A stretch of 64,000 nt of DNA from Aquimarina spinulae (lineage in GTDB: Bacteria > Bacteroidota > Bacteroidia > Flavobacteriales > Flavobacteriaceae): NCBI RefSeq assembly GCF_943373825.1, contig NZ_CALSBP010000002.1, positions 3,151,501 to 3,215,500 on the forward strand, in the 5' to 3' direction. The notes under the pieces are model-generated. The model had not been told where the DNA came from. It saw only the letters and a program-made list of their open reading frames with translations, and ran no database searches. Within the stretch, counting starts at the first letter, position 1; the number at the start of each line of letters is the position of its first letter. Made by a program: the position numbers and the translations under genes. Shown here piece by piece: positions 1-64,000 of the stretch.

Positions 1-363
1 GACTATGTCCTCCCCGAGTTAAAAGATCTTAAAAATCATACTTTGTATATAGATTCTAATCTATTATACGGGTATGATGGCTTTTTTGGATTAGAAAAAA
101 AGAACCCAGAAATAGAAAAGTTAATGCAAGATTATCCTTTTAAATATGAAGTAGTTAAATACGGTACACTAGAAGAAAAAATCTTTAACGAAAAGAAAGA
201 TTTCTATTACTTAATGTATAATCAGATAAATTATAATAAAATAATAAACATTGTAAATGGAAAAACCGGAAATGCAATTTATCAAGAACACACTAAAATG
301 TCTTTTAATATAAAACCTAAAGATTTTAAAAAAATTAGTTCTAAAATAAGTAAACTGAACTAA
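1..363 (+). CDS. C-terminal end of an unrecognised protein, cut by window edge
   Basis: The reading frame is open from base 1 to the TAA at 361-363, so this is the last 120 codons of a gene starting upstream of the window. The first in-frame start-like codon (TTG at 43) is not preceded by any stop in frame, so it should not be taken as the true start. The visible tail is rich in Lys, Asn, Tyr and Ile, with no signal, membrane segment or motif I can assign. It converges on mfd; a perfect 14-bp hairpin at 371-408 separates the two. Function unknown. Confidence 0.6.
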   Translation, partial: DYVLPELKDLKNHTLYIDSNLLYGYDGFFGLEKKNPEIEKLMQDYPFKYEVVKYGTLEEKIFNEKKDFYYLMYNQINYNKIINIVNGKTGNAIYQEHTKMSFNIKPKDFKKISSKISKLN

Positions 364-370
364 TCCTTAT

Positions 371-408
371 AACATGAGTTCGATGTAATTTTCTATCGAA
401 CTCATGTT
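371..408. terminator. Perfect 14-bp inverted repeat between convergent genes
   Basis: AACATGAGTTCGAT (371-384) and ATCGAACTCATGTT (395-408) are exact reverse complements around a 10-nt loop. It lies between the ends of two convergent genes and is followed by a T-rich stretch, so a bidirectional terminator role is likely. The stem core GAGTTCGATGTAA recurs in a larger hairpin at 36143-36214. Confidence 0.6.
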
Positions 409-419
409 ATTTATTATCA

Positions 420-3400
420 TTACGCTTCAATATCAACCTTAGGTTGTAACGGTTGCAATACTTGCAGTGCCTTATCAACAGAATTAACATTTTCAAAAGT
501 TAATAATAAGCGTAACCCGTTCCTGGTGTTCTTTTCTTTCATCTTACAAACTCCAGGATTCTGTTGTACAAATTGCAATACATGTGTAAATGCCGGACTT
601 TGATAAAAACCAGATTGTTGATCACTAATGAAATAGCCAATCAATTTACCTTGTTTCATAATAATTTTTTCTAACCCAATAGATGTGGCTATCCATTTTA
701 TTCTAACCGAATTTAATAAATCTATCGCCTGATCCGGTAATTCACCAAAACGGTCAATCAATCGTTTTTCGTACTCCTGCAAGTCAGATTCTTCTTTGAT
801 AGCATTAAGCTCGGTATACAAGCTAAGACGTTCGGTAATATTATTGATGTAATCATCTGGGAATAACAATTCGAAATCGGTATCGATCTGTGTGTCTTTT
901 AAATATACCTTATCTGTTGCCTCTTCTTTATATAATTCTGCAAACTCATTTTCTTTGAGTTCTTCGATGGCTTCATTTAGGATTTTTTGGTACGTTTCGA
1001 AACCAATTTCATTAATAAATCCACTCTGCTCTCCTCCTAATAGGTCTCCTGCTCCTCGAATTTCGAGATCTTTCATCGCAATATTAAAACCACTTCCCAG
1101 TTCAGAGAATTGTTCTAGTGCTGTGATACGTTTACGGGCATCTTCGGTCATAGCAGAATAGGGGGGAGTGATAAAGTAACAAAATGCTTTTTTATTACTT
1201 CGACCTACACGACCTCGCATCTGATGTAGATCAGAAAGGCCAAAATTATTGGCATTATTGATAAAAATGGTATTTGCATTCGGGACATCTAACCCGCTTT
1301 CTACAATAGTGGTAGAAATCAATACATCAAACTCTCCATTCATAAAAGAAAGCATGAGGCTTTCTAGTTTTTTTCCTTCCATTTGCCCATGACCAACACC
1401 TACTTTGGCATCGGGAACTAAGCGTTGTACCATCCCCGCAACTTCTTTAATGTTTTCGATTCTGTTATGAATAAAAAACACCTGACCACCACGTTGGATT
1501 TCATAACTTACAGCATCTCGTATTGTTTCTTCGCTAAATCGTATTACATTGGTCTCAATGGGATAACGATTGGGAGGCGGAGTAGTAATGGTAGATAAAT
1601 CCCGTGCTGCCATAAGGCTAAACTGTAATGTTCTTGGGATTGGTGTAGCGGTTAAAGTTAGCGTATCTACATTTTCTTTTATGGTCTTGAGTTTATCTTT
1701 TACCGATACTCCAAATTTTTGTTCTTCGTCAATAACCAATAATCCGAGATCTTTAAACTTCACATTTTTGTTAACTAGTTGGTGAGTCCCGATAATGATA
1801 TCTACTTTACCTACGGCTAGATCTTCGAGAGTCTCTCTTTTTTGTTTTGCTGTGCGAAAACGATTTATATATTCTACGGTTACCGGAAAATCTTTAAGAC
1901 GTTCTCTAAACGTTTTTGCATGCTGAAAGGCAAGAATTGTAGTGGGTACCAAAATAGCTACTTGTTTCCCATTATCAACAGCTTTAAATGCTGCCCGAAT
2001 AGCGACTTCGGTTTTACCAAAACCAACATCTCCACAAATAAGCCGATCCATTGGGCGCTCACTTTCCATATCAGCTTTTACTGCTTCTGTAGCAGTACTT
2101 TGATCGGGGGTATCTTCATATATAAAAGAAGCTTCCAGCTCATGTTGTAAATAACTATCTGGATTATACTGAAATCCTTTTTGCAGTTTCCGTTTTGCAT
2201 ATAACTGAATCAAATTGAAAGCTATATGTTTTACCCGAGCTTTGGTCTTTTGTTTAAGTGTTTTCCAGGCTTTAGAACCTAATTTGTATAGCTGCGGAGG
2301 TTTACCATCTTTACCATTAAACTTTGAAATTTTATGAAGCGAATGTATACTTAAGTATAGTACATCTCTTTCTCCATAAATTAGTTTGATAGCTTCTTGT
2401 TTTTTGCCTTCTACATCTATCTTTTGTAATCCACCAAATTTACCAATCCCATGATCAATATGAGTTACATAATCACCTACATCCAGATTGGTGAGTTCTT
2501 TTAGTGTGATTGCCTGTTTTTTGGCATATCCATTTTTGAGATTAAACTTGTGGTAGCGTTCGAATATCTGGTGATCTGTATAGCAGGCAATTTTACGATT
2601 GTGATCAATAAATCCCTGAAAGGCAGAAAAAACAATGGTTTCATATTGTTTTACATCAAGATCTGCATCGTCAAAAATATCATGAAAGCGTTTTGCCTGT
2701 TGTTCACTTACACAGAAGATATAGTTCTTATAACCCGTTTCATGATTTTCATTCAGATTTTTGATCAGTAAATCGAATTGTTTATTGAAAGAAGGTTGAG
2801 GTTTGGTGTCAAATTTTATTGCATAATCTGCTTTGGTAATAGGGCGGTTACCGATTTCGATTAATGTAAAATCTAATAATTGCTTTTTGATTAGTTCTGA
2901 TGTAGCAAAAAGCTCTGTTGGGGTACCATGTTTGATATCCTTTGAAAGCGTTTTGAAGGCCTCTTCGGCTTTTTCGAAATTTTTATCAATTCTGGCAGAA
3001 AGAAGGTCAATGTCTTTTGTGACAATTACTGTTTTTGAGGCAATATATTTTAAGAAACTTTCTCTGGTTTCTTGTAATGCTTTGTTCTCAACATTGGGGA
3101 TGATAGAGATTTTTTTAATTTGATCTGTAGATAGTTGAGTTTCTACATCAAAAGTTCTAATACTATCAACTTCATCGCCAAAAAATTCGATTCTATAAGG
3201 TTCGTCATTACTAAAAGAAAACACATCTACAATTCCTCCACGAACCGAAAATTCTCCAGGCTCGGTAACAAAATCTACTCTTTGAAACTGATATTCGAAT
3301 AATACTTCATTTACAAAATCGAGTGAAAGCGTATCATTGATATTAATTTTTAAGGTATTTTTTTCGAGTTCTTTTCGAGTTACTACTTTTTCGAACAATG

Positions 3401-3779
3401 CATCGGGATAGGTGATAATTAATGCTGGTTTTTTCCTAGAATTGATGCGATTAAGCACTTCGGCTCTTAGGAGTACATTTGCATTGTCGGTTTCTTCAAT
3501 TTGGTAGGGTCTACGATAACTCCCGGGGTAAAAAAGTACATTTTTATCCCCAAGTAGTTGTTCGAGATCATTGAGATAATACGCCGCCTCTTCTTTGTCA
3601 TTAAAAATGCAGAGAAATGGTTTTTCGGCTTGGATAAAGCTGTTTTGAATAATAAATGATAATGATGATCCAATGCTTCCTTGCAGATGTATTTTTGTTT
3701 CGGGCTGGGCAATAGCTTCTCCCAGTTTCTGCATTTGCCGAGACTGTGCAACAATTTGCGAGATTAAATTTACACTCAC
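420..3779 (-). CDS. mfd: Transcription-repair coupling factor Mfd
   Basis: At 1,119 residues this is close to the usual Mfd length. The order is an N-terminal UvrB-like region (about 30-330), a CarD-like RNA polymerase interaction domain (about 430-530, with GDYVTHIDHGIGKF), then an SF2 translocase with Walker A GDVGFGKTE near residue 582 and the Walker B box DEEQ, helicase motifs including GRVGRS, and a C-terminal TRCF domain (about 980-1080). Mfd displaces RNA polymerase stalled at DNA lesions and recruits UvrA. It is transcribed alone on the minus strand; the start at 3779 gives a typical N-terminus. Nothing looks damaged. Confidence 0.97.
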   Translation of the reverse strand: MSVNLISQIVAQSRQMQKLGEAIAQPETKIHLQGSIGSSLSFIIQNSFIQAEKPFLCIFNDKEEAAYYLNDLEQLLGDKNVLFYPGSYRRPYQIEETDNANVLLRAEVLNRINSRKKPALIITYPDALFEKVVTRKELEKNTLKININDTLSLDFVNEVLFEYQFQRVDFVTEPGEFSVRGGIVDVFSFSNDEPYRIEFFGDEVDSIRTFDVETQLSTDQIKKISIIPNVENKALQETRESFLKYIASKTVIVTKDIDLLSARIDKNFEKAEEAFKTLSKDIKHGTPTELFATSELIKKQLLDFTLIEIGNRPITKADYAIKFDTKPQPSFNKQFDLLIKNLNENHETGYKNYIFCVSEQQAKRFHDIFDDADLDVKQYETIVFSAFQGFIDHNRKIACYTDHQIFERYHKFNLKNGYAKKQAITLKELTNLDVGDYVTHIDHGIGKFGGLQKIDVEGKKQEAIKLIYGERDVLYLSIHSLHKISKFNGKDGKPPQLYKLGSKAWKTLKQKTKARVKHIAFNLIQLYAKRKLQKGFQYNPDSYLQHELEASFIYEDTPDQSTATEAVKADMESERPMDRLICGDVGFGKTEVAIRAAFKAVDNGKQVAILVPTTILAFQHAKTFRERLKDFPVTVEYINRFRTAKQKRETLEDLAVGKVDIIIGTHQLVNKNVKFKDLGLLVIDEEQKFGVSVKDKLKTIKENVDTLTLTATPIPRTLQFSLMAARDLSTITTPPPNRYPIETNVIRFSEETIRDAVSYEIQRGGQVFFIHNRIENIKEVAGMVQRLVPDAKVGVGHGQMEGKKLESLMLSFMNGEFDVLISTTIVESGLDVPNANTIFINNANNFGLSDLHQMRGRVGRSNKKAFCYFITPPYSAMTEDARKRITALEQFSELGSGFNIAMKDLEIRGAGDLLGGEQSGFINEIGFETYQKILNEAIEELKENEFAELYKEEATDKVYLKDTQIDTDFELLFPDDYINNITERLSLYTELNAIKEESDLQEYEKRLIDRFGELPDQAIDLLNSVRIKWIATSIGLEKIIMKQGKLIGYFISDQQSGFYQSPAFTHVLQFVQQNPGVCKMKEKNTRNGLRLLLTFENVNSVDKALQVLQPLQPKVDIEA

Positions 3780-3865
3780 TTAATAATGTTTTGTAGCAAA
3801 TATAAGAGCTATATAAATTTCTGGCAAAGGGATTTTAAATTTCTATGTTAGAATGTATTGCGCGA

Positions 3866-4010
3866 GGGATAGTAGCGGCATCCTTTTGTTTGCTATATTT
3901 TGCAATTCAAGCTGTTGTATTCTAATGCATAATTCGGGTTTAAAACTGTTCGGGGATTTTTTATAAACAAAAGATATAGCAGATAGCCCGACCCGAAGGG
4001 CACGCCAAAA
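3866..4010 (+). repeat. Dispersed hairpin repeat, copy 1
   Basis: The copy begins with GGGATAGTAGCGGCATCC and ends with AGATATAGCAGATAGCCCG plus a GC-rich tail. The arms CTTTTGTTT (3883-3891) and AAACAAAAG (3965-3973) are perfectly complementary. Related copies are at 42569-42668 (opposite strand) and 47947-48056. It fills most of the gap between mfd and the aminotransferase-fold gene. Confidence 0.7.
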
Positions 4011-4039
4011 AAAGTATATTTAATCTGTTTTAACTTATA

Positions 4040-5182
4040 TTAATCAAATTGTGCCAGTAATCGATTAAAATCTGTTTCAGAATTATATACATTAGAAGAA
4101 ACTCGAATGGCATTACCACGAAAAGAAATAAAGATATTTTCTTCTTTTAGTTTCCTTTTTAATTTTTCCAAATCAATATGATCTGGTAAATAAATACCAA
4201 AAAGATGATGTGCTCTATGATGGTCTTCTTCGATAAAACAGCCTAAATCTCTAAGCTGTTGTATGGCAGTTGTAGAGATCGTTTTACAGTATTCCTGGAT
4301 GGCTTCTGGTGACCATTCGATCAATTGTTCTATAGCGCGAATCAACATCGGGGTTAATACAAAATTACTAGACTCTCCAACCGAATATCTGGCGGCTTTT
4401 TCCTTGTAACGATCTTCATATTGGGTTAACCTGGTAAAATCCTCACTGTTATAACGGTTCATCCAGTTGTGTTCTATAGGTGTTCCTTCATTAAAAGCAT
4501 CACTATAATATGCTACTCCGGTAGAATAAGGGCCAAGTAACCATTTATACCCTGCACAAATTAAAGCATCGGGTTTAATTTCTGAAACAGAGAAAGGGAG
4601 TGCTCCTACACTTTGAGTCCCATCAATGATTAAAAAAGCATGTACAGCTTTAGTCTTTGCTCGTATTGCTTTTAGGTCAAATAATGTGCCATCTGCCCAG
4701 TGCACATGAGACATTGCTACAACAGCAGTTTTTTTGGTAATAGCATTCAGGATATTCTCATTCCATAGTGCACCTCGATCTTTAAAATCTTTTGGAGGCT
4801 TGATTACTGTTATAGAAGCACCATGTCTATTTGCTACCTCTTGCCAGACATATACATTACTGGGAAACTGCTCATCAACTACTATAATTTCGTCTCCAGG
4901 ATTGATAGGGATGTTATTAGCAGCGTTAGCAATACCGTAGGATACCGAGGGAATAATAGCAATGTTTCTATAATCAGGTGCGTTGACCAAAGTGGCAAAA
5001 CGTTGTTTTAAAATCTCTCTTTGAGTAAAAAAATCTTGGGGTGTGATTTCATTAGGTCTGGCTTTTTGGATAACAGAGGCAAGACCAACTTCTGTTACAG
5101 ATTTTAATTGAGGAGCCATATAAGCCCCATTTAGATAAGTGATATTGTCTGATAGATCAAAGAGGTGTTTTTGATGTTGCAT
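4040..5182 (-). CDS. Aminotransferase class V-fold PLP enzyme (cysteine desulfurase/kynureninase-like)
   Basis: 380 residues from the ATG at 5182; an in-frame ATG at 5242 would add 20 residues that do not look conserved, so the shorter form is preferred. The fold shows a nucleotide-like PLP pocket segment (SVSYGIANAANN), an Asp in IIDGTQSVGALP, and the Schiff-base lysine in AGYKWLLGP, Lys213 by this start. It belongs to the class V group that includes cysteine desulfurases, kynureninase and isopenicillin-N epimerase-like enzymes; the substrate cannot be told from sequence. It stands alone between two noncoding regions, so context gives no hint. Confidence 0.85.
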   Translation of the reverse strand: MQHQKHLFDLSDNITYLNGAYMAPQLKSVTEVGLASVIQKARPNEITPQDFFTQREILKQRFATLVNAPDYRNIAIIPSVSYGIANAANNIPINPGDEIIVVDEQFPSNVYVWQEVANRHGASITVIKPPKDFKDRGALWNENILNAITKKTAVVAMSHVHWADGTLFDLKAIRAKTKAVHAFLIIDGTQSVGALPFSVSEIKPDALICAGYKWLLGPYSTGVAYYSDAFNEGTPIEHNWMNRYNSEDFTRLTQYEDRYKEKAARYSVGESSNFVLTPMLIRAIEQLIEWSPEAIQEYCKTISTTAIQQLRDLGCFIEEDHHRAHHLFGIYLPDHIDLEKLKRKLKEENIFISFRGNAIRVSSNVYNSETDFNRLLAQFD

Positions 5183-5242
5183 ATGTATCTTTTGTTGAAT
5201 GTAAAAAGCGCAATGACTATTACCTTCTGTAAAAATATGCAT

Positions 5243-5869
5243 TAGGAATATGAGACGATATTGATCAAAGTTAAAACTATCCTAATTATACGAGAATTTA
5301 GTTTTGTTAATCAGAAAATAGCATAAAAATATAAAATTGAATCTTTTCGGATGATCAATAAAATAAGGATATAGAGGCCTTTTTTTAAACAAGAAGAAAA
5401 AATATCAAAAAAAAGCAACTTTTTTCTGCCAGTCCCGAAAAACGAAACTGGCATGCTTTATTATTGCACTATAAAACAATTGCAATAATGACAAATCCAA
5501 TTTTAAATCCTGATCAGGGTAGGACTAAGTCGGGATGAAATTTTGGACTATGTAGGGTAGGGTTACCCCTTTTATTATTCAGCTATTAGCTGATTTTTTG
5601 CAATTCTTAAAATTCTCCTGTGCCTTGGCATGGGAGGGTTTTATTAGAAGTGATTTGAACTTTTTGTCTGGGAGCGAAAAAATAGGCTTTTGTGACATAA
5701 TAATATCTTTTTTAAGTAGCATAGCCTTAGCTACGGTGCGAAAGAAAGATGAAATTAGGGTGCAAAATGTATTTTTGCAGCCCAGAATTAAAAGCTCAAA
5801 TGACTTCTTGTTGTAATGTACAAAGAAAATAGAATATTGATAAGAAATAGTAACAATTTTATAAAAACA
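5243..5869. other. Gene-poor interval with inverted repeats
   Basis: No convincing gene. It holds a hairpin around 5427-5453 (TGCCAGT with ACTGGCA), an inverted repeat TTATTGCA/TGCAATAA (5461-5468 and 5481-5488), a CAGCT/AGCTG mini-hairpin followed by T residues at 5580-5599, and a possible 16-codon ORF at 5488-5538 directly after the second inverted repeat. A -7 box for the next gene lies at 5770-5777. Confidence 0.5.
5770..5777 (+). promoter_or_regulatory. Bacteroidota -7 box (TAnnTTTG) for the LamG gene
   Basis: TATTTTTG matches the Bacteroidota -7 consensus TAnnTTTG, about 100 bp before the chosen start. I see no good -33 TTG element at the expected distance, so this is only a candidate. 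Confidence 0.35.
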
Positions 5870-5875
5870 ATGAAT

Positions 5876-6973
5876 ATGAAAAACTTTTTATTTAGTGCCA
5901 TTTTGGTGCTTATATCAACGCTTGGGATTGCACAGACTGTAAACGATGCTCTAATAGGATATTGGCCTTTTAACGGTAATGCGAATGATGTAAAGGGAAA
6001 CAATAATGGTGTTGTTTTTGGAAATATTACATCTGCTATAGGAAAAGATGGACAAGAAAATACGGCGTATTATTTTGATGGTGTAGATGATTATATTCAA
6101 ATTCTTACTCCACAACTTTCGCAAATGACCATTGCATTTTGGGTAAAACCAGATGGGATTGTCGATGATACGAGATTTTTAACTGATCTAACTGGTGATT
6201 CACCTGATGTTATGGGAGTAGGATATTATAATCAAACCATACGAATGTGGGCACGGCCTGATTGGAAAACTGTTATAGGAGGATATGATCAAACAAATCA
6301 AGCGAAATGGTCTTTGGTTTGTTTCACAATTGATGCCAATAAAAATATTACAGGTTATTTGAATGGTGTTCGAGGGGCGACCCAAAGTTTTAATCAAATG
6401 ATCACTAATTTGGGCATAGGAAAAAAATATTCTCTTAATGGAAATTCTTATGGTAGCGATTTCAAAGGAAGTATGGATGAGTTTATGATATTTAATAGAG
6501 TATTAACTGAATCAGAAATTCAATCATTGGCAGGAGGTGATTCAAATACAATTTCGAATGGTTGGAAAACCGATAATTCAAAAGTATATGTCACTACAGA
6601 ATCGGTAGGTATTGGTACTGCTAATCCAGACTCCAGACTCACTGTAAAAGGAAAAATTCATGCAGAGGAAGTAAAAATAGATCTTAGCGTTCCTGCTCCG
6701 GATTATGTGTTTACCAAAGAGTATGATTTGTTAACTATAGAAGAAATACAACAGCACATTAAAGAAAAAGGACATTTACCTAATATTCCTTCTGCAATCG
6801 AAATGGAGAAAAATGGTGTAGAACTTGGGATTATGAATATGAAGCTTCTTGAAAAAATAGAAGAACTCACATTGTATACCATTGCACAGGAAAAACAATT
6901 AAAAGAACAGCAAAAAATAAATGAAGTTCTGGAGGCGCGATTGAAAAAAATAGAAGGTTTATTATTAAAGTAA
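5876..6973 (+). CDS. Secreted LamG-domain protein with a fibre-like C-terminal region
   Basis: From the ATG at 5876 the protein is 365 residues and begins with a clear signal peptide ending near ISTLGIAQ. The in-frame ATGs at 5816 and 5870 would bury the signal. A concanavalin/LamG domain follows (about 10-210 of the mature protein; IGYWPFNGNANDVKG, ITGYLNGVRG and the closing DEFMIFNRVLTESEI are typical). The C-terminal 130 residues carry VGIGTANPDSRLTVKGK, GHLPNIPSA and a coiled coil ending in KKIEGLLLK. This tail is common on flavobacterial surface proteins and resembles phage tail-fibre regions. It is probably an exported carbohydrate- or surface-binding protein. No T9SS domain is visible. 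A strong terminator follows at 7021-7051. Confidence 0.8.
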   Translation: MKNFLFSAILVLISTLGIAQTVNDALIGYWPFNGNANDVKGNNNGVVFGNITSAIGKDGQENTAYYFDGVDDYIQILTPQLSQMTIAFWVKPDGIVDDTRFLTDLTGDSPDVMGVGYYNQTIRMWARPDWKTVIGGYDQTNQAKWSLVCFTIDANKNITGYLNGVRGATQSFNQMITNLGIGKKYSLNGNSYGSDFKGSMDEFMIFNRVLTESEIQSLAGGDSNTISNGWKTDNSKVYVTTESVGIGTANPDSRLTVKGKIHAEEVKIDLSVPAPDYVFTKEYDLLTIEEIQQHIKEKGHLPNIPSAIEMEKNGVELGIMNMKLLEKIEELTLYTIAQEKQLKEQQKINEVLEARLKKIEGLLLK

Positions 6974-7020
6974 ATTTCTTGCGCTAAAATTTTGGATACT
7001 AGAAAAATGTAAACAAAAAC

Positions 7021-7051
7021 AAAAAGCGAGATCAAAATTACCTCGCTTTTT
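7021..7051 (+). terminator. Rho-independent terminator after the LamG gene
   Basis: AAAAAGCGAG (7021-7030) pairs with CTCGCTTTTT (7042-7051) around an 11-nt loop, ending in T residues. It sits 48 bp past the stop codon of the LamG gene. Confidence 0.8.
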
Positions 7052-7107
7052 TACATTTTATGTACCAGTCCCGATAAGAGTGGTACGATCCTATATCTTC
7101 TCATGGC

Positions 7108-7206
7108 TTATCGGTGTATAGCATAACTAGAAGAAGCAGGTAGTTGTTTTATAAAATTAATGAATGGCTTAAAGTTTAATCCGAATTTAATGTATAAAGT
7201 TTTCAT
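7108..7206 (-). CDS. Possible small 32-residue peptide
   Basis: Intact ATG-to-TAA frame in an otherwise empty interval. The peptide has Lys/Phe-rich and hydrophobic stretches but no clear membrane segment or processing motif. I do not recognise a family. It may be a chance ORF; in AT-rich DNA, frames of this size are common. Confidence 0.15.
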   Translation of the reverse strand: MKTLYIKFGLNFKPFINFIKQLPASSSYAIHR

Positions 7207-7598
7207 GTTTTATGATTTTTAAATTAGTAATACATCTTTGGATATAGTATAAACAATTGCCGTGCCAAAAAAATAAAAATACTGTAAAGTGAAGAATAAC
7301 AAGAGATTGCAGATGTTGCTGTTTTAAGAATGAATCAATAATACGATTGAAGCACTGATTTTTTTCTAAAGAATTAAGAATAATCCCAATACAACTAAAT
7401 TTAAAATCGCTGTCAGAATGTTTAGGTTCTGTTATATGTTCTTTTAATGTTTAGGATAGGTTGTGAAATAGGGTAGAGTAGTGATTATTTTTTTGTCAAA
7501 TTCACTATAGTTTCAGGGTGTAATAGATTTTCTATTGCATAATGAGGGTTTAAACTAAAAAATGGCAATTATTAATTTTAAAAGGTATATAGTTTAGT

Positions 7599-7606
7599 TA
7601 TATTTG
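7599..7606 (+). promoter_or_regulatory. -7 box for the TerB-like gene
   Basis: TATATTTG fits TAnnTTTG exactly, and the predicted start of transcription would fall about 17-20 bp before the ATG at 7631. The -33 side has no clear TTG. Confidence 0.4.
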
Positions 7607-7630
7607 CGGCAAATTAAACAAAAGTATACA

Positions 7631-8062
7631 ATGTCAATATCTGATTTATTTGATAGCGGATTTCAGAAAAGAAACCAGGACCATTTTGCAGCAATTGTAA
7701 AAATAGCAATGAGTGATGGAGTGATTACTGACGAGGAGAAGGCTTTTTTAGATAGATTAGCCACCAGACTGGGTATTTCTGAGAATGATTACAAAGAAAT
7801 TTTAAAAGATTATAGTACACATCCTATTAATCCTCCTACGAGTTATGAGAGGAGACTTGAGCGATTGTATGATTTATCTAGAATGGTTTATGCAGATCAT
7901 GTAAAGGGTGAAGGCCAGGTAGTTTTATTAGAGAAACTGAGTATTGGGTTAGGGTTTAATCCAGAAAATGCAAAATACATTGTCGATAAAGCCTTAAACC
8001 TGGTTGATCAGGGAGTAGATAGTGATACTTTTGAAGAAGAGGTTAAAAATATGAATAGATAA
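7631..8062 (+). CDS. TerB-like (tellurite resistance/co-chaperone DjlA N-terminal fold) protein
   Basis: 143 residues from the ATG at 7631. A TTG-initiated frame begins upstream at 7604 but overlaps the -7 box, so it is rejected. The protein is all-helical with the acidic TerB signature: HFAAIVKIAMSDGVITDEEKAFL, then a second half with MVYADHVKGEGQVVLLEKL and GVDSDTFEEEV. TerB-like domains form a metal-binding helical bundle in cytoplasmic stress or membrane-associated complexes; no ter partners (TerC, TerD) are nearby, so tellurite resistance should not be assumed. It converges on the histidine kinase operon and shares a terminator hairpin with it. Confidence 0.75.
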   Translation: MSISDLFDSGFQKRNQDHFAAIVKIAMSDGVITDEEKAFLDRLATRLGISENDYKEILKDYSTHPINPPTSYERRLERLYDLSRMVYADHVKGEGQVVLLEKLSIGLGFNPENAKYIVDKALNLVDQGVDSDTFEEEVKNMNR

Positions 8063-8084
8063 TAAGAATCTATTTTTAAACCAT

Positions 8085-8116
8085 AAAAAAAGGCAGCTTA
8101 ATCGGCTGCCTTTTTT
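8085..8116. terminator. Bidirectional terminator between terB-like gene and kinase operon
   Basis: An A run plus GGCAGC (8092-8097) pairs with GCTGCC (8105-8110) plus a T run around a 7-nt loop. A/T runs on both sides allow it to work on both strands. The kinase stop codon lies in the loop. Confidence 0.85.
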
Positions 8117-9645
8117 GCTATTTGTTTTGTGATTTTATAAATCAATTCTTCTTGCTCGAAGGGTTTGGCTATAAAGTCATCCATTCCGGATCGTATACAT
8201 TTATCTCTGGCTACATCATTAGCTTTACCAGAAAAACCAATAATAGGTACTTCAGAAATAAATTTATCTCCATAATTGTTTCGGATCATATGCGTGGCCT
8301 GATATCCATCGATTTTAGAAACGGTAAGATCCATTAAAATCAAATCATATTTGCGTCGTTCGATATAGTTAATAGCTTCTTCGCCATTAATAGCAATATC
8401 GACAAAAAAGTTACCTTGTGAGATCAATACCTTCATAATTAGATATTGTGTTATTTCTTCATCTTCTACGACCAGGATTCTATATTTGGTTGCACTTTTT
8501 GGCAATTTATATTTTTTCTTTTTTCGTGCTGGAGTCGTTTTTATGATCTCAAATTTAAATGGGAGTTTTATATTAAATGTGGTTCCTTTTTCTGGCTCAC
8601 TGGTTACTTTTATTTCTCCATTTAAAAGATCTACCAGGTTTTTTACTATTGCTAGCCCAAGACCAGTCCCAGAAATTCGTTTGTCGAGATCAAAACGAGT
8701 AAATCGTTCAAAAAGATAGGGGATGTTTTCTTCCATAATCCCAATCCCGGTATCTTCAATTTTAAAATTAAGACTTAGCTTATTGGTACGTTGATAATTT
8801 TTGGTTACCGAAAGGATAACCTTTCCTTCTTCGGTAAATTTAAAAGCATTGGTTAGGATATTATTTAAAATCTGATATATCCTGGTTCTGTCTCCGATGA
8901 GATATTCCTGAATGCTGGGATCTATATTAGTCTCAAAAGTAATTTGTTTTTCTTCGGCGACCTTAGCATAAGATTCACGAAACCCATCTATTAAAGTATG
9001 AAAAGCAAAACGTTCTTCTACAATTTTTAGTTTTCCTGATTCTATTTTAGACAGATCAATCATATCGTCTATAAGAGCGTTAAGATGAAGACTTTCTCTT
9101 TTTATAATTCTGGCAAGTTCCTCTTGTTCGAAAGTTAGTTTGGTTTTTTCCAGGACTTCTACAAACCCTAATATACTTGTGAGAGGTGTTCTTATCTCAT
9201 GATTGATATTAGCAATAAAACTATTCTTAAATTCTTCTTTTTCCAGAAGATATTTGTTCTTAAGTTCGAGTTCTTTGGCTAATAAAATGGATTCATTTTT
9301 TTGCTGTGCTATTTGATTAAGGTCTTTATATTTCCCTGTATAATCAAAAAGAATAATTATGATTTCTTCTTTTTCAAGAGTAAATGTGATGTCGCAAATC
9401 TTTTCTATTTCACCATCTTCTAAGTGAATACAGGGAAAGTTTAATGCTTTTTTACCAGAAGAGGTGTTTTTTTCAAATTCTCGCAGGATTTCAAAAAATG
9501 GATGAGCATCAAAAATTAATGTACCTTCTTTCCAATTAAAAAAAGTATGATCACTTTCTGTAATGATATTATCATAAGTAACATGAATGATTTGTACTTG
9601 TGGATTAAATTGCGAATGGTCGTTTTGATGTTTCGTCATGCTCAC
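8098..9645 (-). CDS. Hybrid sensor histidine kinase with C-terminal receiver
   Basis: 515 residues. A PAS-like region (about 15-115) is followed by a short coiled coil, HisKA with the phospho-acceptor His149 in INHEIRTPL, HATPase_c with N box NAFKF and G boxes DTGIGI and GTGLGLAIV, and a receiver domain from about 390 with Asp439 in LILMDLT and Lys in FIAKPF. There is no signal peptide or transmembrane segment, so it is cytoplasmic. Its ATG overlaps the stop region of the Ras-like GTPase by 4 bp, which implies translational coupling and suggests that the kinase reads out or controls the GTPase. No DNA-binding output domain is present; the receiver may pass phosphate on or bind a partner. Confidence 0.92.
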   Translation of the reverse strand: MSMTKHQNDHSQFNPQVQIIHVTYDNIITESDHTFFNWKEGTLIFDAHPFFEILREFEKNTSSGKKALNFPCIHLEDGEIEKICDITFTLEKEEIIIILFDYTGKYKDLNQIAQQKNESILLAKELELKNKYLLEKEEFKNSFIANINHEIRTPLTSILGFVEVLEKTKLTFEQEELARIIKRESLHLNALIDDMIDLSKIESGKLKIVEERFAFHTLIDGFRESYAKVAEEKQITFETNIDPSIQEYLIGDRTRIYQILNNILTNAFKFTEEGKVILSVTKNYQRTNKLSLNFKIEDTGIGIMEENIPYLFERFTRFDLDKRISGTGLGLAIVKNLVDLLNGEIKVTSEPEKGTTFNIKLPFKFEIIKTTPARKKKKYKLPKSATKYRILVVEDEEITQYLIMKVLISQGNFFVDIAINGEEAINYIERRKYDLILMDLTVSKIDGYQATHMIRNNYGDKFISEVPIIGFSGKANDVARDKCIRSGMDDFIAKPFEQEELIYKITKQIAKKAAD

Positions 9646-10142
9646 TTGGTTATTTCTTCTGCCAAATCTAAAAAGAAACTCTCGACATTTTTATTTGTTT
9701 TAGCACTGGTTAGACCATCAAAAGGAATATTTTTTTCGGTAAGTTGACGTCTGATTTCTTTTTCATTAACCAGGTCGAGCTTATTACCTAATACTCTGGC
9801 GGGTACTTTGATGTAGTTTTCTTTAAGGTATTCTAGATCTTTGGTAAGTGTTGCATATGTTTCTTCTCTGGTAAGATCAAAGACATAAATAAAGGCATGC
9901 GAACCAAGGAGATATGATTTTCGGGTATCTTCTATGCTAATAGAATGCCCTTCTGTATCCCAGATGATCATAGATAATTCTCTACCATCGGGTAGTTGTA
10001 TCAATTTCTTTTTTATTTGGACTCCAAGGGTTACCTTGTATTCTTTAGAAAATTCGTTGTCCATAAAACGTCTGAATAGAGACGTTTTTCCGACACCAAA
10101 GTGTCCTAAAAGGACTACTTTTTTAGACAATTTCATCTGCAA
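9642..10142 (-). CDS. Ras-like small GTPase (prokaryotic Rab/Arf-type)
   Basis: 166 residues, a stand-alone G domain. G1 is GHFGVGKTS, G3 is WDTEGH, G4 is NKLD and G5 is TSAKTNK, so all the nucleotide-binding motifs are intact. The residue after DTEG is His, where Ras has the catalytic Gln. Prokaryotic small GTPases of this kind (MglA, and the Rup families) usually work with a roadblock/longin-type partner, and one is encoded immediately upstream (stop of that gene overlaps this start by 20 bp). The gene is also coupled to a hybrid histidine kinase downstream. A role as a cytoplasmic polarity, motility or signalling switch is inference. Confidence 0.9.
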   Translation of the reverse strand: MQMKLSKKVVLLGHFGVGKTSLFRRFMDNEFSKEYKVTLGVQIKKKLIQLPDGRELSMIIWDTEGHSISIEDTRKSYLLGSHAFIYVFDLTREETYATLTKDLEYLKENYIKVPARVLGNKLDLVNEKEIRRQLTEKNIPFDGLTSAKTNKNVESFFLDLAEEITK

Positions 10143-10947
10143 AATGTTTTTTTAATTTTTTAGTAAAAAGGGTACTGTTTTCTAAGTCTTTGCTAGAAAT
10201 ATTATTTTTGGCAAAATCTATAATCTGATCTTCGAGAACTTCTTTAAACATCATAGTATATGCTCCAGAAATTACTGCAGCTACATAATAAGAATAAAAA
10301 TTTTGTATATGTATAGTATACAATTCATATTCTATGAGTTCTAAATTTTGATTTCCTCCTTCAAAAGCATCTTCAACAAAACTTTTTATTGCCGTAAGCA
10401 TTCCGGCAACCATTTCTTTATCTATGGTACCTTCTGATAACGGACTATAATCTGCAATTAATATACCAGAGTTTTTTTCGATAACAAACAATTGGATTAG
10501 CCTTGGTTTTGCGTAATCCGTTATAGCAAGATCTCCTTCGCTAACTCCCTGAACCTTGGCTTTAGTTCTACGAAACCAGTTTCTAAAGGAAAATGCTTTT
10601 TTCGTTTTTCTGCTGATGTTTTCGCTCAATAATTTCATTTCATGAGCGATATATTTCTTGATCATTTTACCGATAATAGGAAATAAAGCTTCTACCACGG
10701 CATCTTGAGAGTTTTTAATTTCTTCTCGTAACGTTTCTGTAATAGTTGGCCCCAGAGTTTTAGGGATTTCCTGTACGAATTCTTCTAGTTTATCATCAAT
10801 AATAGGATCAACTTTATAGGAGAGTTCTTTTTTTTGGTGAACAATTTTGGTTAAATCATCAACTTTTTGAGCAATGGAGTCAGCAAATTCGTGTTCTTCT
10901 GCAAAAAGAAGTTCTTTAAGAATTTTAAGTTTATCCTGCTCTTCCAT
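10123..10947 (-). CDS. Probable roadblock/longin-like GTPase partner with N-terminal helical region
   Basis: 274 residues, no signal peptide. The N-terminal half is helical (KLKILKELLFAEEHEF, then long amphipathic stretches and a basic patch SRKTKKAF...WFRRTK). From about residue 148 the sequence changes to an alternating alpha/beta pattern: RLIQLFVIEKNSGILIADYSPLSEG, then MVAGMLTAIKSFVEDAF and a pattern ending YVAAVISGAY. The strand-turn followed by AGMLTAIKSF is what roadblock/longin-type domains look like in archaeal and bacterial small-GTPase modules. Its gene overlaps the GTPase gene. The family assignment rests on reading the sequence, not on a search. It is the likely effector or GAP-like partner of the GTPase. 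Confidence 0.6.
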   Translation of the reverse strand: MEEQDKLKILKELLFAEEHEFADSIAQKVDDLTKIVHQKKELSYKVDPIIDDKLEEFVQEIPKTLGPTITETLREEIKNSQDAVVEALFPIIGKMIKKYIAHEMKLLSENISRKTKKAFSFRNWFRRTKAKVQGVSEGDLAITDYAKPRLIQLFVIEKNSGILIADYSPLSEGTIDKEMVAGMLTAIKSFVEDAFEGGNQNLELIEYELYTIHIQNFYSYYVAAVISGAYTMMFKEVLEDQIIDFAKNNISSKDLENSTLFTKKLKKHFADEIV

Positions 10948-10965
10948 AATTTTGGATAGATTGGA

Positions 10966-11319
10966 TTATTTTTGGTTGATTTTTTCACCAAGATTGATAA
11001 GAAGGTCTCCCAACGTTTTTTTATCAACTTTTTTGGTATCCAGCATATCAGTTTTATCAGCTAGATTATCTTCTAATTCGGTGATTCTGATATTTATATC
11101 TGTACTTAGGTTGTCAATTGCTTGATTTAGCTCTTTACGCGTATCATCGATAAAGTCTTCAAGTTCTTTCTTTTTTGAAGTAATTTCTTTTTTTACTTTC
11201 TCAAACTCTGAATTATAAGCAGCAATATTTTCCCCAAAGATCAAATTCTTTATTGCTTCTATTTTTGAAGAAGGGTCATCAGCAACTTTTTCTTCAACAG
11301 CTTTATTTTCTTTAGCCAT
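10966..11319 (-). CDS. Short coiled-coil protein, first gene of the GTPase operon
   Basis: 117 residues, highly charged (Lys, Glu, Asp) and predicted almost wholly coiled coil from about residue 35 to 90. Its N-terminal segment KIEAIKNLIFGEN resembles the N-terminus of the next protein (KLKILKELLFAEE), both followed by KKEL-containing helices, so the two may share a docking helix. 18 bp separate it from the next gene, which places it at the head of the four-gene operon. I do not recognise a named family; a scaffold or adaptor is plausible. Confidence 0.65.
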   Translation of the reverse strand: MAKENKAVEEKVADDPSSKIEAIKNLIFGENIAAYNSEFEKVKKEITSKKKELEDFIDDTRKELNQAIDNLSTDINIRITELEDNLADKTDMLDTKKVDKKTLGDLLINLGEKINQK

Positions 11320-11560
11320 TTTAATCGGTTTATTAGATTCTTAATTTTGAACTTACGTAAAATTAACATAAAAACGTTAAAAAAGTCGCTATAATGGCGA
11401 TAATGTTAATCTCATCAATTCAAAATCCTATTCTTTTAAAAAGATTGTGTTGTACGTTTTACTTTTAAATTTGGGGTGAGGGTATACGAAGTTTTATAAA
11501 AATACAAATATTCGATATACAAGGATAGTAAAAAATAAGGTTATTTTGATCTATTTAGAC

Positions 11561-12559
11561 TTATTTCATAAATGACTCTACTTTTTTGACCATATTTTTA
11601 CTACCACAAATAAAAGGAGTACGCTCGTGTAGTTGAGTTGGTTTGATGTCCATAATTCGTCTGTATCCATCACTAGCTTTACCGCCTGCTTGCTCGGTTA
11701 TAAAAGCCATAGGATTACATTCATATAATAAACGAAGTTTTCCATTAGGAGATTTTGAAGTATTTGGATACATATAGATACCTCCTTTTATCATATTACG
11801 GTGAATATCACTCACCAGAGAACCAATATATCGAGAAGTGTATGGGCGATCCTCTTTTTCTTCCTGACAATATTTAATATAATCTTTAATCCCTTGTGGA
11901 AAATGAATATAGTTTCCTTCATTTACCGAATATATACTTCCGTTATCCGGAAATTTCATATTTGGATGTGATAAGTAATATGTTCCTAACGCAGGGTTTA
12001 ATGTAAAACCATTCACACCATGACCTGTAGTATACACAAGCATAGTAGAGGTTCCATAAATGATATATCCTGCTGCCACTTGTAAATTACCGGGTTGTAA
12101 AAAATCATCCAGAGTTACGGGAGTTCCCGTAGGGGTTATCCTGCGATAAATCGAGAAAATGGTTCCTACAGAAACATTAACGTCTATATTAGAACTTCCA
12201 TCCAAAGGGTCCATAAGAACCACATAATTATTGCGATGGTCGTTTTTTTGCCCTTTTATAGTAATGAATTCATCATTTTCTTCAGAAGCAATTCCACATA
12301 CAATTTCTCTATTTGTAAGCGTATTAATAAAGGTTTCATTAGCCAAAACATCCAGTTTTTGCTGGTCTTCACCTTGTATATTGGTTTCTCCGGCAGCTCC
12401 TGTAATATCTACTAACCCTGCTTTATTTACCTCATGATTCACCATTTTTGCAGCTAATCGAATAGAGTTGATCAAACGAGAAAGTTCTCCACTAGCATAT
12501 GGGAAATCTTTTTGGTTTTCTATTATAAATTCTCCTAGGGTTTGATTTCTTCTTGTCAT
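11561..12559 (-). CDS. fbp: Class I fructose-1,6-bisphosphatase
   Basis: 332 residues, normal for class I FBPase. The metal-binding signature [16 protein letters not shown] is complete, and the active-site segment [14 protein letters not shown] is present, as is the Glu in ASEENDE. The enzyme removes the 1-phosphate of fructose-1,6-bisphosphate in gluconeogenesis. It is monocistronic on the minus strand with about 240 bp before the GTPase operon and is divergent from the acetyltransferase gene. Confidence 0.97.
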
Positions 12560-12687
12560 TTATGGTGAATTTTAGTTGCTGCAAAAGTATTATTTTTTAG
12601 GTAACTATAACGTTTTCGGAGGTTTTAATTATTAAACTTCATTAAGAATTGTAAAAACATATTATGTGACTACATAACATTAGAAAA

Positions 12688-12721
12688 TTGTCTGATTTCT
12701 GGTTCATATTTTATAGTTTTG
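12688..12721 (+). promoter_or_regulatory. Candidate promoter for the SSAT-like gene
   Basis: TTG at 12688-12690 and TAGTTTTG (TAnnTTTG) at 12714-12721 are separated by 23 bp, which is at the long end for the Bacteroidota sigma factor. The ATG at 12735 would leave a very short leader. Confidence 0.35.
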
Positions 12722-12734
12722 ATAAACTTTTTTT

Positions 12735-13214
12735 ATGAATTATGTGATTAGAGATGCCAGAGAGGAAGATATGACCCAAGTACTGGGTTTGATTCAGGAA
12801 TTGGCAATTTTTGAAAAAGAACCTGATGCAGTAGAAATAACTGTTGAAGAGCTTATACGTGAAGGTTTTGGAGACCATCCACTTTTTCATTGTTTTGTGG
12901 CCGAGGTAAAGGATGAAATAGTAGGAATAGCTCTGGTGTATTATCGATTTTCTACCTGGCAAGGGCGCTCTGTTCATTTAGAAGACCTTATTGTTAAAGA
13001 ATCTATGAGAGGAACTGGTTTGGGTAGTGCATTATACAAAGAAGTATTAAAATACGCTAAATCAAAAGGAGTGCGAAGAGTAGAATGGGTTGTTTTGGAT
13101 TGGAATACTCCTGCTATTGATTTTTATGAAAAAAGTGGAGCAAAGCTTTTAAAAGATTGGTACTTGGTTCAAATGGATCAGGATGGAGTTAATAAATTCG
13201 TATCAAAATCATAA
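12735..13214 (+). CDS. GNAT acetyltransferase of the spermidine/thialysine acetyltransferase (SSAT) type
   Basis: 159 residues, a single GNAT domain. The acetyl-CoA loop is in ESMRGTGLGSALYKEV; the features typical of SSAT-like enzymes are the EDLIVKE strand before it, the VEWVVLDWNTPAIDFYEKSGA segment and the substrate-side LAIFEKEPDAVEIT. Eukaryotic relatives acetylate spermidine/spermine or thialysine; bacterial ones act on diamines or related amines. It lies 50 bp before lysC in the same direction and could be cotranscribed, but a functional link to aspartate metabolism is not evident. Confidence 0.85.
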   Translation: MNYVIRDAREEDMTQVLGLIQELAIFEKEPDAVEITVEELIREGFGDHPLFHCFVAEVKDEIVGIALVYYRFSTWQGRSVHLEDLIVKESMRGTGLGSALYKEVLKYAKSKGVRRVEWVVLDWNTPAIDFYEKSGAKLLKDWYLVQMDQDGVNKFVSKS

Positions 13215-13264
13215 TGCTTTCAATTTAACATTACCTAATTTAATAGTAAAGAAACACTTGGTTA

Positions 13265-14518
13265 ATGAGAGTTTTTAAATTCGGAGGGGCATCTGTAAAA
13301 GATGCTAATGGAGTGAAAAATGTACTTAATGTACTTGAGAAAACAGGGTTTTCTAATCTTGTTATTGTTATTTCTGCAATGGGTAAGACCACTAATGCTT
13401 TAGAACATATTGTCGAATTGTATACTAACAATAGCAAGGAGCTTAAAATATCACTTCGGGATCTAGAGATATATCATAACGAAATTCTGGAAGCACTTTT
13501 TGAAAACAAACAACACCCAGTTTTTAAAAAAATTGAAGGCCTTTTATTAGATATGCAAACTACACTAGATAGAAATAAATCAACTCAATATGATTATATC
13601 TATGATCAAATAGTACCTTATGGAGAGTTAATTTCTACTACTATTGTAAGCGAATATCTAAATCATAAAGGATATCAAAATACGTGGTTAGATGCACGAG
13701 ATTTTATTAAAACAGATACTGCCTATAGAGACGCTGAAGTAGATTGGCAAACTACTCAACACCTGATACTCGAGAAGGTCAATAAAAATAGCCTTAGTGT
13801 TACCCAGGGATTTATCGGATCTGATGAGAATAATTTTACTACGACTTTGGGCAGAGAGGGGAGTGATTATACTGCCGGGATTTTGGCGTATTGTTTAAAT
13901 GCAGATAGCGTAAGTATCTGGAAAGATGTGCCTGGTGTTCTTAATGCAGATCCCAGGGTGTTTGATACAACTCAATTACTTTCTCATATCTCTTATGAAG
14001 AGGCTATAGAACTAGCGTTTTATGGAGCATCTGTAATTCATCCAAAAACGATTCAACCTCTACAGCGTAAAGAAATACCGCTATATGTTAAGTCATTTCT
14101 TAATCCTGTCGATCAAGGGACTTCTGTAAAGAAAGGTCAACCATTAGACCCTCATTTACCTTGTTATATTGTAAAGAAAAATCAGGTTTTAGTCTCGCTT
14201 TCTTCTTTAGATTTTTCATTTATTGTCGAAAATAATATTAGTGAGATCTTTAGTCTTTTTCATCAATATCATATAAAAGTAGATCTGATTCAGAATTCTG
14301 CAATTAGTTTTTCGGTATGCCTTGACGATAAGTTTGATCATTTTGAAAAACTTTTAGGTAAACTTAAAGCAAAATTTAGAGTTACTTATAATACAAATGT
14401 GTCTTTATTTACGATTAGACACTTTACAAATGAAGCTATTACCTCTTTAGAAAAAAATAAAGATATTTTGCTAAAACAAATAACCAGAGAGACTTATCAA
14501 ATGGTATCCCGAGATTAG
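13265..14518 (+). CDS. lysC: Aspartate kinase
   Basis: 417 residues, a monofunctional aspartokinase. KFGGASVKDANG at the N-terminus, the GREGSD nucleotide/aspartate loop and VPGVLNADPRV are all present; residues about 310-410 make the two small ACT-like regulatory subdomains. It phosphorylates L-aspartate in the pathway to lysine, threonine, methionine and diaminopimelate. Feedback control by an end product is likely from the ACT region, but which amino acid binds cannot be told. It is not fused to homoserine dehydrogenase. Confidence 0.93.
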   Translation: MRVFKFGGASVKDANGVKNVLNVLEKTGFSNLVIVISAMGKTTNALEHIVELYTNNSKELKISLRDLEIYHNEILEALFENKQHPVFKKIEGLLLDMQTTLDRNKSTQYDYIYDQIVPYGELISTTIVSEYLNHKGYQNTWLDARDFIKTDTAYRDAEVDWQTTQHLILEKVNKNSLSVTQGFIGSDENNFTTTLGREGSDYTAGILAYCLNADSVSIWKDVPGVLNADPRVFDTTQLLSHISYEEAIELAFYGASVIHPKTIQPLQRKEIPLYVKSFLNPVDQGTSVKKGQPLDPHLPCYIVKKNQVLVSLSSLDFSFIVENNISEIFSLFHQYHIKVDLIQNSAISFSVCLDDKFDHFEKLLGKLKAKFRVTYNTNVSLFTIRHFTNEAITSLEKNKDILLKQITRETYQMVSRD

Positions 14519-14541
14519 TGATATCAATTCAAGGATTTTGC

Positions 14542-14549
14542 TATATTTG
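14542..14549 (+). promoter_or_regulatory. -7 box for the OlsF-like gene
   Basis: TATATTTG fits TAnnTTTG, 22 bp before the ATG at 14572. There is no clear -33 TTG. If used, it gives the acyltransferase gene its own promoter just after lysC. Confidence 0.4.
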
Positions 14550-14571
14550 CAGTTAGCGCAAATTGTATTTA

Positions 14572-16380
14572 ATGCCCATAGTCACAGCAAGAGAAGTAGC
14601 CGCGGGGCTCAAAATGGATAAATTTGGTTTTATAGGCACCTTTATTGGTTGGGTGATTCTTAAGGCTACCCGAATATCAAAAATAAATCGACAGTATGAT
14701 AAACTTAGCCATTTAAAAGGGTTGGAATATATAAATACAACACTTGATTTATATGGTGTTACTTTTGAAATTCCCGAAGAAGATTTAAAACGATTACCAA
14801 AAGAAGGACCGTTTATTACATTGTCAAATCATCCACTTGGCGGAATTGATGGAGGAGTATTACTTAAATTAATGCTTGAACATCGTTCTGATTATAAGAT
14901 TATCGCAAATTTTTTATTACATAGTTTTAAGCCTTTAGAGCCTTATGTTATGCCTGTCAATCCTTTTGAGGATAGAAAAGAAGCAAAGTCTAGTCATAAA
15001 GGAATTAAGGAAGCTATTTTACATCTTCGAGAAGGGAAGCCGTTAGGTATTTTTCCGGCGGGAGAGGTATCTACTTTTAAAGAAGGAAAGAATTATGTAG
15101 ATAGACCATGGGAACCTAGTGCGATGAGACTAGTTCAAAAAGCAAAAGTTCCTGTAATTCCTATATATTTTCATGCTCGTAATAGCAGGCTTTTTTATCG
15201 CCTGGCCTCGATAAGTGATATTTTACGAACAGCCAAATTGCCGAGTGAACTTTTTTCTCAGGAAAATAAAGTTATCAAAGTGCGAATTGGTAATCCGGTT
15301 TCGGTAAAAGATCAGGAAGAGCATACTAATCTTGAGGATTTTACGAATTTCTTACGTAAGAAAACGTATATGCTAGCCAATCCTTTTGAGAAAAAGACAT
15401 TAAGAGAATCAATTCCTCAAAATTTGAAATTACCAAAATCACCTAAAGAAATAGCTGTCGAAGGTAATATCAATGCCATAGAATCAGAGTTGCAATACTG
15501 TAGAGATCATGATAAACGATTATTGATCAGTAAGAATTATGAAGTTTTTCTGGCAAAGAAAAAGCATATTCCAAATGTAGTTCGTGAAATAGGGAGACTT
15601 AGAGAAATTACGTTTAGAGCAATTGGCGAAGGAACTAATAATTCGTTGGATCTGGATCCTTTTGATGAATATTATCACCATATGTTTCTATGGGATAATG
15701 AGGCCAAAAGAATGGTTGGAGCATATCGTATGGGAATGGGTTCACAGATTTATGCTAACCGTGGTATTGATGGATTTTACCTTCAGGATTTATTTAGGTT
15801 TGAACCAGAGTTACATAAAATGATGAATGAATCTATCGAAATGGGTAGGGCTTTTATTATTAAAGAGTATCAACAACGTCCTATGCCATTATTTTTACTT
15901 TGGAAAGGTATAGTACATTGTACACTTCGTTTCCCAGAGCATAAATATCTTATAGGAGGAGTTAGTATTAGCAATAAGTTTAGTAATTTTTCTAAATCTC
16001 TGATGATAGAGTTTATGAAATCTCATTATTATGATCCTTATGTAGCACAATATGTTAGGCCTAAAAAAGAGTTTAAGGTAAAGCTAAAAGATGCAGATAA
16101 AGACTTTGTCTTTGATGAAAGTAAAAGTGATCTCAATAAATTTGATAAAATTATCGATGAAGTAGAACCAGGAAGTCTTCGTATCCCGGTTTTAATTAAA
16201 AAATATATTAAGCAAAATGCTAAAGTAGTAGCATTTAATGTTGATCCATTATTTAATAATGCGGTTGATGGTTTGATGTATATTCGTATCGCCGATCTCC
16301 CCGATAGTACTGTAAAACCTGTTATGGAAGAATTTCAGGCAGAATTAGAGCAGAAGTATTTTAAAAACGGTGATAAATAA
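14572..16380 (+). CDS. Bifunctional acyltransferase, PlsC-like domain fused to OlsB-like GNAT domain
   Basis: 602 residues from the ATG at 14572; the TTG at 14563 is a less likely start. The N-terminal half (about 60-280) is a PlsC-type acyltransferase with NHPLGGIDG in the place of the H(X)4D box and FPAGEVST as the glycerolipid-binding motif. The C-terminal half (about 300-580) is an OlsB/hemolysin-type GNAT domain (EIGRLREITFRAIGEG, FDEYYHHMFLWD, GAYRMGMG, EMGRAFI). This is the architecture of OlsF, which makes ornithine lipids by N-acylation then O-acylation; in Bacteroidota the amino acid may be glycine or ornithine. It is an inner-membrane-associated enzyme for phosphate-free membrane lipids. 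The symbol olsF is a likely but unproven match. Confidence 0.82.
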   Translation: MPIVTAREVAAGLKMDKFGFIGTFIGWVILKATRISKINRQYDKLSHLKGLEYINTTLDLYGVTFEIPEEDLKRLPKEGPFITLSNHPLGGIDGGVLLKLMLEHRSDYKIIANFLLHSFKPLEPYVMPVNPFEDRKEAKSSHKGIKEAILHLREGKPLGIFPAGEVSTFKEGKNYVDRPWEPSAMRLVQKAKVPVIPIYFHARNSRLFYRLASISDILRTAKLPSELFSQENKVIKVRIGNPVSVKDQEEHTNLEDFTNFLRKKTYMLANPFEKKTLRESIPQNLKLPKSPKEIAVEGNINAIESELQYCRDHDKRLLISKNYEVFLAKKKHIPNVVREIGRLREITFRAIGEGTNNSLDLDPFDEYYHHMFLWDNEAKRMVGAYRMGMGSQIYANRGIDGFYLQDLFRFEPELHKMMNESIEMGRAFIIKEYQQRPMPLFLLWKGIVHCTLRFPEHKYLIGGVSISNKFSNFSKSLMIEFMKSHYYDPYVAQYVRPKKEFKVKLKDADKDFVFDESKSDLNKFDKIIDEVEPGSLRIPVLIKKYIKQNAKVVAFNVDPLFNNAVDGLMYIRIADLPDSTVKPVMEEFQAELEQKYFKNGDK

Positions 16381-16504
16381 GATTCTCGACATACATTGTT
16401 TTTAAGATTAGATTTTTTTGATAATTTTTTCTCGTTTAGTCTTTAAAAAAGCAAAAATTAAAGTAACTTCAGTAGTGTTTCGAATTGACTTAATTAACTA
16501 GGTT

Positions 16505-17716
16505 ATGGTTATTGAATACATATATTTTGCTATTGCCCTTGTTGGGGTTTTATTCTTCTTCTATGTAATGCGTAGGATTTTTAGATGGTTGCAAAAAAAG
16601 GCTAGTGCATTAGAGACTAATATTTTTTTTAGTAGTAATAAGGCTGTTCAATTTTTTAAGTTTATTACTCCAAGAAGAGAACGCCATATTCTCAAGATTG
16701 TAATTAGATTATTTAGAATAACCATAAGTGTTACCTTTTTGATTTTATATCTTCCTTTTATGTTTAGTTTGGTTCCGCAAACCAAGGTATATGCAGATAC
16801 TGTTTTGGGATATATAAAAAAGCCATTGTTATTTCTGTATGACGGTATTATCGGGTTTATTCCTAATTTATTTTTTATAGTTGTTATTTTCTTTATTACT
16901 AAATACTTACTTAGGTTTTTAAAATATGTTACGAATGAGCTAGAACAAGAAGCCGTTCGATTAGAAGGGTTTCACGCAGATTGGGCACGCCCGACATTTA
17001 ATTTGCTAAGAGTTATTATTATTGCATTTGCGGTAATTATAATTTTCCCATATATACCAGGTTCAGATTCTCCGGCATTTAAAGGAGTATCTATCTTCTT
17101 TGGGGTATTATTTTCTTTGGGATCTACTTCTGCTATTTCTAATATCGTAGCAGGTATTGTAATTACGTATATGCGCCCCTTTAAAGTAGGAGATCGCGTA
17201 CAAATAGGAGAGACTATAGGAGATATTACAGATCGAAGTCTATTAGTGACACGAGTAAAAACTATTAAAAATTTAGATATTACTATTCCCAATTCTTCTA
17301 TTCTGGGAAATCACATTGTTAATTTTAGTAAAAATGCTATTGATGATGTTGGAATTATATTACATACTTCGGTTACTATAGGATACGATGTTCCTAGTAA
17401 TAATGTATTGAAAGCTTTAATAGATGGAGCAAAAAAAACAGATTTGATTTTACCAGATCCTTCACCATTTGTATTGATTAAAAGCCTTGATGATTTTTAT
17501 GTAAACTATGAAATCAATGCGTATACCAAAACCCCTGAAAAAGCAGCATTGATTTATTCGATGCTACATGAGAATTTAAAGAATGCACTTCATGATGCCG
17601 AAATCGAAATATTGTCTCCTCATTATCAAGCAATAAGAGATGGAAATGTATTAACTGTACCACCAGAGAATATTCCCGAAAATTATGCAAAACCTGGGTT
17701 TAGAGTAGAAAAATAA
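16505..17716 (+). CDS. Mechanosensitive channel, MscS family
   Basis: 403 residues. Three or four membrane segments lie before residue about 215 (one at the very N-terminus, one near 75-95, one near 120-140, one near 170-190). The pore helix and upper beta domain signature follow: GSTSAISNIVAGIVITYMRP, then FKVGDRVQIGETIGDI and NLDITIPNSSILGNHIVNFS. The C-terminal alpha/beta cage domain is present. It opens under membrane tension to release solutes in hypo-osmotic shock. It is a larger variant than E. coli MscS (286 residues) because of the extra N-terminal membrane segments. It converges on the ars operon over a strong terminator. Confidence 0.93.
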   Translation: MVIEYIYFAIALVGVLFFFYVMRRIFRWLQKKASALETNIFFSSNKAVQFFKFITPRRERHILKIVIRLFRITISVTFLILYLPFMFSLVPQTKVYADTVLGYIKKPLLFLYDGIIGFIPNLFFIVVIFFITKYLLRFLKYVTNELEQEAVRLEGFHADWARPTFNLLRVIIIAFAVIIIFPYIPGSDSPAFKGVSIFFGVLFSLGSTSAISNIVAGIVITYMRPFKVGDRVQIGETIGDITDRSLLVTRVKTIKNLDITIPNSSILGNHIVNFSKNAIDDVGIILHTSVTIGYDVPSNNVLKALIDGAKKTDLILPDPSPFVLIKSLDDFYVNYEINAYTKTPEKAALIYSMLHENLKNALHDAEIEILSPHYQAIRDGNVLTVPPENIPENYAKPGFRVEK

Positions 17717-17801
17717 TCGATTTTATTTTTTCAAAATGTATATAGAGTATTAAAAAACAACTCTTTATGTGTAATTGATATTAGTTAAGAAAGTTTTAAA
17801 A

Positions 17802-17842
17802 AAGGGCAGCATAAAAGTTAACTTTTGTGCTGCCCTTCTTTA
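17802..17842. terminator. Long bidirectional terminator hairpin between mscS and arsC
   Basis: A 17-bp stem with only one G-T wobble (left arm 17802-17818, right arm 17821-17837; core AAGGGCAGC/GCTGCCCTT) is followed by TCTTT on the plus strand and preceded by an A-rich run. It separates convergent genes. Confidence 0.85.
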
Positions 17843-17923
17843 TTTATCCAGAGGAATATAACCTACAAGGTTTTATAGATGTAACGACTTAGAAACGCTA
17901 TCAGAGAGTTCAAATCAGTACTG

Positions 17924-18349
17924 TTACGATACCGTTTTCAATATATTTTTCTCTACAAAATCTTTGCAATATTCTTTAATCTGATTTCTGGTTTTTGTAA
18001 ATGCGATATGAATTTCTTCTTCTGTACCTTCTACCTTTGATGGATCAAAGAAATTATAATGCAATCGTTCTGCCTTACCGGGGAAGAAAGGGCATCTTTC
18101 TTTGGCATTATCACACACGGTAATAATAAAATCAAATTGTATATCCAGATATTCATCTAGATTATTAGAAGTATGAGTAGAGATATCAATACCATCTTCT
18201 TTCATAATAGCTATTGCTCTGGGATTTACTCCATGGGTTTCTACTCCCGCACTATAAATAGTTGCATTGTCTTTGGCAAAATGCTTTAAATATCCTTCTG
18301 CCATTTGACTCCTACAAGAATTACCTGTGCATAATACTAAAATATTCAT
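17924..18349 (-). CDS. arsC: Arsenate reductase, thioredoxin-coupled (LMW phosphatase fold)
   Basis: 141 residues. The phosphatase loop C-X5-R is CTGNSCR (Cys7, Arg13), and the two redox cysteines Cys79 and Cys86 are in CDNAKERCP, with the general acid Asp in FFDPSK. That full triad of cysteines marks the thioredoxin-dependent family seen in Gram-positive ArsC, not the glutaredoxin type. It reduces arsenate to arsenite in the cytoplasm. Last gene of the ars operon; 59 bp follow the acetyltransferase gene. Confidence 0.93.
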   Translation of the reverse strand: MNILVLCTGNSCRSQMAEGYLKHFAKDNATIYSAGVETHGVNPRAIAIMKEDGIDISTHTSNNLDEYLDIQFDFIITVCDNAKERCPFFPGKAERLHYNFFDPSKVEGTEEEIHIAFTKTRNQIKEYCKDFVEKNILKTVS

Positions 18350-18408
18350 AAGTGTTTTTGTTTTTAGTTACTCTCTTTTTATAAGAGAATTTGTGGTGTT
18401 TATTGTGG

Positions 18409-18906
18409 TTATATAATTATTTTACTTCTCCGTTCCAAGAGGATATTATCGTGCCAGATATCATCTAATTTTGCCACTTTTTCTCGATATCCTATTTCTC
18501 TAAATCCTAAAGATTTATGTAAATCAACACTCGCTTTGTTATTTCTAAATATCCCTGCTTGTAGAGTCCAGAATCCAGCTTTTTCGCTTTCTTCAATTAA
18601 TTTGGATAAAAGTAGTTTACCTATACCCAAACCTCTATATTTTTGTGTTATATAAATACTAACTTCTGCTACTCCTTTATACACTTCTCTTTTCGAGGTT
18701 GGGGACAGCGCTGCCCAGCCTGCAATAGTATTTTTACGAATAGCCTTGATTCTACAAGGTTTTGAATGCGAAACATCCCATGCTTTCCAAGTAGGTAACT
18801 GGGTTTCAAAGGTGGCAACTCCTGTATCAATTCCTTCTTTATAGATCGCAGAGATCGCGGGCCAATCCTCTTCGGTAAAATATGCTATTTTTATTGTAGA
18901 ATCCAT
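18409..18906 (-). CDS. Phosphinothricin-type GNAT acetyltransferase, ArsN1-like
   Basis: 165 residues, a single GNAT domain. The N-terminal AISAIYKEGIDTGVATFET and the acetyl-CoA loop YITQKYRGLGIGKLL, followed by LQAGIFRNNKASVDLHKSLGF, are characteristic of the PAT/ArsN group. Placed in an ars operon, such enzymes are best matched to ArsN1, which acetylates the arsenic-containing antibiotic arsinothricin (and related phosphinothricin). The sequence alone cannot tell arsinothricin from other amines, so the symbol is left empty. The stop codon abuts the start of the preceding gene (18907), giving tight coupling. Confidence 0.78.
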   Translation of the reverse strand: MDSTIKIAYFTEEDWPAISAIYKEGIDTGVATFETQLPTWKAWDVSHSKPCRIKAIRKNTIAGWAALSPTSKREVYKGVAEVSIYITQKYRGLGIGKLLLSKLIEESEKAGFWTLQAGIFRNNKASVDLHKSLGFREIGYREKVAKLDDIWHDNILLERRSKIII

Positions 18907-19392
18907 CTAACAACAACCGCTACCTGGGGCGCAAGAAGCTGCTTCTTCAGCATTAGTTTCTGTAATTCCACATACTTCTTTTGCTTTGCAGTCTGTAGGG
19001 TTTACAGTAAGTTTCAGTATTAATTGATCTTTTTTAATTTCAAAATCTGCAATGTGCAATTGTGCAGTATGAAACATAGTATTTCCATATTCTATTTTTA
19101 CTACAGCATCCATTTCATAAGATTTCATCTTTCCTACCTTTCTTAATATTGCCAGAGCTTTATAGGTACTCATATAGTCTGATTTACCTAATTCACCTGG
19201 GCTTTCCCATAGTTGAATAATAGTTTCTTTCCAGAAATCGGTACCAGCGCCGCAATCTACGGCATCTACGGTAATATGTTTTACTTCGGTAATATGGTAA
19301 TTAGTCCCTACCAACATTCCCGGAGCATATTCGAATAGTAATGATTTATCTTGATGTTCTGCTAATAGCGTTATAAAGTCTGATGTATTCAT
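18907..19392 (-). CDS. Ars-associated protein, DUF6428-like, cysteine-rich C-terminus
   Basis: 161 residues, no signal peptide. The sequence begins MNTSDFITLLAEHQDK and reads as a compact alpha/beta fold; the last 30 residues are rich in cysteine (CKAKEVCG, CAPGSGCC). I recall this type as DUF6428, a family found mainly in Bacteroidota ars operons, but the name rests on memory. A soft-metal role, such as binding arsenite or delivering it, is inference from the cysteines and location. It is tightly coupled to the acetyltransferase gene. Confidence 0.7.
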   Translation of the reverse strand: MNTSDFITLLAEHQDKSLLFEYAPGMLVGTNYHITEVKHITVDAVDCGAGTDFWKETIIQLWESPGELGKSDYMSTYKALAILRKVGKMKSYEMDAVVKIEYGNTMFHTAQLHIADFEIKKDQLILKLTVNPTDCKAKEVCGITETNAEEAASCAPGSGCC

Positions 19393-19414
19393 GATTTTTA
19401 ATGATTAATAAAGT

Positions 19415-19738
19415 TTAACAACAATTTTTTTTGGTGGTATTAAAAAATGAGTTTAGATTTTTTTGCAAAGCAGTCCATCGATCGATATCGATACAGTAAC
19501 ACATGCTTTTGCCTTCGATTTCTCCTTTGAGTAATCCTATGCTTTTTAATTCTTTAAGGTGCTGAGATATCGTAGCCTGCGCCAATCCTATTTCTTCAAC
19601 CAAATCATTACATATGCATGTATTTTGTTTACTAATATATTGAAGAATAGCAATACGTGCAGGGTGGCCTAATATTTTGAAAAACTGTGCTAATTCATTT
19701 TGTTGTTGATCGAATATTTGCGTCTTGGTAATTCCCAT
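19415..19738 (-). CDS. arsR: ArsR/SmtB-family arsenic-responsive repressor
   Basis: 107 residues, a winged-helix repressor: HPARIAILQYISKQNTCICNDLVEEI, recognition helix QATISQHLKELKSIGLL. Two cysteines lie in the alpha3 region (CIC) and two at the C-terminus (NCC), any of which may be arsenite ligands. It likely represses its own operon through the palindrome 15 bp upstream and lets go when arsenite binds. First gene of the operon. Confidence 0.93.
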   Translation of the reverse strand: MGITKTQIFDQQQNELAQFFKILGHPARIAILQYISKQNTCICNDLVEEIGLAQATISQHLKELKSIGLLKGEIEGKSMCYCIDIDRWTALQKNLNSFFNTTKKNCC

Positions 19739-19752
19739 AATTAATATTATAA

Positions 19753-19770
19753 TATCGCAATATTACGATA
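19753..19770 (-). promoter_or_regulatory. ArsR operator palindrome
   Basis: TATCG (19753-19757) and CGATA (19766-19770) are inverted around 8 bp, matching the shape of ArsR-binding sites. It sits 15 bp before the arsR start codon, where binding would block transcription. Confidence 0.6.
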
Positions 19771-19783
19771 ACAAAATGAAATA

Positions 19784-19815
19784 AAAAAGCTAGAAGTTAA
19801 AATTTCCAGCTTTTT
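19784..19815 (-). terminator. Terminator-like hairpin between the TM2-domain gene and arsR
   Basis: AAAAAGCT and AGCTTTTT form an 8-bp stem with three more pairs after one mismatch. On the minus strand it lies downstream of the ars operator side and upstream of nothing; on the plus strand no gene enters it. The position suits separation of the ars promoter from the next genes. A short A/T run on both sides allows either strand. Confidence 0.45.
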
Positions 19816-19819
19816 ATTA

Positions 19820-20227
19820 TTAGAACCAAGGCTTTCTACCAACCTGATAGGTTTGATAAAATTCTTCGTCAGATTTTGTTAAATACATAATACCTTCTAC
19901 AAGACCAATAATCGATGGAACGTATATAGTTAATATTCCTATACCTAAACACATTAGAGGAAATGAGATTAAAGTTATTCCCAGTAGAATAAAACCTTCT
20001 TTTTGGTACCCCAAAATGAATTTATGAACTCCAAGCCATCCTAAAAAAATTGCTAAAATACCGGCAAGAACTTTTTTGTTATCCGCAGAATTAACAAGTT
20101 CTTTAGCCTCTTCAGCAAAATCACTGGCTGCTTCTTTGGCATCACTAGCAAACTCTTTTGCTGCTTCTGCCGCTTCTTCTGCTCCTTTTTTTATATCGTC
20201 CCCTAGGTTGTTGTTTTCTTCACTCAT
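19820..20227 (-). CDS. TM2-domain membrane protein with Ala/Glu/Lys-rich N-terminus
   Basis: 135 residues. Residues 1-48 are a low-complexity amphipathic helix (KKGAEEAAEAAKEF and similar). A TM2 domain follows: two transmembrane segments with the turn motif GWLGVHKFILGYQKEG in the first half and an Asp-containing tail. TM2 proteins are small inner-membrane proteins of poorly defined function. The N-terminal helix may bind the membrane or DNA; unclear. Confidence 0.85.
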   Translation of the reverse strand: MSEENNNLGDDIKKGAEEAAEAAKEFASDAKEAASDFAEEAKELVNSADNKKVLAGILAIFLGWLGVHKFILGYQKEGFILLGITLISFPLMCLGIGILTIYVPSIIGLVEGIMYLTKSDEEFYQTYQVGRKPWF

Positions 20228-20351
20228 GTTGTTAAAAAGATTTATTAGTTTGGAGAAAATTACAAAAAAATATCAATTAAAAATCAGAAGATTAGTAAGA
20301 ATATTTATAAGTATAAATTATTAGTATATAGGATAACTATAGTAGGGTAAA

Positions 20352-20382
20352 TTTTGATAAGTCATATTTATTGTTATATTTG
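20352..20382 (+). promoter_or_regulatory. Well-formed Bacteroidota promoter
   Basis: TTTTG (20352-20356) and TATATTTG (20375-20382) are separated by 18 bp, a good match to the -33 (TTTG) and -7 (TAnnTTTG) boxes of the Bacteroidota primary sigma factor. The expected transcript starts near 20389, giving a leader of about 47 nt before the ATG at 20436. Confidence 0.6.
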
Positions 20383-20435
20383 GTATAACAACTTTGAATA
20401 AAAAAACAAACACTAACCTTTTAAATTTGAAAACT

Positions 20436-20858
20436 ATGATATGGGGAATCTCATTAATCGTTTTAAGTATTCTTGCAGTACCATCATTACTATTATCTAA
20501 AAAACCAAATGCAAAAGAGCTTTTAGAGAAAATTGAACCTTACCAGGGTTGGATTGGATTTATATTTTGTATTTGGGGTATTTGGGGTATTATTTCTGCA
20601 ATTTTAAACCTGGGGTGGCTTACAACATATCCTATTTGGTGGATAACCTTGTTAGCAGGAAATATTGTTTCTGCAGCATTAGGATTTATGCTTGGATTTG
20701 GTCTCATCAGTAAATATTTTTTATCCAAAAGTGAAGAGGCAAAAGAAAAAGCAAATCGCCTTAGAGAAAAACTAGCTCCTAAACAAGGTAAGCTAGGTAT
20801 CGTAGGAATAATCGTTGGCTGCTGGATGATAGTAGCATCTCTTTTATTCTTTATGTAA
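20436..20858 (+). CDS. Small four-helix inner-membrane protein, unrecognised
   Basis: 140 residues from the ATG at 20436 (MIWGISL); the TTG at 20394 is only just past the promoter and unlikely. Four hydrophobic segments are visible (about 1-20, 37-57, 63-88, 117-139), with a charged loop [16 protein letters not shown] before the last. There are no catalytic motifs. I do not recognise a family. It has its own promoter and converges on the VOC-domain gene over a shared terminator. Confidence 0.7.
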
Positions 20859-20880
20859 TATTCTAAATGAAATTATATAT

Positions 20881-20912
20881 AAAAAAGGTTGGCTACATAG
20901 CCAACCTTTTTT
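20881..20912. terminator. Bidirectional terminator
   Basis: AAAAAAGGTTGGCT (20881-20894) and AGCCAACCTTTTTT (20899-20912) pair perfectly around ACAT. It serves the membrane-protein gene on the plus strand and the VOC gene on the minus strand. Confidence 0.9.
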
Positions 20913-20922
20913 TGTTAGGGTT

Positions 20923-21306
20923 TTATAAGAATGCTTTATCGACTGGTTCCCAAAGCTCAATTTTATTACCTTCTGGATCTATAATCCACCCAAATTTACC
21001 ATATTCATATTCTTCTACTTTATCAATAACAGTTACTCCTTCGTTTTTAAGAACTTCGAGAAGTTTGGTTAGGTTTTCTACTCTGAAATTCATCATAAAT
21101 TCTTTCTTACTTGGGGCAAAATAAGTGGTGTCGTCTTTAAAAGGACTCCATTGTGTAGAACAATCGTTACCTTCTTTGTCTTTCCACCAGAATGTACAAC
21201 CATAGTCATCTGTATTAAAACCCAGATGATCCCTGTACCAATCTTTTGTTTTTTTTGGATCAACTGTTTTAAAAAATATACCCCCTATTCCTGTTACTCG
21301 TTTCAT
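20923..21306 (-). CDS. VOC-superfamily (glyoxalase/bleomycin-resistance fold) protein
   Basis: 127 residues, one vicinal-oxygen-chelate module pair: IFFKTVDPKKTKDWYRDHLGF, then MNFRVENLTKLLEVLKNEGV and FGWIIDPEGNKIELWEP. The His/Glu metal ligands appear only partly (Glu in IELWEP is present; a first His is not obvious), so metal-dependent catalysis is uncertain. Likely function: small-molecule binding or a lyase or dioxygenase; it cannot be narrowed. It follows the DUF1801 gene by 10 bp on the minus strand, so the two are probably cotranscribed. Confidence 0.8.
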   Translation of the reverse strand: MKRVTGIGGIFFKTVDPKKTKDWYRDHLGFNTDDYGCTFWWKDKEGNDCSTQWSPFKDDTTYFAPSKKEFMMNFRVENLTKLLEVLKNEGVTVIDKVEEYEYGKFGWIIDPEGNKIELWEPVDKAFL

Positions 21307-21316
21307 AGTTATATTG

Positions 21317-21775
21317 TTATTTGTTTTTTACTTTAGATTCATACATTGCAATCCATTCTTGCGGAGTCATTTTGCTAGATAATTCTGCGATCAATTTCAT
21401 CGGAATCTGATCTATTTTTTTGAAACGGATACAACTTTTACCCATATCTAATTTTGTTTTTACATACTTAGGATATTCACCAACAAACCAGTTCATTAAT
21501 TCGGGATTTGCATAAATACCACTATGATAGACTGCTATAAAATTCTTCTGCGAAGCAATATTCATAAAGGGTAAAGGTAATTTGGGATCACAGTGGTACC
21601 CATCTGGATATAAGCTGTGCGGTACAACATATCCTATCATACCATAGCTAATCTCTTCAGAAAATCCTTTGGGAAGATTGTCTTTTATTACTTTTCTAAG
21701 CATACTCATGACTTCCTTTCTTTCTTCAGGAATAGCCTCTATATACTCATCAGGTGTTTTGGCTTTGTATTGCAT
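21317..21775 (-). CDS. DUF1801 (YdhG-like) protein
   Basis: 152 residues. The family features are the N-terminal TPDEYIEAIPEERKEVMSMLRKVIKDNLP, then EISYGMIGY, NIASQKNFIAVYHSGIY and GKSCIRFKKIDQIP. The fold is related to an iron-chaperone-like family (YdhG) of unproven role. It precedes the VOC gene and follows the DUF4199 gene by 14 bp; this looks like a small operon. Confidence 0.78.
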   Translation of the reverse strand: MQYKAKTPDEYIEAIPEERKEVMSMLRKVIKDNLPKGFSEEISYGMIGYVVPHSLYPDGYHCDPKLPLPFMNIASQKNFIAVYHSGIYANPELMNWFVGEYPKYVKTKLDMGKSCIRFKKIDQIPMKLIAELSSKMTPQEWIAMYESKVKNK

Positions 21776-21789
21776 ACTATTTTTTATTG

Positions 21790-22311
21790 TTAATTACCTG
21801 GTATTGGTTTACGTTGTAGTATTAGTGCTGAAATTAATGAAATTATAAATCCAATCATAAATACCGTTGCAAACATTAAAAAGAAGCTCATAAACCTGTT
21901 AGAAAATAACTCTTTTTGGGCTTCTAACTCGGCCAATTTAATTTTAAGTTCGGCTTCTGGGAGAGAATTTTTCATTTGTTCAACGTAATGCGAATAGTAT
22001 TCTGTCATAAAATCCGGATTTATATATTTGATATAAATTACATCTAATATCCCAAACGCCAAAGCGGCAATAAGAGTGATAAGTATACCGATCAATAATG
22101 CTTTTCCAAAGGAAACAATACCATTATTTTCTTTATCCCGATAATGTTTAATGCCAAGGAACACAAAAAGTAACGATACTATTATACCGGCATATCCAAT
22201 TACCTCCTGAATAGAATAATCCAGGTTTTTCCCTAAAAACCATCCTGCAAGTGCTAATAGACATATAGAAATGGCACTTCGTAACCCATAACGTATAATT
22301 GTATTTTTCAT
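21790..22311 (-). CDS. DUF4199 membrane protein
   Basis: 173 residues from the ATG at 22311 (MKNTIIRYG); the longer frame to 22368 adds an improbable leader. Four membrane segments (about 9-25, 30-48, 68-90, 140-165) with a charged periplasmic or cytoplasmic loop between the third and fourth. The pattern IRYGLRSAISICLL and the GILDVIYIKYINPDF segment are typical for DUF4199, a family almost limited to Bacteroidota. Function unknown. Confidence 0.8.
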   Translation of the reverse strand: MKNTIIRYGLRSAISICLLALAGWFLGKNLDYSIQEVIGYAGIIVSLLFVFLGIKHYRDKENNGIVSFGKALLIGILITLIAALAFGILDVIYIKYINPDFMTEYYSHYVEQMKNSLPEAELKIKLAELEAQKELFSNRFMSFFLMFATVFMIGFIISLISALILQRKPIPGN

Positions 22312-22412
22312 TGATTTATATGTATTTATTGTTAGACCCAAATGTAAATTTAGGCTAGTAAATAGCATTCATACTAAAGTATGAAATTTAGAATATATGA
22401 GGTCGAAATACT

Positions 22413-22829
22413 TTAAAGAGGTATAATTTGTAGCTCTTTTGCAATTTGTATAGCTTGAGTACGTCGTTTTGCATCAAGTTTTACCAGCATATTAGAAACA
22501 TGAGTTTTTATAGTACTTTCTGAAACAAAGAGTTTTTCGGCTATCTCCTTATTTGATAATCCCATAGCAATCTGGCATAATACTTCATATTCTCGTTTAC
22601 TTAACCCCAGTTCTTCAATCTTTTGATAATCTATTTCCTGTGCAGGATTTTTCTTTTTGTGTAAGACTCTTTTATTTATAACTATGCCAATTACAAAAAA
22701 AATAACAGCAATTATGGCAATTACAGTTTCTATTGATGTATCACCTGCAATAACAGTATATTTACTTAACTGAAAAAGAGCTAGTATTGCTAAGACTAAA
22801 GCGGCAAAAGTAAAAATTGTTTTCCTCAC
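22413..22829 (-). CDS. Membrane-anchored LuxR-type transcription regulator
   Basis: 138 residues starting at the GTG at 22829. An ATG at 22910 would overlap the upstream gene by 56 bp and give an unlikely basic leader, so the GTG is preferred. Two membrane segments (about 1-20 and 35-55) come first, then a LuxR/FixJ HTH: LSKREYEVLCQIAMGLSNKEIAEKLFVSESTIKTHVSNMLVKLDAKRRTQA (in two parts here for length). There is no receiver domain. Membrane-tethered HTH proteins of this kind occur in Bacteroidota, but the signal they sense is unknown. Confidence 0.75.
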   Translation of the reverse strand: MRKTIFTFAALVLAILALFQLSKYTVIAGDTSIETVIAIIAVIFFVIGIVINKRVLHKKKNPAQEIDYQKIEELGLSKREYEVLCQIAMGLSNKEIAEKLFVSESTIKTHVSNMLVKLDAKRRTQAIQIAKELQIIPL

Positions 22830-22854
22830 TCTATAAATGTAGTAAAACTGAAAT

Positions 22855-23475
22855 TTAATTTGAAAGCAAATCAATTTCTTGTTGAAGGTTTTGTTTTGCA
22901 TTAGCTTCAAACCTTTTATAGAAGTGTTCAGATTTAAAGATAGCTGGCATATTTATAAAATGATTTAAAACTTTGATTCTTCCTTTGTTATACATAAAAT
23001 CAGGATAGTATTTATATTCTTTCCTTACGTTTTTGTAATAAGTCTCATAGTTTTTCGAATCACTTCCTAATATAGAGAGATCTGCATCAGTAAAATAGTT
23101 GATATCACTACTTTCAGAATTGTTGTGCCCTTTGGTGGCCAATATCATATCATAGCAAAGAGTGATACGATTTTTGTTTATCGATAATGAATTTAGCACT
23201 TCTATTGCTTTCTTTGCACTTTGTTCTTCATTATCCTGTTTTAGTATGTTGTAAATATAATCATGATAAAACAAAGCAAATAAAACCATATCCCAATCTT
23301 TGATTTCGTTTTTGACTTCAACCAAATTATGATAAAGATGGTCTAGATGTGACAGATTATGGTAGTATCTGGTCTTTTTACTATGTTGTTTAACAATATG
23401 ACCCCACAAGGACTCAATATATTTTGAATCCTGAGTGTAGTTTGATAATAATTTAGTAAATACTTGTTTTAACAA
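22855..23475 (-). CDS. HD-domain metal-dependent phosphohydrolase-like protein (COG4339 type)
   Basis: 206 residues. The conserved segments are RYYHNLSHLDHLYHNL, ALFYHDYIYN (HD), EEQSAKKAIEVL, a histidine after MILATKGH and TDADLSILG, all typical of the predicted HD superfamily hydrolases of COG4339. The metal ligands are the first His, the HD pair and the Asp in DADLSILG. The substrate is unknown. Its stop region overlaps the start of nothing; it is preceded by the dehydrogenase gene with a 7-bp overlap. Confidence 0.8.
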   Translation of the reverse strand: MLKQVFTKLLSNYTQDSKYIESLWGHIVKQHSKKTRYYHNLSHLDHLYHNLVEVKNEIKDWDMVLFALFYHDYIYNILKQDNEEQSAKKAIEVLNSLSINKNRITLCYDMILATKGHNNSESSDINYFTDADLSILGSDSKNYETYYKNVRKEYKYYPDFMYNKGRIKVLNHFINMPAIFKSEHFYKRFEANAKQNLQQEIDLLSN

Positions 23476-24410
23476 AACTCTGCTTTAATTTTATCAACGA
23501 TTGTCTGGGCTAATTTTTCTTTAGACTCTACAGTCCAACCAGCAACATGCGGACTTAAGATCACATTATTCATTTTAAGGAGTTTCTTAAATTCTTTTGG
23601 CATGTCATTTTCTGAAGTAAATAAATTTTCAAAAGATGATTTTTCATATTCTAAAACGTCCAAACCTGCTCCTACTATTTTTCCTTCTTCTATACCTTTA
23701 ACCAAATCTTCGGTAACTACACTTTTTCCGCGAGCTGTGTTGATCAACCAAAACGGTTTTTTAAATCTATTAATAAATGTTGTATCGATCATGCCAATAG
23801 TTTTAGAGGTTTCAGGAGTGTGCAGGCTTAAAACGTCGGTTTTTTCAAAAAGCTCATCAAGTTCTACTTGTGTTGCATCGCTGTTTTCTACATCATCTTT
23901 AATGTCATAGCAAATAACTTCGACTGCAAAACCACGTAGTTTTTTTGCAAAGGCTCTACCCATATTTCCATACCCGATAATACCCACCGTTTTTCCATCT
24001 AGTTCTACACCACGATGCTCTTCGCGAAGCCATTGTCCGTTTCGTACACTATGATCTCCATTATTTAATTTATTAAATAACGATAATATCATTCCTAATG
24101 TATGTTCGCCCACAGCATTGCGATTCCCCTCTGGTGCGTTAAATAGTTTGATCCCTAGTTTCTCGGCATGTTGGATATCAATATTTTCTAATCCGGCACC
24201 TATTCGACCTATAAATTTTAGGTTTTTTGCCTTGTCTAAAAATATTTTGTCAATTTTAAATCTACTACGAATGATAATCCCACTATAATTATGAATTTTG
24301 GATTCGATTTCTTCTTTTGTAGAAGTATAATCTTCATCATTTTGAAAACCAACTACTACAAGTTGACTTAAAAGTAGAGGGTGATTTGTATCGAGGTGAA
24401 GTATTTTCAT
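23469..24410 (-). CDS. D-isomer 2-hydroxyacid dehydrogenase (3-phosphoglycerate dehydrogenase-like)
   Basis: 313 residues from the ATG at 24410. The Rossmann glycine motif is GIIGYGNMGRAFAKKL, and the catalytic Arg (INTARG), Glu (GLDVLEYE) and His (SPHVAGWT) are in place. No ACT domain follows, so it is the short type. In flavobacteria such genes are often annotated as serA-like, but without serB/serC nearby the substrate is not certain. It overlaps the HD gene by 7 bp. Confidence 0.9.
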   Translation of the reverse strand: MKILHLDTNHPLLLSQLVVVGFQNDEDYTSTKEEIESKIHNYSGIIIRSRFKIDKIFLDKAKNLKFIGRIGAGLENIDIQHAEKLGIKLFNAPEGNRNAVGEHTLGMILSLFNKLNNGDHSVRNGQWLREEHRGVELDGKTVGIIGYGNMGRAFAKKLRGFAVEVICYDIKDDVENSDATQVELDELFEKTDVLSLHTPETSKTIGMIDTTFINRFKKPFWLINTARGKSVVTEDLVKGIEEGKIVGAGLDVLEYEKSSFENLFTSENDMPKEFKKLLKMNNVILSPHVAGWTVESKEKLAQTIVDKIKAEFC

Positions 24411-24628
24411 ATATTTTGTATAGGTTTTCAAAATTAAGTATTAAACCCGTATTATATACTAAAATTATCTCAAATTGAGAGGTTATAATTACGTAGAGAT
24501 ACGAATATTATTATAAAAATGGGATTCATAAATTTGTCCGCATATCTTTCAGTTGATAGTGAAGAAGATATTTGTCTTTTACTTTTTAGATATACGACAA
24601 ATTTCCCTTACATAATAAACCTCAGAAT

Positions 24629-26938
24629 ATGAAAAAACTATTACCCTTCGCAGTCGTAGCATTTTTAGGATTTTTCAATACCATAATTGCACAGGTTGGA
24701 AACCAATCTACAGGATCTGCTATTACTCCAACACAATCAATATCTAATCGTACACCTCTTCCTTATGACGGTACGGTAACGTATACTACTGGCGGTACTA
24801 TTACCAATGGTGATTGGAATCTTTCTATAGGGCCTGGTGCTGGTGCTTCTTTAACCTCTGCCTACAGTAATGTGTTAATAGGGGGGATGGCCGGGGCATT
24901 ATTTGAAGATACTGGTGTTAATGATAACATTGTTATTGGAAATTTTGCAGCGGATCAAACGTCAGGTACTTTTGATAATGTATTTATCGGTAATTATGTA
25001 GCTAGAAATGCTACAGGTAGTGATAATGTTGTAATTGGTTCTGAGGCAGGTAAAGCAATGACAACCGCAGGAGATAATGTGATTATTGGAGAACAAGCCG
25101 GAGAGTTTTTAACAGAAGGAGATGATAATATAATGATAGGTAATTTTGCAGGTAACGAAACCACAACTTCAAGTGATAATATTTTTATAGGAAGTAATGT
25201 TGGGATGCGTAATACAACGGGGTATAGCAATACTTTTGTTGGAGGAGACACCGGAGAATCCTTTCTTAATGCCTCTGGAGAAGATAACACTACAGGGTAT
25301 TTCAATGCTTTTTTTGGCTCTGGTGCTGGCCATGATAATGGTGCGGGTGCCGAAAATACATTTATAGGTACAAAAGCAGGTGCGCGTAATGAACATGCTA
25401 ATGGAAATACTTTTATAGGATATGAATCGGGTGTAAGAAATAATGTAAGTAATGGTACAGGTAATGCAAACCATAATACATTTGTAGGATGGAAATCGGG
25501 AGCTTCAAATGAAGAAGGAGCAAATAATGTAGTAATGGGCTATGATGCAGGTTTTGATAGTGATGGTAGTAATGATAATGTAGTAATAGGGTATTTAGCC
25601 AAAATTGATGGTACTACAGATAGGTCTAACAATGTGTTACTTGGTGCAAATGCTTTTACCAACAATAATAATTCGATGGCGATTGGTGCTAATGCCAGAG
25701 CAACAGGAGATTATGCTATGGCGATAGGAACTGGAGCTTCTGTAACCCGTGCAAATAGTATGGTTTTTGGTGGGGTTACTATTGCTGATAGGGTAAGTGT
25801 TGGGATCGCAACCGCCACACCCAATCAAAATGCATCCCTTGAACTAGCCGATATTGATAAAGGTTTTTTGGTTAATCGAGTGACAACAGCGCAAAGAACA
25901 GCTATGGAAACTACCGCGGCAAGTGGAAATCCTTTGGCAGCTACCGAAGCCGGAATGATGGTGTACGATACTGATTTATCTGCATTATTTGTTTGGGATG
26001 GGACACAATGGGTAAATTCTACGGTAGACACAGATACCGATACTGACAATCAAACCATTGATGTGTTTCAATTAACAGATAATGATCTAGAGCTATCCTT
26101 ATTAGACGATGCCGAAGTTACCAAAACAGTAGATTTATCAAAATATTTAGATAATACCGATAGTCAGGAACTTTCAATAGCAACAAATACGCTTAGTCTT
26201 TCTGGTGGAACCAATACAATTGATCTTTCTAATTACCTGGATAATACAGATCAACAGGACCTGGATTTATCCGGGAATACTTTGAGTCTAACTAATGATG
26301 GAAGTACAGTAGATTTATCAGTATATTTAGATAATACTGATGCACAAACATTAAGTTTTAGTGCAGGAAGCCTAAGTATTACTGGTGGGAATAGTATCGA
26401 TCTTTCAATATTGCAGGATGGAACTGGAACTGATAGTCAAAGCCTTACTTCAGCTACACTCACAAATAATGAGTTAACGATTGCCATCCAAAACGGAAGT
26501 TCGGTTACCGTAGACCTTTCGGCTATATTAACGCCACTTCAGGATGAAAATCAAACACAACAAACCGAAATTGAAAATCAACAATCTCAGATCACCGCAC
26601 AGCAAACGCAAATAGATGATTTGATCAATCGTATAGAAGCTTTAGAGAATAATACTGTTGGTAGTCTTAATAAAGGAAATCTTCCTATACTGTATCAAAA
26701 TATTCCAAATCCATTTAACGAGACGTCATCTATCAAATATTATCTGCCAGATGGAATCAACAATGCTTCTGTTATATTTAGTAATTCGATTGGACAGTTG
26801 GTCTCTACAGTTGCTATTAAACAAAGCGGAGATGGAGAGTTAAATATCAACAGCGATGGATTAGCTTCTGGTACGTATTTTTATACTTTATATGTTGGAA
26901 GTCGAAAAATCGATACTAAAAAAATGGTGATAGAATAA
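24629..26938 (+). CDS. T9SS-secreted protein with YadA-head-like repeats
   Basis: 769 residues. A signal peptide (residues 1-23) precedes repeated units of the kind DNVVIGSEAG, NIMIGNFAG and NVLIGGMAG from about residue 70 to 370. These repeats have the periodicity of trimeric-autotransporter head repeats (YadA/Hep_Hag), which form a beta-roll. A second region (about 380-640) alternates LDLSGNTLSL-like and DNTD-rich motifs. A coiled coil (about 640-680, QSQITAQQTQIDDLI) leads to a type A T9SS sorting domain (LPILYQNIPNPFNETSSIKY to the final MVIE). It is likely carried to the outer surface and attached. Function is probably adhesion; the partner is unknown. Confidence 0.85.
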   Translation: MKKLLPFAVVAFLGFFNTIIAQVGNQSTGSAITPTQSISNRTPLPYDGTVTYTTGGTITNGDWNLSIGPGAGASLTSAYSNVLIGGMAGALFEDTGVNDNIVIGNFAADQTSGTFDNVFIGNYVARNATGSDNVVIGSEAGKAMTTAGDNVIIGEQAGEFLTEGDDNIMIGNFAGNETTTSSDNIFIGSNVGMRNTTGYSNTFVGGDTGESFLNASGEDNTTGYFNAFFGSGAGHDNGAGAENTFIGTKAGARNEHANGNTFIGYESGVRNNVSNGTGNANHNTFVGWKSGASNEEGANNVVMGYDAGFDSDGSNDNVVIGYLAKIDGTTDRSNNVLLGANAFTNNNNSMAIGANARATGDYAMAIGTGASVTRANSMVFGGVTIADRVSVGIATATPNQNASLELADIDKGFLVNRVTTAQRTAMETTAASGNPLAATEAGMMVYDTDLSALFVWDGTQWVNSTVDTDTDTDNQTIDVFQLTDNDLELSLLDDAEVTKTVDLSKYLDNTDSQELSIATNTLSLSGGTNTIDLSNYLDNTDQQDLDLSGNTLSLTNDGSTVDLSVYLDNTDAQTLSFSAGSLSITGGNSIDLSILQDGTGTDSQSLTSATLTNNELTIAIQNGSSVTVDLSAILTPLQDENQTQQTEIENQQSQITAQQTQIDDLINRIEALENNTVGSLNKGNLPILYQNIPNPFNETSSIKYYLPDGINNASVIFSNSIGQLVSTVAIKQSGDGELNINSDGLASGTYFYTLYVGSRKIDTKKMVIE

Positions 26939-27028
26939 ATCTTTTTGTTTCAATATGCTTTCAAAACGCGTTTGTTAATTAAGTAGATTTTTACTTTTTG
27001 ACTAAAAATGATAATGAATTTATTGTCG

Positions 27029-27036
27029 TATTTTTG
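27029..27036 (+). promoter_or_regulatory. -7 box candidate for the TPR-LuxR gene
   Basis: TATTTTTG matches TAnnTTTG, 18 bp before the ATG at 27055. No -33 TTG at a good distance. Confidence 0.35.
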
Positions 27037-27054
27037 AGAACAACCTGTCTACAA

Positions 27055-28761
27055 ATGAAGTTAAGATCTCTTGTTTTTCAATTGTTCTCTAAAAGCAAAG
27101 TTATATTATGTATTGTATTAATACAGAGTATACTGTGTTATACCAAAACCTTTTCTCAGTCAAATAAAGTACAAGAAGATAGTCTTCAGGTCGAAAAATT
27201 ACATATCAAAGCATTAGAAATAATTAATACTGACCCCATATCGGCAAGGAAATATTTAGAAGATGCATTAGATATATTAGACTCACGGCTTTTACAAAAG
27301 GACAAAGAAAATAAAAGCTTTTTATTGAAAAAGTCACTTATTTTGGAGCGTTTAGCCTATTTTTTAAGAAGAGAAAATAAGTATGGTGCAGCATTAGAAT
27401 ATCTTCAAGAGAGCCTGAAATTAAAAGAAATAGCGGGAGAAACCTTTACATTATCATATACGTATTCCCAAATCGCCTGGCTTTGGATATATCAATCAGA
27501 ATTTGAAAAAACTAAGGTTAATTTGGATTCGGCATATGCATTAAGTAAAAGATATAATAACATAAAAGAAAAAATAAGAACCTTAAGTCGATATGGTACC
27601 TTGTTTCTCAATCTAAAAGAGTATGCAAAAGCAGAAGATCATCATCTTAGGGCTGTAGAACTTGCTGATTCTGTTAGTGATAGTGGGGCAATAGCAACGA
27701 CCAATGCGAACTATGCAGATTTTTTAAGACGTCGAAAAAGGTATAAAGAAAGTATACCTTATCTTGAGAAATCCATGATAATGCACGAAAAAAATGATAA
27801 TCAAATAGGATTAGAATCGGGGTATTATGCTTTAGGGCTCACCTATAGAAACTTGAAAAAACCATATGAGGCTATAAAAGCATACAAGCGGTCTATTGAA
27901 ATGTCTGAAAAGCAAAAAAATGAAGCAATTATACATATGCGCTACTTGGGACTTAGTAAAAGCTATGAAGATGTTCGGGATTATAAAAATGCATTTTTAT
28001 CCTATAAACAGTTTAATGTTTTTCAAGAAAAAGGTAAAAATGAGATAAACTATCGAAAGATGGCTGATCTGGAATCCAGGTATAAGTATCAGCAACAACT
28101 CGCTTTAGATAGTCTTAAATTTGCACAAGAAAAACGAGAAGTAACTTTATTAGCTGAAACCGAAGCTTCAAAGAAATGGTTGTATATGGTGTTGTTTCTT
28201 ATAACTGCCATAGGTGCTATAATAATAGGGGTATTGGTTCGTAGAAATTATCAAAATCGAGCTAGAATATTAAATGAAAAGCTTGAAAAAGAAAAGGCTC
28301 AAAAGGCATTGCTAGATGCCAAAGTGAAAGCCAGTGAGGAAGAGACCAAGCGATTAATTGCAGATAATAGTATGCGCCTGGAATTCAAACAAGAATTACT
28401 GGATCGATTAAAAAATGAAATAGCCCCAGAAGCTTCTGAAAAAAATCAAAAAGCTATTAACATCATGACTTCAGAGTTACAAGTTCAGATCACAACAGAA
28501 AGTAAATTATCGGGATTGCAATCTAAAATTGATGAGGTAAACCAGAGATTTGATACCAAACTCATAAAATTATATCCATCTCTAACCAAAACTGAGCGTG
28601 ATATGTGTGCATTACTTCGATTAAATTTGTCTATCAAAGAAATTATGACTGTTCGTAATGCTTCAATAGATTCAGTAAAATCTACAAGGTATCGTATTCG
28701 TAAAAAAATGGGGCTTTCTTCGGGAGAAGAATTAGAGAAATTTATTCAGAATATTGTCTAG
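27055..28761 (+). CDS. TPR-containing LuxR-type transcription regulator (membrane-anchored)
   Basis: 568 residues from the ATG at 27055; a TTG at 26998 would put a non-signal leader in front. The N-terminus has a signal-like segment (VILCIVLIQSILCY), followed by TPR repeats (about 30-340, GAALEYLQESLKLKE and similar), a transmembrane segment near 375 (WLYMVLFLITAIGAIII), a coiled coil (about 400-490) and a LuxR-type HTH (LTKTERDMCALLRLNLSIKEI, then the recognition helix SVKSTRYRIRKKMGL). This is a common Bacteroidota one-component design, sensing through periplasmic TPRs. It lies just before the giant LRR protein gene and may regulate it. Confidence 0.8.
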   Translation: MKLRSLVFQLFSKSKVILCIVLIQSILCYTKTFSQSNKVQEDSLQVEKLHIKALEIINTDPISARKYLEDALDILDSRLLQKDKENKSFLLKKSLILERLAYFLRRENKYGAALEYLQESLKLKEIAGETFTLSYTYSQIAWLWIYQSEFEKTKVNLDSAYALSKRYNNIKEKIRTLSRYGTLFLNLKEYAKAEDHHLRAVELADSVSDSGAIATTNANYADFLRRRKRYKESIPYLEKSMIMHEKNDNQIGLESGYYALGLTYRNLKKPYEAIKAYKRSIEMSEKQKNEAIIHMRYLGLSKSYEDVRDYKNAFLSYKQFNVFQEKGKNEINYRKMADLESRYKYQQQLALDSLKFAQEKREVTLLAETEASKKWLYMVLFLITAIGAIIIGVLVRRNYQNRARILNEKLEKEKAQKALLDAKVKASEEETKRLIADNSMRLEFKQELLDRLKNEIAPEASEKNQKAINIMTSELQVQITTESKLSGLQSKIDEVNQRFDTKLIKLYPSLTKTERDMCALLRLNLSIKEIMTVRNASIDSVKSTRYRIRKKMGLSSGEELEKFIQNIV

Positions 28762-28784
28762 ATAATTTTCTACGTACCCCTACG

Positions 28785-28792
28785 TATATTTG
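28785..28792 (+). promoter_or_regulatory. -7 box candidate before the LRR gene
   Basis: TATATTTG lies 135-142 bp before the ATG at 28927. The TTG at 28754-28756 is 28 bp away, too far for a good -33. Low certainty. Confidence 0.3.
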
Positions 28793-28926
28793 CTTAAAAA
28801 CCAGAGATTGCCACTTTTTGCCACCGTTAAAATTATCTTAAAACCAGCGAATTATAGTATCATTGCACAAGAATAATGAATGCTCATAGTCTGAACAATC
28901 TATGGCAACTTTTTAAAGCCCCTTGT

Positions 28927-31900
28927 ATGATTAAAAAACTACTCCTTGTTTTTTTAGTATGCCTTAATGGTTTCCTGTATGGTCAAGAAACCAACGTGCC
29001 TGATGATAATTTTGAGAGCTATCTAGAGACTCACGATGCAAATGGTAATACCGTTTTTGTTGGAGATGCTTCAAGTATGGGTAATGGAATTGCTGGTGAT
29101 AATCAAGTAACGACTTCAAGAATTGTTACGGTTACTTCTTTAGATATCTCTTCTAAAATGATTTCAGATATTACAGGGATTGAGGACTTTACGGCTTTAG
29201 AAATACTAAACTTTTCTACTAATGGTGTTGGTAATTTCGACCTTTCCAACAATATCAATTTAAAAGAACTGTATTGTGCATCTAATGGAATGAGTGGTAT
29301 AAATGTTACTGCCAATATAAATTTAGAAGTGCTGGATGCTTCAGGCAATTTTTATACTGCAGTAGATGTAAGTAGTAATATCAAGTTGAAAACCTTAAAC
29401 CTAGCGAGTTCTGGAGCAACTTCTTTAAACCTTGGAAACATCAGTACTTTAGAGGAAATAGATGTGTCGAATAATAATTTAACGAACTTAGATATAAGTA
29501 ATTTGTCTAGTTTAACAGATTTAAATTGTGATACTAATTACAATTTGAGAATTACAGATTTTAGTGCATCAACCGATTTAGTACACCTAAATTGTAATAA
29601 CACCGATTTAAGAAGTTTAGATGTATCCAGTAATACATTATTAGAAACTCTAAAGATTGATTTTGTATCTGGTTTTGACATAGATCTTTCTAATAATATA
29701 GTACTAACTAGTTTATCAGCTCAAAGTAGCGATTTAACCAGCCTAAATATAAAAAATGGAAACAATTCCAATATTACTTCATTTGATGTGAGATTCAATC
29801 AATTTAGTTGTATTCAGGTAGATGATCCTACGGCTAGTTATTTAAGCACTTGGCAAAAGGATAGTACAACGACTTTTAATCTAGATTGTAGTGTAACTAG
29901 CGTACCGGATATTAATTTTGAGTACTATTTAGAAAATCATGATGCCAATGGAAATGTAGTGGCAGTGGGTAACCCTTCTAGTTTAGGAAATGGTAAAGTA
30001 GATGATGGCTATGTGCTTACTTCAAGAATTGCAACAGTTACATCGTTAAATATTTCTTTTTTCTCTGTTGGGGATTTAACTGGGATTGAAGATTTTACAG
30101 CGTTAGAAATATTTAATTGTTCTAATAACGATTTCAATGACTTAGATCTTTCTAATCAACCAAACCTAAAAGAGTTGTATTGTCATAACGTATTTGTTTC
30201 AATTATAGACGTTTCGGCTAATCTTAACTTAGAAAAGTTAATTGTAAATGATGCAAATTGTATAACCTTAACGATAGGAGAAAACACTGTAATTACAGAA
30301 CTTAATGCAAGTAATAATAAACTAACGGTACTTGATATTACAGATTTTACTACGCTAGAAATATTAGATTTTTCTAAGAATTATAATTTAGACATTACAG
30401 ATTTTAGTGCTTTAACCAATTTAGAGATTTTAAATTGTAGTGATACAGGTTTAAGAAGTATCGATTTATCAGCTAATACATTGCTAGAAGTATTAACAAT
30501 GAATAATATGTCTGGTTTTGATGTAGATCTTTCTAGTAATGCAGCTTTAACAAGTTTTTCAGCTAGGGAGAGTGATTTAAGCAGCATAAATATCCAAAAT
30601 GGAAATAATGCTAACATCACTAACTTTGATGCTAGATTAAATGATATAACCCTAAACTGTATTCAAGTTGATGACCCAATTGCTAGTTATTTAAGTAGTT
30701 GGGATAAAGATGCTACTACAGTTTTTAGTCTCGATTGTAGCGAAACCAATGTGCCCGATGATAATTTTGAAAATTACCTCGAAACCCATGATGCCACCGG
30801 AAATACAGTTCTCCTAGGCGATGCTAATAGCATGGGGAACGGAATTGCTAACGATAATACGATATATACTTCAAGAATTGCTAACATTACCTCTTTGAAT
30901 ATTACTGATCTGGGTATTGCCGACTTAACTGGTATTGAAGATTTTGTGGCTTTACAAGATTTAAATTGTTACAATAATGGGCTCTCAAGTATCGATGTTT
31001 CAGAAAATCTCGCATTACTAACATTAAATATAAGTAGAAATAGCCTTACAGATCTTGATGTATCTAAAAACACGCTTTTAACAGAATTGCATGTAGCGCG
31101 AAATAGTCTTACAAGCCTAGATGTTTCTCAGAATATTGTTTTAATAACATTAGGTTGTAGTCAAAATCAGCTTAATGGATTGGATGTTACTAAAAACACG
31201 GTATTAAAAAACTTATATTGTTATACGAACCCTTTAGGCAGTTTAGATGTCACACAAAATACTGTTTTAGAAAGCTTAGATTGTGTAGAAAGCCAACTCA
31301 CAAGCCTGGATGTTTCTCAAAATCCAGAACTACAATATTTACAAGTTTATGACAATCTACTAACAAGTTTAGATGTAAGCAACAATGTAAAATTAATCGA
31401 ACTCTATGTAGAATATAATCAAATTGCAAGTTTAGATGTATCAAAAAACACGGTCTTAGAAGACCTATCTTGTTTTTCAAATCAGTTAACCTATCTAAAT
31501 ATTAGAAATGGAAATAATACAAATTTAGACCATCGAGATTTTGATATCACCAATAATCCAGGACTTACCTGTGTTGCTGTAGATGACCCAGCCTATGCTA
31601 CTACCACTTTTACGAAAAAAGATGTACAAACTAGTTTCAGTACTTTTTGTAATACGACCTATGTGCCCGATGATAATTTTGAAACTTACCTGGAAACACA
31701 TAATTCAATAGGAGGAGTAGTAACACTTGGAGACCCAACCAGTATGGGTAATGGGATTGCGAATGATGATTATGTAGGTACAGAGAAAATTCTAAACATA
31801 AAGAACCTAAATATCTCTAATCAAGGGATTACAGATCTTACAGGATTAGAAGCATTTATTGGTTTAGAAGAACTAAGAGCTTTCGGAAATACAGTTTCCA

Positions 31901-34900
31901 ACCTAGATTTAACCGCTAATATAAATTTAATTGTAGCTGCTTGTTCAAATATGGGACTTACCAGTATTAATGTTTCAGGATTAACCGCTCTTAATACACT
32001 GGAACTAAATACGAATCAACTTTCAAGTATAGATGTTAGTTCTAATGTATCATTAGAAAACTTACGTATAATCAATAACCAACTTTCTTCTATTGATGTA
32101 AGTGCAAACAAGGGCTTACGAGATTTACGTATTCAAGGTAATAATTTGATATCACTAGATATCAGTGCTAATACTGTACTAAGATATTTAAGTTGTGTAG
32201 ATAATGACTTAACTAATCTAGATGTTCAAAATAATGTGTTATTAGAAAACCTTAGTTGTGGAAAAAATCAATTTACCACTATCGATGTTGGTATGCTTAC
32301 CAATCTAATTGATTTGTTTATTGAAGATACCCCCACACTTACTTCTTTAGACGTATCTAGCAATGTAAATCTTGAGGATATTGGAGTGGATAATAACACC
32401 TCATTAACTTCTTTAAACCTAAGTAATAACACAAAACTTATCGAGGTTTATATTAATAATACTTCGATAACTGCATTAGATTTTAGCAACAGCCCAGATC
32501 TGTATTATGTAGAATGTCAGAACAACGCATTAACTTCTTTAAATTTTAAGAACGGAAATACAGTTGATATTGATGATGTGTATAGTACAGGAAATCCAAA
32601 CTTAAGCTGTATAACGGTAGATGATCCTACTGCTAGCTATTTAGCTAGTTGGAATAAAGACGCCACTGCAAACTTTGCAGAGTATTGTCGCCTTACCTAT
32701 GTTCCTAATGATAATTTTGAAGCGCTATTAGAGGCCAGAGGATTTGGTAACGGTATTGCGAATGATGATTATGTCTATACAGCATTAATTGAAAATGAAA
32801 CCACATTAATCATTCAAGATAATGATATTACAGACCTTACCGGGATTGAAGATTTCGAATCGTTAGAAATATTTCTTTGTCGTAGATCAAATGTCGAAAC
32901 TGTTGATATAAGTAATAACACGAAGTTAACACATGTAAACTTAGTAGATAATTCATTAACAGCACTTGATGTAAGTACTAATGTATTGTTACAAGAAGTG
33001 TATATCAATGGTAATTCTGCGTTAGGAACTGTAGATATTTCTACACTGGTAGAATTAACCACCTTCAATGTTTCAGATACAGGGATTAATACCATTGATG
33101 TATCTAACAACCCTTTAATAAGAGTACTTGTACTAAATGATAATGAGTTTACTACATTAGATGTATCATCGTATCCAAATTTAGTTCAGGTATTAATTGC
33201 AAATAACAAATTAACTTCTTTAAATGTTGCTAATGGAAATAATACCAATTTTACCTGGTTTGATGCTTCTGGAAATCCAGATTTAACCTGTATTCAAGTA
33301 GATGATGTAAACGGAAATTTTAATCTCTGGACTAAAGATGCTACAGCCAATTATGCACATTATTGTGAGTTAACCAATGTACCCGATGATAATTTCGAAA
33401 ACTATCTAGAAACCCATGATGCCAACGGTAATGCAGTTACTATTGGAGACGCTTTAAGTATGGGTAATGGAATAGCTAATGACAACCAGGTAGCAACCTC
33501 AAAAATAGAAACAGTCACTACATTAAATATTGAACATCAAGATATCGCTGACCTTACAGGAATAGAAGCTTTTGTGTCTTTAGAATCTTTTAATTGTGAT
33601 TATAATGATTTAACTACATTAAATTTAAGTAGTAATGTTAATTTGAAAGTTCTTAATGCAGCAGAAAATGATTTTACATTATTAGATTTTACAGGCTATC
33701 TAGCTTTAGAAGAAATAAACTTACGCTCTAATTTTATAACTAATTTATTACTTGATAATAATCCAAATTTAAAAAAGCTTAATGCTGGTAAAAATGCGTT
33801 AACAACATTAGATGTAACATCATGTATACAACTCGAAGAGCTTGCTGTTCACCAGAATTTATTAGAATCTTTAGATGTTAGAAATGGAAATAATAACTTA
33901 ATCACTAATTTCTTTGTTCTATACAATCCTAACTTAACCTGTATTGAAGTTGATAATCCTACCGCTACGTATTTAAGCAGTTGGAAAAAAGATGATATTG
34001 CTAGTTTTAGTGAAGATTGTGTTCCACCCGTAATTACCTTACTAGGAGACAATCCTCAAGTAATAGAATTAGGATCAGGGTACACCGAGTTAGGAGCTAC
34101 AGTTGATGATGGAGTAACTAATTTGGTAATTGATATTTCTGATTTTGTAGATGCAGTTGGCATATACACCATTCGATACAATGCCACAGATAATGCCGGT
34201 AATATAGCAGAAGAAGTAATCAGAACTGTCGAAGTGGTTGATAATTGCCCATTAAACAATGTATCAGCCAATAATTTTACGATTACAACTACCAGTGAAA
34301 CATGTGCTGATAAAAATAATGGTACCATTGCTATTAGCGTAGAAACAGTACTGGATTATAGAACTACAATTAATGGAGTAGAGTATAGTTTTACTTCTAC
34401 ATTAGCAGTAGATAACCTGCCACCAGGTATTTATCCTGTATGTATTGCCATAGAAGGATTTGCTAGTTGTGAGCAATGTTTTGAAATGGTTATTGAAGAA
34501 GCAGAGAGCTTAACAGGAAAAACAGAGCTACTTGTAGAAGCAGGAACTGCAAAAGTAAATGTTGAAGTAACCACAGGCACTGCACCCTATATTGCAAAAG
34601 TCAATAACAAAATAGTAGGAGAGTATACAACGAAGAATTTCACTCTAGACGTACAACATGGAGATGAGTTAGAAGTGTCTTCAAACGTAGATTGTGAAGG
34701 CAAACTATCTACCAAAGTTAGCTTGTTTGATCAGGTAAGTATTGCACCCAACCCAACGAAGGGAGATATTACGCTTACTCTTCCCGACACCCAATTACAA
34801 ACCATAAATGTGTCGATGTATAATGCATTAGGGGCTCAGGTTTCTTCTGGAGTGTATAGCATTACTTCGAGACAAGTAACATTACCTATGGAGCAATTAC

Positions 34901-34962
34901 CACAAGGTATTTACTTTGTATCAATTGATCATGGAGCTACGTTTAAAATTGTGAAACAATAA
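28927..34962 (+). CDS. Giant leucine-rich-repeat T9SS surface protein
   Basis: 2,011 residues from the ATG at 28927 (an ATG at 28876 adds 17 residues and hides the signal). A signal peptide ends near CLNGFLYGQ. Six large modules follow, each opening with VPDxNFExxLExxx (at about 28997, 29905, 30750, 31664, 32698 and 33385) and closing with CIxVDDPTASYLSSW-like and FxxxC segments. Inside each are LRR units such as LTSLDVSxNTxLExLxCSxN. After them come a DUF5011-like beta domain (VIELGSGYTELGATVDDGV, AVGIYTIRYNATDNAGN), a short cysteine-containing region and a T9SS sorting domain (SIAPNPTKGDITLTL to the end). It should be exported and surface-attached. The role is adhesion or ligand capture, inferred only from the architecture. 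Confidence 0.88.
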   Translation: MIKKLLLVFLVCLNGFLYGQETNVPDDNFESYLETHDANGNTVFVGDASSMGNGIAGDNQVTTSRIVTVTSLDISSKMISDITGIEDFTALEILNFSTNGVGNFDLSNNINLKELYCASNGMSGINVTANINLEVLDASGNFYTAVDVSSNIKLKTLNLASSGATSLNLGNISTLEEIDVSNNNLTNLDISNLSSLTDLNCDTNYNLRITDFSASTDLVHLNCNNTDLRSLDVSSNTLLETLKIDFVSGFDIDLSNNIVLTSLSAQSSDLTSLNIKNGNNSNITSFDVRFNQFSCIQVDDPTASYLSTWQKDSTTTFNLDCSVTSVPDINFEYYLENHDANGNVVAVGNPSSLGNGKVDDGYVLTSRIATVTSLNISFFSVGDLTGIEDFTALEIFNCSNNDFNDLDLSNQPNLKELYCHNVFVSIIDVSANLNLEKLIVNDANCITLTIGENTVITELNASNNKLTVLDITDFTTLEILDFSKNYNLDITDFSALTNLEILNCSDTGLRSIDLSANTLLEVLTMNNMSGFDVDLSSNAALTSFSARESDLSSINIQNGNNANITNFDARLNDITLNCIQVDDPIASYLSSWDKDATTVFSLDCSETNVPDDNFENYLETHDATGNTVLLGDANSMGNGIANDNTIYTSRIANITSLNITDLGIADLTGIEDFVALQDLNCYNNGLSSIDVSENLALLTLNISRNSLTDLDVSKNTLLTELHVARNSLTSLDVSQNIVLITLGCSQNQLNGLDVTKNTVLKNLYCYTNPLGSLDVTQNTVLESLDCVESQLTSLDVSQNPELQYLQVYDNLLTSLDVSNNVKLIELYVEYNQIASLDVSKNTVLEDLSCFSNQLTYLNIRNGNNTNLDHRDFDITNNPGLTCVAVDDPAYATTTFTKKDVQTSFSTFCNTTYVPDDNFETYLETHNSIGGVVTLGDPTSMGNGIANDDYVGTEKILNIKNLNISNQGITDLTGLEAFIGLEELRAFGNTVSNLDLTANINLIVAACSNMGLTSINVSGLTALNTLELNTNQLSSIDVSSNVSLENLRIINNQLSSIDVSANKGLRDLRIQGNNLISLDISANTVLRYLSCVDNDLTNLDVQNNVLLENLSCGKNQFTTIDVGMLTNLIDLFIEDTPTLTSLDVSSNVNLEDIGVDNNTSLTSLNLSNNTKLIEVYINNTSITALDFSNSPDLYYVECQNNALTSLNFKNGNTVDIDDVYSTGNPNLSCITVDDPTASYLASWNKDATANFAEYCRLTYVPNDNFEALLEARGFGNGIANDDYVYTALIENETTLIIQDNDITDLTGIEDFESLEIFLCRRSNVETVDISNNTKLTHVNLVDNSLTALDVSTNVLLQEVYINGNSALGTVDISTLVELTTFNVSDTGINTIDVSNNPLIRVLVLNDNEFTTLDVSSYPNLVQVLIANNKLTSLNVANGNNTNFTWFDASGNPDLTCIQVDDVNGNFNLWTKDATANYAHYCELTNVPDDNFENYLETHDANGNAVTIGDALSMGNGIANDNQVATSKIETVTTLNIEHQDIADLTGIEAFVSLESFNCDYNDLTTLNLSSNVNLKVLNAAENDFTLLDFTGYLALEEINLRSNFITNLLLDNNPNLKKLNAGKNALTTLDVTSCIQLEELAVHQNLLESLDVRNGNNNLITNFFVLYNPNLTCIEVDNPTATYLSSWKKDDIASFSEDCVPPVITLLGDNPQVIELGSGYTELGATVDDGVTNLVIDISDFVDAVGIYTIRYNATDNAGNIAEEVIRTVEVVDNCPLNNVSANNFTITTTSETCADKNNGTIAISVETVLDYRTTINGVEYSFTSTLAVDNLPPGIYPVCIAIEGFASCEQCFEMVIEEAESLTGKTELLVEAGTAKVNVEVTTGTAPYIAKVNNKIVGEYTTKNFTLDVQHGDELEVSSNVDCEGKLSTKVSLFDQVSIAPNPTKGDITLTLPDTQLQTINVSMYNALGAQVSSGVYSITSRQVTLPMEQLPQGIYFVSIDHGATFKIVKQ

Positions 34963-35206
34963 AGAGAAAACCTTCATTTTTATCATTTCAATTTAACTGA
35001 TTCTAAACTTATTCACAAGGCTCAATGTGCCCCTAAAGAATAAAGAAATAAGAAGTGAAAAGTATGATGATATGTATGGCCATAGTAAGATACTGCTTAA
35101 AGAATATTTGGTAGTAAAATAAAGCTTCAGATTTTTTTAAAGGATTCAAATGTGACTTTTTAAAAAAACGGTGTCCTAATTATAAAGACACTTAAACACA
35201 TAATAA

Positions 35207-36046
35207 ATGGACCTTAGAATAAAAAAATCAATACTTATAGTTGCTTTGTTATCCCTTAGTATATCCATTTTTGCACAAAAAAAGCCAAAGATTAAAGGAA
35301 ACAGGATTATAAAAGAACTTACCAAAGATATTCCTGAAACATTTAATACTATCGAAATTGATGACGAATTAGAAATAATTTTAAATCAAAACGATCAAAA
35401 TGGATATTACCTAAAAACTGATGAAAACCTAATTGATATCGTTCAGTTTAAAGTAACAGATAGTGTATTAAAAATATATACGACCAATAGAATTGTGAGA
35501 AGTAGAAAACTAGAAATTAGTTTAAATGTAAAAGAGATAGAGCATATTATACTTAAAAATGATGCTAAAATAAAAAGTGATAAAAAATTATTTTCTGAAA
35601 AATTATTTATCACTGGCTATGATTCTAGTTATTTGGATTTGGATGTAAAAGCAGATGATGTTAGAGTTACGTTATATGACAAAGTGAAGGGGAAAATTAA
35701 AATCAAATCAAAAAATGTAGCAATTACTATGAATGGCAAAACAGATTTTAAAGCATATGTCATTACAGATAAAATAAAAGTTGCCATGACCAAAGCTGCC
35801 GAATTAAATATGGATGGAGATACAGATTATGCTTCTTTTGATGTTAAAGATTCATCGAAACTTAAGGCAAAAAAAATGAAAACTTCTTCTACAGACCTAA
35901 ATACTTATAATTCTGCAGATGTATATGTATATGCTAAAAGAAATTTAGAGCTTTATGCACAAGGAAAAAGTATAGTGTATGTATATGGTAATCCCGAATT
36001 AGATGTTAAAACCCTTACTGATCGGACTAAAATCATAAAAAAGTAA
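35207..36046 (+). CDS. DUF2807 (GIN-domain) secreted protein
   Basis: 279 residues with a signal peptide (ILIVALLSLSISIFAQ). The rest is made of short repeats of beta strands with Lys/Asp at turns (LEISLNVKEIEHIILKNDA, LYDKVKGKIKIKSKN), typical of the DUF2807 beta-helix. These proteins are often annotated as putative autotransporter-head-like and are exported to the envelope. Function unknown. It ends in front of a hairpin repeat that probably stops transcription. Confidence 0.8.
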   Translation: MDLRIKKSILIVALLSLSISIFAQKKPKIKGNRIIKELTKDIPETFNTIEIDDELEIILNQNDQNGYYLKTDENLIDIVQFKVTDSVLKIYTTNRIVRSRKLEISLNVKEIEHIILKNDAKIKSDKKLFSEKLFITGYDSSYLDLDVKADDVRVTLYDKVKGKIKIKSKNVAITMNGKTDFKAYVITDKIKVAMTKAAELNMDGDTDYASFDVKDSSKLKAKKMKTSSTDLNTYNSADVYVYAKRNLELYAQGKSIVYVYGNPELDVKTLTDRTKIIKK

Positions 36047-36142
36047 TTAACACTACATTAAATTATTTTTTATTACCAACTATAACTTGACTTGGCGTGG
36101 GAGGGTGTTTGATTTATCAGACATCCTCTTTTGCTTATAACC

Positions 36143-36214
36143 TGAGCTCGATGTAAGTGCAATTTTCTATCGAAAATCACTCTGACTGATGTAAATTTTG
36201 TTACATCGAACTCA
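36143..36214. repeat. Long-loop version of the TGAGTTCGATGTAA hairpin repeat
   Basis: TGAGCTCGATGTAA (36143-36156) and TTACATCGAACTCA (36201-36214) pair over 14 bases with one mismatch, and the loop contains a second ATTTTCTATCGAA, as in the copy at 371-408. It lies between convergent genes. Confidence 0.55.
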
Positions 36215-36284
36215 CGCCCTATTTCTGCTGTATTATTGTTGTTTTTCTTTTCAAGAAGCAATACACAATGTATCTCTTTATTAT

Positions 36285-36680
36285 TTAAAGAAACAGAGAA
36301 GTGATTTCATCTGGGATCCTTGCCGGCCTTAGTGTTTCTTTGTGTAAAAAACACCAACTTGTCTTAGCAGAAACTAATACCTTTTGAGTGATTGTATTTA
36401 TAATTTTAGTATGACGCTCACTCCTAACACCTCTGTAATTATCGATCCAGGTTTGTAGCGTGACTTCATCATTTTCAAAAGCAGGGCTATGATATTCTAT
36501 ATAATGATTAAGAACTACCCAAACATAAGTATTCCTAATATCTTCATTGGTTCTGGATTCCCAATGCTTTTTAGCAACATCTTGTACCCATTGTAGATAT
36601 ACTACATTATTTACATGATCCATCTCATCTATTGCTGATTTTGGAACCGTAAAATGCAATTCAAAAATTTCGGATTTCAT
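36285..36680 (-). CDS. Acyl-CoA thioesterase, hot-dog (4HBT) fold
   Basis: 131 residues. The catalytic Asp and helix motif is AIDEMDHVNNVVYLQWVQDVAKKHW; the rest (IEYHSPAFENDEVTLQTWI, RSERHTKII) follows the 4-hydroxybenzoyl-CoA thioesterase pattern. It hydrolyses acyl-CoA thioesters; chain length cannot be told. It follows mgtE on the minus strand with a 63-bp gap. Confidence 0.85.
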   Translation of the reverse strand: MKSEIFELHFTVPKSAIDEMDHVNNVVYLQWVQDVAKKHWESRTNEDIRNTYVWVVLNHYIEYHSPAFENDEVTLQTWIDNYRGVRSERHTKIINTITQKVLVSAKTSWCFLHKETLRPARIPDEITSLFL

Positions 36681-36743
36681 GAACAGGAGAGTTGAGTAGA
36701 TTAAAAATACAACTATTTTAAAATTTGAAAGAAGATTTGTGAT

Positions 36744-38099
36744 CTAAAATCCTAAAATAAGTTTTGCTATATAAAAGAATAAGAAGATCCCAAAAATATC
36801 ATTACTTGTTGTGATAAAGGGACCTGTAGCAATTGCAGGATCAATACCTCTTTTATCCAGAATAATAGGAACAAAAGTACCGATAAGCGCTGCTACGATA
36901 ATAACACTCATAAGTGCTGCTGCTATTGTTAAACTAAACGAGAGTTCATACTTCATAATAAAACCAAAAACAATAATAAGTAGTGCTAATGCAGAACCAT
37001 TAATTAAACTAAGGCTCACTTCTTTTAATAATCGACTTAATAAACTTCCTTTTACTACATTATTTGCCAACCCTTGTACTATAATTGCAGAGGATTGAAC
37101 ACCAACATTTCCTGCCATGGCAGCAATTAGTGGTGTATAAAAAAATAAATCTCTAATTCTTGGATTGGTCATTACACCTTCAAAGCCCTGCATGATGAAT
37201 ACACTTCCTAATCCTCCAAAAAGGCCTAAAATCAACCAGGGTAATCGTGCTCTGGTAAGTTCCCATACATTATCATCTGCTTCTACATCTTGAGAAATAC
37301 CCGCAGCTAATTGATAATCTTTCTCAGCCTCATCCTTAATAAAATCTACAATATCATCTATAGTCACTCGACCAACCAATACATTTTCTTTGTCTACTAC
37401 AGGGATTGCTTCAAGATCATATTTTTGCATAATACGAGCTACTTCTTCTCCTTCGGTATCTACATCTACAGAATCTACTTTAGGGATATATACTTCGCTA
37501 ATATGAGTTTTTGCAGAGGCAGTAAGTAAATCCTTAAGAGATAGTCTGCCTTTTAACTTTTCATCTTTATCTACAACGTAAATAGAATGTACCCGAGTAA
37601 CATTTTCTGCCTGTCGCCGCATTTCTCTTACACAACCAGCTACGGTCCAGGTCTCTTTTACCATTACAAGCTCTTTTGCCATTAGTCCACCTGCAGTATC
37701 TTCATCATAGGTGAGAAGCTCTTTAATATCTTCTGCACGTTTTTCATCCTCTATCTCTGCAATTACTTTTTCTGCACGATCATCAGGAAGCTCGGCAACA
37801 ATATCAGCAGCATCATCAGTATCCATTTCTTCTAACTCTTCTGCAATTTCTTTTGCAGAAAGATTCTCCAGAATACGTTCACGAAAATCTTCTTCGAGCT
37901 CCATAAGAGCTTCAGATGTTTTTTCGCTATCTAATAATTTAATAAGGTAGGTAGCTTCAGATAAGCCAAGTTCACTAATGATTTCTGCAACATCTGCAAA
38001 ATGAATTTCACTAAGCATTTCGCGCAGACGAGTATCACCTTCTTCACGGATAAGGCGTCGTACCTGTTCGATTAACTCATTAGAAACTTCAAATTGCAT
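36744..38099 (-). CDS. mgtE: Magnesium transporter MgtE
   Basis: 451 residues, the usual length. The helical N domain (about 20-125, LEEMDTDDAADIVAELPDD), a CBS pair (about 130-255, YDEDTAGGLMAKELVMVKE and VVDKENVLVGRVTIDDI) and five membrane segments (about 285-450) are all present; the pore motif PLIAAMAGNVGVQSSAI is intact. The N domain and CBS pair gate the channel according to cytoplasmic Mg2+. It lies downstream of rsmA on the same strand. Confidence 0.95.
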   Translation of the reverse strand: MQFEVSNELIEQVRRLIREEGDTRLREMLSEIHFADVAEIISELGLSEATYLIKLLDSEKTSEALMELEEDFRERILENLSAKEIAEELEEMDTDDAADIVAELPDDRAEKVIAEIEDEKRAEDIKELLTYDEDTAGGLMAKELVMVKETWTVAGCVREMRRQAENVTRVHSIYVVDKDEKLKGRLSLKDLLTASAKTHISEVYIPKVDSVDVDTEGEEVARIMQKYDLEAIPVVDKENVLVGRVTIDDIVDFIKDEAEKDYQLAAGISQDVEADDNVWELTRARLPWLILGLFGGLGSVFIMQGFEGVMTNPRIRDLFFYTPLIAAMAGNVGVQSSAIIVQGLANNVVKGSLLSRLLKEVSLSLINGSALALLIIVFGFIMKYELSFSLTIAAALMSVIIVAALIGTFVPIILDKRGIDPAIATGPFITTSNDIFGIFLFFYIAKLILGF

Positions 38100-38181
38100 A
38101 TACTCAGTATTTAGTGATCCCCTTCACAAACGCCCACAAAGATAACCAAAGAATTTAATTGGGCTTTATGAGTGTGTTAAA

Positions 38182-39048
38182 TCACTTAACCTGTTGTTTT
38201 TCAATTAATAACGTTAATTCTATAAATTGTTCAACAGACAATTGTTCGGGACGTTTAGTCAGGATTTCTAATGTTTTGATCTCATCATTCAATTCAAAAG
38301 TTTTAAGACTATTTCTTAGGGTTTTACGACGTTGTCCAAAAGCAGTTTTGACCACTCTGAAAAATAATTTTTCATCACAAGGTAGAGAATATTCATTTTT
38401 TCTAATCAATCGCAATACCCCACTATCTACCTTAGGAGGAGGATTAAAAACATCGGGAGGAACAGTAAATAGATATTCGGCATCATAAAAAGCTTGTGTA
38501 AGCACCGAAAGAATACCGTAGGCTTTACTACCCGCTTTTTCGCAAATACGTTGGGCAACTTCTTTTTGAAACATCCCCGTAAATTCAGGAATTCGATCTT
38601 TGTTTTCTAATGTTTTAAAAACAATTTGTGTAGAAATATTGTATGGAAAATTACCCGTTATTGCAAATTGCTCTTTGGTAAATAACAGATTTAGGTCATA
38701 TTTCAGAAAATCTGCCTCTATTACCCGAAATGTAGTATTTCCTCTTAATGCTTCTGTATGCTCGAGATGAAAATTAGTGTTAAGATATTCGATAGACTCC
38801 CTGTCTAGATCCATAGCGATAACATCGATATCTTTTTGAAGAATATATTTGGTAAGAACTCCCATTCCCGGGCCAATTTCAACAACATTTTTATAGCCTT
38901 GCAAAGTAAGAGTGTCACCAATCTTTTTGGCAATATTCTCATCCTTTAGAAAATGTTGCCCTAGGTGTTTTTTTGCCTTTACTGCAGTTTTTTCGAAAGA
39001 AGATTTAGGATTAGAATTATATTTTTTATTTTTTTTTGGTTTACCCAT
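38182..39048 (-). CDS. rsmA: 16S rRNA (adenine1518-N6/adenine1519-N6)-dimethyltransferase
   Basis: 288 residues from the ATG at 39048, which overlaps the DUF4286 stop by 8 bp (ATGGGTAA); a start at 39057 is possible. SAM-binding motif I is [16 protein letters not shown] and the catalytic box is GNFPYNIST. RsmA (KsgA) dimethylates two adenines of the helix 45 loop of 16S rRNA late in 30S maturation. The N-terminus has a basic extension (KPKKNKKYN) of about 30 residues before HLGQHFL. Confidence 0.96.
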
Positions 39049-39355
39049 TCCGTTCACTTACAATTTCTAACTCTGTTCTAAACGCTACAAATTTACCAGT
39101 AAAACGATTAGATTTTGACCTAAGACGATCCGCATCCTCATCATAGTATTTTTGTAAAGTTTCTTTATTACTTGTCGTATATTGTACAGAATAGGTGATA
39201 CCTCCCATTTCTTCTTCTACCAATACTTTGGTCATTAATGCTTTACTAAATTTTCCTGTAGAAAGCATATCAGGTATATGCTCTTCTCTCATCCACTCTA
39301 ACCATTCATCATGGATAGTTTCTTCTATATTTATGGTAACGTTATATATGTACAT
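39041..39355 (-). CDS. DUF4286 family protein
   Basis: 104 residues. [22 protein letters not shown] followed by [14 protein letters not shown] and [20 protein letters not shown] are the signatures. It is a small ferredoxin-like-fold protein specific to Bacteroidota and almost always found beside rsmA, as here. Function unknown. Overlap with rsmA suggests coupled translation. Confidence 0.85.
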
Positions 39356-39439
39356 GTTTATTATTAATGTTTTTGGAAGTCGTATTTAGTATAATGACCA
39401 AGGCGCAAAGTTACAAAGAAGTAAAGAGCTACAGGTGAT

Positions 39440-41227
39440 TTAATTTATAGCATCTCCTCTTAGGGTTCTGTATTTTTTTCGTGCTTCTACAAAATAAATA
39501 CTATCAGCATGATTAAAAATTATCTTTTCGTATAATTCTTTAGCTTTTTCAGGCTCTCCCAACTCATTTACATAGAGTTCGGCTAGCCAATAATAAGCAT
39601 CATCAACAAGAATATCATCGTTATAAAATTCGATAATTTTTAGATAGTTGATTTTAGCTTTTTCGAATTGCTTTTCTTTTTCAAATAGCTTTGCCTGGCG
39701 TAAAAAAGCTTCATCCTCAATTTTTTCACCTTTATGTTGAGTTAAAATAATTTCATACATCGTAATTGCATCCTGATTTTTATTCTGAAAAGCTAATAGA
39801 TCGGCTTTTGCAAAAATCTTTAAAGCAGTTTGAGTAGAGTCTTCAAGAGAATTATCACTGATAATTAGACTTAACTCCATGGCATCATTTGCAATCAATT
39901 GAGAGGTAGAAGATTTTAGTACATCGAGCTGTGTTTGTGCCCATGCAAAATCCCCTTTGTAATAGCTGGTTTTTGCGACTTTAAACCTGGCATCTTGTGC
40001 TAGGAAATTATTTTTTAAAGCATTTTGCACCTGGGTATAGTAAATTAACGCCTGATTAAATTTTTGATCCAATACCAGGATGTCTGCAATTTTCATTTTT
40101 ATTCTGGAAGACTGAAACCTTGATAAGGGTTCTCTATCCAGTATATCTTTTAAAAACAGAATAGCTTCCTGCTTTTTATCCTGATTAAATGCTAGAAAAT
40201 GTGAATAATCAATTTGTAACCCTATAGTTTCTCTGCCTTTTCCATATTCCTCAAATACAGTATTATACTGTGTTATAATAGTTTTATGTTCTTTTTTGGA
40301 AGCATTATCTACTTTTGCTTTCAGGATAATTTTATGAGCAGTAAGCTTCATATCTTTTGAAGCAGGCGTTTCTAGAATATAATTTAGAATTTCTACCGCA
40401 GATTTAATGTCTTTTTCCGAAATAGCAATTCTGGCCAGATCTATAATTCCTTCTGGGCTTTCCTGTTTACGTTTGTATATTGCTTTTTCCTGTATAAATG
40501 CTTTTTTAAATTCCTTTTGTTGTACAAAAAGCCAGCTTAGCATTTCGTTGTATAAGATATCAGGATTCTGCTGAAGTTTTTTAATCAATAATTTTCTAAA
40601 TATAACATTTGCCTCACTTGTTGGGGTATCTGTTATGTAGTCACTAAAATTTCGTTGTACAATATTTATATAATTAGGTTGTAATCGCAATAGTGCCAAG
40701 TAACTATCGAACATTTTTTCGAGTTTTCCCTGTTCTCCATAAATTTTGGCTAATTGTACATTAAAGTTTGCCCTGGGATTATTTTTCATCCCTTTTTCAT
40801 AAATTAAAGCTGCTTCATCTAACAGGCTATATTTTTCAAAAGTTTGAGCAAGAGAATAGGCATGATTCGCATTATTGTTATCATAAGTTTCTATGGCCTT
40901 ATTGTAGTATGTGCGAGCTAGCTCTGTTTTACCTTGTAGATCATAATGATGTCCTAATTCGACTAGAATTTGGGCATTATTTGGAACTTTCTCAATTCTC
41001 TTTTTTAGAATACCCTCAGCTTTATCAAAATGTTCTAATTGTTGGTGAGATTCTACTAACCCTAATAAATAATTAATTCGGTTTGGGTTTTTGGTATATA
41101 ATTTTTGATAGATAGAAAGTGCTTTTTCGTATTGTCCCTGTTGGATATAGTTTTTTGCCAACTGTTCCGACTGCGCAATTGTCGAAAAAGTAAAGAACAG
41201 GGCAATATAGAAAAAGATAAAGCGCAT
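39440..41227 (-). CDS. Secreted or periplasmic TPR protein
   Basis: 595 residues with a signal peptide (MRFIFFYIALFFTFSTIAQ). About ten TPR or TPR-like repeats follow, starting with AKNYIQQGQYEKALSIYQKLY and ending with ELYVNELGEPEKAKELYEKII. No catalytic domain is present. It is a scaffold of unknown partner. It lies between serS and DUF4286/rsmA in the same direction, with 84 bp to the next gene. Confidence 0.83.
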   Translation of the reverse strand: MRFIFFYIALFFTFSTIAQSEQLAKNYIQQGQYEKALSIYQKLYTKNPNRINYLLGLVESHQQLEHFDKAEGILKKRIEKVPNNAQILVELGHHYDLQGKTELARTYYNKAIETYDNNNANHAYSLAQTFEKYSLLDEAALIYEKGMKNNPRANFNVQLAKIYGEQGKLEKMFDSYLALLRLQPNYINIVQRNFSDYITDTPTSEANVIFRKLLIKKLQQNPDILYNEMLSWLFVQQKEFKKAFIQEKAIYKRKQESPEGIIDLARIAISEKDIKSAVEILNYILETPASKDMKLTAHKIILKAKVDNASKKEHKTIITQYNTVFEEYGKGRETIGLQIDYSHFLAFNQDKKQEAILFLKDILDREPLSRFQSSRIKMKIADILVLDQKFNQALIYYTQVQNALKNNFLAQDARFKVAKTSYYKGDFAWAQTQLDVLKSSTSQLIANDAMELSLIISDNSLEDSTQTALKIFAKADLLAFQNKNQDAITMYEIILTQHKGEKIEDEAFLRQAKLFEKEKQFEKAKINYLKIIEFYNDDILVDDAYYWLAELYVNELGEPEKAKELYEKIIFNHADSIYFVEARKKYRTLRGDAIN

Positions 41228-41285
41228 TTTGCAAGTTTTTTTGTAAAGATAACAAAATGCGCTTTAGTAATATGTTATGGATCCT

Positions 41286-42557
41286 TTAATCTATATATTC
41301 AAATCCGCAGTAAGGAACCAGTACTTCGGGGATTTTGATACCATTTGGAGTTTGGTAATTTTCTAATATACCTGCAAGTACCCTCGGTAATGCCAATGAA
41401 CTTCCGTTAAGTGTATGTACCAATTGATTTTTTCCATTTGCATCTTTATATCTTAATTTTAAGCGATTAGCTTGATAAGATTCAAAATTAGATACAGAAC
41501 TAATCTCTAACCAACGATCCTGTGCTGTCGAGAAAACTTCAAAATCATATGTTAGTGCAGAAGTAAATCCAATATCTCCACCGCAAAGACGTAGTATACG
41601 ATACGGTAATTGTAAATCGTTAAGAATCCCTTTTATATGATCTACCATTCCATCAAGTGCCTTGTATGAATTTTCAGGGGTCTCGATACGTACAATTTCT
41701 ACTTTGTCAAATTGATGCAATCGATTTAATCCACGTACATGTGCACCATAAGAACCTGCCTCACGTCTAAAACACGGGGTATATCCTGTACAGCAAATAG
41801 GAAGATCACTTTCCTGTAATAGCTCATCTCTAAACATATTGGTTACAGGAACCTCTGCAGTAGGAATAAGATATAAATCATCACCGGTTACATGATACAT
41901 TTGTCCTTCTTTATCCGGTAATTGTCCCGTACCATATCCCGATGCTTCATTAACAAGATGAGGTACCTGAAACTCTTTATATCCAGCATCAGTATTTTTA
42001 TCCAAAAAATAACTAATCAAAGCACGTTGTAATCGAGCACCTTTTCCTTTATACACAGGAAAACCAGCCCCCGTTATTTTTACACCCAATTCAAAATCAA
42101 TAATGTCATATTTTTTGGCAAGCTCCCAATGTGGTAATGCACCTTCTTCTAAGACAGGAATATCACCTTCACGAAAAACCTCTTCATTATCTTCATCACT
42201 TTGACCATTAGGAACAGTATCATGAGGAACATTTGGGATTGTATATAATAATTGTATTAATTTCTCCTGGATATCGGTGAGCTCTGTTGATAGTTGCTTA
42301 GAACTTTCTTTAAGTTGTGCAGTTTTCTCTTTTAGCAAGTTTGCTTTTTGCTGTTCACCGTTTTTAAACAGTAGCCCTATTTCTTTAGAGAATTTATTAG
42401 AATCTGCTAGAGTATTGTCTAATTTGGTCTGTGTGGCACGTCGACTTTCATCCAAGCCAATAATTTCTTCTAAAACAACAGCCGCGTCAAAATTCCTTTT
42501 TGTCAAAGCTTTTATATACGCTTCTTTGTTTGCTATGATGTTTTGTACTACTAACAT
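41286..42557 (-). CDS. serS: Seryl-tRNA synthetase
   Basis: 423 residues. An N-terminal two-helix arm (about 30-100, binding tRNA-Ser) is followed by the class II core with motif 2 TPCFRREAGSYGAHVRGLNR and motif 3 LNGSSLALPRVLAGILEN. Essential enzyme. 58 bp separate it from the TPR gene. Confidence 0.98.
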   Translation of the reverse strand: MLVVQNIIANKEAYIKALTKRNFDAAVVLEEIIGLDESRRATQTKLDNTLADSNKFSKEIGLLFKNGEQQKANLLKEKTAQLKESSKQLSTELTDIQEKLIQLLYTIPNVPHDTVPNGQSDEDNEEVFREGDIPVLEEGALPHWELAKKYDIIDFELGVKITGAGFPVYKGKGARLQRALISYFLDKNTDAGYKEFQVPHLVNEASGYGTGQLPDKEGQMYHVTGDDLYLIPTAEVPVTNMFRDELLQESDLPICCTGYTPCFRREAGSYGAHVRGLNRLHQFDKVEIVRIETPENSYKALDGMVDHIKGILNDLQLPYRILRLCGGDIGFTSALTYDFEVFSTAQDRWLEISSVSNFESYQANRLKLRYKDANGKNQLVHTLNGSSLALPRVLAGILENYQTPNGIKIPEVLVPYCGFEYID

Positions 42558-42568
42558 GATATCTTTTT

Positions 42569-42668
42569 TGGGCGATTTCCGGGCTATTCGTTATATCTTT
42601 TTCTTGGCCACCCTAAGCTTATCTAAGGGTATTAATGATCAAGAAAAAGGATGCCACTACTATCCCTA
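42569..42668 (-). repeat. Dispersed hairpin repeat, copy 2
   Basis: On the minus strand it runs from GGGATAGTAGTGGCATCC to AGATATAACGAATAGCCCGG. The arms CTTTTTCTTG (42597-42606) and CAAGAAAAAG (42640-42649) pair perfectly, and their bases differ from those of copies 1 and 3. It fills the space between serS and the TPR kinase. Confidence 0.7.
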
Positions 42669-42769
42669 TCGCAATGAAGGAGCAAATTTAAAGAAAAGTG
42701 AGGTTTTAGATTGTAGTTCTATAGTGAATTTTAAGAAATTTATTCAAACCTATTTAAGAATATAAAAAT

Positions 42770-44668
42770 TTATGCAATTGGGACTTCTATATTAATGACC
42801 GTACCTCTTTGAATTACAGAGTCTATGAACATATCTCCGGATAAAGTACTCAAACGAGTTTTTATGTTTTTAAACCCAATTCCATCAACTGCTTTTCCAC
42901 TCTCAAAACCTACACCATCATCTTCAAAAAGCAGTTGTATCGAATCATCATGGTGATTGAGATAGATATCGATATTTTTGGCTTTAGCATGTTTAAGACA
43001 ATTAGTTAATAGTTCTTGTATGATCTTAAATAATTCTTCTGTAAGAGTCGGACTAATTTGGTTAATCTGATTTTTGGGATATGGGTGAAATGATATTTGT
43101 TGCCCGCTACCATTGATCACATTGTTTATATATTCCTTTATTAAGGAAGTAATCGGATTTTTTTGAAACTTTTTGGGAATGAGGTTGTGAGAAAAATCTC
43201 TTACTTGATTATAGGTCTCATCAACTTGTTTAATAATACTAGCTTCTTGATCATCGGTTTTATCCGAGTTAGAAAGTTGCAATTTTATACTCGCCAGATT
43301 GCCACCAACACTATCATGTAACTCTCGTGCCAGACGTTGCCTTTCTTTATCTTGCCCTTCCATTGTAGCTTTGATCAGATTTAATTCCTGATCCTTCATC
43401 AACCCATATACTTTTTGAGTATTTACCTCTTCTTGCGATTTGTTGAGTGCTATTTGAGTCTTTAGTTTCTGGAAATACATAAACAGTAGGCCAACTACTG
43501 GCAGGAGTACAGCGAGAAAACCGATTAAAAATGCTTTTTTGATAGTTCGTTGTCTTTCAAGCTCACTTTCTTTTAATAGTCGCTCTTCTTTAAGCGATAA
43601 GATCTCTTTTTCCTTTTGTAGCGTTTGATATTTAACCTCTAGTTCTTTTACAATTTTTTTATTTTGTTTTGTTGTAATTCGATTAGAAACATCTACATAT
43701 TGAGTCATTAATGCATATGCATTTTTATAATTTCCACGAGTAGCATAAAGACTTTTTAACATCTCGATTACTCTTTTTTGTAACTCTAGCCTATTCCATT
43801 GTACAGCATTTACATATGCAGAGTTTAATATCATCTCTGCCGAATCATAATCTTCTAATTTATAATATACTCGACCTATTTGATATACTGCTTCTATATA
43901 TAAGTCATAGAAATGGTTTTCTTGAGCTTGCTCTTTTGCAGGCATAAAGTACTCCATTGCTTTGATGGTTCGATCACTAAAAAGCTCGATTCTCCCAAGT
44001 TTTAATCGAACTTCTATTGATGTTTTATTTGGAGTATCTGGAAGATCTTCTAGTACAGAAAAATAATATGACTTTGCCTTTTCACTATTGTTTTTATAAT
44101 AATAAATATCTCCTAAAAACTTTCCAGCCAGTATTATGGTTTCTTTATTCCTGGATTCTGCAATGCAAGATTCGAAAATGGGGAGTGCTAGTTCATATTT
44201 TTTTTGCTTTAGATATACAATACCCAATCCAAGTTGATGTTTGTAATGCATAGTTTGCATTTCGGGAATAGGAGAATTAGTAATACCTTCAATAAAGTGT
44301 TTCATCGCACCATCATAGAGCCCGTTTTTAAGTTTTCCGTGTCCGATAATATGGTTTGCTATAGAAAGATATAATGGTTTGTTGGTGATATTTTCTTTTA
44401 GCACTGTTGTTTTTAAAAGATCACCATAATACGTTATAGAATCGGTATTGCCCGCCTGTAGGTGTATTTGAGCTATTTTTTCGATAAGCTGTAGACGCGT
44501 GGTAATATCAGGGCTGTTTTTAAGCTGACTATATAACTGTGTATCTACGGTATTAGGTATAATACCAAAAAAAGTATAACCAGTATCTTTCTTGTTTTTT
44601 TGACTATTCGCAGAAAAGAAAAACAACAGAAGGATGCTACAAATTCCCTTTATTAGATATGAATGCAT
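42770..44668 (-). CDS. TPR-containing sensor histidine kinase (HisKA_3 type)
   Basis: 632 residues from the ATG at 44668; the longer frame (44761) has a non-signal N-terminus. The signal peptide (IKGICSILLLFFFSANSQ) and TPR repeats (about 30-360) make a periplasmic sensor. One membrane segment lies near 385 (AFLIGFLAVLLPVVGLLF), then a coiled coil, HisKA_3 with the phospho-acceptor in RQRLARELHDSVGGNLASI, and HATPase_c with ELLTNCLKHAKAKN and FEDDGVGFE. This class usually pairs with a NarL/LuxR response regulator; none is adjacent. It resembles the TPR-LuxR protein at 27055 in architecture but carries a kinase instead of HTH. Confidence 0.88.
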   Translation of the reverse strand: MHSYLIKGICSILLLFFFSANSQKNKKDTGYTFFGIIPNTVDTQLYSQLKNSPDITTRLQLIEKIAQIHLQAGNTDSITYYGDLLKTTVLKENITNKPLYLSIANHIIGHGKLKNGLYDGAMKHFIEGITNSPIPEMQTMHYKHQLGLGIVYLKQKKYELALPIFESCIAESRNKETIILAGKFLGDIYYYKNNSEKAKSYYFSVLEDLPDTPNKTSIEVRLKLGRIELFSDRTIKAMEYFMPAKEQAQENHFYDLYIEAVYQIGRVYYKLEDYDSAEMILNSAYVNAVQWNRLELQKRVIEMLKSLYATRGNYKNAYALMTQYVDVSNRITTKQNKKIVKELEVKYQTLQKEKEILSLKEERLLKESELERQRTIKKAFLIGFLAVLLPVVGLLFMYFQKLKTQIALNKSQEEVNTQKVYGLMKDQELNLIKATMEGQDKERQRLARELHDSVGGNLASIKLQLSNSDKTDDQEASIIKQVDETYNQVRDFSHNLIPKKFQKNPITSLIKEYINNVINGSGQQISFHPYPKNQINQISPTLTEELFKIIQELLTNCLKHAKAKNIDIYLNHHDDSIQLLFEDDGVGFESGKAVDGIGFKNIKTRLSTLSGDMFIDSVIQRGTVINIEVPIA

Positions 44669-44831
44669 TGTAATGATTTTTGTGAGTCCGAAATGAGCTA
44701 CACAAATTAGAGTGTATAATTTCGGGTTAAAACCGTATTTCCTTGATTTTAAACTATGCAAAACTACATAAGGTTTTGCAATGAAGTGCTATTGGGGTCA
44801 AAAAATAACTTAATTTTAGCTTGTTTTATTT

Positions 44832-44858
44832 AAAAAAAGAGCATTTTAGTTCTTTTTT
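44832..44858 (-). terminator. Terminator-like hairpin after the HTTM gene
   Basis: AAAAAAAGA/TCTTTTTT pair over 8 bases with an interrupted extension, around an ATTTT loop; on the minus strand it lies 24 bp past the HTTM stop codon and ends in T residues. Confidence 0.45.
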
Positions 44859-44881
44859 CTGCTGTAAATGATAAGACTATT

Positions 44882-46207
44882 TTATTCTTTTTTTTCATAT
44901 TTGAGAATCCACGGATTTGTAGTAAAATAATTCCACGAAGCACTGGCTAAATCAACTTTTGGATCGATAAGTGTTTGGTATTTTTTACCATTAATAGATA
45001 CTTTACTACGTACATAGATCGCAATATCTTTTTCTTTTGTGGCATATTCTGCCTTGAGTCTTTGTGCAAACTGCCACATAGCATCTGGTTTTGATGATAC
45101 TAATCGCAATTGTTTTTTGGAGAGATAATCATTTTTACTAATTAGTTTCTGTAGTGCCTTAGGGTCATTTTTGTCTACAACATAGAAATTAGTAGTGCCA
45201 TAGCGACCTCTTAACATCATACGCCAACTCATTCTATGACCTTCTTCTGTCCATAATACATCTCCCGGGATAATCCAGTGACGAATAGGGAGCAGGATTT
45301 GTATAACAAACCAGACTGTTAATACAGGAAGCAAAAATTTACGGTATGAAGGGATAATTACTTCTCCGACATTATAAAATTCCTTCTTTCTCATAAACAA
45401 ATGATGTACCCTTTCTTTAGAAAAGAAAAAGACGGTAAATGCCAATGATAAATACGGAAATATCCCTATTTGAAAAACAATAGAATTAAAAAGATGAAAA
45501 AAGACACTAAAACAAAAAGCAGCAAGTCGAGTTCTCTTCCATAATAGTAAAGGGATAATTAATAAATCGAATAAAATACCATAATAGGCAATAAAAACAT
45601 GTGTCCAATGTTTTTGAAGAATATTTCCTACAATAGGATAATTTGCTTTGCCAGCCATCAGATTTTTGGCAACAGTAAAGTCTAACCAATCTGGATATAG
45701 TTTAGCAACAGATGCATAGGTATATACAATCCATAGTTGAGCAATAATTACTAATATACACCATCTGGGCATGGCAATTTTTTTAAGTAATGGGTTCTGT
45801 TTTACATCTACCGAGAAATAATTTCCTGCGGGTAAAGTGCACATTATTATACAAAGAAGTAATAGGAGATAGTAGTGATTGTTATAGGATGCTTTTTGCA
45901 TAAAATAGACCCCTGCCCATAATATGGTATACCCAATCATACTCCATCGATATCTAAAACCAATCATTACTAAAAGGCCAAAAATCCCCATTATGGCAAA
46001 ATAATAATACATGCCATTACCAGGTAAGGGTTGTAAAAAATCTAAACCAATAAAATTAAAGGTAAATCTGGGTTCGACTAAGGTACGGGTAACCCAGCCC
46101 GTAAAAATAGCGCCAATAGCCTCTGAAGCAATCAGGAATCCAAAAAAAACTCGAAATATAATAAGAGAACTATTATCTACTTGAGTGAATAGCCAACGAT
46201 TGATCAT
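44882..46207 (-). CDS. HTTM-domain (vitamin K-dependent gamma-carboxylase-like) membrane protein
   Basis: 441 residues with about eight membrane segments and a C-terminal soluble region of about 110 residues. FRVFFGFLIASEAIGAIFTGWV and the aromatic-rich loops (YNNHYYLLLLLCIIMC) are typical of HTTM proteins, which are related to eukaryotic gamma-carboxylase. Bacterial members are not known to carboxylate glutamate, so the function is open. Its start overlaps the stop codon of ribF by 4 bp (ATGA), so the two are translationally coupled. Confidence 0.78.
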   Translation of the reverse strand: MINRWLFTQVDNSSLIIFRVFFGFLIASEAIGAIFTGWVTRTLVEPRFTFNFIGLDFLQPLPGNGMYYYFAIMGIFGLLVMIGFRYRWSMIGYTILWAGVYFMQKASYNNHYYLLLLLCIIMCTLPAGNYFSVDVKQNPLLKKIAMPRWCILVIIAQLWIVYTYASVAKLYPDWLDFTVAKNLMAGKANYPIVGNILQKHWTHVFIAYYGILFDLLIIPLLLWKRTRLAAFCFSVFFHLFNSIVFQIGIFPYLSLAFTVFFFSKERVHHLFMRKKEFYNVGEVIIPSYRKFLLPVLTVWFVIQILLPIRHWIIPGDVLWTEEGHRMSWRMMLRGRYGTTNFYVVDKNDPKALQKLISKNDYLSKKQLRLVSSKPDAMWQFAQRLKAEYATKEKDIAIYVRSKVSINGKKYQTLIDPKVDLASASWNYFTTNPWILKYEKKE

Positions 46208-47136
46208 ACTAAAGAATTTATAAAATCACGAGAGAAATCTTCATCTTCCTGCATAGCATCTTGTAATTGCTCTAGAGAATCAAATTTTTTCTCATCCCGA
46301 ATACGTTTTATCATTTCGATCTGAATCTTTTTGTCATATAAATTAAAAGAAGTGTCAAAGAAATGCGTTTCTATCGTTTGTTTGGTGCCATTTACCGTAG
46401 GGTTTGTACCGATATTCATCATCCCAAAATAGGTTTTGCTATCAATAAATGATTTTACAATATAAACTCCGTTTTTTGGGATTAATTTGTAATCTTCTTC
46501 GATATGTAAATTAGCGGTCGGATAGTTAAGTTTACGCCCTAATCTTTTTCCTTTTACTACCTTACCAGTTAGCATAAAGCAATATCCCAGATATGCATTT
46601 GCTTTGGTAATATTCCCATCGAATAATGCTTTTCTGATTTTGGTAGAACTTACGGCAACATCATCAAGATCTTGCTTAGAAATTTCTTCTACAGTAAAAT
46701 CATTTTGTACACCATAAGAAGCAAGATCTGTAATATTAGAATTACGATTGCGTCCAAATCGATGATCATATCCTATAATAACATGTTTTGCTTTAAGGCA
46801 GTCGATAAGCATCTGTTGTACATATTCTCCTGCGCTTAGACGAGAGAATTCTTTGGTAAATGGATGAATAACCAGATTGTCTAGTCCGGTCTTTTCTAAA
46901 ATCTGTATACGCTCATCAATAGTATTGATAAGCTTGATATCAGAATCTTGTTGTAACACCATTCTGGGGTGAGGAAAAAATGTAAGAATAACCGACTCCA
47001 AATTATTTTTTCTGGCACTTTCTATCAGGCGTTCTATTATTTTTTTGTGGCCAATATGTACACCATCAAAAGTACCTATAGTAACTACAGATTGAATCTG
47101 GCTATCGTATGTTTTTGCATTTATATAACGTTTCAT
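46204..47136 (-). CDS. ribF: Bifunctional riboflavin kinase/FAD synthetase
   Basis: 310 residues. The N-terminal adenylyltransferase has GTFDGVHIGHKKII (the HxGH type motif) and the C-terminal flavokinase has GKRLGRKLNYPTANL. The enzyme makes FMN then FAD. It precedes the HTTM gene with overlap and follows pth by 165 bp. Confidence 0.96.
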   Translation of the reverse strand: MKRYINAKTYDSQIQSVVTIGTFDGVHIGHKKIIERLIESARKNNLESVILTFFPHPRMVLQQDSDIKLINTIDERIQILEKTGLDNLVIHPFTKEFSRLSAGEYVQQMLIDCLKAKHVIIGYDHRFGRNRNSNITDLASYGVQNDFTVEEISKQDLDDVAVSSTKIRKALFDGNITKANAYLGYCFMLTGKVVKGKRLGRKLNYPTANLHIEEDYKLIPKNGVYIVKSFIDSKTYFGMMNIGTNPTVNGTKQTIETHFFDTSFNLYDKKIQIEMIKRIRDEKKFDSLEQLQDAMQEDEDFSRDFINSLV

Positions 47137-47301
47137 CTGTTCATTTTTGATTTGATTTCAACCATCAGATAGAATTCGTTAATGAATAATATAACCTGTC
47201 TATTGCTAGGTAGATAAGCATTGATATGATTGTTATAGCTCATTTCGAGAAGTAAGATTTTAAGCAATTGTAAAAATAAAAAATAGTTCTGAGACATTTC
47301 T

Positions 47302-47928
47302 TTATTTTCCGTTAAAGGTATTCATTGTATTTGATGTTCCCGCAGTGGCAAAAGATTTGATCAAAGCGATTCCTTTTTCTAATCGTTCTGGTATAGAAGA
47401 TTCTTCTTCAGGGCTCCACTCTCCCAGCACATAATCTACTTGCCTGCCTTTTCCAAATTCATTGCCAACTCCAAATCTAAATCTACAATATTTAGAAGTT
47501 TGTAATTGTGCTTCGATATCTTTAAGTCCATTATGACCACCGGCACTACCTTTGGATTTGAGTCGGATAGTACCAAAAGAGAGATTGATGTCATCGGTTA
47601 CAACCAAAAGATTTTCTAAAGGTATTTTTTCTTTCTCTAGCCAATATCGAACTGCTTTTCCGCTAAGGTTCATATAGGTATTAGGTTTAAGAAGTATAAT
47701 GGTTCTCCCTTTGTGTTTGTATGTAGTAAGGTCACCTAGTTTTTTGGTTTCAAAAACGAGATTTTCTTCTTTGACCAAAGCATCCAGAATTTTAAAACCG
47801 ATATTATGACGAGTATTGTGGTATTTTGGACCAATATTACCGAGACCCGCAACAAGAAATTTTTTCATGAGATCTTCTTGAGTTTCATGGGGTTGTTTAG
47901 AAAATAATTTTTTAATTATCGAAAACAT
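47302..47928 (-). CDS. pth: Peptidyl-tRNA hydrolase
   Basis: 208 residues. NTRHNIGF (catalytic His), LLKPNTYMNLSGKAV and GSAGGHNGLKDI are all present. The first 20 residues (FSIIKKLFSKQPHE) precede the core, and a start at the internal Met (MKKFLVAGLGNIG) at 47868 is possible; such basic leaders are seen in flavobacterial Pth. It releases peptidyl-tRNA from drop-off events. Confidence 0.95.
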   Translation of the reverse strand: MFSIIKKLFSKQPHETQEDLMKKFLVAGLGNIGPKYHNTRHNIGFKILDALVKEENLVFETKKLGDLTTYKHKGRTIILLKPNTYMNLSGKAVRYWLEKEKIPLENLLVVTDDINLSFGTIRLKSKGSAGGHNGLKDIEAQLQTSKYCRFRFGVGNEFGKGRQVDYVLGEWSPEEESSIPERLEKGIALIKSFATAGTSNTMNTFNGK

Positions 47929-47946
47929 GTTGTTTTTGTTTGCGTA

Positions 47947-48056
47947 AGGGATAGGAGCGGCATCCTTTTTTTATTCTCCAGAGACTAGTCGAAGGATTGC
48001 AAAAAAAGATACAGCATATAGCCCGGCCTCCACGCCGAAGTGGGGGTATGCCCCAA
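47947..48056 (+). repeat. Dispersed hairpin repeat, copy 3
   Basis: Begins GGGATAGGAGCGGCATCC and ends AGATACAGCATATAGCCCGG. The arms CTTTTTTT (47965-47972) and AAAAAAAG (48001-48008) pair perfectly. It lies between pth and rplY, beside a terminator. Confidence 0.7.
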
Positions 48057-48075
48057 AAATTTCCATAAAAATAAA

Positions 48076-48108
48076 AAAAGCATTCTGAATTCAATTCAGA
48101 ATGCTTTT
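48076..48108 (-). terminator. Terminator hairpin after rplY
   Basis: AAAAGCATTCTGAATT (48076-48091) and AATTCAGAATGCTTTT (48093-48108) pair over 16 bases; the ends are A and T runs, so it can act on both strands. It closes the rplY message on the minus strand. Confidence 0.8.
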
Positions 48109-48130
48109 ATATTATATAATACTATAAAGA

Positions 48131-48766
48131 TTATGCTTCTGCTGCAGGAGCTTCTGCGCCTTCGGTTGCACCTTCAGCTGCACCTTCAGTTTCTTCTTCT
48201 TCTTCTTCGTCTTCAACTGCTGTACGAGATGTTCTAACCATACAAACAACAGTATTGTCGGGATGTAGGATAGTAAAGTTATCATTTGCTATATCGGTAA
48301 CAGTTAATTTATTTCCGATTTTTAGATTAGTGATGTCTCCTTCTATAACATCTGGAAGATTAGATGAAAGACCTTTTACTTTAATACGTCTTAAGTTAAA
48401 ACGTAGCACACCTCCATTACGAACACCACGAGAATTTCCTGTTGTTCTGAAAGGAATCTGCATCGTAATTGGTCTATCGTCAAAAATTTCAATAAAATCG
48501 ATGTGTAAAATTTTATCGGTTACAGGATGAAATTGGATATCCTGTAGGATAGCATTTATTTTTGTACCATTATCCAACGCTATTACCACGGTATGAACGT
48601 CTGGAGTATACACTAAGTTTTTGAAAGCAATTTCTGGCGCTGCAAAGTGTACAATAGTGTCTCCACCATAAATAACACAAGGTACCTGTCCAGCATTACG
48701 TAAGGCTTTTGTTGCTTTCTTGCCTACGCTTTCTCTTTGAGATGCATTGATTGTTAATGATTTCAT
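48131..48766 (-). CDS. rplY: 50S ribosomal protein bL25 (Ctc/TL5 form)
   Basis: 211 residues, the long form with an N-terminal bL25 domain (about 1-95, [27 protein letters not shown]) and a C-terminal beta domain, ending in an acidic, alanine-rich tail ([20 protein letters not shown]). The acidic tail is common in Bacteroidota. It binds 5S rRNA. 25 bp after prs. Confidence 0.95.
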
Positions 48767-48791
48767 TTTAAAAAAATTTATTAATTATTAT

Positions 48792-49733
48792 TTACATTAT
48801 AAAGTTAGAACTGATCGACTGATTGTTATGAACTCGGTTCATCACATCTGCAAATAGATTTGCACAGCTTACAACTCTGATTTTACTACTTTTTTGTTTT
48901 AGAGGAATAGAATCGGTTACAATTAATTCTTCTAGTTTCGAGTTTTCTAATCGCTCATAAGCATTACCCGAAAGGATAGGGTGAGTACAGATTGCTCTAA
49001 CACTTTTTGCACCTCTCTCTATCATTAGATCTGCCGCTTTGGTTAATGTTCCGGCAGTATCTACCATGTCATCTACTAATACTACATTTTTTCCGGTAAC
49101 ATCTCCTATGAGTTCCATATGTGAAATTACATTGGCTTTAGCTCTTTGCTTATAGCATATTACTACATCACTCATTAATGCTTTAGAATAAGCATAAGCT
49201 CTTTTTGATCCTCCCATATCTGGTGAAGCAATCGTAAGATCATCCAGCTTTAATGACTGTAAGTAAGGTAAGAAGATAGTAGATGCAAAAAGGTGATCTA
49301 CTGGCTTTTCAAAGAATCCCTGAATTTGATCTGCATGTAGATCCATTGTGATGATTCTTGTAGCTCCTGCTGTTTCCAGCATTTTTGCAATTAACTTTGC
49401 AGCGATAGGAACTCTTGGTTTGTCTTTTCTGTCCTGGCGAGCCCATCCATAATATGGCATTACTGCTGTAATATGTCTTGCAGAGGCTCTTTTGGCAGCA
49501 TCAAGCATTAATAACATTTCCATAAGATGATCAGAATTTGGATGTGTTGATCCAATAATAAAAACTCTGGACCCTCTTACAGATTCTTCAAAAGAAGGTT
49601 GAAACTCACCATCACTATAGGTAGATGTAATAACATTACCTAATTTAGCACCATAGGCAGTTACTATTTTTTCTGCAAGTTCGGTACTTTGACTACATGT
49701 AAAAAATTTTGCTTCTGTAACTGCGGTTGGCAT
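48792..49733 (-). CDS. prs: Ribose-phosphate pyrophosphokinase
   Basis: 313 residues. The catalytic flexible-loop region is YYGWARQDRKDKPRVPIAAK, the metal-binding motif is TMDLHADQIQGFF, and the PRPP-binding motif is VLVDDMVDTAGTLTKA. It makes PRPP from ribose-5-phosphate and ATP for nucleotides, His and Trp. First gene of the prs-rplY-pth-ribF series, with a likely -7 box on the minus strand at 49787-49794. Confidence 0.97.
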   Translation of the reverse strand: MPTAVTEAKFFTCSQSTELAEKIVTAYGAKLGNVITSTYSDGEFQPSFEESVRGSRVFIIGSTHPNSDHLMEMLLMLDAAKRASARHITAVMPYYGWARQDRKDKPRVPIAAKLIAKMLETAGATRIITMDLHADQIQGFFEKPVDHLFASTIFLPYLQSLKLDDLTIASPDMGGSKRAYAYSKALMSDVVICYKQRAKANVISHMELIGDVTGKNVVLVDDMVDTAGTLTKAADLMIERGAKSVRAICTHPILSGNAYERLENSKLEELIVTDSIPLKQKSSKIRVVSCANLFADVMNRVHNNQSISSNFIM

Positions 49734-49786
49734 AGGGTAAAATGTTGTATTGTAATGAGTTAAAACTTTTTTCTAAAAACAAGGTG

Positions 49787-49794
49787 CAAATTTA
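49787..49794 (-). promoter_or_regulatory. -7 box candidate for prs
   Basis: TAAATTTG on the minus strand fits TAnnTTTG, about 54 bp before the prs start codon. No -33 TTG is obvious. Confidence 0.35.
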
Positions 49795-49859
49795 AAAATT
49801 TATTTTCACTCTAACCTTTATTTTGTTACTTATTTAATGGCTGGAAAAAAATATTTTGC

Positions 49860-49867
49860 TAATTTTG
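49860..49867 (+). promoter_or_regulatory. -7 box candidate for tRNA-Leu
   Basis: TAATTTTG (TAnnTTTG) ends 12 bp before the first base of the tRNA, right where a tRNA promoter would be expected. Confidence 0.45.
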
Positions 49868-49879
49868 CCATCCGAATAT

Positions 49880-49961
49880 GCTCGAGTGGCGGAACTGGTA
49901 GACGCGCTGGATTCAAAATCCAGTTCTTTCGGGAGTGTGGGTTCGATTCCCACCTCGAGTA
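49880..49961 (+). tRNA. tRNA-Leu (anticodon CAA)
   Basis: 82 nt. The acceptor stem GCTCGAG pairs with CTCGAGT (one G-U), the anticodon stem CTGGA/TCCAG encloses the loop TTCAAAA with anticodon CAA, a long variable arm (TTCTTTCGGGAG) marks a class II tRNA, and GTGGGTTCGATTCCCAC is the T arm. The discriminator is A, as leucine needs. No CCA is encoded. Confidence 0.96.
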
Positions 49962-49965
49962 CTAG

Positions 49966-49997
49966 AAACCCTAATAAACAAAAGTTTATTAGGGTTT
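49966..49997 (+). terminator. Terminator after tRNA-Leu
   Basis: AAACCCTAATAAAC (49966-49979) and GTTTATTAGGGTTT (49984-49997) pair perfectly around AAAA, followed by TTGTTGTTTTT. Confidence 0.85.
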
Positions 49998-49999
49998 TG

Positions 50000-50674
50000 T
50001 TGTTTTTATGAATAACCTAAGGCAACTTTTAAAATAAAATAGGGTACTGCTAAAAATGTTTTTTCGAGCATATCATACAATATATGAAGTAGTTTATACT
50101 ATTGATACTTTTAAATAACTTTCAAACGCTCAAAGAATTTGACAACTATATTCATTGTCGATAAAATACCTATAGAAACCTGTGATTATATATAATAATG
50201 AGACGATCTTGTATTTGCAAAAAACGTCATTTTGGTTATCCAAATTGAGTATTGCGCTTGTCAACAAAATAGCATTAGGAATATAAATTCTTGTTAAATA
50301 AGTCTTTTTTCCGCTTTTTGTTGAGTATCCATTAAAAATACACAAGATGTAATTATTTGAGTCATAATGTGTTGTGATTGTTTAAATCTACTAGAAAAAT
50401 GTAATGTGTTCAAATTGTTATTTATACTAGCATCCACAATAAAATTAACATAAAATTAAGAAGATATGTGGGAAAGTCATTATAATTTTACTGGTGAAAT
50501 AATCTTTGTTAAAGAAACAAGGTGAAATTTCATTATCATTTCTTGTTCTTTTATTAGAAATAAGAAATGCTTAAAAGGAGAGCACAGGTCAAGCAAGTTT
50601 TGCTAATTGACCAACCCCCGGTGTGATTTTCGAATCTTATCGAATTTTAATAATACCAATACCCCACTAATTAC
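50000..50674 (+). other. Noncoding leader region before the repeat array
   Basis: No gene is convincing. A notable hairpin lies at 50587-50612: GGTCAA/TTGACC (6 bp) and GCAA/TTGC (4 bp) with a TAA bulge. It contains GCTAATTGACCA (50602-50613), a 12-mer that also occurs (once with one change) in each unit of the repeat array that follows. It may be part of the transcript leader of the polyketide locus. Confidence 0.4.
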
Positions 50675-50837
50675 TTTTTAAAACAAATAAAAATCAGTTG
50701 ATTGGAAAATACTAATTGACCAGCTTAAAGTATGCCCAATCGTAAAAATAAATGTTCACAACCACACGTCTAATTAAGGTTATTTCTTAATGAGATTAAA
50801 GATTATTATCAACTCTTAAAACAAACCAACTTAAATA

Positions 50838-50870
50838 ATGACTACACCTAAACCACACCAGATTTTTTAA
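50838..50870 (+). CDS. Ten-residue mini-ORF, repeat unit 1
   Basis: ATG to TAA: MTTPKPHQIF. The codons for M-T-T-P-K-P-H-Q match the start of the gene at 51411 (MNTAKPNQT) at seven of the first eight codon positions in kind or near kind, with an identical upstream ACTTAAATA. It may be translated as a leader peptide or be only a remnant of duplication. Confidence 0.35.
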   Translation: MTTPKPHQIF

Positions 50871-51026
50871 AACAAATAAAAATCAGTTGATTGGAAAATG
50901 CTAATTGACCAGCTTAAAGTATGCCCAATCGTAAAAATAAATGTTCACAACCACACGTCTAATTAAGGTTATTTCTTAATGAGATTAAAGATTATTATCA
51001 ACTCTTAAAACAAACCAACTTAAATA

Positions 51027-51059
51027 ATGACTACACCTAAACCACACCAGATTTTTTAA
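51027..51059 (+). CDS. Ten-residue mini-ORF, repeat unit 2
   Basis: Same sequence as the mini-ORF in unit 1 (MTTPKPHQIF, ending in TAA), in the same position of the repeat. Confidence 0.35.
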   Translation: MTTPKPHQIF

Positions 51060-51213
51060 AACAAATAAAATCAGTTGATTGGAAAATGCTAATTGACCAG
51101 CTTATAGTATGTCCAATTGTAAAATTTATATCCACAACCACACGTCTAATTAAGGTTATTTCTTAATGAGATTAAAGATTATTATCAACTCTTAAAACAA
51201 ACCAACTTAAATA

Positions 51214-51246
51214 ATGACTACACCTAAACCACACCAGATTTTTTAA
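51214..51246 (+). CDS. Ten-residue mini-ORF, repeat unit 3
   Basis: Same ten codons (MTTPKPHQIF) ending in TAA. The following unit 4 ends instead in the full-length gene start at 51411. Confidence 0.35.
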   Translation: MTTPKPHQIF

Positions 51247-51410
51247 ACGAATAAGAATCAGTTGATTGGAAAATGCTAATTGACCAGCTTGAAGTATGCC
51301 CAATTGTAAAATATACCCACAACCACACACCTAAACAAGGCTATAGCTTTTTTAGTAGATCTTAAATAAAATTAAAGATCATTTCAACTCTTAATAAACC
51401 GACTTAAATA

Positions 51411-51998
51411 ATGAATACAGCTAAACCTAATCAGACCATATACCCTAGAGTGGTATTGGAAAGAAGAAGAAAAAGAAATGAAAAAAACTGGTATATTTTT
51501 TATACCTCTCCACGCGCCGAAAAAATAGTATACAGTGATCTTTTGGCAAGAGAATATGATGCGTTTCTTCCATTAACAAGAACATTGAAAGTATGGAAAA
51601 ATAGACAGAAGAAACTTATAGAATCTCCACTTTTTCCAGGTTATATTTTTGTAAACACTAAAATGAGTGAGATTTATGATATCTCAAGACTTCCCAAAAT
51701 AGCTACATATATTAAATGTGGACAAAATCCTTCAGTCATTTCACCAAATGATATAAATACTATCAAAAAAATGCTATTACTTGAAGAAGATGTTTCTGTT
51801 GAAACTACTTTTTATGAAGGAGAACAAGTAAAAATTATTCATGGACCATTAACTGGTCACGAAGGCATTTTGGTAGAACAAAAAGGTAAAACAAGATTTG
51901 GGATTCGTCTCAAAGAAATAAACCATACCGTGTTTATTAATGTTTGTACCAATATTTTACAAAAAATAAATAGTTCCAATCCGGTTAAAGAAAGGTAA
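51411..51998 (+). CDS. NusG-family transcription antiterminator (LoaP/UpxY/RfaH-like)
   Basis: 195 residues. An NGN domain (about 25-130: NWYIFYTSPRAEKIVYSDLLAREYDAF split here, then SPLFPGYIFVNTKM and YIKCGQNPSVI) is followed by a KOW motif (about 145-180: GEQVKIIHGPLTGHEGILVEQKG). It is a specialised NusG paralogue of the type that lets RNA polymerase read long operons: RfaH in enterobacteria, UpxY for Bacteroides capsules and LoaP for Bacillus polyketide operons. Its place directly before a 10.5-kb PKS gene points to the same job. The start is fixed by a TTAAATA-ATG context repeated in the upstream units. Confidence 0.93.
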   Translation: MNTAKPNQTIYPRVVLERRRKRNEKNWYIFYTSPRAEKIVYSDLLAREYDAFLPLTRTLKVWKNRQKKLIESPLFPGYIFVNTKMSEIYDISRLPKIATYIKCGQNPSVISPNDINTIKKMLLLEEDVSVETTFYEGEQVKIIHGPLTGHEGILVEQKGKTRFGIRLKEINHTVFINVCTNILQKINSSNPVKER

Positions 51999-52186
51999 CC
52001 AAACCCTCTTCCTGTATTTTCAAAATATCCTTTTGGTGTTAATCTGGATTATTATCACTATCCATATCCCACGTCTTTAAAATTAAGTTTATAAAACACG
52101 AAAAAGCAATTTTGTGCTTAGGAAAGGGAACGAGCAGATCTTAATAAATTTTTATAAGAAGTATCAGAGATATTTATCGATTTTAT

Positions 52187-52252
52187 GTAGTTACTACACT
52201 ACAAAAACTCAGAAAAATATTAACTATTCAGATACCTTTTCATAGTTACTAT
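52187..52252 (+). promoter_or_regulatory. Two related 11-bp palindromes before the PKS gene
   Basis: GTAGTTACTAC (52187-52197) and ATAGTTACTAT (52242-52252) share the core TAGTTACTA, with centres 55 bp apart, near five helical turns. The second ends 8 bp before the PKS start codon. This could be a regulator's operator pair or a pair of leader hairpins. Confidence 0.4.
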
Positions 52253-52260
52253 ACAAGAAA

Positions 52261-55200
52261 ATGATAGATAAAGAAATACTATTAGAATCAACAGAGTGTT
52301 ATCTAAAATCTCTTATATCCGAATTTACTCAAATATCAATCGGAGATAATTGTATATCTACTCCATTTCAGGAGTTAGGAATCGATTCGTTTCGTATTCT
52401 ACAGATTATCAAGAAATTAGAAGAAGAGTTCGGAACTTTACCAAAGACCTTACTTTTCGAAAATTTCAATATTGGTGATTTAAGCTATTATTTCGTTGAT
52501 AAATATGAAGAAGTACTAAGAGAGAAATTTAAGAAAGAAAAGAAAGATAGTGATCGAGCTGTACACTCTAATGAAGAATCATTAAATTCTATCGAAAAAA
52601 CTGCAAAAACAATTGATAATCAGTCTGATATATCTACGAGAAAAACTTCTATTCTTATATTAGAAAAAGAAACTAATAAACATCCAGAATTACTAAAGCT
52701 GGTAGAAAAACTATTTAACCAATATAAGAATGAAGGCTCTGCATCAAGAGGCACAAGAAATATAGCTCCTAATCTTTTTATTGGGGCAGAAAAAAAAGGA
52801 TATTTTAATTATAGTCGTTATAAGGATATCATACTAGTCTATAGTTATACAGGAGCCAAAGATTACCTATCTGTTATTACAGAAGAAATATATCAATACT
52901 GTATTAACAATAATTTCGAACTCAATCTTTTCACGGTCGATCAAGTAGAATCGATAGGAGGAGTTTTATTTACAACCACACCTTTTGGCGTTTTGTCAAG
53001 GGTAAATATAAAAGATTTCACGCTTCAAGGAAGCAAGATGCGTCGTTTACGATATCAGGTATCAAAGTTTGAAAGAGCAGGAAAATGTAGAACTGAGGAA
53101 TATCAAAATGGTTCTGACAAAAAGGTAGACAAAAATATTACCAGGATTATAGACGAATGGTGTGCGCCAAGAACAATGGTTAACCCACTCATTCATATAG
53201 TTAAAGAAGAAATTCTATCTGGTAACTTAAGTGCAGAACACAGGCTTTTTCTAACCTATCTCGACGATGCCCTGCAGAATGTAATTCTTATCTCAAAATT
53301 GTCATCAGAAGAGAATGGATATTTAATGGATTTAGAATTCTACCCAAAGGGGATGCCTCTGGGAGGATTAGAATTTGCAATTGTAGAGATTATCAAAATT
53401 TTAAAAACCGAAGAGCATTCTACTTTAAGTTTAGGAGGTACATATGGTTGTAAACTAAACTCTTCATCAAATGCAGATCCAGAATTAGATAAAACACTGG
53501 ATTATCTACGTGGGCAGAATATTTTTAATGATGAAGGAAATTTGCAATTCAAAAATAAATTCAGACCAGAACATAATACTGTATTTCTCTCCAGACCCGT
53601 AGGAAGCAATCCTGATAATGTAACCGATATTATTATGATGATTGCAGATCCGATGAAAATGCAAACTTCAGACGAAGAAAATCATACATTCACCAAATTA
53701 TATAAGCAAACCGCTACGATAGAACCAAAAACAGGAAAACAGGATACATCAAATGCAAATGGAGAGTTTAATCAGGTAAAAGAAAACCAACAAGAGGAGA
53801 AACATACAGTGGTGATTGAAGGAGAAGAGAGATCTGTTATGCTATCAGATTATGGTTATAACCCTTTAAATATTCCAGATGATCAGGTTACATTTGATCT
53901 AAAAACCGATTCGTGGGCCCAATTAGAGTTACCAGCTATTCAAAATCAGTTAGGCTTTTTATACACACAGTTGCAACAACCAGTTGATCTGGTCGAGAGT
54001 TTAAGAAGTATATTTCCTTTTTCTTATTTTACGTTAACCACTGCGGGCCGTACTGCAGAACGTGCTTTTTGTAAATCATGGCCTAAAAAAGGGAAAGTAC
54101 TTCAGAACCTGCTTTTTCCTACCATGATTTTTAATCAGATTGAAAATGGATTCAAACCAATAGAGTTACCACATCCAGAGGTATACAAGCTAGATTCTGA
54201 AGATCAATATAAAGGAAACCTAAATTGGGAAGCTCTTAAAAAACAAGTAAAAGAAGACACAGAGTCGATAGCTTTTGTTTTTATCGAAATGAATGATAAT
54301 GCTGCCGGTGGAGCTCCAGTATCCTTACAACATCTCAAACAAGTCAAAGCCTTCCTTTCAGAATACGCTATTCCTCTTGTTTTTGATACTACAAGAATTG
54401 TAGAAAATGCGTTATTTATCTTAGAACATGAAAACGAATTTACTGGGAAGAATGTCTGGGATGTAGTACGGGAAATGATCTCTTATGCAGATGCAATAAT
54501 TGCAAGTCTGGCTAAGAATTTTTGCGTAGATAAAGGAGGATTGATAGGTACCAATGATGTTGAACTTTACAATAAAATTCAAAACTTTATTCAGGAAGAA
54601 AGCATTGGGCTAGATGTAATCGATAAAAAAGTTATTGCGTTATCATTTCATAACAGAAATAAGATTGAGACTAAGGTTCGTAATAGATTACAATCTGTAC
54701 GCACAATCTGGAGGATTTTAAAACAACAAGAAATTCCTGTTGTACAACCCGCATTGGGGCACTGTATATTGATTGATGTTAAACAAATTCCTGAATTTAA
54801 ATTATTTGAGTACCCAGTGGCATCATTTGTATCCTGGTTATATTTAAATACAGGGATTCGTGCGGGAGCTCATAATGTAGGAATGCAAAAAGATACAGAA
54901 ATTAATAATCTGGTACGCTTAGCAATACCTGTAGGCTTAAAACAGGAAAAAATAGAGGAAATCGGTAATAGGTTGATTAAAGCCTTTAAGAAAAAAATTA
55001 ATATTTCTGAGATCTTACCAAAGGATAATCAATCAGAAATATTTGGTAATATACATACCAATTTCAAACTCAAAAAGTATCATAATACTTCTGGAGAAGT
55101 AGTTTCAAAAACACTCAATTCTGAAACCTCTTCAATAAATAACGATACTAATACTTCTGTTGCAGAAAGTAAAAGAAAATCTACCCAGATTGATTCAGAT

Positions 55201-58200
55201 ATTAAGGCAAAAGAAACAGGGGCGAATCAGAATATACATAGTGATAAGCCATACCAAACCGGTGATATAGCTATCGTTGGGATAGCCGGCCGTTATCCTA
55301 AGGCCAAAAACATGAACGAATTCTGGAATAACCTAACTCAAGGAAAAGATTGTGTCGAGGATATACCTGATGTTCGTTTTGGGCAACGCCTTCATAATAA
55401 GTTTTCAGAAAAATATCGAGGAGGTTTTATCGATGATATTGATAAATTTGATTCACTTTTTTTTAATATCTCTCCCAGAGAAGCTGAATATCTGGATCCT
55501 CAAGAAAGACTTTTTCTTGAAGTGGCCTGGGAAGCAATCGAAGACGCTGGTTATTACCCAGAAACATTAGTAGATGACAATGCTTCCCGAAATATAGGGG
55601 TTTATGTAGGAGCTGTGTGGACACTTTATCAGGTAATCGGTACAGAAGAAAAGCTGCAAGGGAATTTTGTTAGCCCCAGTTCACATTTATGGGGTATTGC
55701 TAATCGGGTATCGTACGCTTTTAACCTTTCTGGCCCGAGTTTACCTATAGACACAGCTTGTTCCTCAAGTTTAAGTGCATTATATCTAGCTTGTGAAGCA
55801 ATCTATAAAGGAGAATGCTCTGGTGCCATTGTAGGAGGAGTTAATCTTGACGTGCATCAAAGTAAAATAGACATTAATAAAAGTGGGGGAGCACTTTCGG
55901 CAGATGGCGTATGTCGTACCTTTGGTAAAGGTGCTAATGGCTATGTAGCTGGCGAGGGCGTAGGTGCAGTTTATATTAAACCTCTTGATAAAGCAGTAAA
56001 AGACGGAGATCATGTGTATGGAGTGATTAAAGGTATTGCCGTTAATCACGGAGGAAAAACAAGTGGATTTATGGTACCTAGCCCTAAATCACAGGCAAAA
56101 GTAGTTACTACCGCATTAGAAAATGCTAAGATCGACGCACGAAGCATTGGTTATATCGAAGCACACGGAACAGGAACCGAACTTGGTGATCCTATCGAGA
56201 TTTCTGGTTTAACTACAGCTTTTCAGGAATATAATGTAGATAAACAAGAATGCTCTATAGGTTCGGTAAAAACCAATATCGGACACCTTGAAGCCGCAGC
56301 TGGTATTGTAGGATTACACAAGGTACTCTTGCAAATGAAATATAGAAAACTAGTACCTTCTTTGCATTCTTCTGAGTTAAACCCTTTTATCGATTTTGAA
56401 AATTCTCCATTTTATGTCGAGCAAAAGATTAAAGAATGGAAACCTAAGACAATTGAAGGTGTTCAGTACCCGCTTCGAGCTGGTATTAGTTCTTTTGGAG
56501 CTGGTGGAGCGAATGCACATGTTATCATTGAAGAATATGTAACTCCGATTGAAGAAGAAAAAACACCATCTTCAAAGTATAAGGAATATATCTTTCCGCT
56601 TTCGGCTAGAAATGAAGATCAACTTCAGAAAACAGCAACTCGTTTGTGTGCATTCCTTCAGGATGATTTGTCTGCAGAAAAACTACTTGCTTGTAAAGAT
56701 ATTGCGCATACTTTACAAATAGGAAGAAAATCTTTTGATCATCGCCTGGTTATAATTGCAAAAACGAAGAAAGAACTGGTTCAAAAACTTACTTTATTTA
56801 TTGATGGTAAGCAAGATAATGCGATGCTTGTCGGAGAGGTAAAAAGTAGCCAAAATATTACACGTTTATTAAACCGTAAAGAAAAAGAAGAATTTATTAA
56901 ATTCCTGTCACAGAGTGGAGATCTAAGTAAGCTAGCACAACTCTGGAGTGTTGGATTTCTTGCAGATTGGCAAGGAGTACAAAACCTAGAAGCAGGAGCG
57001 AAGATTTCTTTACCAACGTATCCTTTTGCAGATAAAAGACACTGGATTTCTGATATTTCAAAATCATCCAACCTTAGCTTGCATTCAACTACTGCTCTTC
57101 ATCCATTAATCGATTCTAATGAATCAACATTCGAAAGACAGGTTTTCAAAAAAACCTTTCACGATAAGGATTTCTTTATATACGATCACTTGGTATCTGA
57201 AATTCCTACTCTACCCGGTGTTGCTTATCTGGATTTTGCACGTAAAGCAGGAGAGTTGGCAACCGGAAGAAAGGTTCAAATAATTAAAAATATTCTCTGG
57301 TTAAGTCCACTCACTGTAGTTGATTCGGCCCCCAGAGAGGTGTGTATAGAATTAAAACCTAACGGAGGGTTAGTACATTTTGAAGTATTTAGTGAAGAAG
57401 AGAATAATACAAAACAAATATATTCGCAAGGAAAACTTATATATGCAACTCATCAGGAATTAACTGCAGAACCCGAATATATTGATTTAGAAGAGATTCG
57501 TACAAGATGTGCAAAAGTTACCCATGGAAAGGAAGCGTATCCACTTTTTAAATCATTAGGACTAGATTTAGGACCTAGTTTTCAAGTGCTTCAGGATATT
57601 TTCAAAAACGATGATGAAATATTGGGTGAGCTTCTTATTCCGGAAATCCGAAACAATGATTTTAATGATTACTTGCTCCATCCTTCGCTTGTAGATGGTT
57701 CTTTTCAGGCAGGTATGGCAGCACAACTAGGAGCGCAAACAGGTGAAATGTTCGTACCCTATTCAATCGGTGAAGTCGAAGTTTTACAACCGCTGAAACC
57801 AAAATGTTTTAGTTATGTCAAAAAAGTAGATGATCCAGGATCAAAGGTTTCCAAAGTGAATGTTTTTATTGTGGATGAGGACGGAATGATACTTGTAAAA
57901 ATCAGAGAATCTATAGGAGTTCCACTGGTTAGTGTTCACGAAAAACCAGATCAAATTAAAGAAGAAGAGGAATATTCAAAATTATATTACTCTCATGAAT
58001 GGGAGAAATCTCCTTTAGAACAAGAAAAAGTATTAGCTAATGAATCAGGGTCTATTTTACTTTTTAGCCCAGATGAAAAACTCCAAAAAGTTTATAAGGA
58101 TCGTTATAAAAAGGATGCAGATATTATACTGATCGAACCTGGAGATAGGTATAAGAAATTTGGAAACCATAGATATAAGGTCAATCCGAAAAATCCAGCA

Positions 58201-61200
58201 GATTTTAAGAAGCTTTTTGAAGCTTTGAATACAAATATCATCAAAAAAATATGCTTTGCCTGGCCGATAGGTGATGAGTTAAAAGACGATGACGAATATA
58301 ACGAAGGTTTTATCGAGAAATCTTTTGATAATGGAATTTATTCATTCCTTATTCTCTGCCAATCTTTGATAGAGCAAAAACTAGACAATGTTCAATTATT
58401 ATATCTGTATTTGGGGCAAATAGATGCTACCCAACCACATCATGAAGCGATAAATGGCTTTGCTAAAACCCTTCAGATGGAGCATCCAAAATTGTATTGC
58501 AGGATTCTAGAAATCCAGCAATCAAAGAATTCTTATGATAAAATTCTGGATATAGCTTTAACCGAATTACATTCTGATAATTCTAACGAAATGACTATTC
58601 GTTATCGGGAAGAAGAACGTTATATCAGAAAAGTAAAAGAGTTTTCTTTACTTCAGGATAAAGATTCTGACACGATTGATAGTTTTGGGCTAAAAGAAAA
58701 CGGAGTATATATTATTACTGGTGGTGCAGGAGGATTGGGACTTATATTTGCAGAATATTTAGCAGCTCAATGTAAAGCACGGTTAGTACTTACCGGAAGA
58801 TCGAAACTCTCAGGTGAACGTAAAACCAAACTAGATAAATTAAGTGAAGCTGGTGCAGAAGTAATGTATATACCAGCAGATGTTTCGATATCTAAAGATG
58901 TAGAGAACCTGATTAAGGAGACCAAATCGAAGTTCGGAGAAATTAACGGAATTATTCATAGCGCTGGTGTTATAAGAGATTCATACATAAGGAATAAAAC
59001 ACGTGAAGAAATGGAAGCGGTTTTTGCTCCCAAAGTGTACGGAACGTTTTATTTGGATAGCGTAACCAAAGATGAAGATCTGGACTTTTTTGTAACGTTT
59101 TCATCTCTTGCAGCTGTCGGAGGAAATGCAGGGCAGTGTGATTATTCGTTCGCAAATCACTTTATGGATTCCTTTGCAGAGAAACGTAAATTCTTACAGG
59201 AAAAAGGAGAAAGATCAGGAGTGTCATTAAGCCTTAATTGGTCTTTATGGGCAGATGGTGGAATGAAGTTGGATGAACAAACTGAAATTTTCTTTAAAAA
59301 GAATCTGGGGATAAAACCTTTAAGTATCGAAACTGGCCTGGAAGCATTTGAAAAAGGCCTTCATACCAAAAAAGCACAATTTGTTGTATTAGAAGGAGTA
59401 CAGGAAAAAATAGAACGAGCCTGGGGTATTAAGGAGAAGGAAGCTCCAGAAGCTGGAACAACAGACACCGAAACTTCAACAGACTCCGAAGTACAGGTAG
59501 ATCAACAAGCAGATAAAGAATTATTTACAATGGTTCGTAATGCATTATCCGAAATTGTTATGGAGATGTTGAAACTGGATCCGGAAGATATTTCGTATGA
59601 TAAGATATTATTGGATTTAGGGTTTGATTCTATAGGTTTGACAACTTATGCAAACAGGATCAACGAACTTTATGAATTGGATATCACTCCGGTACTCTTT
59701 TTTGAATATCCATCAATTAAAGAAATAGCAACATTCCTCTCCAGAGAACATAAGAATGAAGTACAGAAAACTCATAAAGTTTCAGGAGGTGCTTCTTCCT
59801 CTGATACCAGGAAAGAAGTTAGTCAATCGACAAAAGGAAAAGAGCAACAACCAGATACGGAAAAAGGCATATATAGTATCAATAAAGGGTGGAATGCAAG
59901 TGCATTGGATCCACAATCTCAATCTTCAGGAGTAGAACTATCTACAGAAAGCCGTTTTATAGATCAACCGATTGCTATAGTGGGTATGAGTGGAGTTATG
60001 CCAGGGTCGGAAAACCTGGAAGAATTCTGGGAAAACCTAGAGAATGAAAAAAACTTAATCACTGTGATTCCTGAAGATCGATGGAATTGGGAGGATTACG
60101 ATGGAGACCCCTTTAGAGAGAAAAATAAAACCAATTCTAAATGGGGAGGTTTTATGAGTGACGTAGATAAATTCGATCCTTCATTTTTCGGTATTTCTCT
60201 TAGAGAAGCCGAAATGATGGATCCGCAACAGCGAATATTTTTAGAAACAGTATGGAAAGCTATTGAGGATTCGGGACATAAAGTTTCTGATCTATCGGGT
60301 ACCAAAACTGGACTATTTGTTGGAGTAGCAACAAGAGATTATGCCGATTCACTAGTAGATAATCAAATTCCGCTTGACGGATATACTGCCTCAGGAAACT
60401 CGCATTCTGTATTGGTTAACCGGGTTTCCTTCCTGTTAAATCTTCGAGGACCAAGTGCTCCGCTGGATACAGCGTGTTCCAGTTCTTTGATTGCAGTTCA
60501 TAGAGCAATAGAATCAATACATACTGGGAGTTCTGATATGGCTATAGTTGGGGGAGTACAGTTAATGCTTACACCCGCAGCTTATATATCATTTGGAATG
60601 GCAGGTATGTTAAGCGGCGATGGTAAGTGCAAAACCTTTGACAAGAGTGCAAATGGATATGTAAGAGGAGAAGGCTCAGGAGCTATATTTCTTAAGCCTC
60701 TGGATAAGGCAGAAGCCGATAGAGATCATATTTATGCCGTTATTAAAGCAACTACCGAAAATCACGGAGGGAAGGTTACCATGCTTACAGCACCTAATCC
60801 TGTAGCCCAAACTGATTTGCTTGTCGAAGCTTATGAAAAGGCTCATATTGACCCCTCGACAGTTGGATATATCGAATGCCACGGTACAGGTACCAGTTTG
60901 GGAGACCCTATTGAAATTCAGGCGTTGAATAAAACATTTTCAGAATTATATAAAAAACATGATAAAGTTCCTGCAAAAACTCCCCACTGTGGTTTGTCTT
61001 CGGTAAAAACTAATATCGGCCACCTGGAGACGGCAGCCGGAATAGCAGGAGTACTGAAAGTACTACTATCTCTTAAACATAAAAAAATACCAGCAACGCT
61101 TCACTTTGAAGAACTTAATCCATATATCAATCTTAAAGATAGCCCACTCTACATTGTAGATAAAACACAAAATTGGGAGGTTATAAAGGATGATCAGAAT

Positions 61201-62811
61201 AACACTCTACCAAGAAGAGCGGGAGTAAGCTCGTTTGGTTTTGGAGGCGCAAATTCACATATCGTTTTAGAAGAATATATTCAGGAAGAAGACCATTCAC
61301 AAGTTCAATCTGATGAACCACATATCATTGTACTTTCAGCAAAAACTGAAGATCGACTTAAAACATATGCTCAATTATTATATAACCACGTAAAAAAACA
61401 TAATATTAATCTTACTGATCTTGCTTTTACACTTCAGGTAGGAAGAGATGAGATGGATGAACGATTGGCACTGGTAGTACTTTCGATTGAAGAACTGAAA
61501 GAAAAACTTTCAGACTACCTAAGTCAAAAAGAAAATCTAGAAGATATTTTCTATGATAGAATTAAACAAAATAGTGCAGCTGTAATAGACTCCACAGAAA
61601 ATAATGACTTCTCAGAGAACCAGATAAATAAGTATATTAATGATAAGAATTATTCTAAGCTAGCCAAAGCTTGGGTAATGGGTATTGAGATAGACTGGGT
61701 ACAATTTTATGAACAAGTAAAGCCAAGACGTATTAGTTTGCCAACATATCCTTTTGCTCGTGAAAGATACTGGTTTAATTTGGCCGATAGTGAAAAATTG
61801 AAATCTGAAGGAGAATTTGAAAAACTTCATCCGTTGTTACATTATAACTCCTCTACACTAAGTCAGCAATGTTATACTTCTATTTTTAGTGGTAAAGAAT
61901 TTTTTGCAAAAGATTATAAGATACAACAGCAAGATGTAATGCCTTTTACTGCTTGTTTAGAAATGGCATATGTAGCAGTAAAAAATGCAATGCCAGATCT
62001 TAATGAATCTACATCTCTGGAATTACGAAATACTTCTTGGGTAGACCTGCTTGTACTTAAAGAAAGTAAAGAAGTCAATATATCTCTTTTTGAAAATGAT
62101 TATAAAGGAGTTGACTATGAAATTTATAGTACAGAAGGAGAAAAAGAAATAATTCATTGCCAGGGAGAAGTTGCCATGGGAGCAAATCAAACTTCAACAA
62201 AGATTGACATAGTACAACTTAAAACTCATTTTGCAACAGAACCATTGGATGCAGAAAAACTTTATCACATTTTAAAGCAAATGGATATGAGTTATGGTCC
62301 TTCTTTTAAAGGAATAAAAAACTTTTATAAAGGAGAAGATCAGATCCTTGCTCTATTAAGGTTACCAGAAACTATAGTAGACGATTATGAAAACTATACT
62401 CTTCATCCGAGTATGCTAGAGAGTTCGTTGCAATTGGCAATCGGTTTATTAACCGATCTGGATCCGAAATTAAAGCAACCCATATTACCTGTTGAAATAG
62501 GATCTATGAAGTTATTTTCTCCTTGCCAAAAAGAATTATATGCCTGGGTGCGATACTCAAAAGGAAGTAAACCAGAAGATGATATAGTGAATATAGATAT
62601 TGACCTCACGGATGTATCAGGAGAGATATGTATTAAAATAAAGTCTTTGTCATTCGATAACTCCTTACATAAGCAGTCTAGTAAAAATTCACATAAGGAT
62701 TTTGAAATATTAATAAATGCCATACAGAATTATGATTTAAACCAAACAGAATATACTGATACAGAAGATCACACTGTAAGTTTTGATAAATTATTAAAGG
62801 ATGTATACTAA
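52261..62811 (+). CDS. Giant trans-AT polyketide synthase with unusual loading region
   Basis: 3,516 residues. Domain order by sequence reading: ACP (about 10-80, Ser43 in GIDSFR); DUF2156/MprF-C-like domain (about 165-465, VNIKDFTLQGSKMRRLRY, then LMDLEFYPKGMPLGGLEFAI); tryptophanase-like PLP lyase (about 520-915: GRTAERAF, Asp709 and Arg712 in FDTTRIVENALF, Schiff-base Lys752 aligned with TnaA Lys270); KS1 (about 1002-1428, Cys1167 in DTACSSSL, EAHGTGT, NIGHLEAAAG); a docking-type linker; DH1 (about 1610-1890, His1643, Asp1812); KR (about 1930-2330, TGGAGGLG, Ser-Tyr-Asn set in FVTFSSLAAVGG and CDYSFANH); ACP2 (Ser2457); KS2 (about 2566-3008, Cys2739); DH2 (about 3190-3480) with Tyr3219 and Glu3387 in place of the catalytic His and Asp. 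No acyltransferase is present, so malonyl units must come from a free-standing AT. It ends without an ACP, so module 2 continues on the next protein. Confidence 0.92.
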   Translation: MIDKEILLESTECYLKSLISEFTQISIGDNCISTPFQELGIDSFRILQIIKKLEEEFGTLPKTLLFENFNIGDLSYYFVDKYEEVLREKFKKEKKDSDRAVHSNEESLNSIEKTAKTIDNQSDISTRKTSILILEKETNKHPELLKLVEKLFNQYKNEGSASRGTRNIAPNLFIGAEKKGYFNYSRYKDIILVYSYTGAKDYLSVITEEIYQYCINNNFELNLFTVDQVESIGGVLFTTTPFGVLSRVNIKDFTLQGSKMRRLRYQVSKFERAGKCRTEEYQNGSDKKVDKNITRIIDEWCAPRTMVNPLIHIVKEEILSGNLSAEHRLFLTYLDDALQNVILISKLSSEENGYLMDLEFYPKGMPLGGLEFAIVEIIKILKTEEHSTLSLGGTYGCKLNSSSNADPELDKTLDYLRGQNIFNDEGNLQFKNKFRPEHNTVFLSRPVGSNPDNVTDIIMMIADPMKMQTSDEENHTFTKLYKQTATIEPKTGKQDTSNANGEFNQVKENQQEEKHTVVIEGEERSVMLSDYGYNPLNIPDDQVTFDLKTDSWAQLELPAIQNQLGFLYTQLQQPVDLVESLRSIFPFSYFTLTTAGRTAERAFCKSWPKKGKVLQNLLFPTMIFNQIENGFKPIELPHPEVYKLDSEDQYKGNLNWEALKKQVKEDTESIAFVFIEMNDNAAGGAPVSLQHLKQVKAFLSEYAIPLVFDTTRIVENALFILEHENEFTGKNVWDVVREMISYADAIIASLAKNFCVDKGGLIGTNDVELYNKIQNFIQEESIGLDVIDKKVIALSFHNRNKIETKVRNRLQSVRTIWRILKQQEIPVVQPALGHCILIDVKQIPEFKLFEYPVASFVSWLYLNTGIRAGAHNVGMQKDTEINNLVRLAIPVGLKQEKIEEIGNRLIKAFKKKINISEILPKDNQSEIFGNIHTNFKLKKYHNTSGEVVSKTLNSETSSINNDTNTSVAESKRKSTQIDSDIKAKETGANQNIHSDKPYQTGDIAIVGIAGRYPKAKNMNEFWNNLTQGKDCVEDIPDVRFGQRLHNKFSEKYRGGFIDDIDKFDSLFFNISPREAEYLDPQERLFLEVAWEAIEDAGYYPETLVDDNASRNIGVYVGAVWTLYQVIGTEEKLQGNFVSPSSHLWGIANRVSYAFNLSGPSLPIDTACSSSLSALYLACEAIYKGECSGAIVGGVNLDVHQSKIDINKSGGALSADGVCRTFGKGANGYVAGEGVGAVYIKPLDKAVKDGDHVYGVIKGIAVNHGGKTSGFMVPSPKSQAKVVTTALENAKIDARSIGYIEAHGTGTELGDPIEISGLTTAFQEYNVDKQECSIGSVKTNIGHLEAAAGIVGLHKVLLQMKYRKLVPSLHSSELNPFIDFENSPFYVEQKIKEWKPKTIEGVQYPLRAGISSFGAGGANAHVIIEEYVTPIEEEKTPSSKYKEYIFPLSARNEDQLQKTATRLCAFLQDDLSAEKLLACKDIAHTLQIGRKSFDHRLVIIAKTKKELVQKLTLFIDGKQDNAMLVGEVKSSQNITRLLNRKEKEEFIKFLSQSGDLSKLAQLWSVGFLADWQGVQNLEAGAKISLPTYPFADKRHWISDISKSSNLSLHSTTALHPLIDSNESTFERQVFKKTFHDKDFFIYDHLVSEIPTLPGVAYLDFARKAGELATGRKVQIIKNILWLSPLTVVDSAPREVCIELKPNGGLVHFEVFSEEENNTKQIYSQGKLIYATHQELTAEPEYIDLEEIRTRCAKVTHGKEAYPLFKSLGLDLGPSFQVLQDIFKNDDEILGELLIPEIRNNDFNDYLLHPSLVDGSFQAGMAAQLGAQTGEMFVPYSIGEVEVLQPLKPKCFSYVKKVDDPGSKVSKVNVFIVDEDGMILVKIRESIGVPLVSVHEKPDQIKEEEEYSKLYYSHEWEKSPLEQEKVLANESGSILLFSPDEKLQKVYKDRYKKDADIILIEPGDRYKKFGNHRYKVNPKNPADFKKLFEALNTNIIKKICFAWPIGDELKDDDEYNEGFIEKSFDNGIYSFLILCQSLIEQKLDNVQLLYLYLGQIDATQPHHEAINGFAKTLQMEHPKLYCRILEIQQSKNSYDKILDIALTELHSDNSNEMTIRYREEERYIRKVKEFSLLQDKDSDTIDSFGLKENGVYIITGGAGGLGLIFAEYLAAQCKARLVLTGRSKLSGERKTKLDKLSEAGAEVMYIPADVSISKDVENLIKETKSKFGEINGIIHSAGVIRDSYIRNKTREEMEAVFAPKVYGTFYLDSVTKDEDLDFFVTFSSLAAVGGNAGQCDYSFANHFMDSFAEKRKFLQEKGERSGVSLSLNWSLWADGGMKLDEQTEIFFKKNLGIKPLSIETGLEAFEKGLHTKKAQFVVLEGVQEKIERAWGIKEKEAPEAGTTDTETSTDSEVQVDQQADKELFTMVRNALSEIVMEMLKLDPEDISYDKILLDLGFDSIGLTTYANRINELYELDITPVLFFEYPSIKEIATFLSREHKNEVQKTHKVSGGASSSDTRKEVSQSTKGKEQQPDTEKGIYSINKGWNASALDPQSQSSGVELSTESRFIDQPIAIVGMSGVMPGSENLEEFWENLENEKNLITVIPEDRWNWEDYDGDPFREKNKTNSKWGGFMSDVDKFDPSFFGISLREAEMMDPQQRIFLETVWKAIEDSGHKVSDLSGTKTGLFVGVATRDYADSLVDNQIPLDGYTASGNSHSVLVNRVSFLLNLRGPSAPLDTACSSSLIAVHRAIESIHTGSSDMAIVGGVQLMLTPAAYISFGMAGMLSGDGKCKTFDKSANGYVRGEGSGAIFLKPLDKAEADRDHIYAVIKATTENHGGKVTMLTAPNPVAQTDLLVEAYEKAHIDPSTVGYIECHGTGTSLGDPIEIQALNKTFSELYKKHDKVPAKTPHCGLSSVKTNIGHLETAAGIAGVLKVLLSLKHKKIPATLHFEELNPYINLKDSPLYIVDKTQNWEVIKDDQNNTLPRRAGVSSFGFGGANSHIVLEEYIQEEDHSQVQSDEPHIIVLSAKTEDRLKTYAQLLYNHVKKHNINLTDLAFTLQVGRDEMDERLALVVLSIEELKEKLSDYLSQKENLEDIFYDRIKQNSAAVIDSTENNDFSENQINKYINDKNYSKLAKAWVMGIEIDWVQFYEQVKPRRISLPTYPFARERYWFNLADSEKLKSEGEFEKLHPLLHYNSSTLSQQCYTSIFSGKEFFAKDYKIQQQDVMPFTACLEMAYVAVKNAMPDLNESTSLELRNTSWVDLLVLKESKEVNISLFENDYKGVDYEIYSTEGEKEIIHCQGEVAMGANQTSTKIDIVQLKTHFATEPLDAEKLYHILKQMDMSYGPSFKGIKNFYKGEDQILALLRLPETIVDDYENYTLHPSMLESSLQLAIGLLTDLDPKLKQPILPVEIGSMKLFSPCQKELYAWVRYSKGSKPEDDIVNIDIDLTDVSGEICIKIKSLSFDNSLHKQSSKNSHKDFEILINAIQNYDLNQTEYTDTEDHTVSFDKLLKDVY

Positions 62812-62826
62812 AGGAAAGATAAGGTC

Positions 62827-64000
62827 ATGATAGCAATCGACGATATATTGGAAAAAATTGTTTCAAAGGAAATAGAGAAGAAAGAAGCTTTAAGATTCTT
62901 TGAAGAATTACCCGAAAAAGAGAAAAGTTATTTGGTTTCTAAACTAAAAACGCATTTATCAAATAATGCTAACTCGGTTGAGAATAACTTTTCTGAAAAA
63001 AAAGATAATACACTTAAAGCAGTGACCGAGCTTCAGTTAAATGAAGAACATAAGGGATTCATTGATCAAATGGCTCAGAAACTGGAAAAAGTTGCATCAA
63101 AATCCAAAGAAAATGCATCTAAGTGCCAGGAGTATTTTGTAGATCAAAGAAGAACCGGAGGATTAAAAAAAGCGTTAAAACGCTTACAATTTCATCTAAC
63201 GTATAGCAAAGGTGATGGGGCATATCTTTATGATATTGATGGTAATAAATATATTGATATCGCTAGTGATAATGGAGTTAACTTATTTGGTCATCAACCA
63301 GACTTTATAAAAGAAGCTATCTCAAAGCGGTTGGATAAAGGGTATCCTTTGGTAGGGTATACAGAAGAGCTTTCTCAGGCAACCAAACTTTTTAGTGAAC
63401 TCACGGGCCATGAAAGAGTGCTCTTTACACAATCTGGTACAGAGGCAGTTATGTGGGCAGTAAGAATTGCTCGCGCAGCTACTCAAAAGAAAAAAATAGT
63501 AATTTTTGAAGGAGCGTATCATGGATTATCTGATACAGTACTTGCAGCCAAAGATCAGTTTGGTAATAGCATAGCAATGGGACTGGGAATGATCCAGGAA
63601 TTTGCCGATGAGCTTATTGTACTGGATTATGGAAATATGGATGACCTGAGTATCATTGAAGATAGAGCAGATGAGATTGCTGGGATTTTGGTAGAACCAG
63701 TACAATCTAGAAACCCGAATAATCAACCTGTTGAATTCTTGAAAGAAGTGCGTAAGCTAACACTCGAAAAGAATATCCTGTTGATTATGGATGAAATGAT
63801 CACCGGATTTAGGGCTTCTAGTAGTGGAGTACAGGGGCTTTGGAAGATTAAAGGAGACCTTGCTACCTATGGAAAAATCCCTGCAGGAGGAATGCCTTCG
63901 GGAATGATTGCCGGGCTTACCAAATACATGAATTATGTAGACGGAGGAACATTTGACTATGATGATGAATCGATGCCCAGTGTTAAAAAAGCACTTATGG
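62827..64000 (+). CDS. Polyketide synthase with N-terminal class III aminotransferase domain (partial)
   Basis: The frame opens at the ATG at 62827, 15 bp after the previous stop, and runs past the end of the window (391 codons visible). Residues 1-70 are a helical docking-like region (DDILEKIVSKEIEKKEALRFF). From about 130 a class III aminotransferase follows: FTQSGTEAVMWAVRIA, EGAYHG, LVEPVQSRNP, IMDEMITGFR and the lysine region YGKIPAGGMPSGM. PKS-embedded aminotransferases of this type (as in mycosubtilin and iturin) put an amino group on the beta carbon of a carrier-bound beta-keto chain. It follows a KS-DH protein with no ACP, so the ACP for module 2 is expected further downstream. Confidence 0.9.
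   Translation, partial: MIAIDDILEKIVSKEIEKKEALRFFEELPEKEKSYLVSKLKTHLSNNANSVENNFSEKKDNTLKAVTELQLNEEHKGFIDQMAQKLEKVASKSKENASKCQEYFVDQRRTGGLKKALKRLQFHLTYSKGDGAYLYDIDGNKYIDIASDNGVNLFGHQPDFIKEAISKRLDKGYPLVGYTEELSQATKLFSELTGHERVLFTQSGTEAVMWAVRIARAATQKKKIVIFEGAYHGLSDTVLAAKDQFGNSIAMGLGMIQEFADELIVLDYGNMDDLSIIEDRADEIAGILVEPVQSRNPNNQPVEFLKEVRKLTLEKNILLIMDEMITGFRASSSGVQGLWKIKGDLATYGKIPAGGMPSGMIAGLTKYMNYVDGGTFDYDDESMPSVKKALM

Follow-up and report, generated by a model that had tools for sequence, protein, structure and literature searches.

A leinamycin-type DUF-SH didomain on a split trans-AT polyketide synthase module: probable use of (thio)cysteine from aminoacyl-tRNA, and tRNA-Cys genes in the cluster

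The stretch of Aquimarina spinulae DNA analyzed here (64,000 nucleotides; the window) encodes a 3516-residue trans-AT polyketide synthase (PKS) protein. We think it reasonably probable that its N-terminal region is a leinamycin-type DUF-SH didomain operating on a split module, with the DUF most likely using (thio)cysteine from aminoacyl-tRNA and with tRNA-Cys genes belonging to the same cluster. In the mechanism that we propose, the block would act late in the assembly line, as a sulfur-inserting module. The chain would pass from a 4617-residue protein to the first ACP of the window protein; the DUF would put cysteine or thiocysteine, most likely taken from aminoacyl-tRNA, on the beta carbon of the chain; and the SH domain, a PLP-dependent beta-lyase, would cleave the cysteinyl C-S bond, so that the polyketide left for downstream modules to extend would bear a thiol or hydropersulfide. 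In Bacteroidota tRNA-Cys is encoded in the cluster itself, with at least one copy lacking U33 and probably not serving translation.

Architecture and relatives of the DUF-SH protein

By ORF call, Pfam and domain mapping, the protein (52261..62811, plus strand, on which all of its domains lie) reads ACP-DUF-SH-KS-DH-KR-ACP-KS-DH. The N-terminal ACP (residues 5-82; 52273..52506), recognized by its motif LGIDSF, precedes the DUF (residues 165-465; 52753..53655), which is of the MprF/LPG_synthase_C family, and the SH domain, a predicted PLP-dependent thiocysteine/cysteine lyase (residues 519-925; 53815..55035). The first KS thereafter (residues 1009-1430; 55285..56550) has its C-H-H triad intact, as the DH-KR-ACP of the next module (56896..59760) has the DH His and Asp. 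The second KS is followed by a C-terminal DH without either residue (59992..62553), and the ACP serving this pair is probably the one that begins a 1265-residue protein ending in a TE. A first-pass annotation had placed an ACP, a DUF2156/MprF-C-like domain and a tryptophanase-like PLP lyase ahead of the first KS. All three are borne out, the ACP by its motif and the others by the profile search which that annotation proposed: LPG_synthase_C (PF09924) matches residues 173-443 (E 4.7e-16, 59.2 bits, cut-off 27.5) and Beta_elim_lyase (PF01212) residues 575-864 (E 4.1e-22, 79.3 bits, cut-off 27), both above the curated cut-off. A class-III aminotransferase gene (589 aa; 62827..64000, plus strand) runs beyond the window, and a tRNA-Leu(CAA) gene (49880..49962, plus strand), also found in loci L010, L011, L012 and L017, lies upstream of the cluster and is not part of the mechanism.

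The block is not a chance arrangement, since residues 130-940 have 448 protein matches at E<=1e-3. The annotation had suggested looking for the same order in other PKSs; among the query and 120 matches listed of the 448, DUF-SH-KS-DH is kept in all 121, with one ACP detected immediately 5' of the DUF in 119, two in one and none in one. Six of these 121 proteins end in a TE and nine in a thioester reductase, which speaks against a loading role. In random samples, the window genome (G000) was the only DUF-SH genome among 395 of the phylum and among 395 of the order, and 3 of 390 genomes from the order of Fulvivirga carried the didomain, one being F. marina itself.

A split module and a separate loader

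The first-pass annotation took the N-terminal region for a loading region, its ACP receiving an amino acid that would be converted there to an unusual starter unit. Such a role would suit a DUF from an aminoacyl-tRNA-using family, and a KS precedes the DUF on the same protein in none of the 121 (query and 120 listed of 448). Nevertheless, we regard this reading as very improbable. Not only does a 6151-residue protein of the cluster start with an LnmK-family acyltransferase/decarboxylase (TIGR04098, 171.6 bits, cut-off 100) and an ACP, which together form a separate loading module, but in all seven non-actinobacterial clusters mapped a PKS protein ends in KR-ACP-KS-DH without an ACP, with the KS triad and the DH His and Asp of that end intact. 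In leinamycin-type clusters, moreover, the didomain is internal, behind a KS, and the lyase keeps a carboxylate-binding Arg (R886, discussed below). A PKS loading module is accordingly rejected. In the window cluster the ACP-less end sits on the 4617-residue protein. As read from these sequences, the module is split as KS-DH / ACP-DUF-SH, the window protein carrying its second half; the protein order and the hand-over of the chain between proteins we infer.

The split module has no KR, which we count against our best explanation, because the beta acceptor is then not accounted for; both the making of this acceptor and the nature of the product, S-S or S, stay conditional in our scheme. A non-elongating KS0 in the split module, as in a dehydrating bimodule, was considered to explain the absent KR but is not supported, C-H-H being kept in 8 of 8 clusters examined. 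The KS-KR-ACP-KS-DH order nonetheless resembles that of a dehydrating bimodule. The module is split and its SH domain is followed by a KS; Pfam scans of the cluster proteins of the window genome gave no NRPS domain.

The lyase as an SH domain

The best PDB match of the lyase is 9CEN (190.5 bits, versus 151.8 for the best tyrosine phenol-lyase), by title the guangnanmycin thiocysteine lyase (SH) domain, which is also ranked first by Foldseek. By homology to the SH domains of GnmT, LnmJ and WsmR, the lyase is the SH of a DUF-SH didomain. D709, R712 and K752, which the annotation had named as PLP residues, are invariant in 13 of 13 aligned sequences, as are N680, R597 and R886. The last we take to be the Arg that in tyrosine phenol-lyase binds the free alpha-carboxylate, and its retention in all 13 is easier to reconcile with a (thio)cysteine adduct than with a carboxyl-linked amino acid on the ACP. 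Cleavage of such an adduct to -SSH or -SH by the window SH is predicted from residue conservation. In line with the match to 9CEN, the DUF-SH didomain has already been described in the PKSs for leinamycin, guangnanmycin and weishanmycin (Meng 2021, PMC8479088), so that the earlier statement that no assembly line with this set was known does not stand. According to the same paper, the SH domains characterised so far prefer thiocysteine adducts, cysteine adducts also being cleaved, 50- to 106-fold less efficiently.

The DUF and the MprF family

A search of the PDB with the DUF gave 11 matches at E<=10: six bear the name MprF or aminoacyl-PG synthase, three more (LpiA, a pH-regulated protein and a hypothetical protein) cover the same region, and the remaining two, acid ceramidase, have E values of 1 or more. 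The DUFs of three leinamycin-type clusters, 38-43% identical to that of the window, match PF09924 as well (E 1.9e-18 to 2.7e-16). What is new here is the match of the 'DUF', leinamycin-type clusters included, to the aminoacyl-tRNA-using LPG_synthase_C family; judged by this profile match, the annotation appears right in having hinted at aminoacyl-tRNA on the strength of an MprF-type domain. Use of (thio)cysteinyl-tRNA by the DUF is suggested by this family match together with genetic linkage to tRNA-Cys.

The likeness to the MprF/A-PGS catalytic domain extends across about 270 residues of the window DUF. K431, invariant in 13 of 13 aligned sequences, stands opposite both K840 of P. aeruginosa A-PGS and the equivalent Lys of RtMprF (chain-position numbering); D357, likewise invariant, aligns with the DLMR-motif Asp of RtMprF but falls one residue off relative to A-PGS. 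D765, R768 and K840 are presumably important for the function of A-PGS, and in neither PDB alignment (RtMprF, A-PGS) does the DUF have an Arg opposite R768, which, together with the alignment-dependent Asp match, counts against the tRNA reading. The DUF differs also in its setting, for it sits in a PKS and its acceptor must be an acyl-ACP, whereas that of MprF is a lipid. An AlphaFold model of the DUF alone (pLDDT 38) was useless and was thrown out, which we again count against our best explanation, and a model of ACP-DUF-SH (pLDDT 52.7) is usable in its SH part alone.

Were the DUF to keep the usual chemistry of its family, acyl transfer from aminoacyl-tRNA, Cys from Cys-tRNA would go either onto the acyl chain or onto the ACP arm; its thiol would then shift to the beta carbon to give S, not S-S. 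The less efficient cleavage of cysteine adducts by SH domains would accommodate this route; their preference for thiocysteine adducts (PMC8479088) and the free-carboxylate Arg retained by the lyase argue against it, and we hold it unlikely. Less easily set aside, although still doubtful in our estimation, is the same sulfur module with free L-thiocysteine as the substrate of the DUF, the proposal made for leinamycin; the tRNA-Cys genes would then be passengers, decaying copies or translational. The missing Arg is consistent with it, conjugate addition of thiocysteine via the DUF is the published proposal (2024 Angew paper), and free thiocysteine can come from cystathionine gamma-lyase (Meng 2021, PMC8479088), a point that also counts against our best explanation.

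tRNA-Cys genes of the clusters

ARAGORN places two tRNA-Cys(GCA) genes in the window-genome cluster, at C2:3295212-3295287 and C2:3295343-3295418, as the only tRNAs in the five 20-kb pieces read; a housekeeping tRNA-Cys with U33 lies elsewhere (C2:2598089). Genes of the cluster type occur in 12 of 13 Bacteroidota DUF-SH genomes; in the draft genome of F. kasyanovii the housekeeping copy alone was detected. In every one of the 11 genomes read they stand directly 5' of a metallo-hydrolase gene, and in 10 they also lie downstream of an acyltransferase gene, the contig of the eleventh starting there. All 11 clusters read have two or three copies, always Cys, and at least one copy with C33 or G33 replacing U33, a base present in all other 55 distinct tRNAs of the fetched loci, among them the cluster copies with U33. 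The GCA anticodon and U73 are identity elements for charging by CysRS, and the cluster tRNA-Cys, with GCA anticodon, U73 discriminator and intact cloverleaf, should be chargeable by it. Their stems are largely kept: 2 of 21 pairs are changed on both sides, and two pairs are broken, in one sequence each.

Loss of U33 speaks against a decoding role, so that at least one copy per cluster is probably not meant for translation; own tRNA-Cys genes, some probably unfit for translation, suggest in turn that the module draws cysteine from tRNA. That the genes at this conserved place are always Cys, in two or three copies, and that U33 is gone while the stems stay largely intact, tells against the free-thiocysteine alternative. 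Each Aquimarina and Fulvivirga cluster retains one U33 copy, which we count against our best explanation. Among 66 genomes of the window's genus, nine have DUF-SH and the same nine a full-length tRNA match, a coincidence that speaks for linkage and not function because the Aquimarina clusters share descent. The tRNA sequence type was rejected as a unique mark of DUF-SH clusters: relatives of 78-88% identity occur in 64 of 394 other Bacteroidota genomes (E<=1e-6), and the four of these non-cluster tRNAs that were read are all tRNA-Cys with U33. As the type is shared more widely, the signal lies in place, copy number and base 33.

Outside Bacteroidota, ARAGORN runs on the cluster stretches of Massilia (79 kb) and Steroidobacter (90 kb), on 23 kb from Peristeroidobacter, on 42 kb around the DUF-SH of three Streptomyces/Kitasatospora clusters and on 49 kb more of one of these gave no tRNA. 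Rfam gave none in the parts to which it was applied, and BLAST with the Bacteroidota tRNA none in three proteobacterial genomes, where a tRNA may be too divergent to match. The stretches read of these three proteobacterial and three actinobacterial clusters favor free thiocysteine as donor and count against our best explanation. Among the named cluster genes there is no private CysRS; the window genome has one clear cysS, far from the cluster. NifS-like (406 aa) and SufS-like (664 aa) genes lie 3' of the 4617-aa gene, with the same at the AU58 and Fulvivirga counterparts, and both are also present on those contigs of Aq78 and RhTr2 that were read. Cysteine desulfurases as a general sulfur source were rejected, since in the stretches of Massilia, Steroidobacter, G1051 and G1102 the same queries gave no such gene.

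We lean, if only slightly, towards extending our preferred reading to all DUF-SH PKSs, such that the DUF would be tRNA-dependent and take (thio)Cys from Cys-tRNA, the U33-less tRNA-Cys being a private Bacteroidota carrier that ribosomes can use only poorly. If this holds, we would know of no earlier polyketide assembly line that obtains one of its building atoms from aminoacyl-tRNA, and the clusters would offer one of the few examples of tRNA genes reserved for secondary metabolism. Charging of the private tRNA with thiocysteine by CysRS would also explain the source of an intact S-S unit. A private, partly U33-less tRNA-Cys and an MprF-family PKS domain make the donor of the DUF a simply testable question.

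Comparison with known systems

The window cluster is of the cuniculene type, the trans-AT PKS cluster of this name in Aquimarina sp. Aq78 having reportedly been described by Helfrich in Nat Chem Biol in 2019. The family is attributed by name to both Aq78 and RhTr2. In Aq78, 13 of 14 RhiE-type linker matches fall on contigs C15, C21 and C32, which are taken as one trans-AT set, and the last, on C4, is below cut-off. The ACP-DUF-SH of the Aq78 cluster (L012) is 88% identical to that of the window.

Leinamycin-type PKSs share both domains and their order with the window protein, at 33-35% identity across an ACP-DUF-SH alignment that leaves out part of the ACP in two of three rows. The first-pass annotation had put their SH domain at a different place; in three leinamycin-type clusters the same PF09924-lyase pair in fact lies downstream of a KS, with a carrier detected in front of it in two of the three. 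The window differs from them in that its module is split over two proteins, has a single ACP and a DH without a KR, and is followed by a KS instead of a TE after SH, and in that Bacteroidota clusters include tRNA-Cys genes. The leinamycin-type didomain is internal and preceded by KS-ACP-ACP, and in other DUF-SH modules, outside the leinamycin type, the ACP is single and a TE is absent (2024 Angew paper). A further parallel is provided by TglB-type peptide aminoacyl-tRNA ligases of 3-thiaglutamate biosynthesis, natural-product enzymes that likewise use Cys from Cys-tRNA but are LanB-related and ATP-dependent and act on a peptide (PMC9016710).

Domain order and identity of the DUF-SH didomain

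The 3516-residue PKS protein of the window (ORF 52261-62811, + strand) opens with an ACP (residues 5-82), followed by an LPG_synthase_C/MprF-type domain (DUF; residues 173-443 by Pfam), a tryptophanase-like PLP lyase (SH; residues about 519-925) and KS-DH-KR-ACP-KS-DH. Pfam profiles and this domain map uphold the first-pass calls of an MprF-type domain and a PLP lyase, and the PLP residues named there, D709, R712 and K752, are kept, as are N680, R597 and R886, in 13/13 aligned ACP-DUF-SH sequences. The lyase's top PDB sequence match is 9CEN (190.5 bits, versus 151.8 for the best tyrosine phenol-lyase), and the same entry, named as the thiocysteine lyase (SH) domain of guangnanmycin biosynthesis, ranks first in Foldseek with a query model (mean pLDDT 52.7) usable in its SH part alone. 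Rather than the undescribed set first supposed, the block is thus a domain set already in print as DUF-SH, going by the accessible text of PMC8479088 and PMC7618002.

Residues 130-940 are matched by 448 database proteins. The same domain order was sought elsewhere, and among the query and the 120 matches listed DUF-SH-KS-DH is kept in 121/121, with a KS ahead of the DUF in none; giant leinamycin-type proteins fall outside this count because the search sees only proteins 0.55-1.75 times the query length.

A split module rather than a loading region

In the 100 kb mapped from the window gene onward, the window protein is followed by a 589-aa aminotransferase, a 1265-aa ACP-KS(inactive)-ACP-TE protein, transport and oxidoreductase genes, PKS proteins of 6151, 3533, 4749 and 4617 aa, and sulfur and beta-branching genes. 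From the way their domain ends fit, we infer that the 6151-aa protein (finishing KS-DH) would pass to the 3533-aa protein (starting KR-ACP, finishing KS-DH), then to the 4749-aa protein (starting KR-ACP, finishing KS), the 4617-aa protein (starting DH-KR-ACP, finishing KS-DH without an ACP), the window protein (starting ACP-DUF-SH, finishing KS-DH) and the 1265-aa protein, which starts with an ACP. Such an order would set the sulfur step late in the assembly line. The proposal that ACP-DUF-lyase loads the starter unit does not survive this layout: the 6151-aa protein carries a separate loader at its start, an LnmK-family acyltransferase/decarboxylase (TIGR04098, 171.6 bits; cut-off 100) plus ACP, and the 4617-aa KS-DH end without an ACP precedes ACP-DUF-SH.

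An end of the form ...KR-ACP-KS-DH occurs alongside an ACP-DUF-SH start in 7/7 non-actinobacterial clusters mapped (the window's genome, Aquimarina AU58, Fulvivirga marina, Massilia Root335, Steroidobacter and the further Bacteroidota genomes G1051 and G1102), and its KS triad and DH His/Asp are intact in these seven and in RhTr2. KS-DH also ends other proteins in some clusters, for example those of 4249 and 5055 aa in Steroidobacter; the complete set of ends was matched up for the window's genome only. The DUF-SH protein itself ends in a TE in two clusters and in a thioester reductase in two others.

Several neighboring features deserve mention. The class-III aminotransferase gene (window 62827-64000, continuing into L033) separates the window PKS from the TE protein and has as neighbors a DH that is inactive and a KS lacking its His residues, a context that hints at a beta-amine close to the product's carboxyl end. 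The 6151-, 3533- and 4749-aa proteins (L028, L030, L031) hold beta-branching modules, each with three tandem crotonase-like (ECH) stretches ahead of one or two ACPs. Between a tRNA-Leu and the PKS gene is a 195-aa NusG-like protein (window 51411-51998) that may act as an antiterminator specialised for this long operon.

tRNA-Cys genes accompany DUF-SH clusters in Bacteroidota

MprF enzymes draw on aminoacyl-tRNA (accessible text of PMC8131360). Were the DUF to act like MprF, the expected donor would be Cys-tRNA. ARAGORN identifies two tRNA-Cys(GCA) genes at C2:3295212-3295287 and C2:3295343-3295418 of the window's genome (G000), about 80 kb past the window's end, between the cluster's acyltransferase and metallo-hydrolase genes; they are the only tRNAs in five 20-kb pieces. 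Among at least 44 tRNA genes found in that genome, all typed (150 of 439 first-look candidates scored), the only further tRNA-Cys is at C2:2598089.

BLAST with copy 1 gave full-length matches in 9 of the first 13 DUF-SH genomes identified; it found the housekeeping gene alone in the draft of F. kasyanovii and no match in the Massilia, Steroidobacter and Peristeroidobacter genomes. Within Aquimarina, DUF-SH is present in 9/66 genomes and a full-length match in the same nine (best match at least 93 bits), with the remaining 57 giving partial matches (16 genomes, at most 42.8 bits) or none (41). Eight of these nine, going by identical contig positions, are apparently among the 13 searched; G566, the ninth, gave one match only. 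Shared descent can explain the linkage within the genus. One-per-genus sampling of the family (149 genomes) gave a full-length match in the window's genome alone, and the phylum sample 78-88% matches in 64/394 other genomes, many full length; the four read are tRNA-Cys genes with U33.

In G1051 and in G1102 a pair of tRNA-Cys genes occupies the same place, and cluster-type genes occur in 12/13 Bacteroidota DUF-SH genomes, F. kasyanovii being the miss. Sequences were read in 11 of these, the counts of place and base 33 covering genomes other than G566. The tRNA-Cys genes stand directly ahead of the metallo-hydrolase gene in 11/11, with the acyltransferase gene on their other side in 10/11; a Fulvivirga contig starts there.

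By eye, a seemingly decayed third copy lies past the two tRNA-Cys genes in L144 (on the minus strand, below position 15,085) and L155 (beyond 4,959). Two Fulvivirga species also have paired tRNA-like genes whose anticodon loops number 8 bases (four-base anticodons cttc and ctgg by ARAGORN), at L014:8259-8333 and 8338-8411 and at L016:1606-1680 and 1686-1759, about 1.6 and 4.1 kb upstream of the DUF-SH gene, respectively.

An altered base 33

Almost all elongator tRNAs carry U33. The second tRNA type of Aquimarina, RhTr2 and Fulvivirga has C33 (10 sequences, 9 genomes), the other cluster copy in those nine genomes retaining U33, and both copies in G1051 and G1102 have G33, all four genes being identical. 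All other 55 distinct tRNAs of the fetched loci have U33 (39 non-Cys; 16 Cys, including U33 cluster copies; four-base-anticodon matches excluded). The second type's stems are kept: in 2/21 pairs both partners change in one or more sequences, and two of 21 are broken, each in a single sequence. GCA and U73 are CysRS identity elements.

A possible route to sulfur

CysRS is able to form cysteine persulfide and to charge it. In the reading we favor, the DUF would take (thio)cysteine from tRNA and attach it to the chain held on the ACP, at the beta carbon, after which SH would strip the cysteine carbons by beta-elimination, leaving -SSH or -SH; should SH require a free carboxylate, cleavage of the tRNA ester would be needed between the two steps. 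The DUF-SH module has an intact-looking DH and no KR. In SH, we take K752 to be the PLP residue and R886 to correspond to Arg404, which binds the carboxylate in tyrosine phenol-lyase; no conservation is seen at the position of the acid Tyr71. In the DUF, the alignments shown place K431 opposite MprF K840 and D357 opposite the DLMR-motif Asp of RtMprF (one residue off with A-PGS), and an Arg at the R768 position is absent from both alignments; residue numbers derive from chain position. Structure prediction of the DUF gave no usable model.

After the last PKS gene, and beyond the window, runs a row (L025:1601-6502 = G000:C2:3285101-3290002) encoding a C_GCAxxG_C_C protein, a NifS-like cysteine desulfurase, a small SAM methyltransferase and a SufS-like desulfurase of 664 aa, an order shared with Aquimarina AU58 and Fulvivirga. 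The row possibly provides sulfane sulfur and a persulfide methyltransferase; the desulfurase pair occurs in only part of the clusters.

Against a tRNA donor stands the lack of any tRNA in the proteobacterial and actinobacterial cluster stretches read; under the tRNA reading, those clusters would depend on the housekeeping tRNA.

Comparison with known systems

Our searches, with most subscription papers and supplements outside their reach, found no literature joining leinamycin with cysteinyl-tRNA, and none joining aminoacyl-tRNA or phosphatidylglycerol lysyltransferase with at least two of leinamycin, guangnanmycin and thiocysteine. The overlap of tRNA-dependent, Cys-tRNA, polyketide synthase and biosynthetic gene cluster is work on 3-thiaglutamate. 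The main texts of PMC8479088 and PMC7618002, both on hydropersulfide, polyketide and DUF-SH, contain "tRNA" 0 times (supplements outside the search). In its accessible text, Meng 2021 (PMC8479088) sorts 109 DUF-SH clusters into four families and shows SH domains to be thiocysteine lyases, leaving the DUF's role open; that of the 2024 Angew paper (PMC7618002) gives non-leinamycin DUF-SH modules one ACP and no TE.

A tblastn search of plasmid records returned four actinobacterial matches (88-98% query coverage, 36-38% identity). The three of them examined (H1, H3, H4) lie in clusters that also encode an LnmK-family protein, an HMG-CoA synthase and a carrier protein, with DUF-SH downstream of a KS within an open frame of 6.9-7.7 thousand residues and a carrier detected between KS and DUF in 2/3. 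Their DUFs also match PF09924 above cut-off (59.9-67 bits), and they share 33-35% identity with the window across the ACP-DUF-SH alignment, the ACP being partly cut in two rows.

The ACP-DUF-SH of Aquimarina Aq78 (L012) is 88% identical to the window's, and the Aq78 genome has 14 matches to the RhiE-type KS linker, of which 13 lie on contigs C15, C21 and C32 and the last, scoring under the cut-off, on C4. Cuniculene is the trans-AT polyketide of Aq78, and RhTr2 (L013) has the same cluster family (accessible text of PMC9323603 and PMC9860996). From this match and the papers naming Aq78 and RhTr2, we assign the cluster in the window to the cuniculene type.
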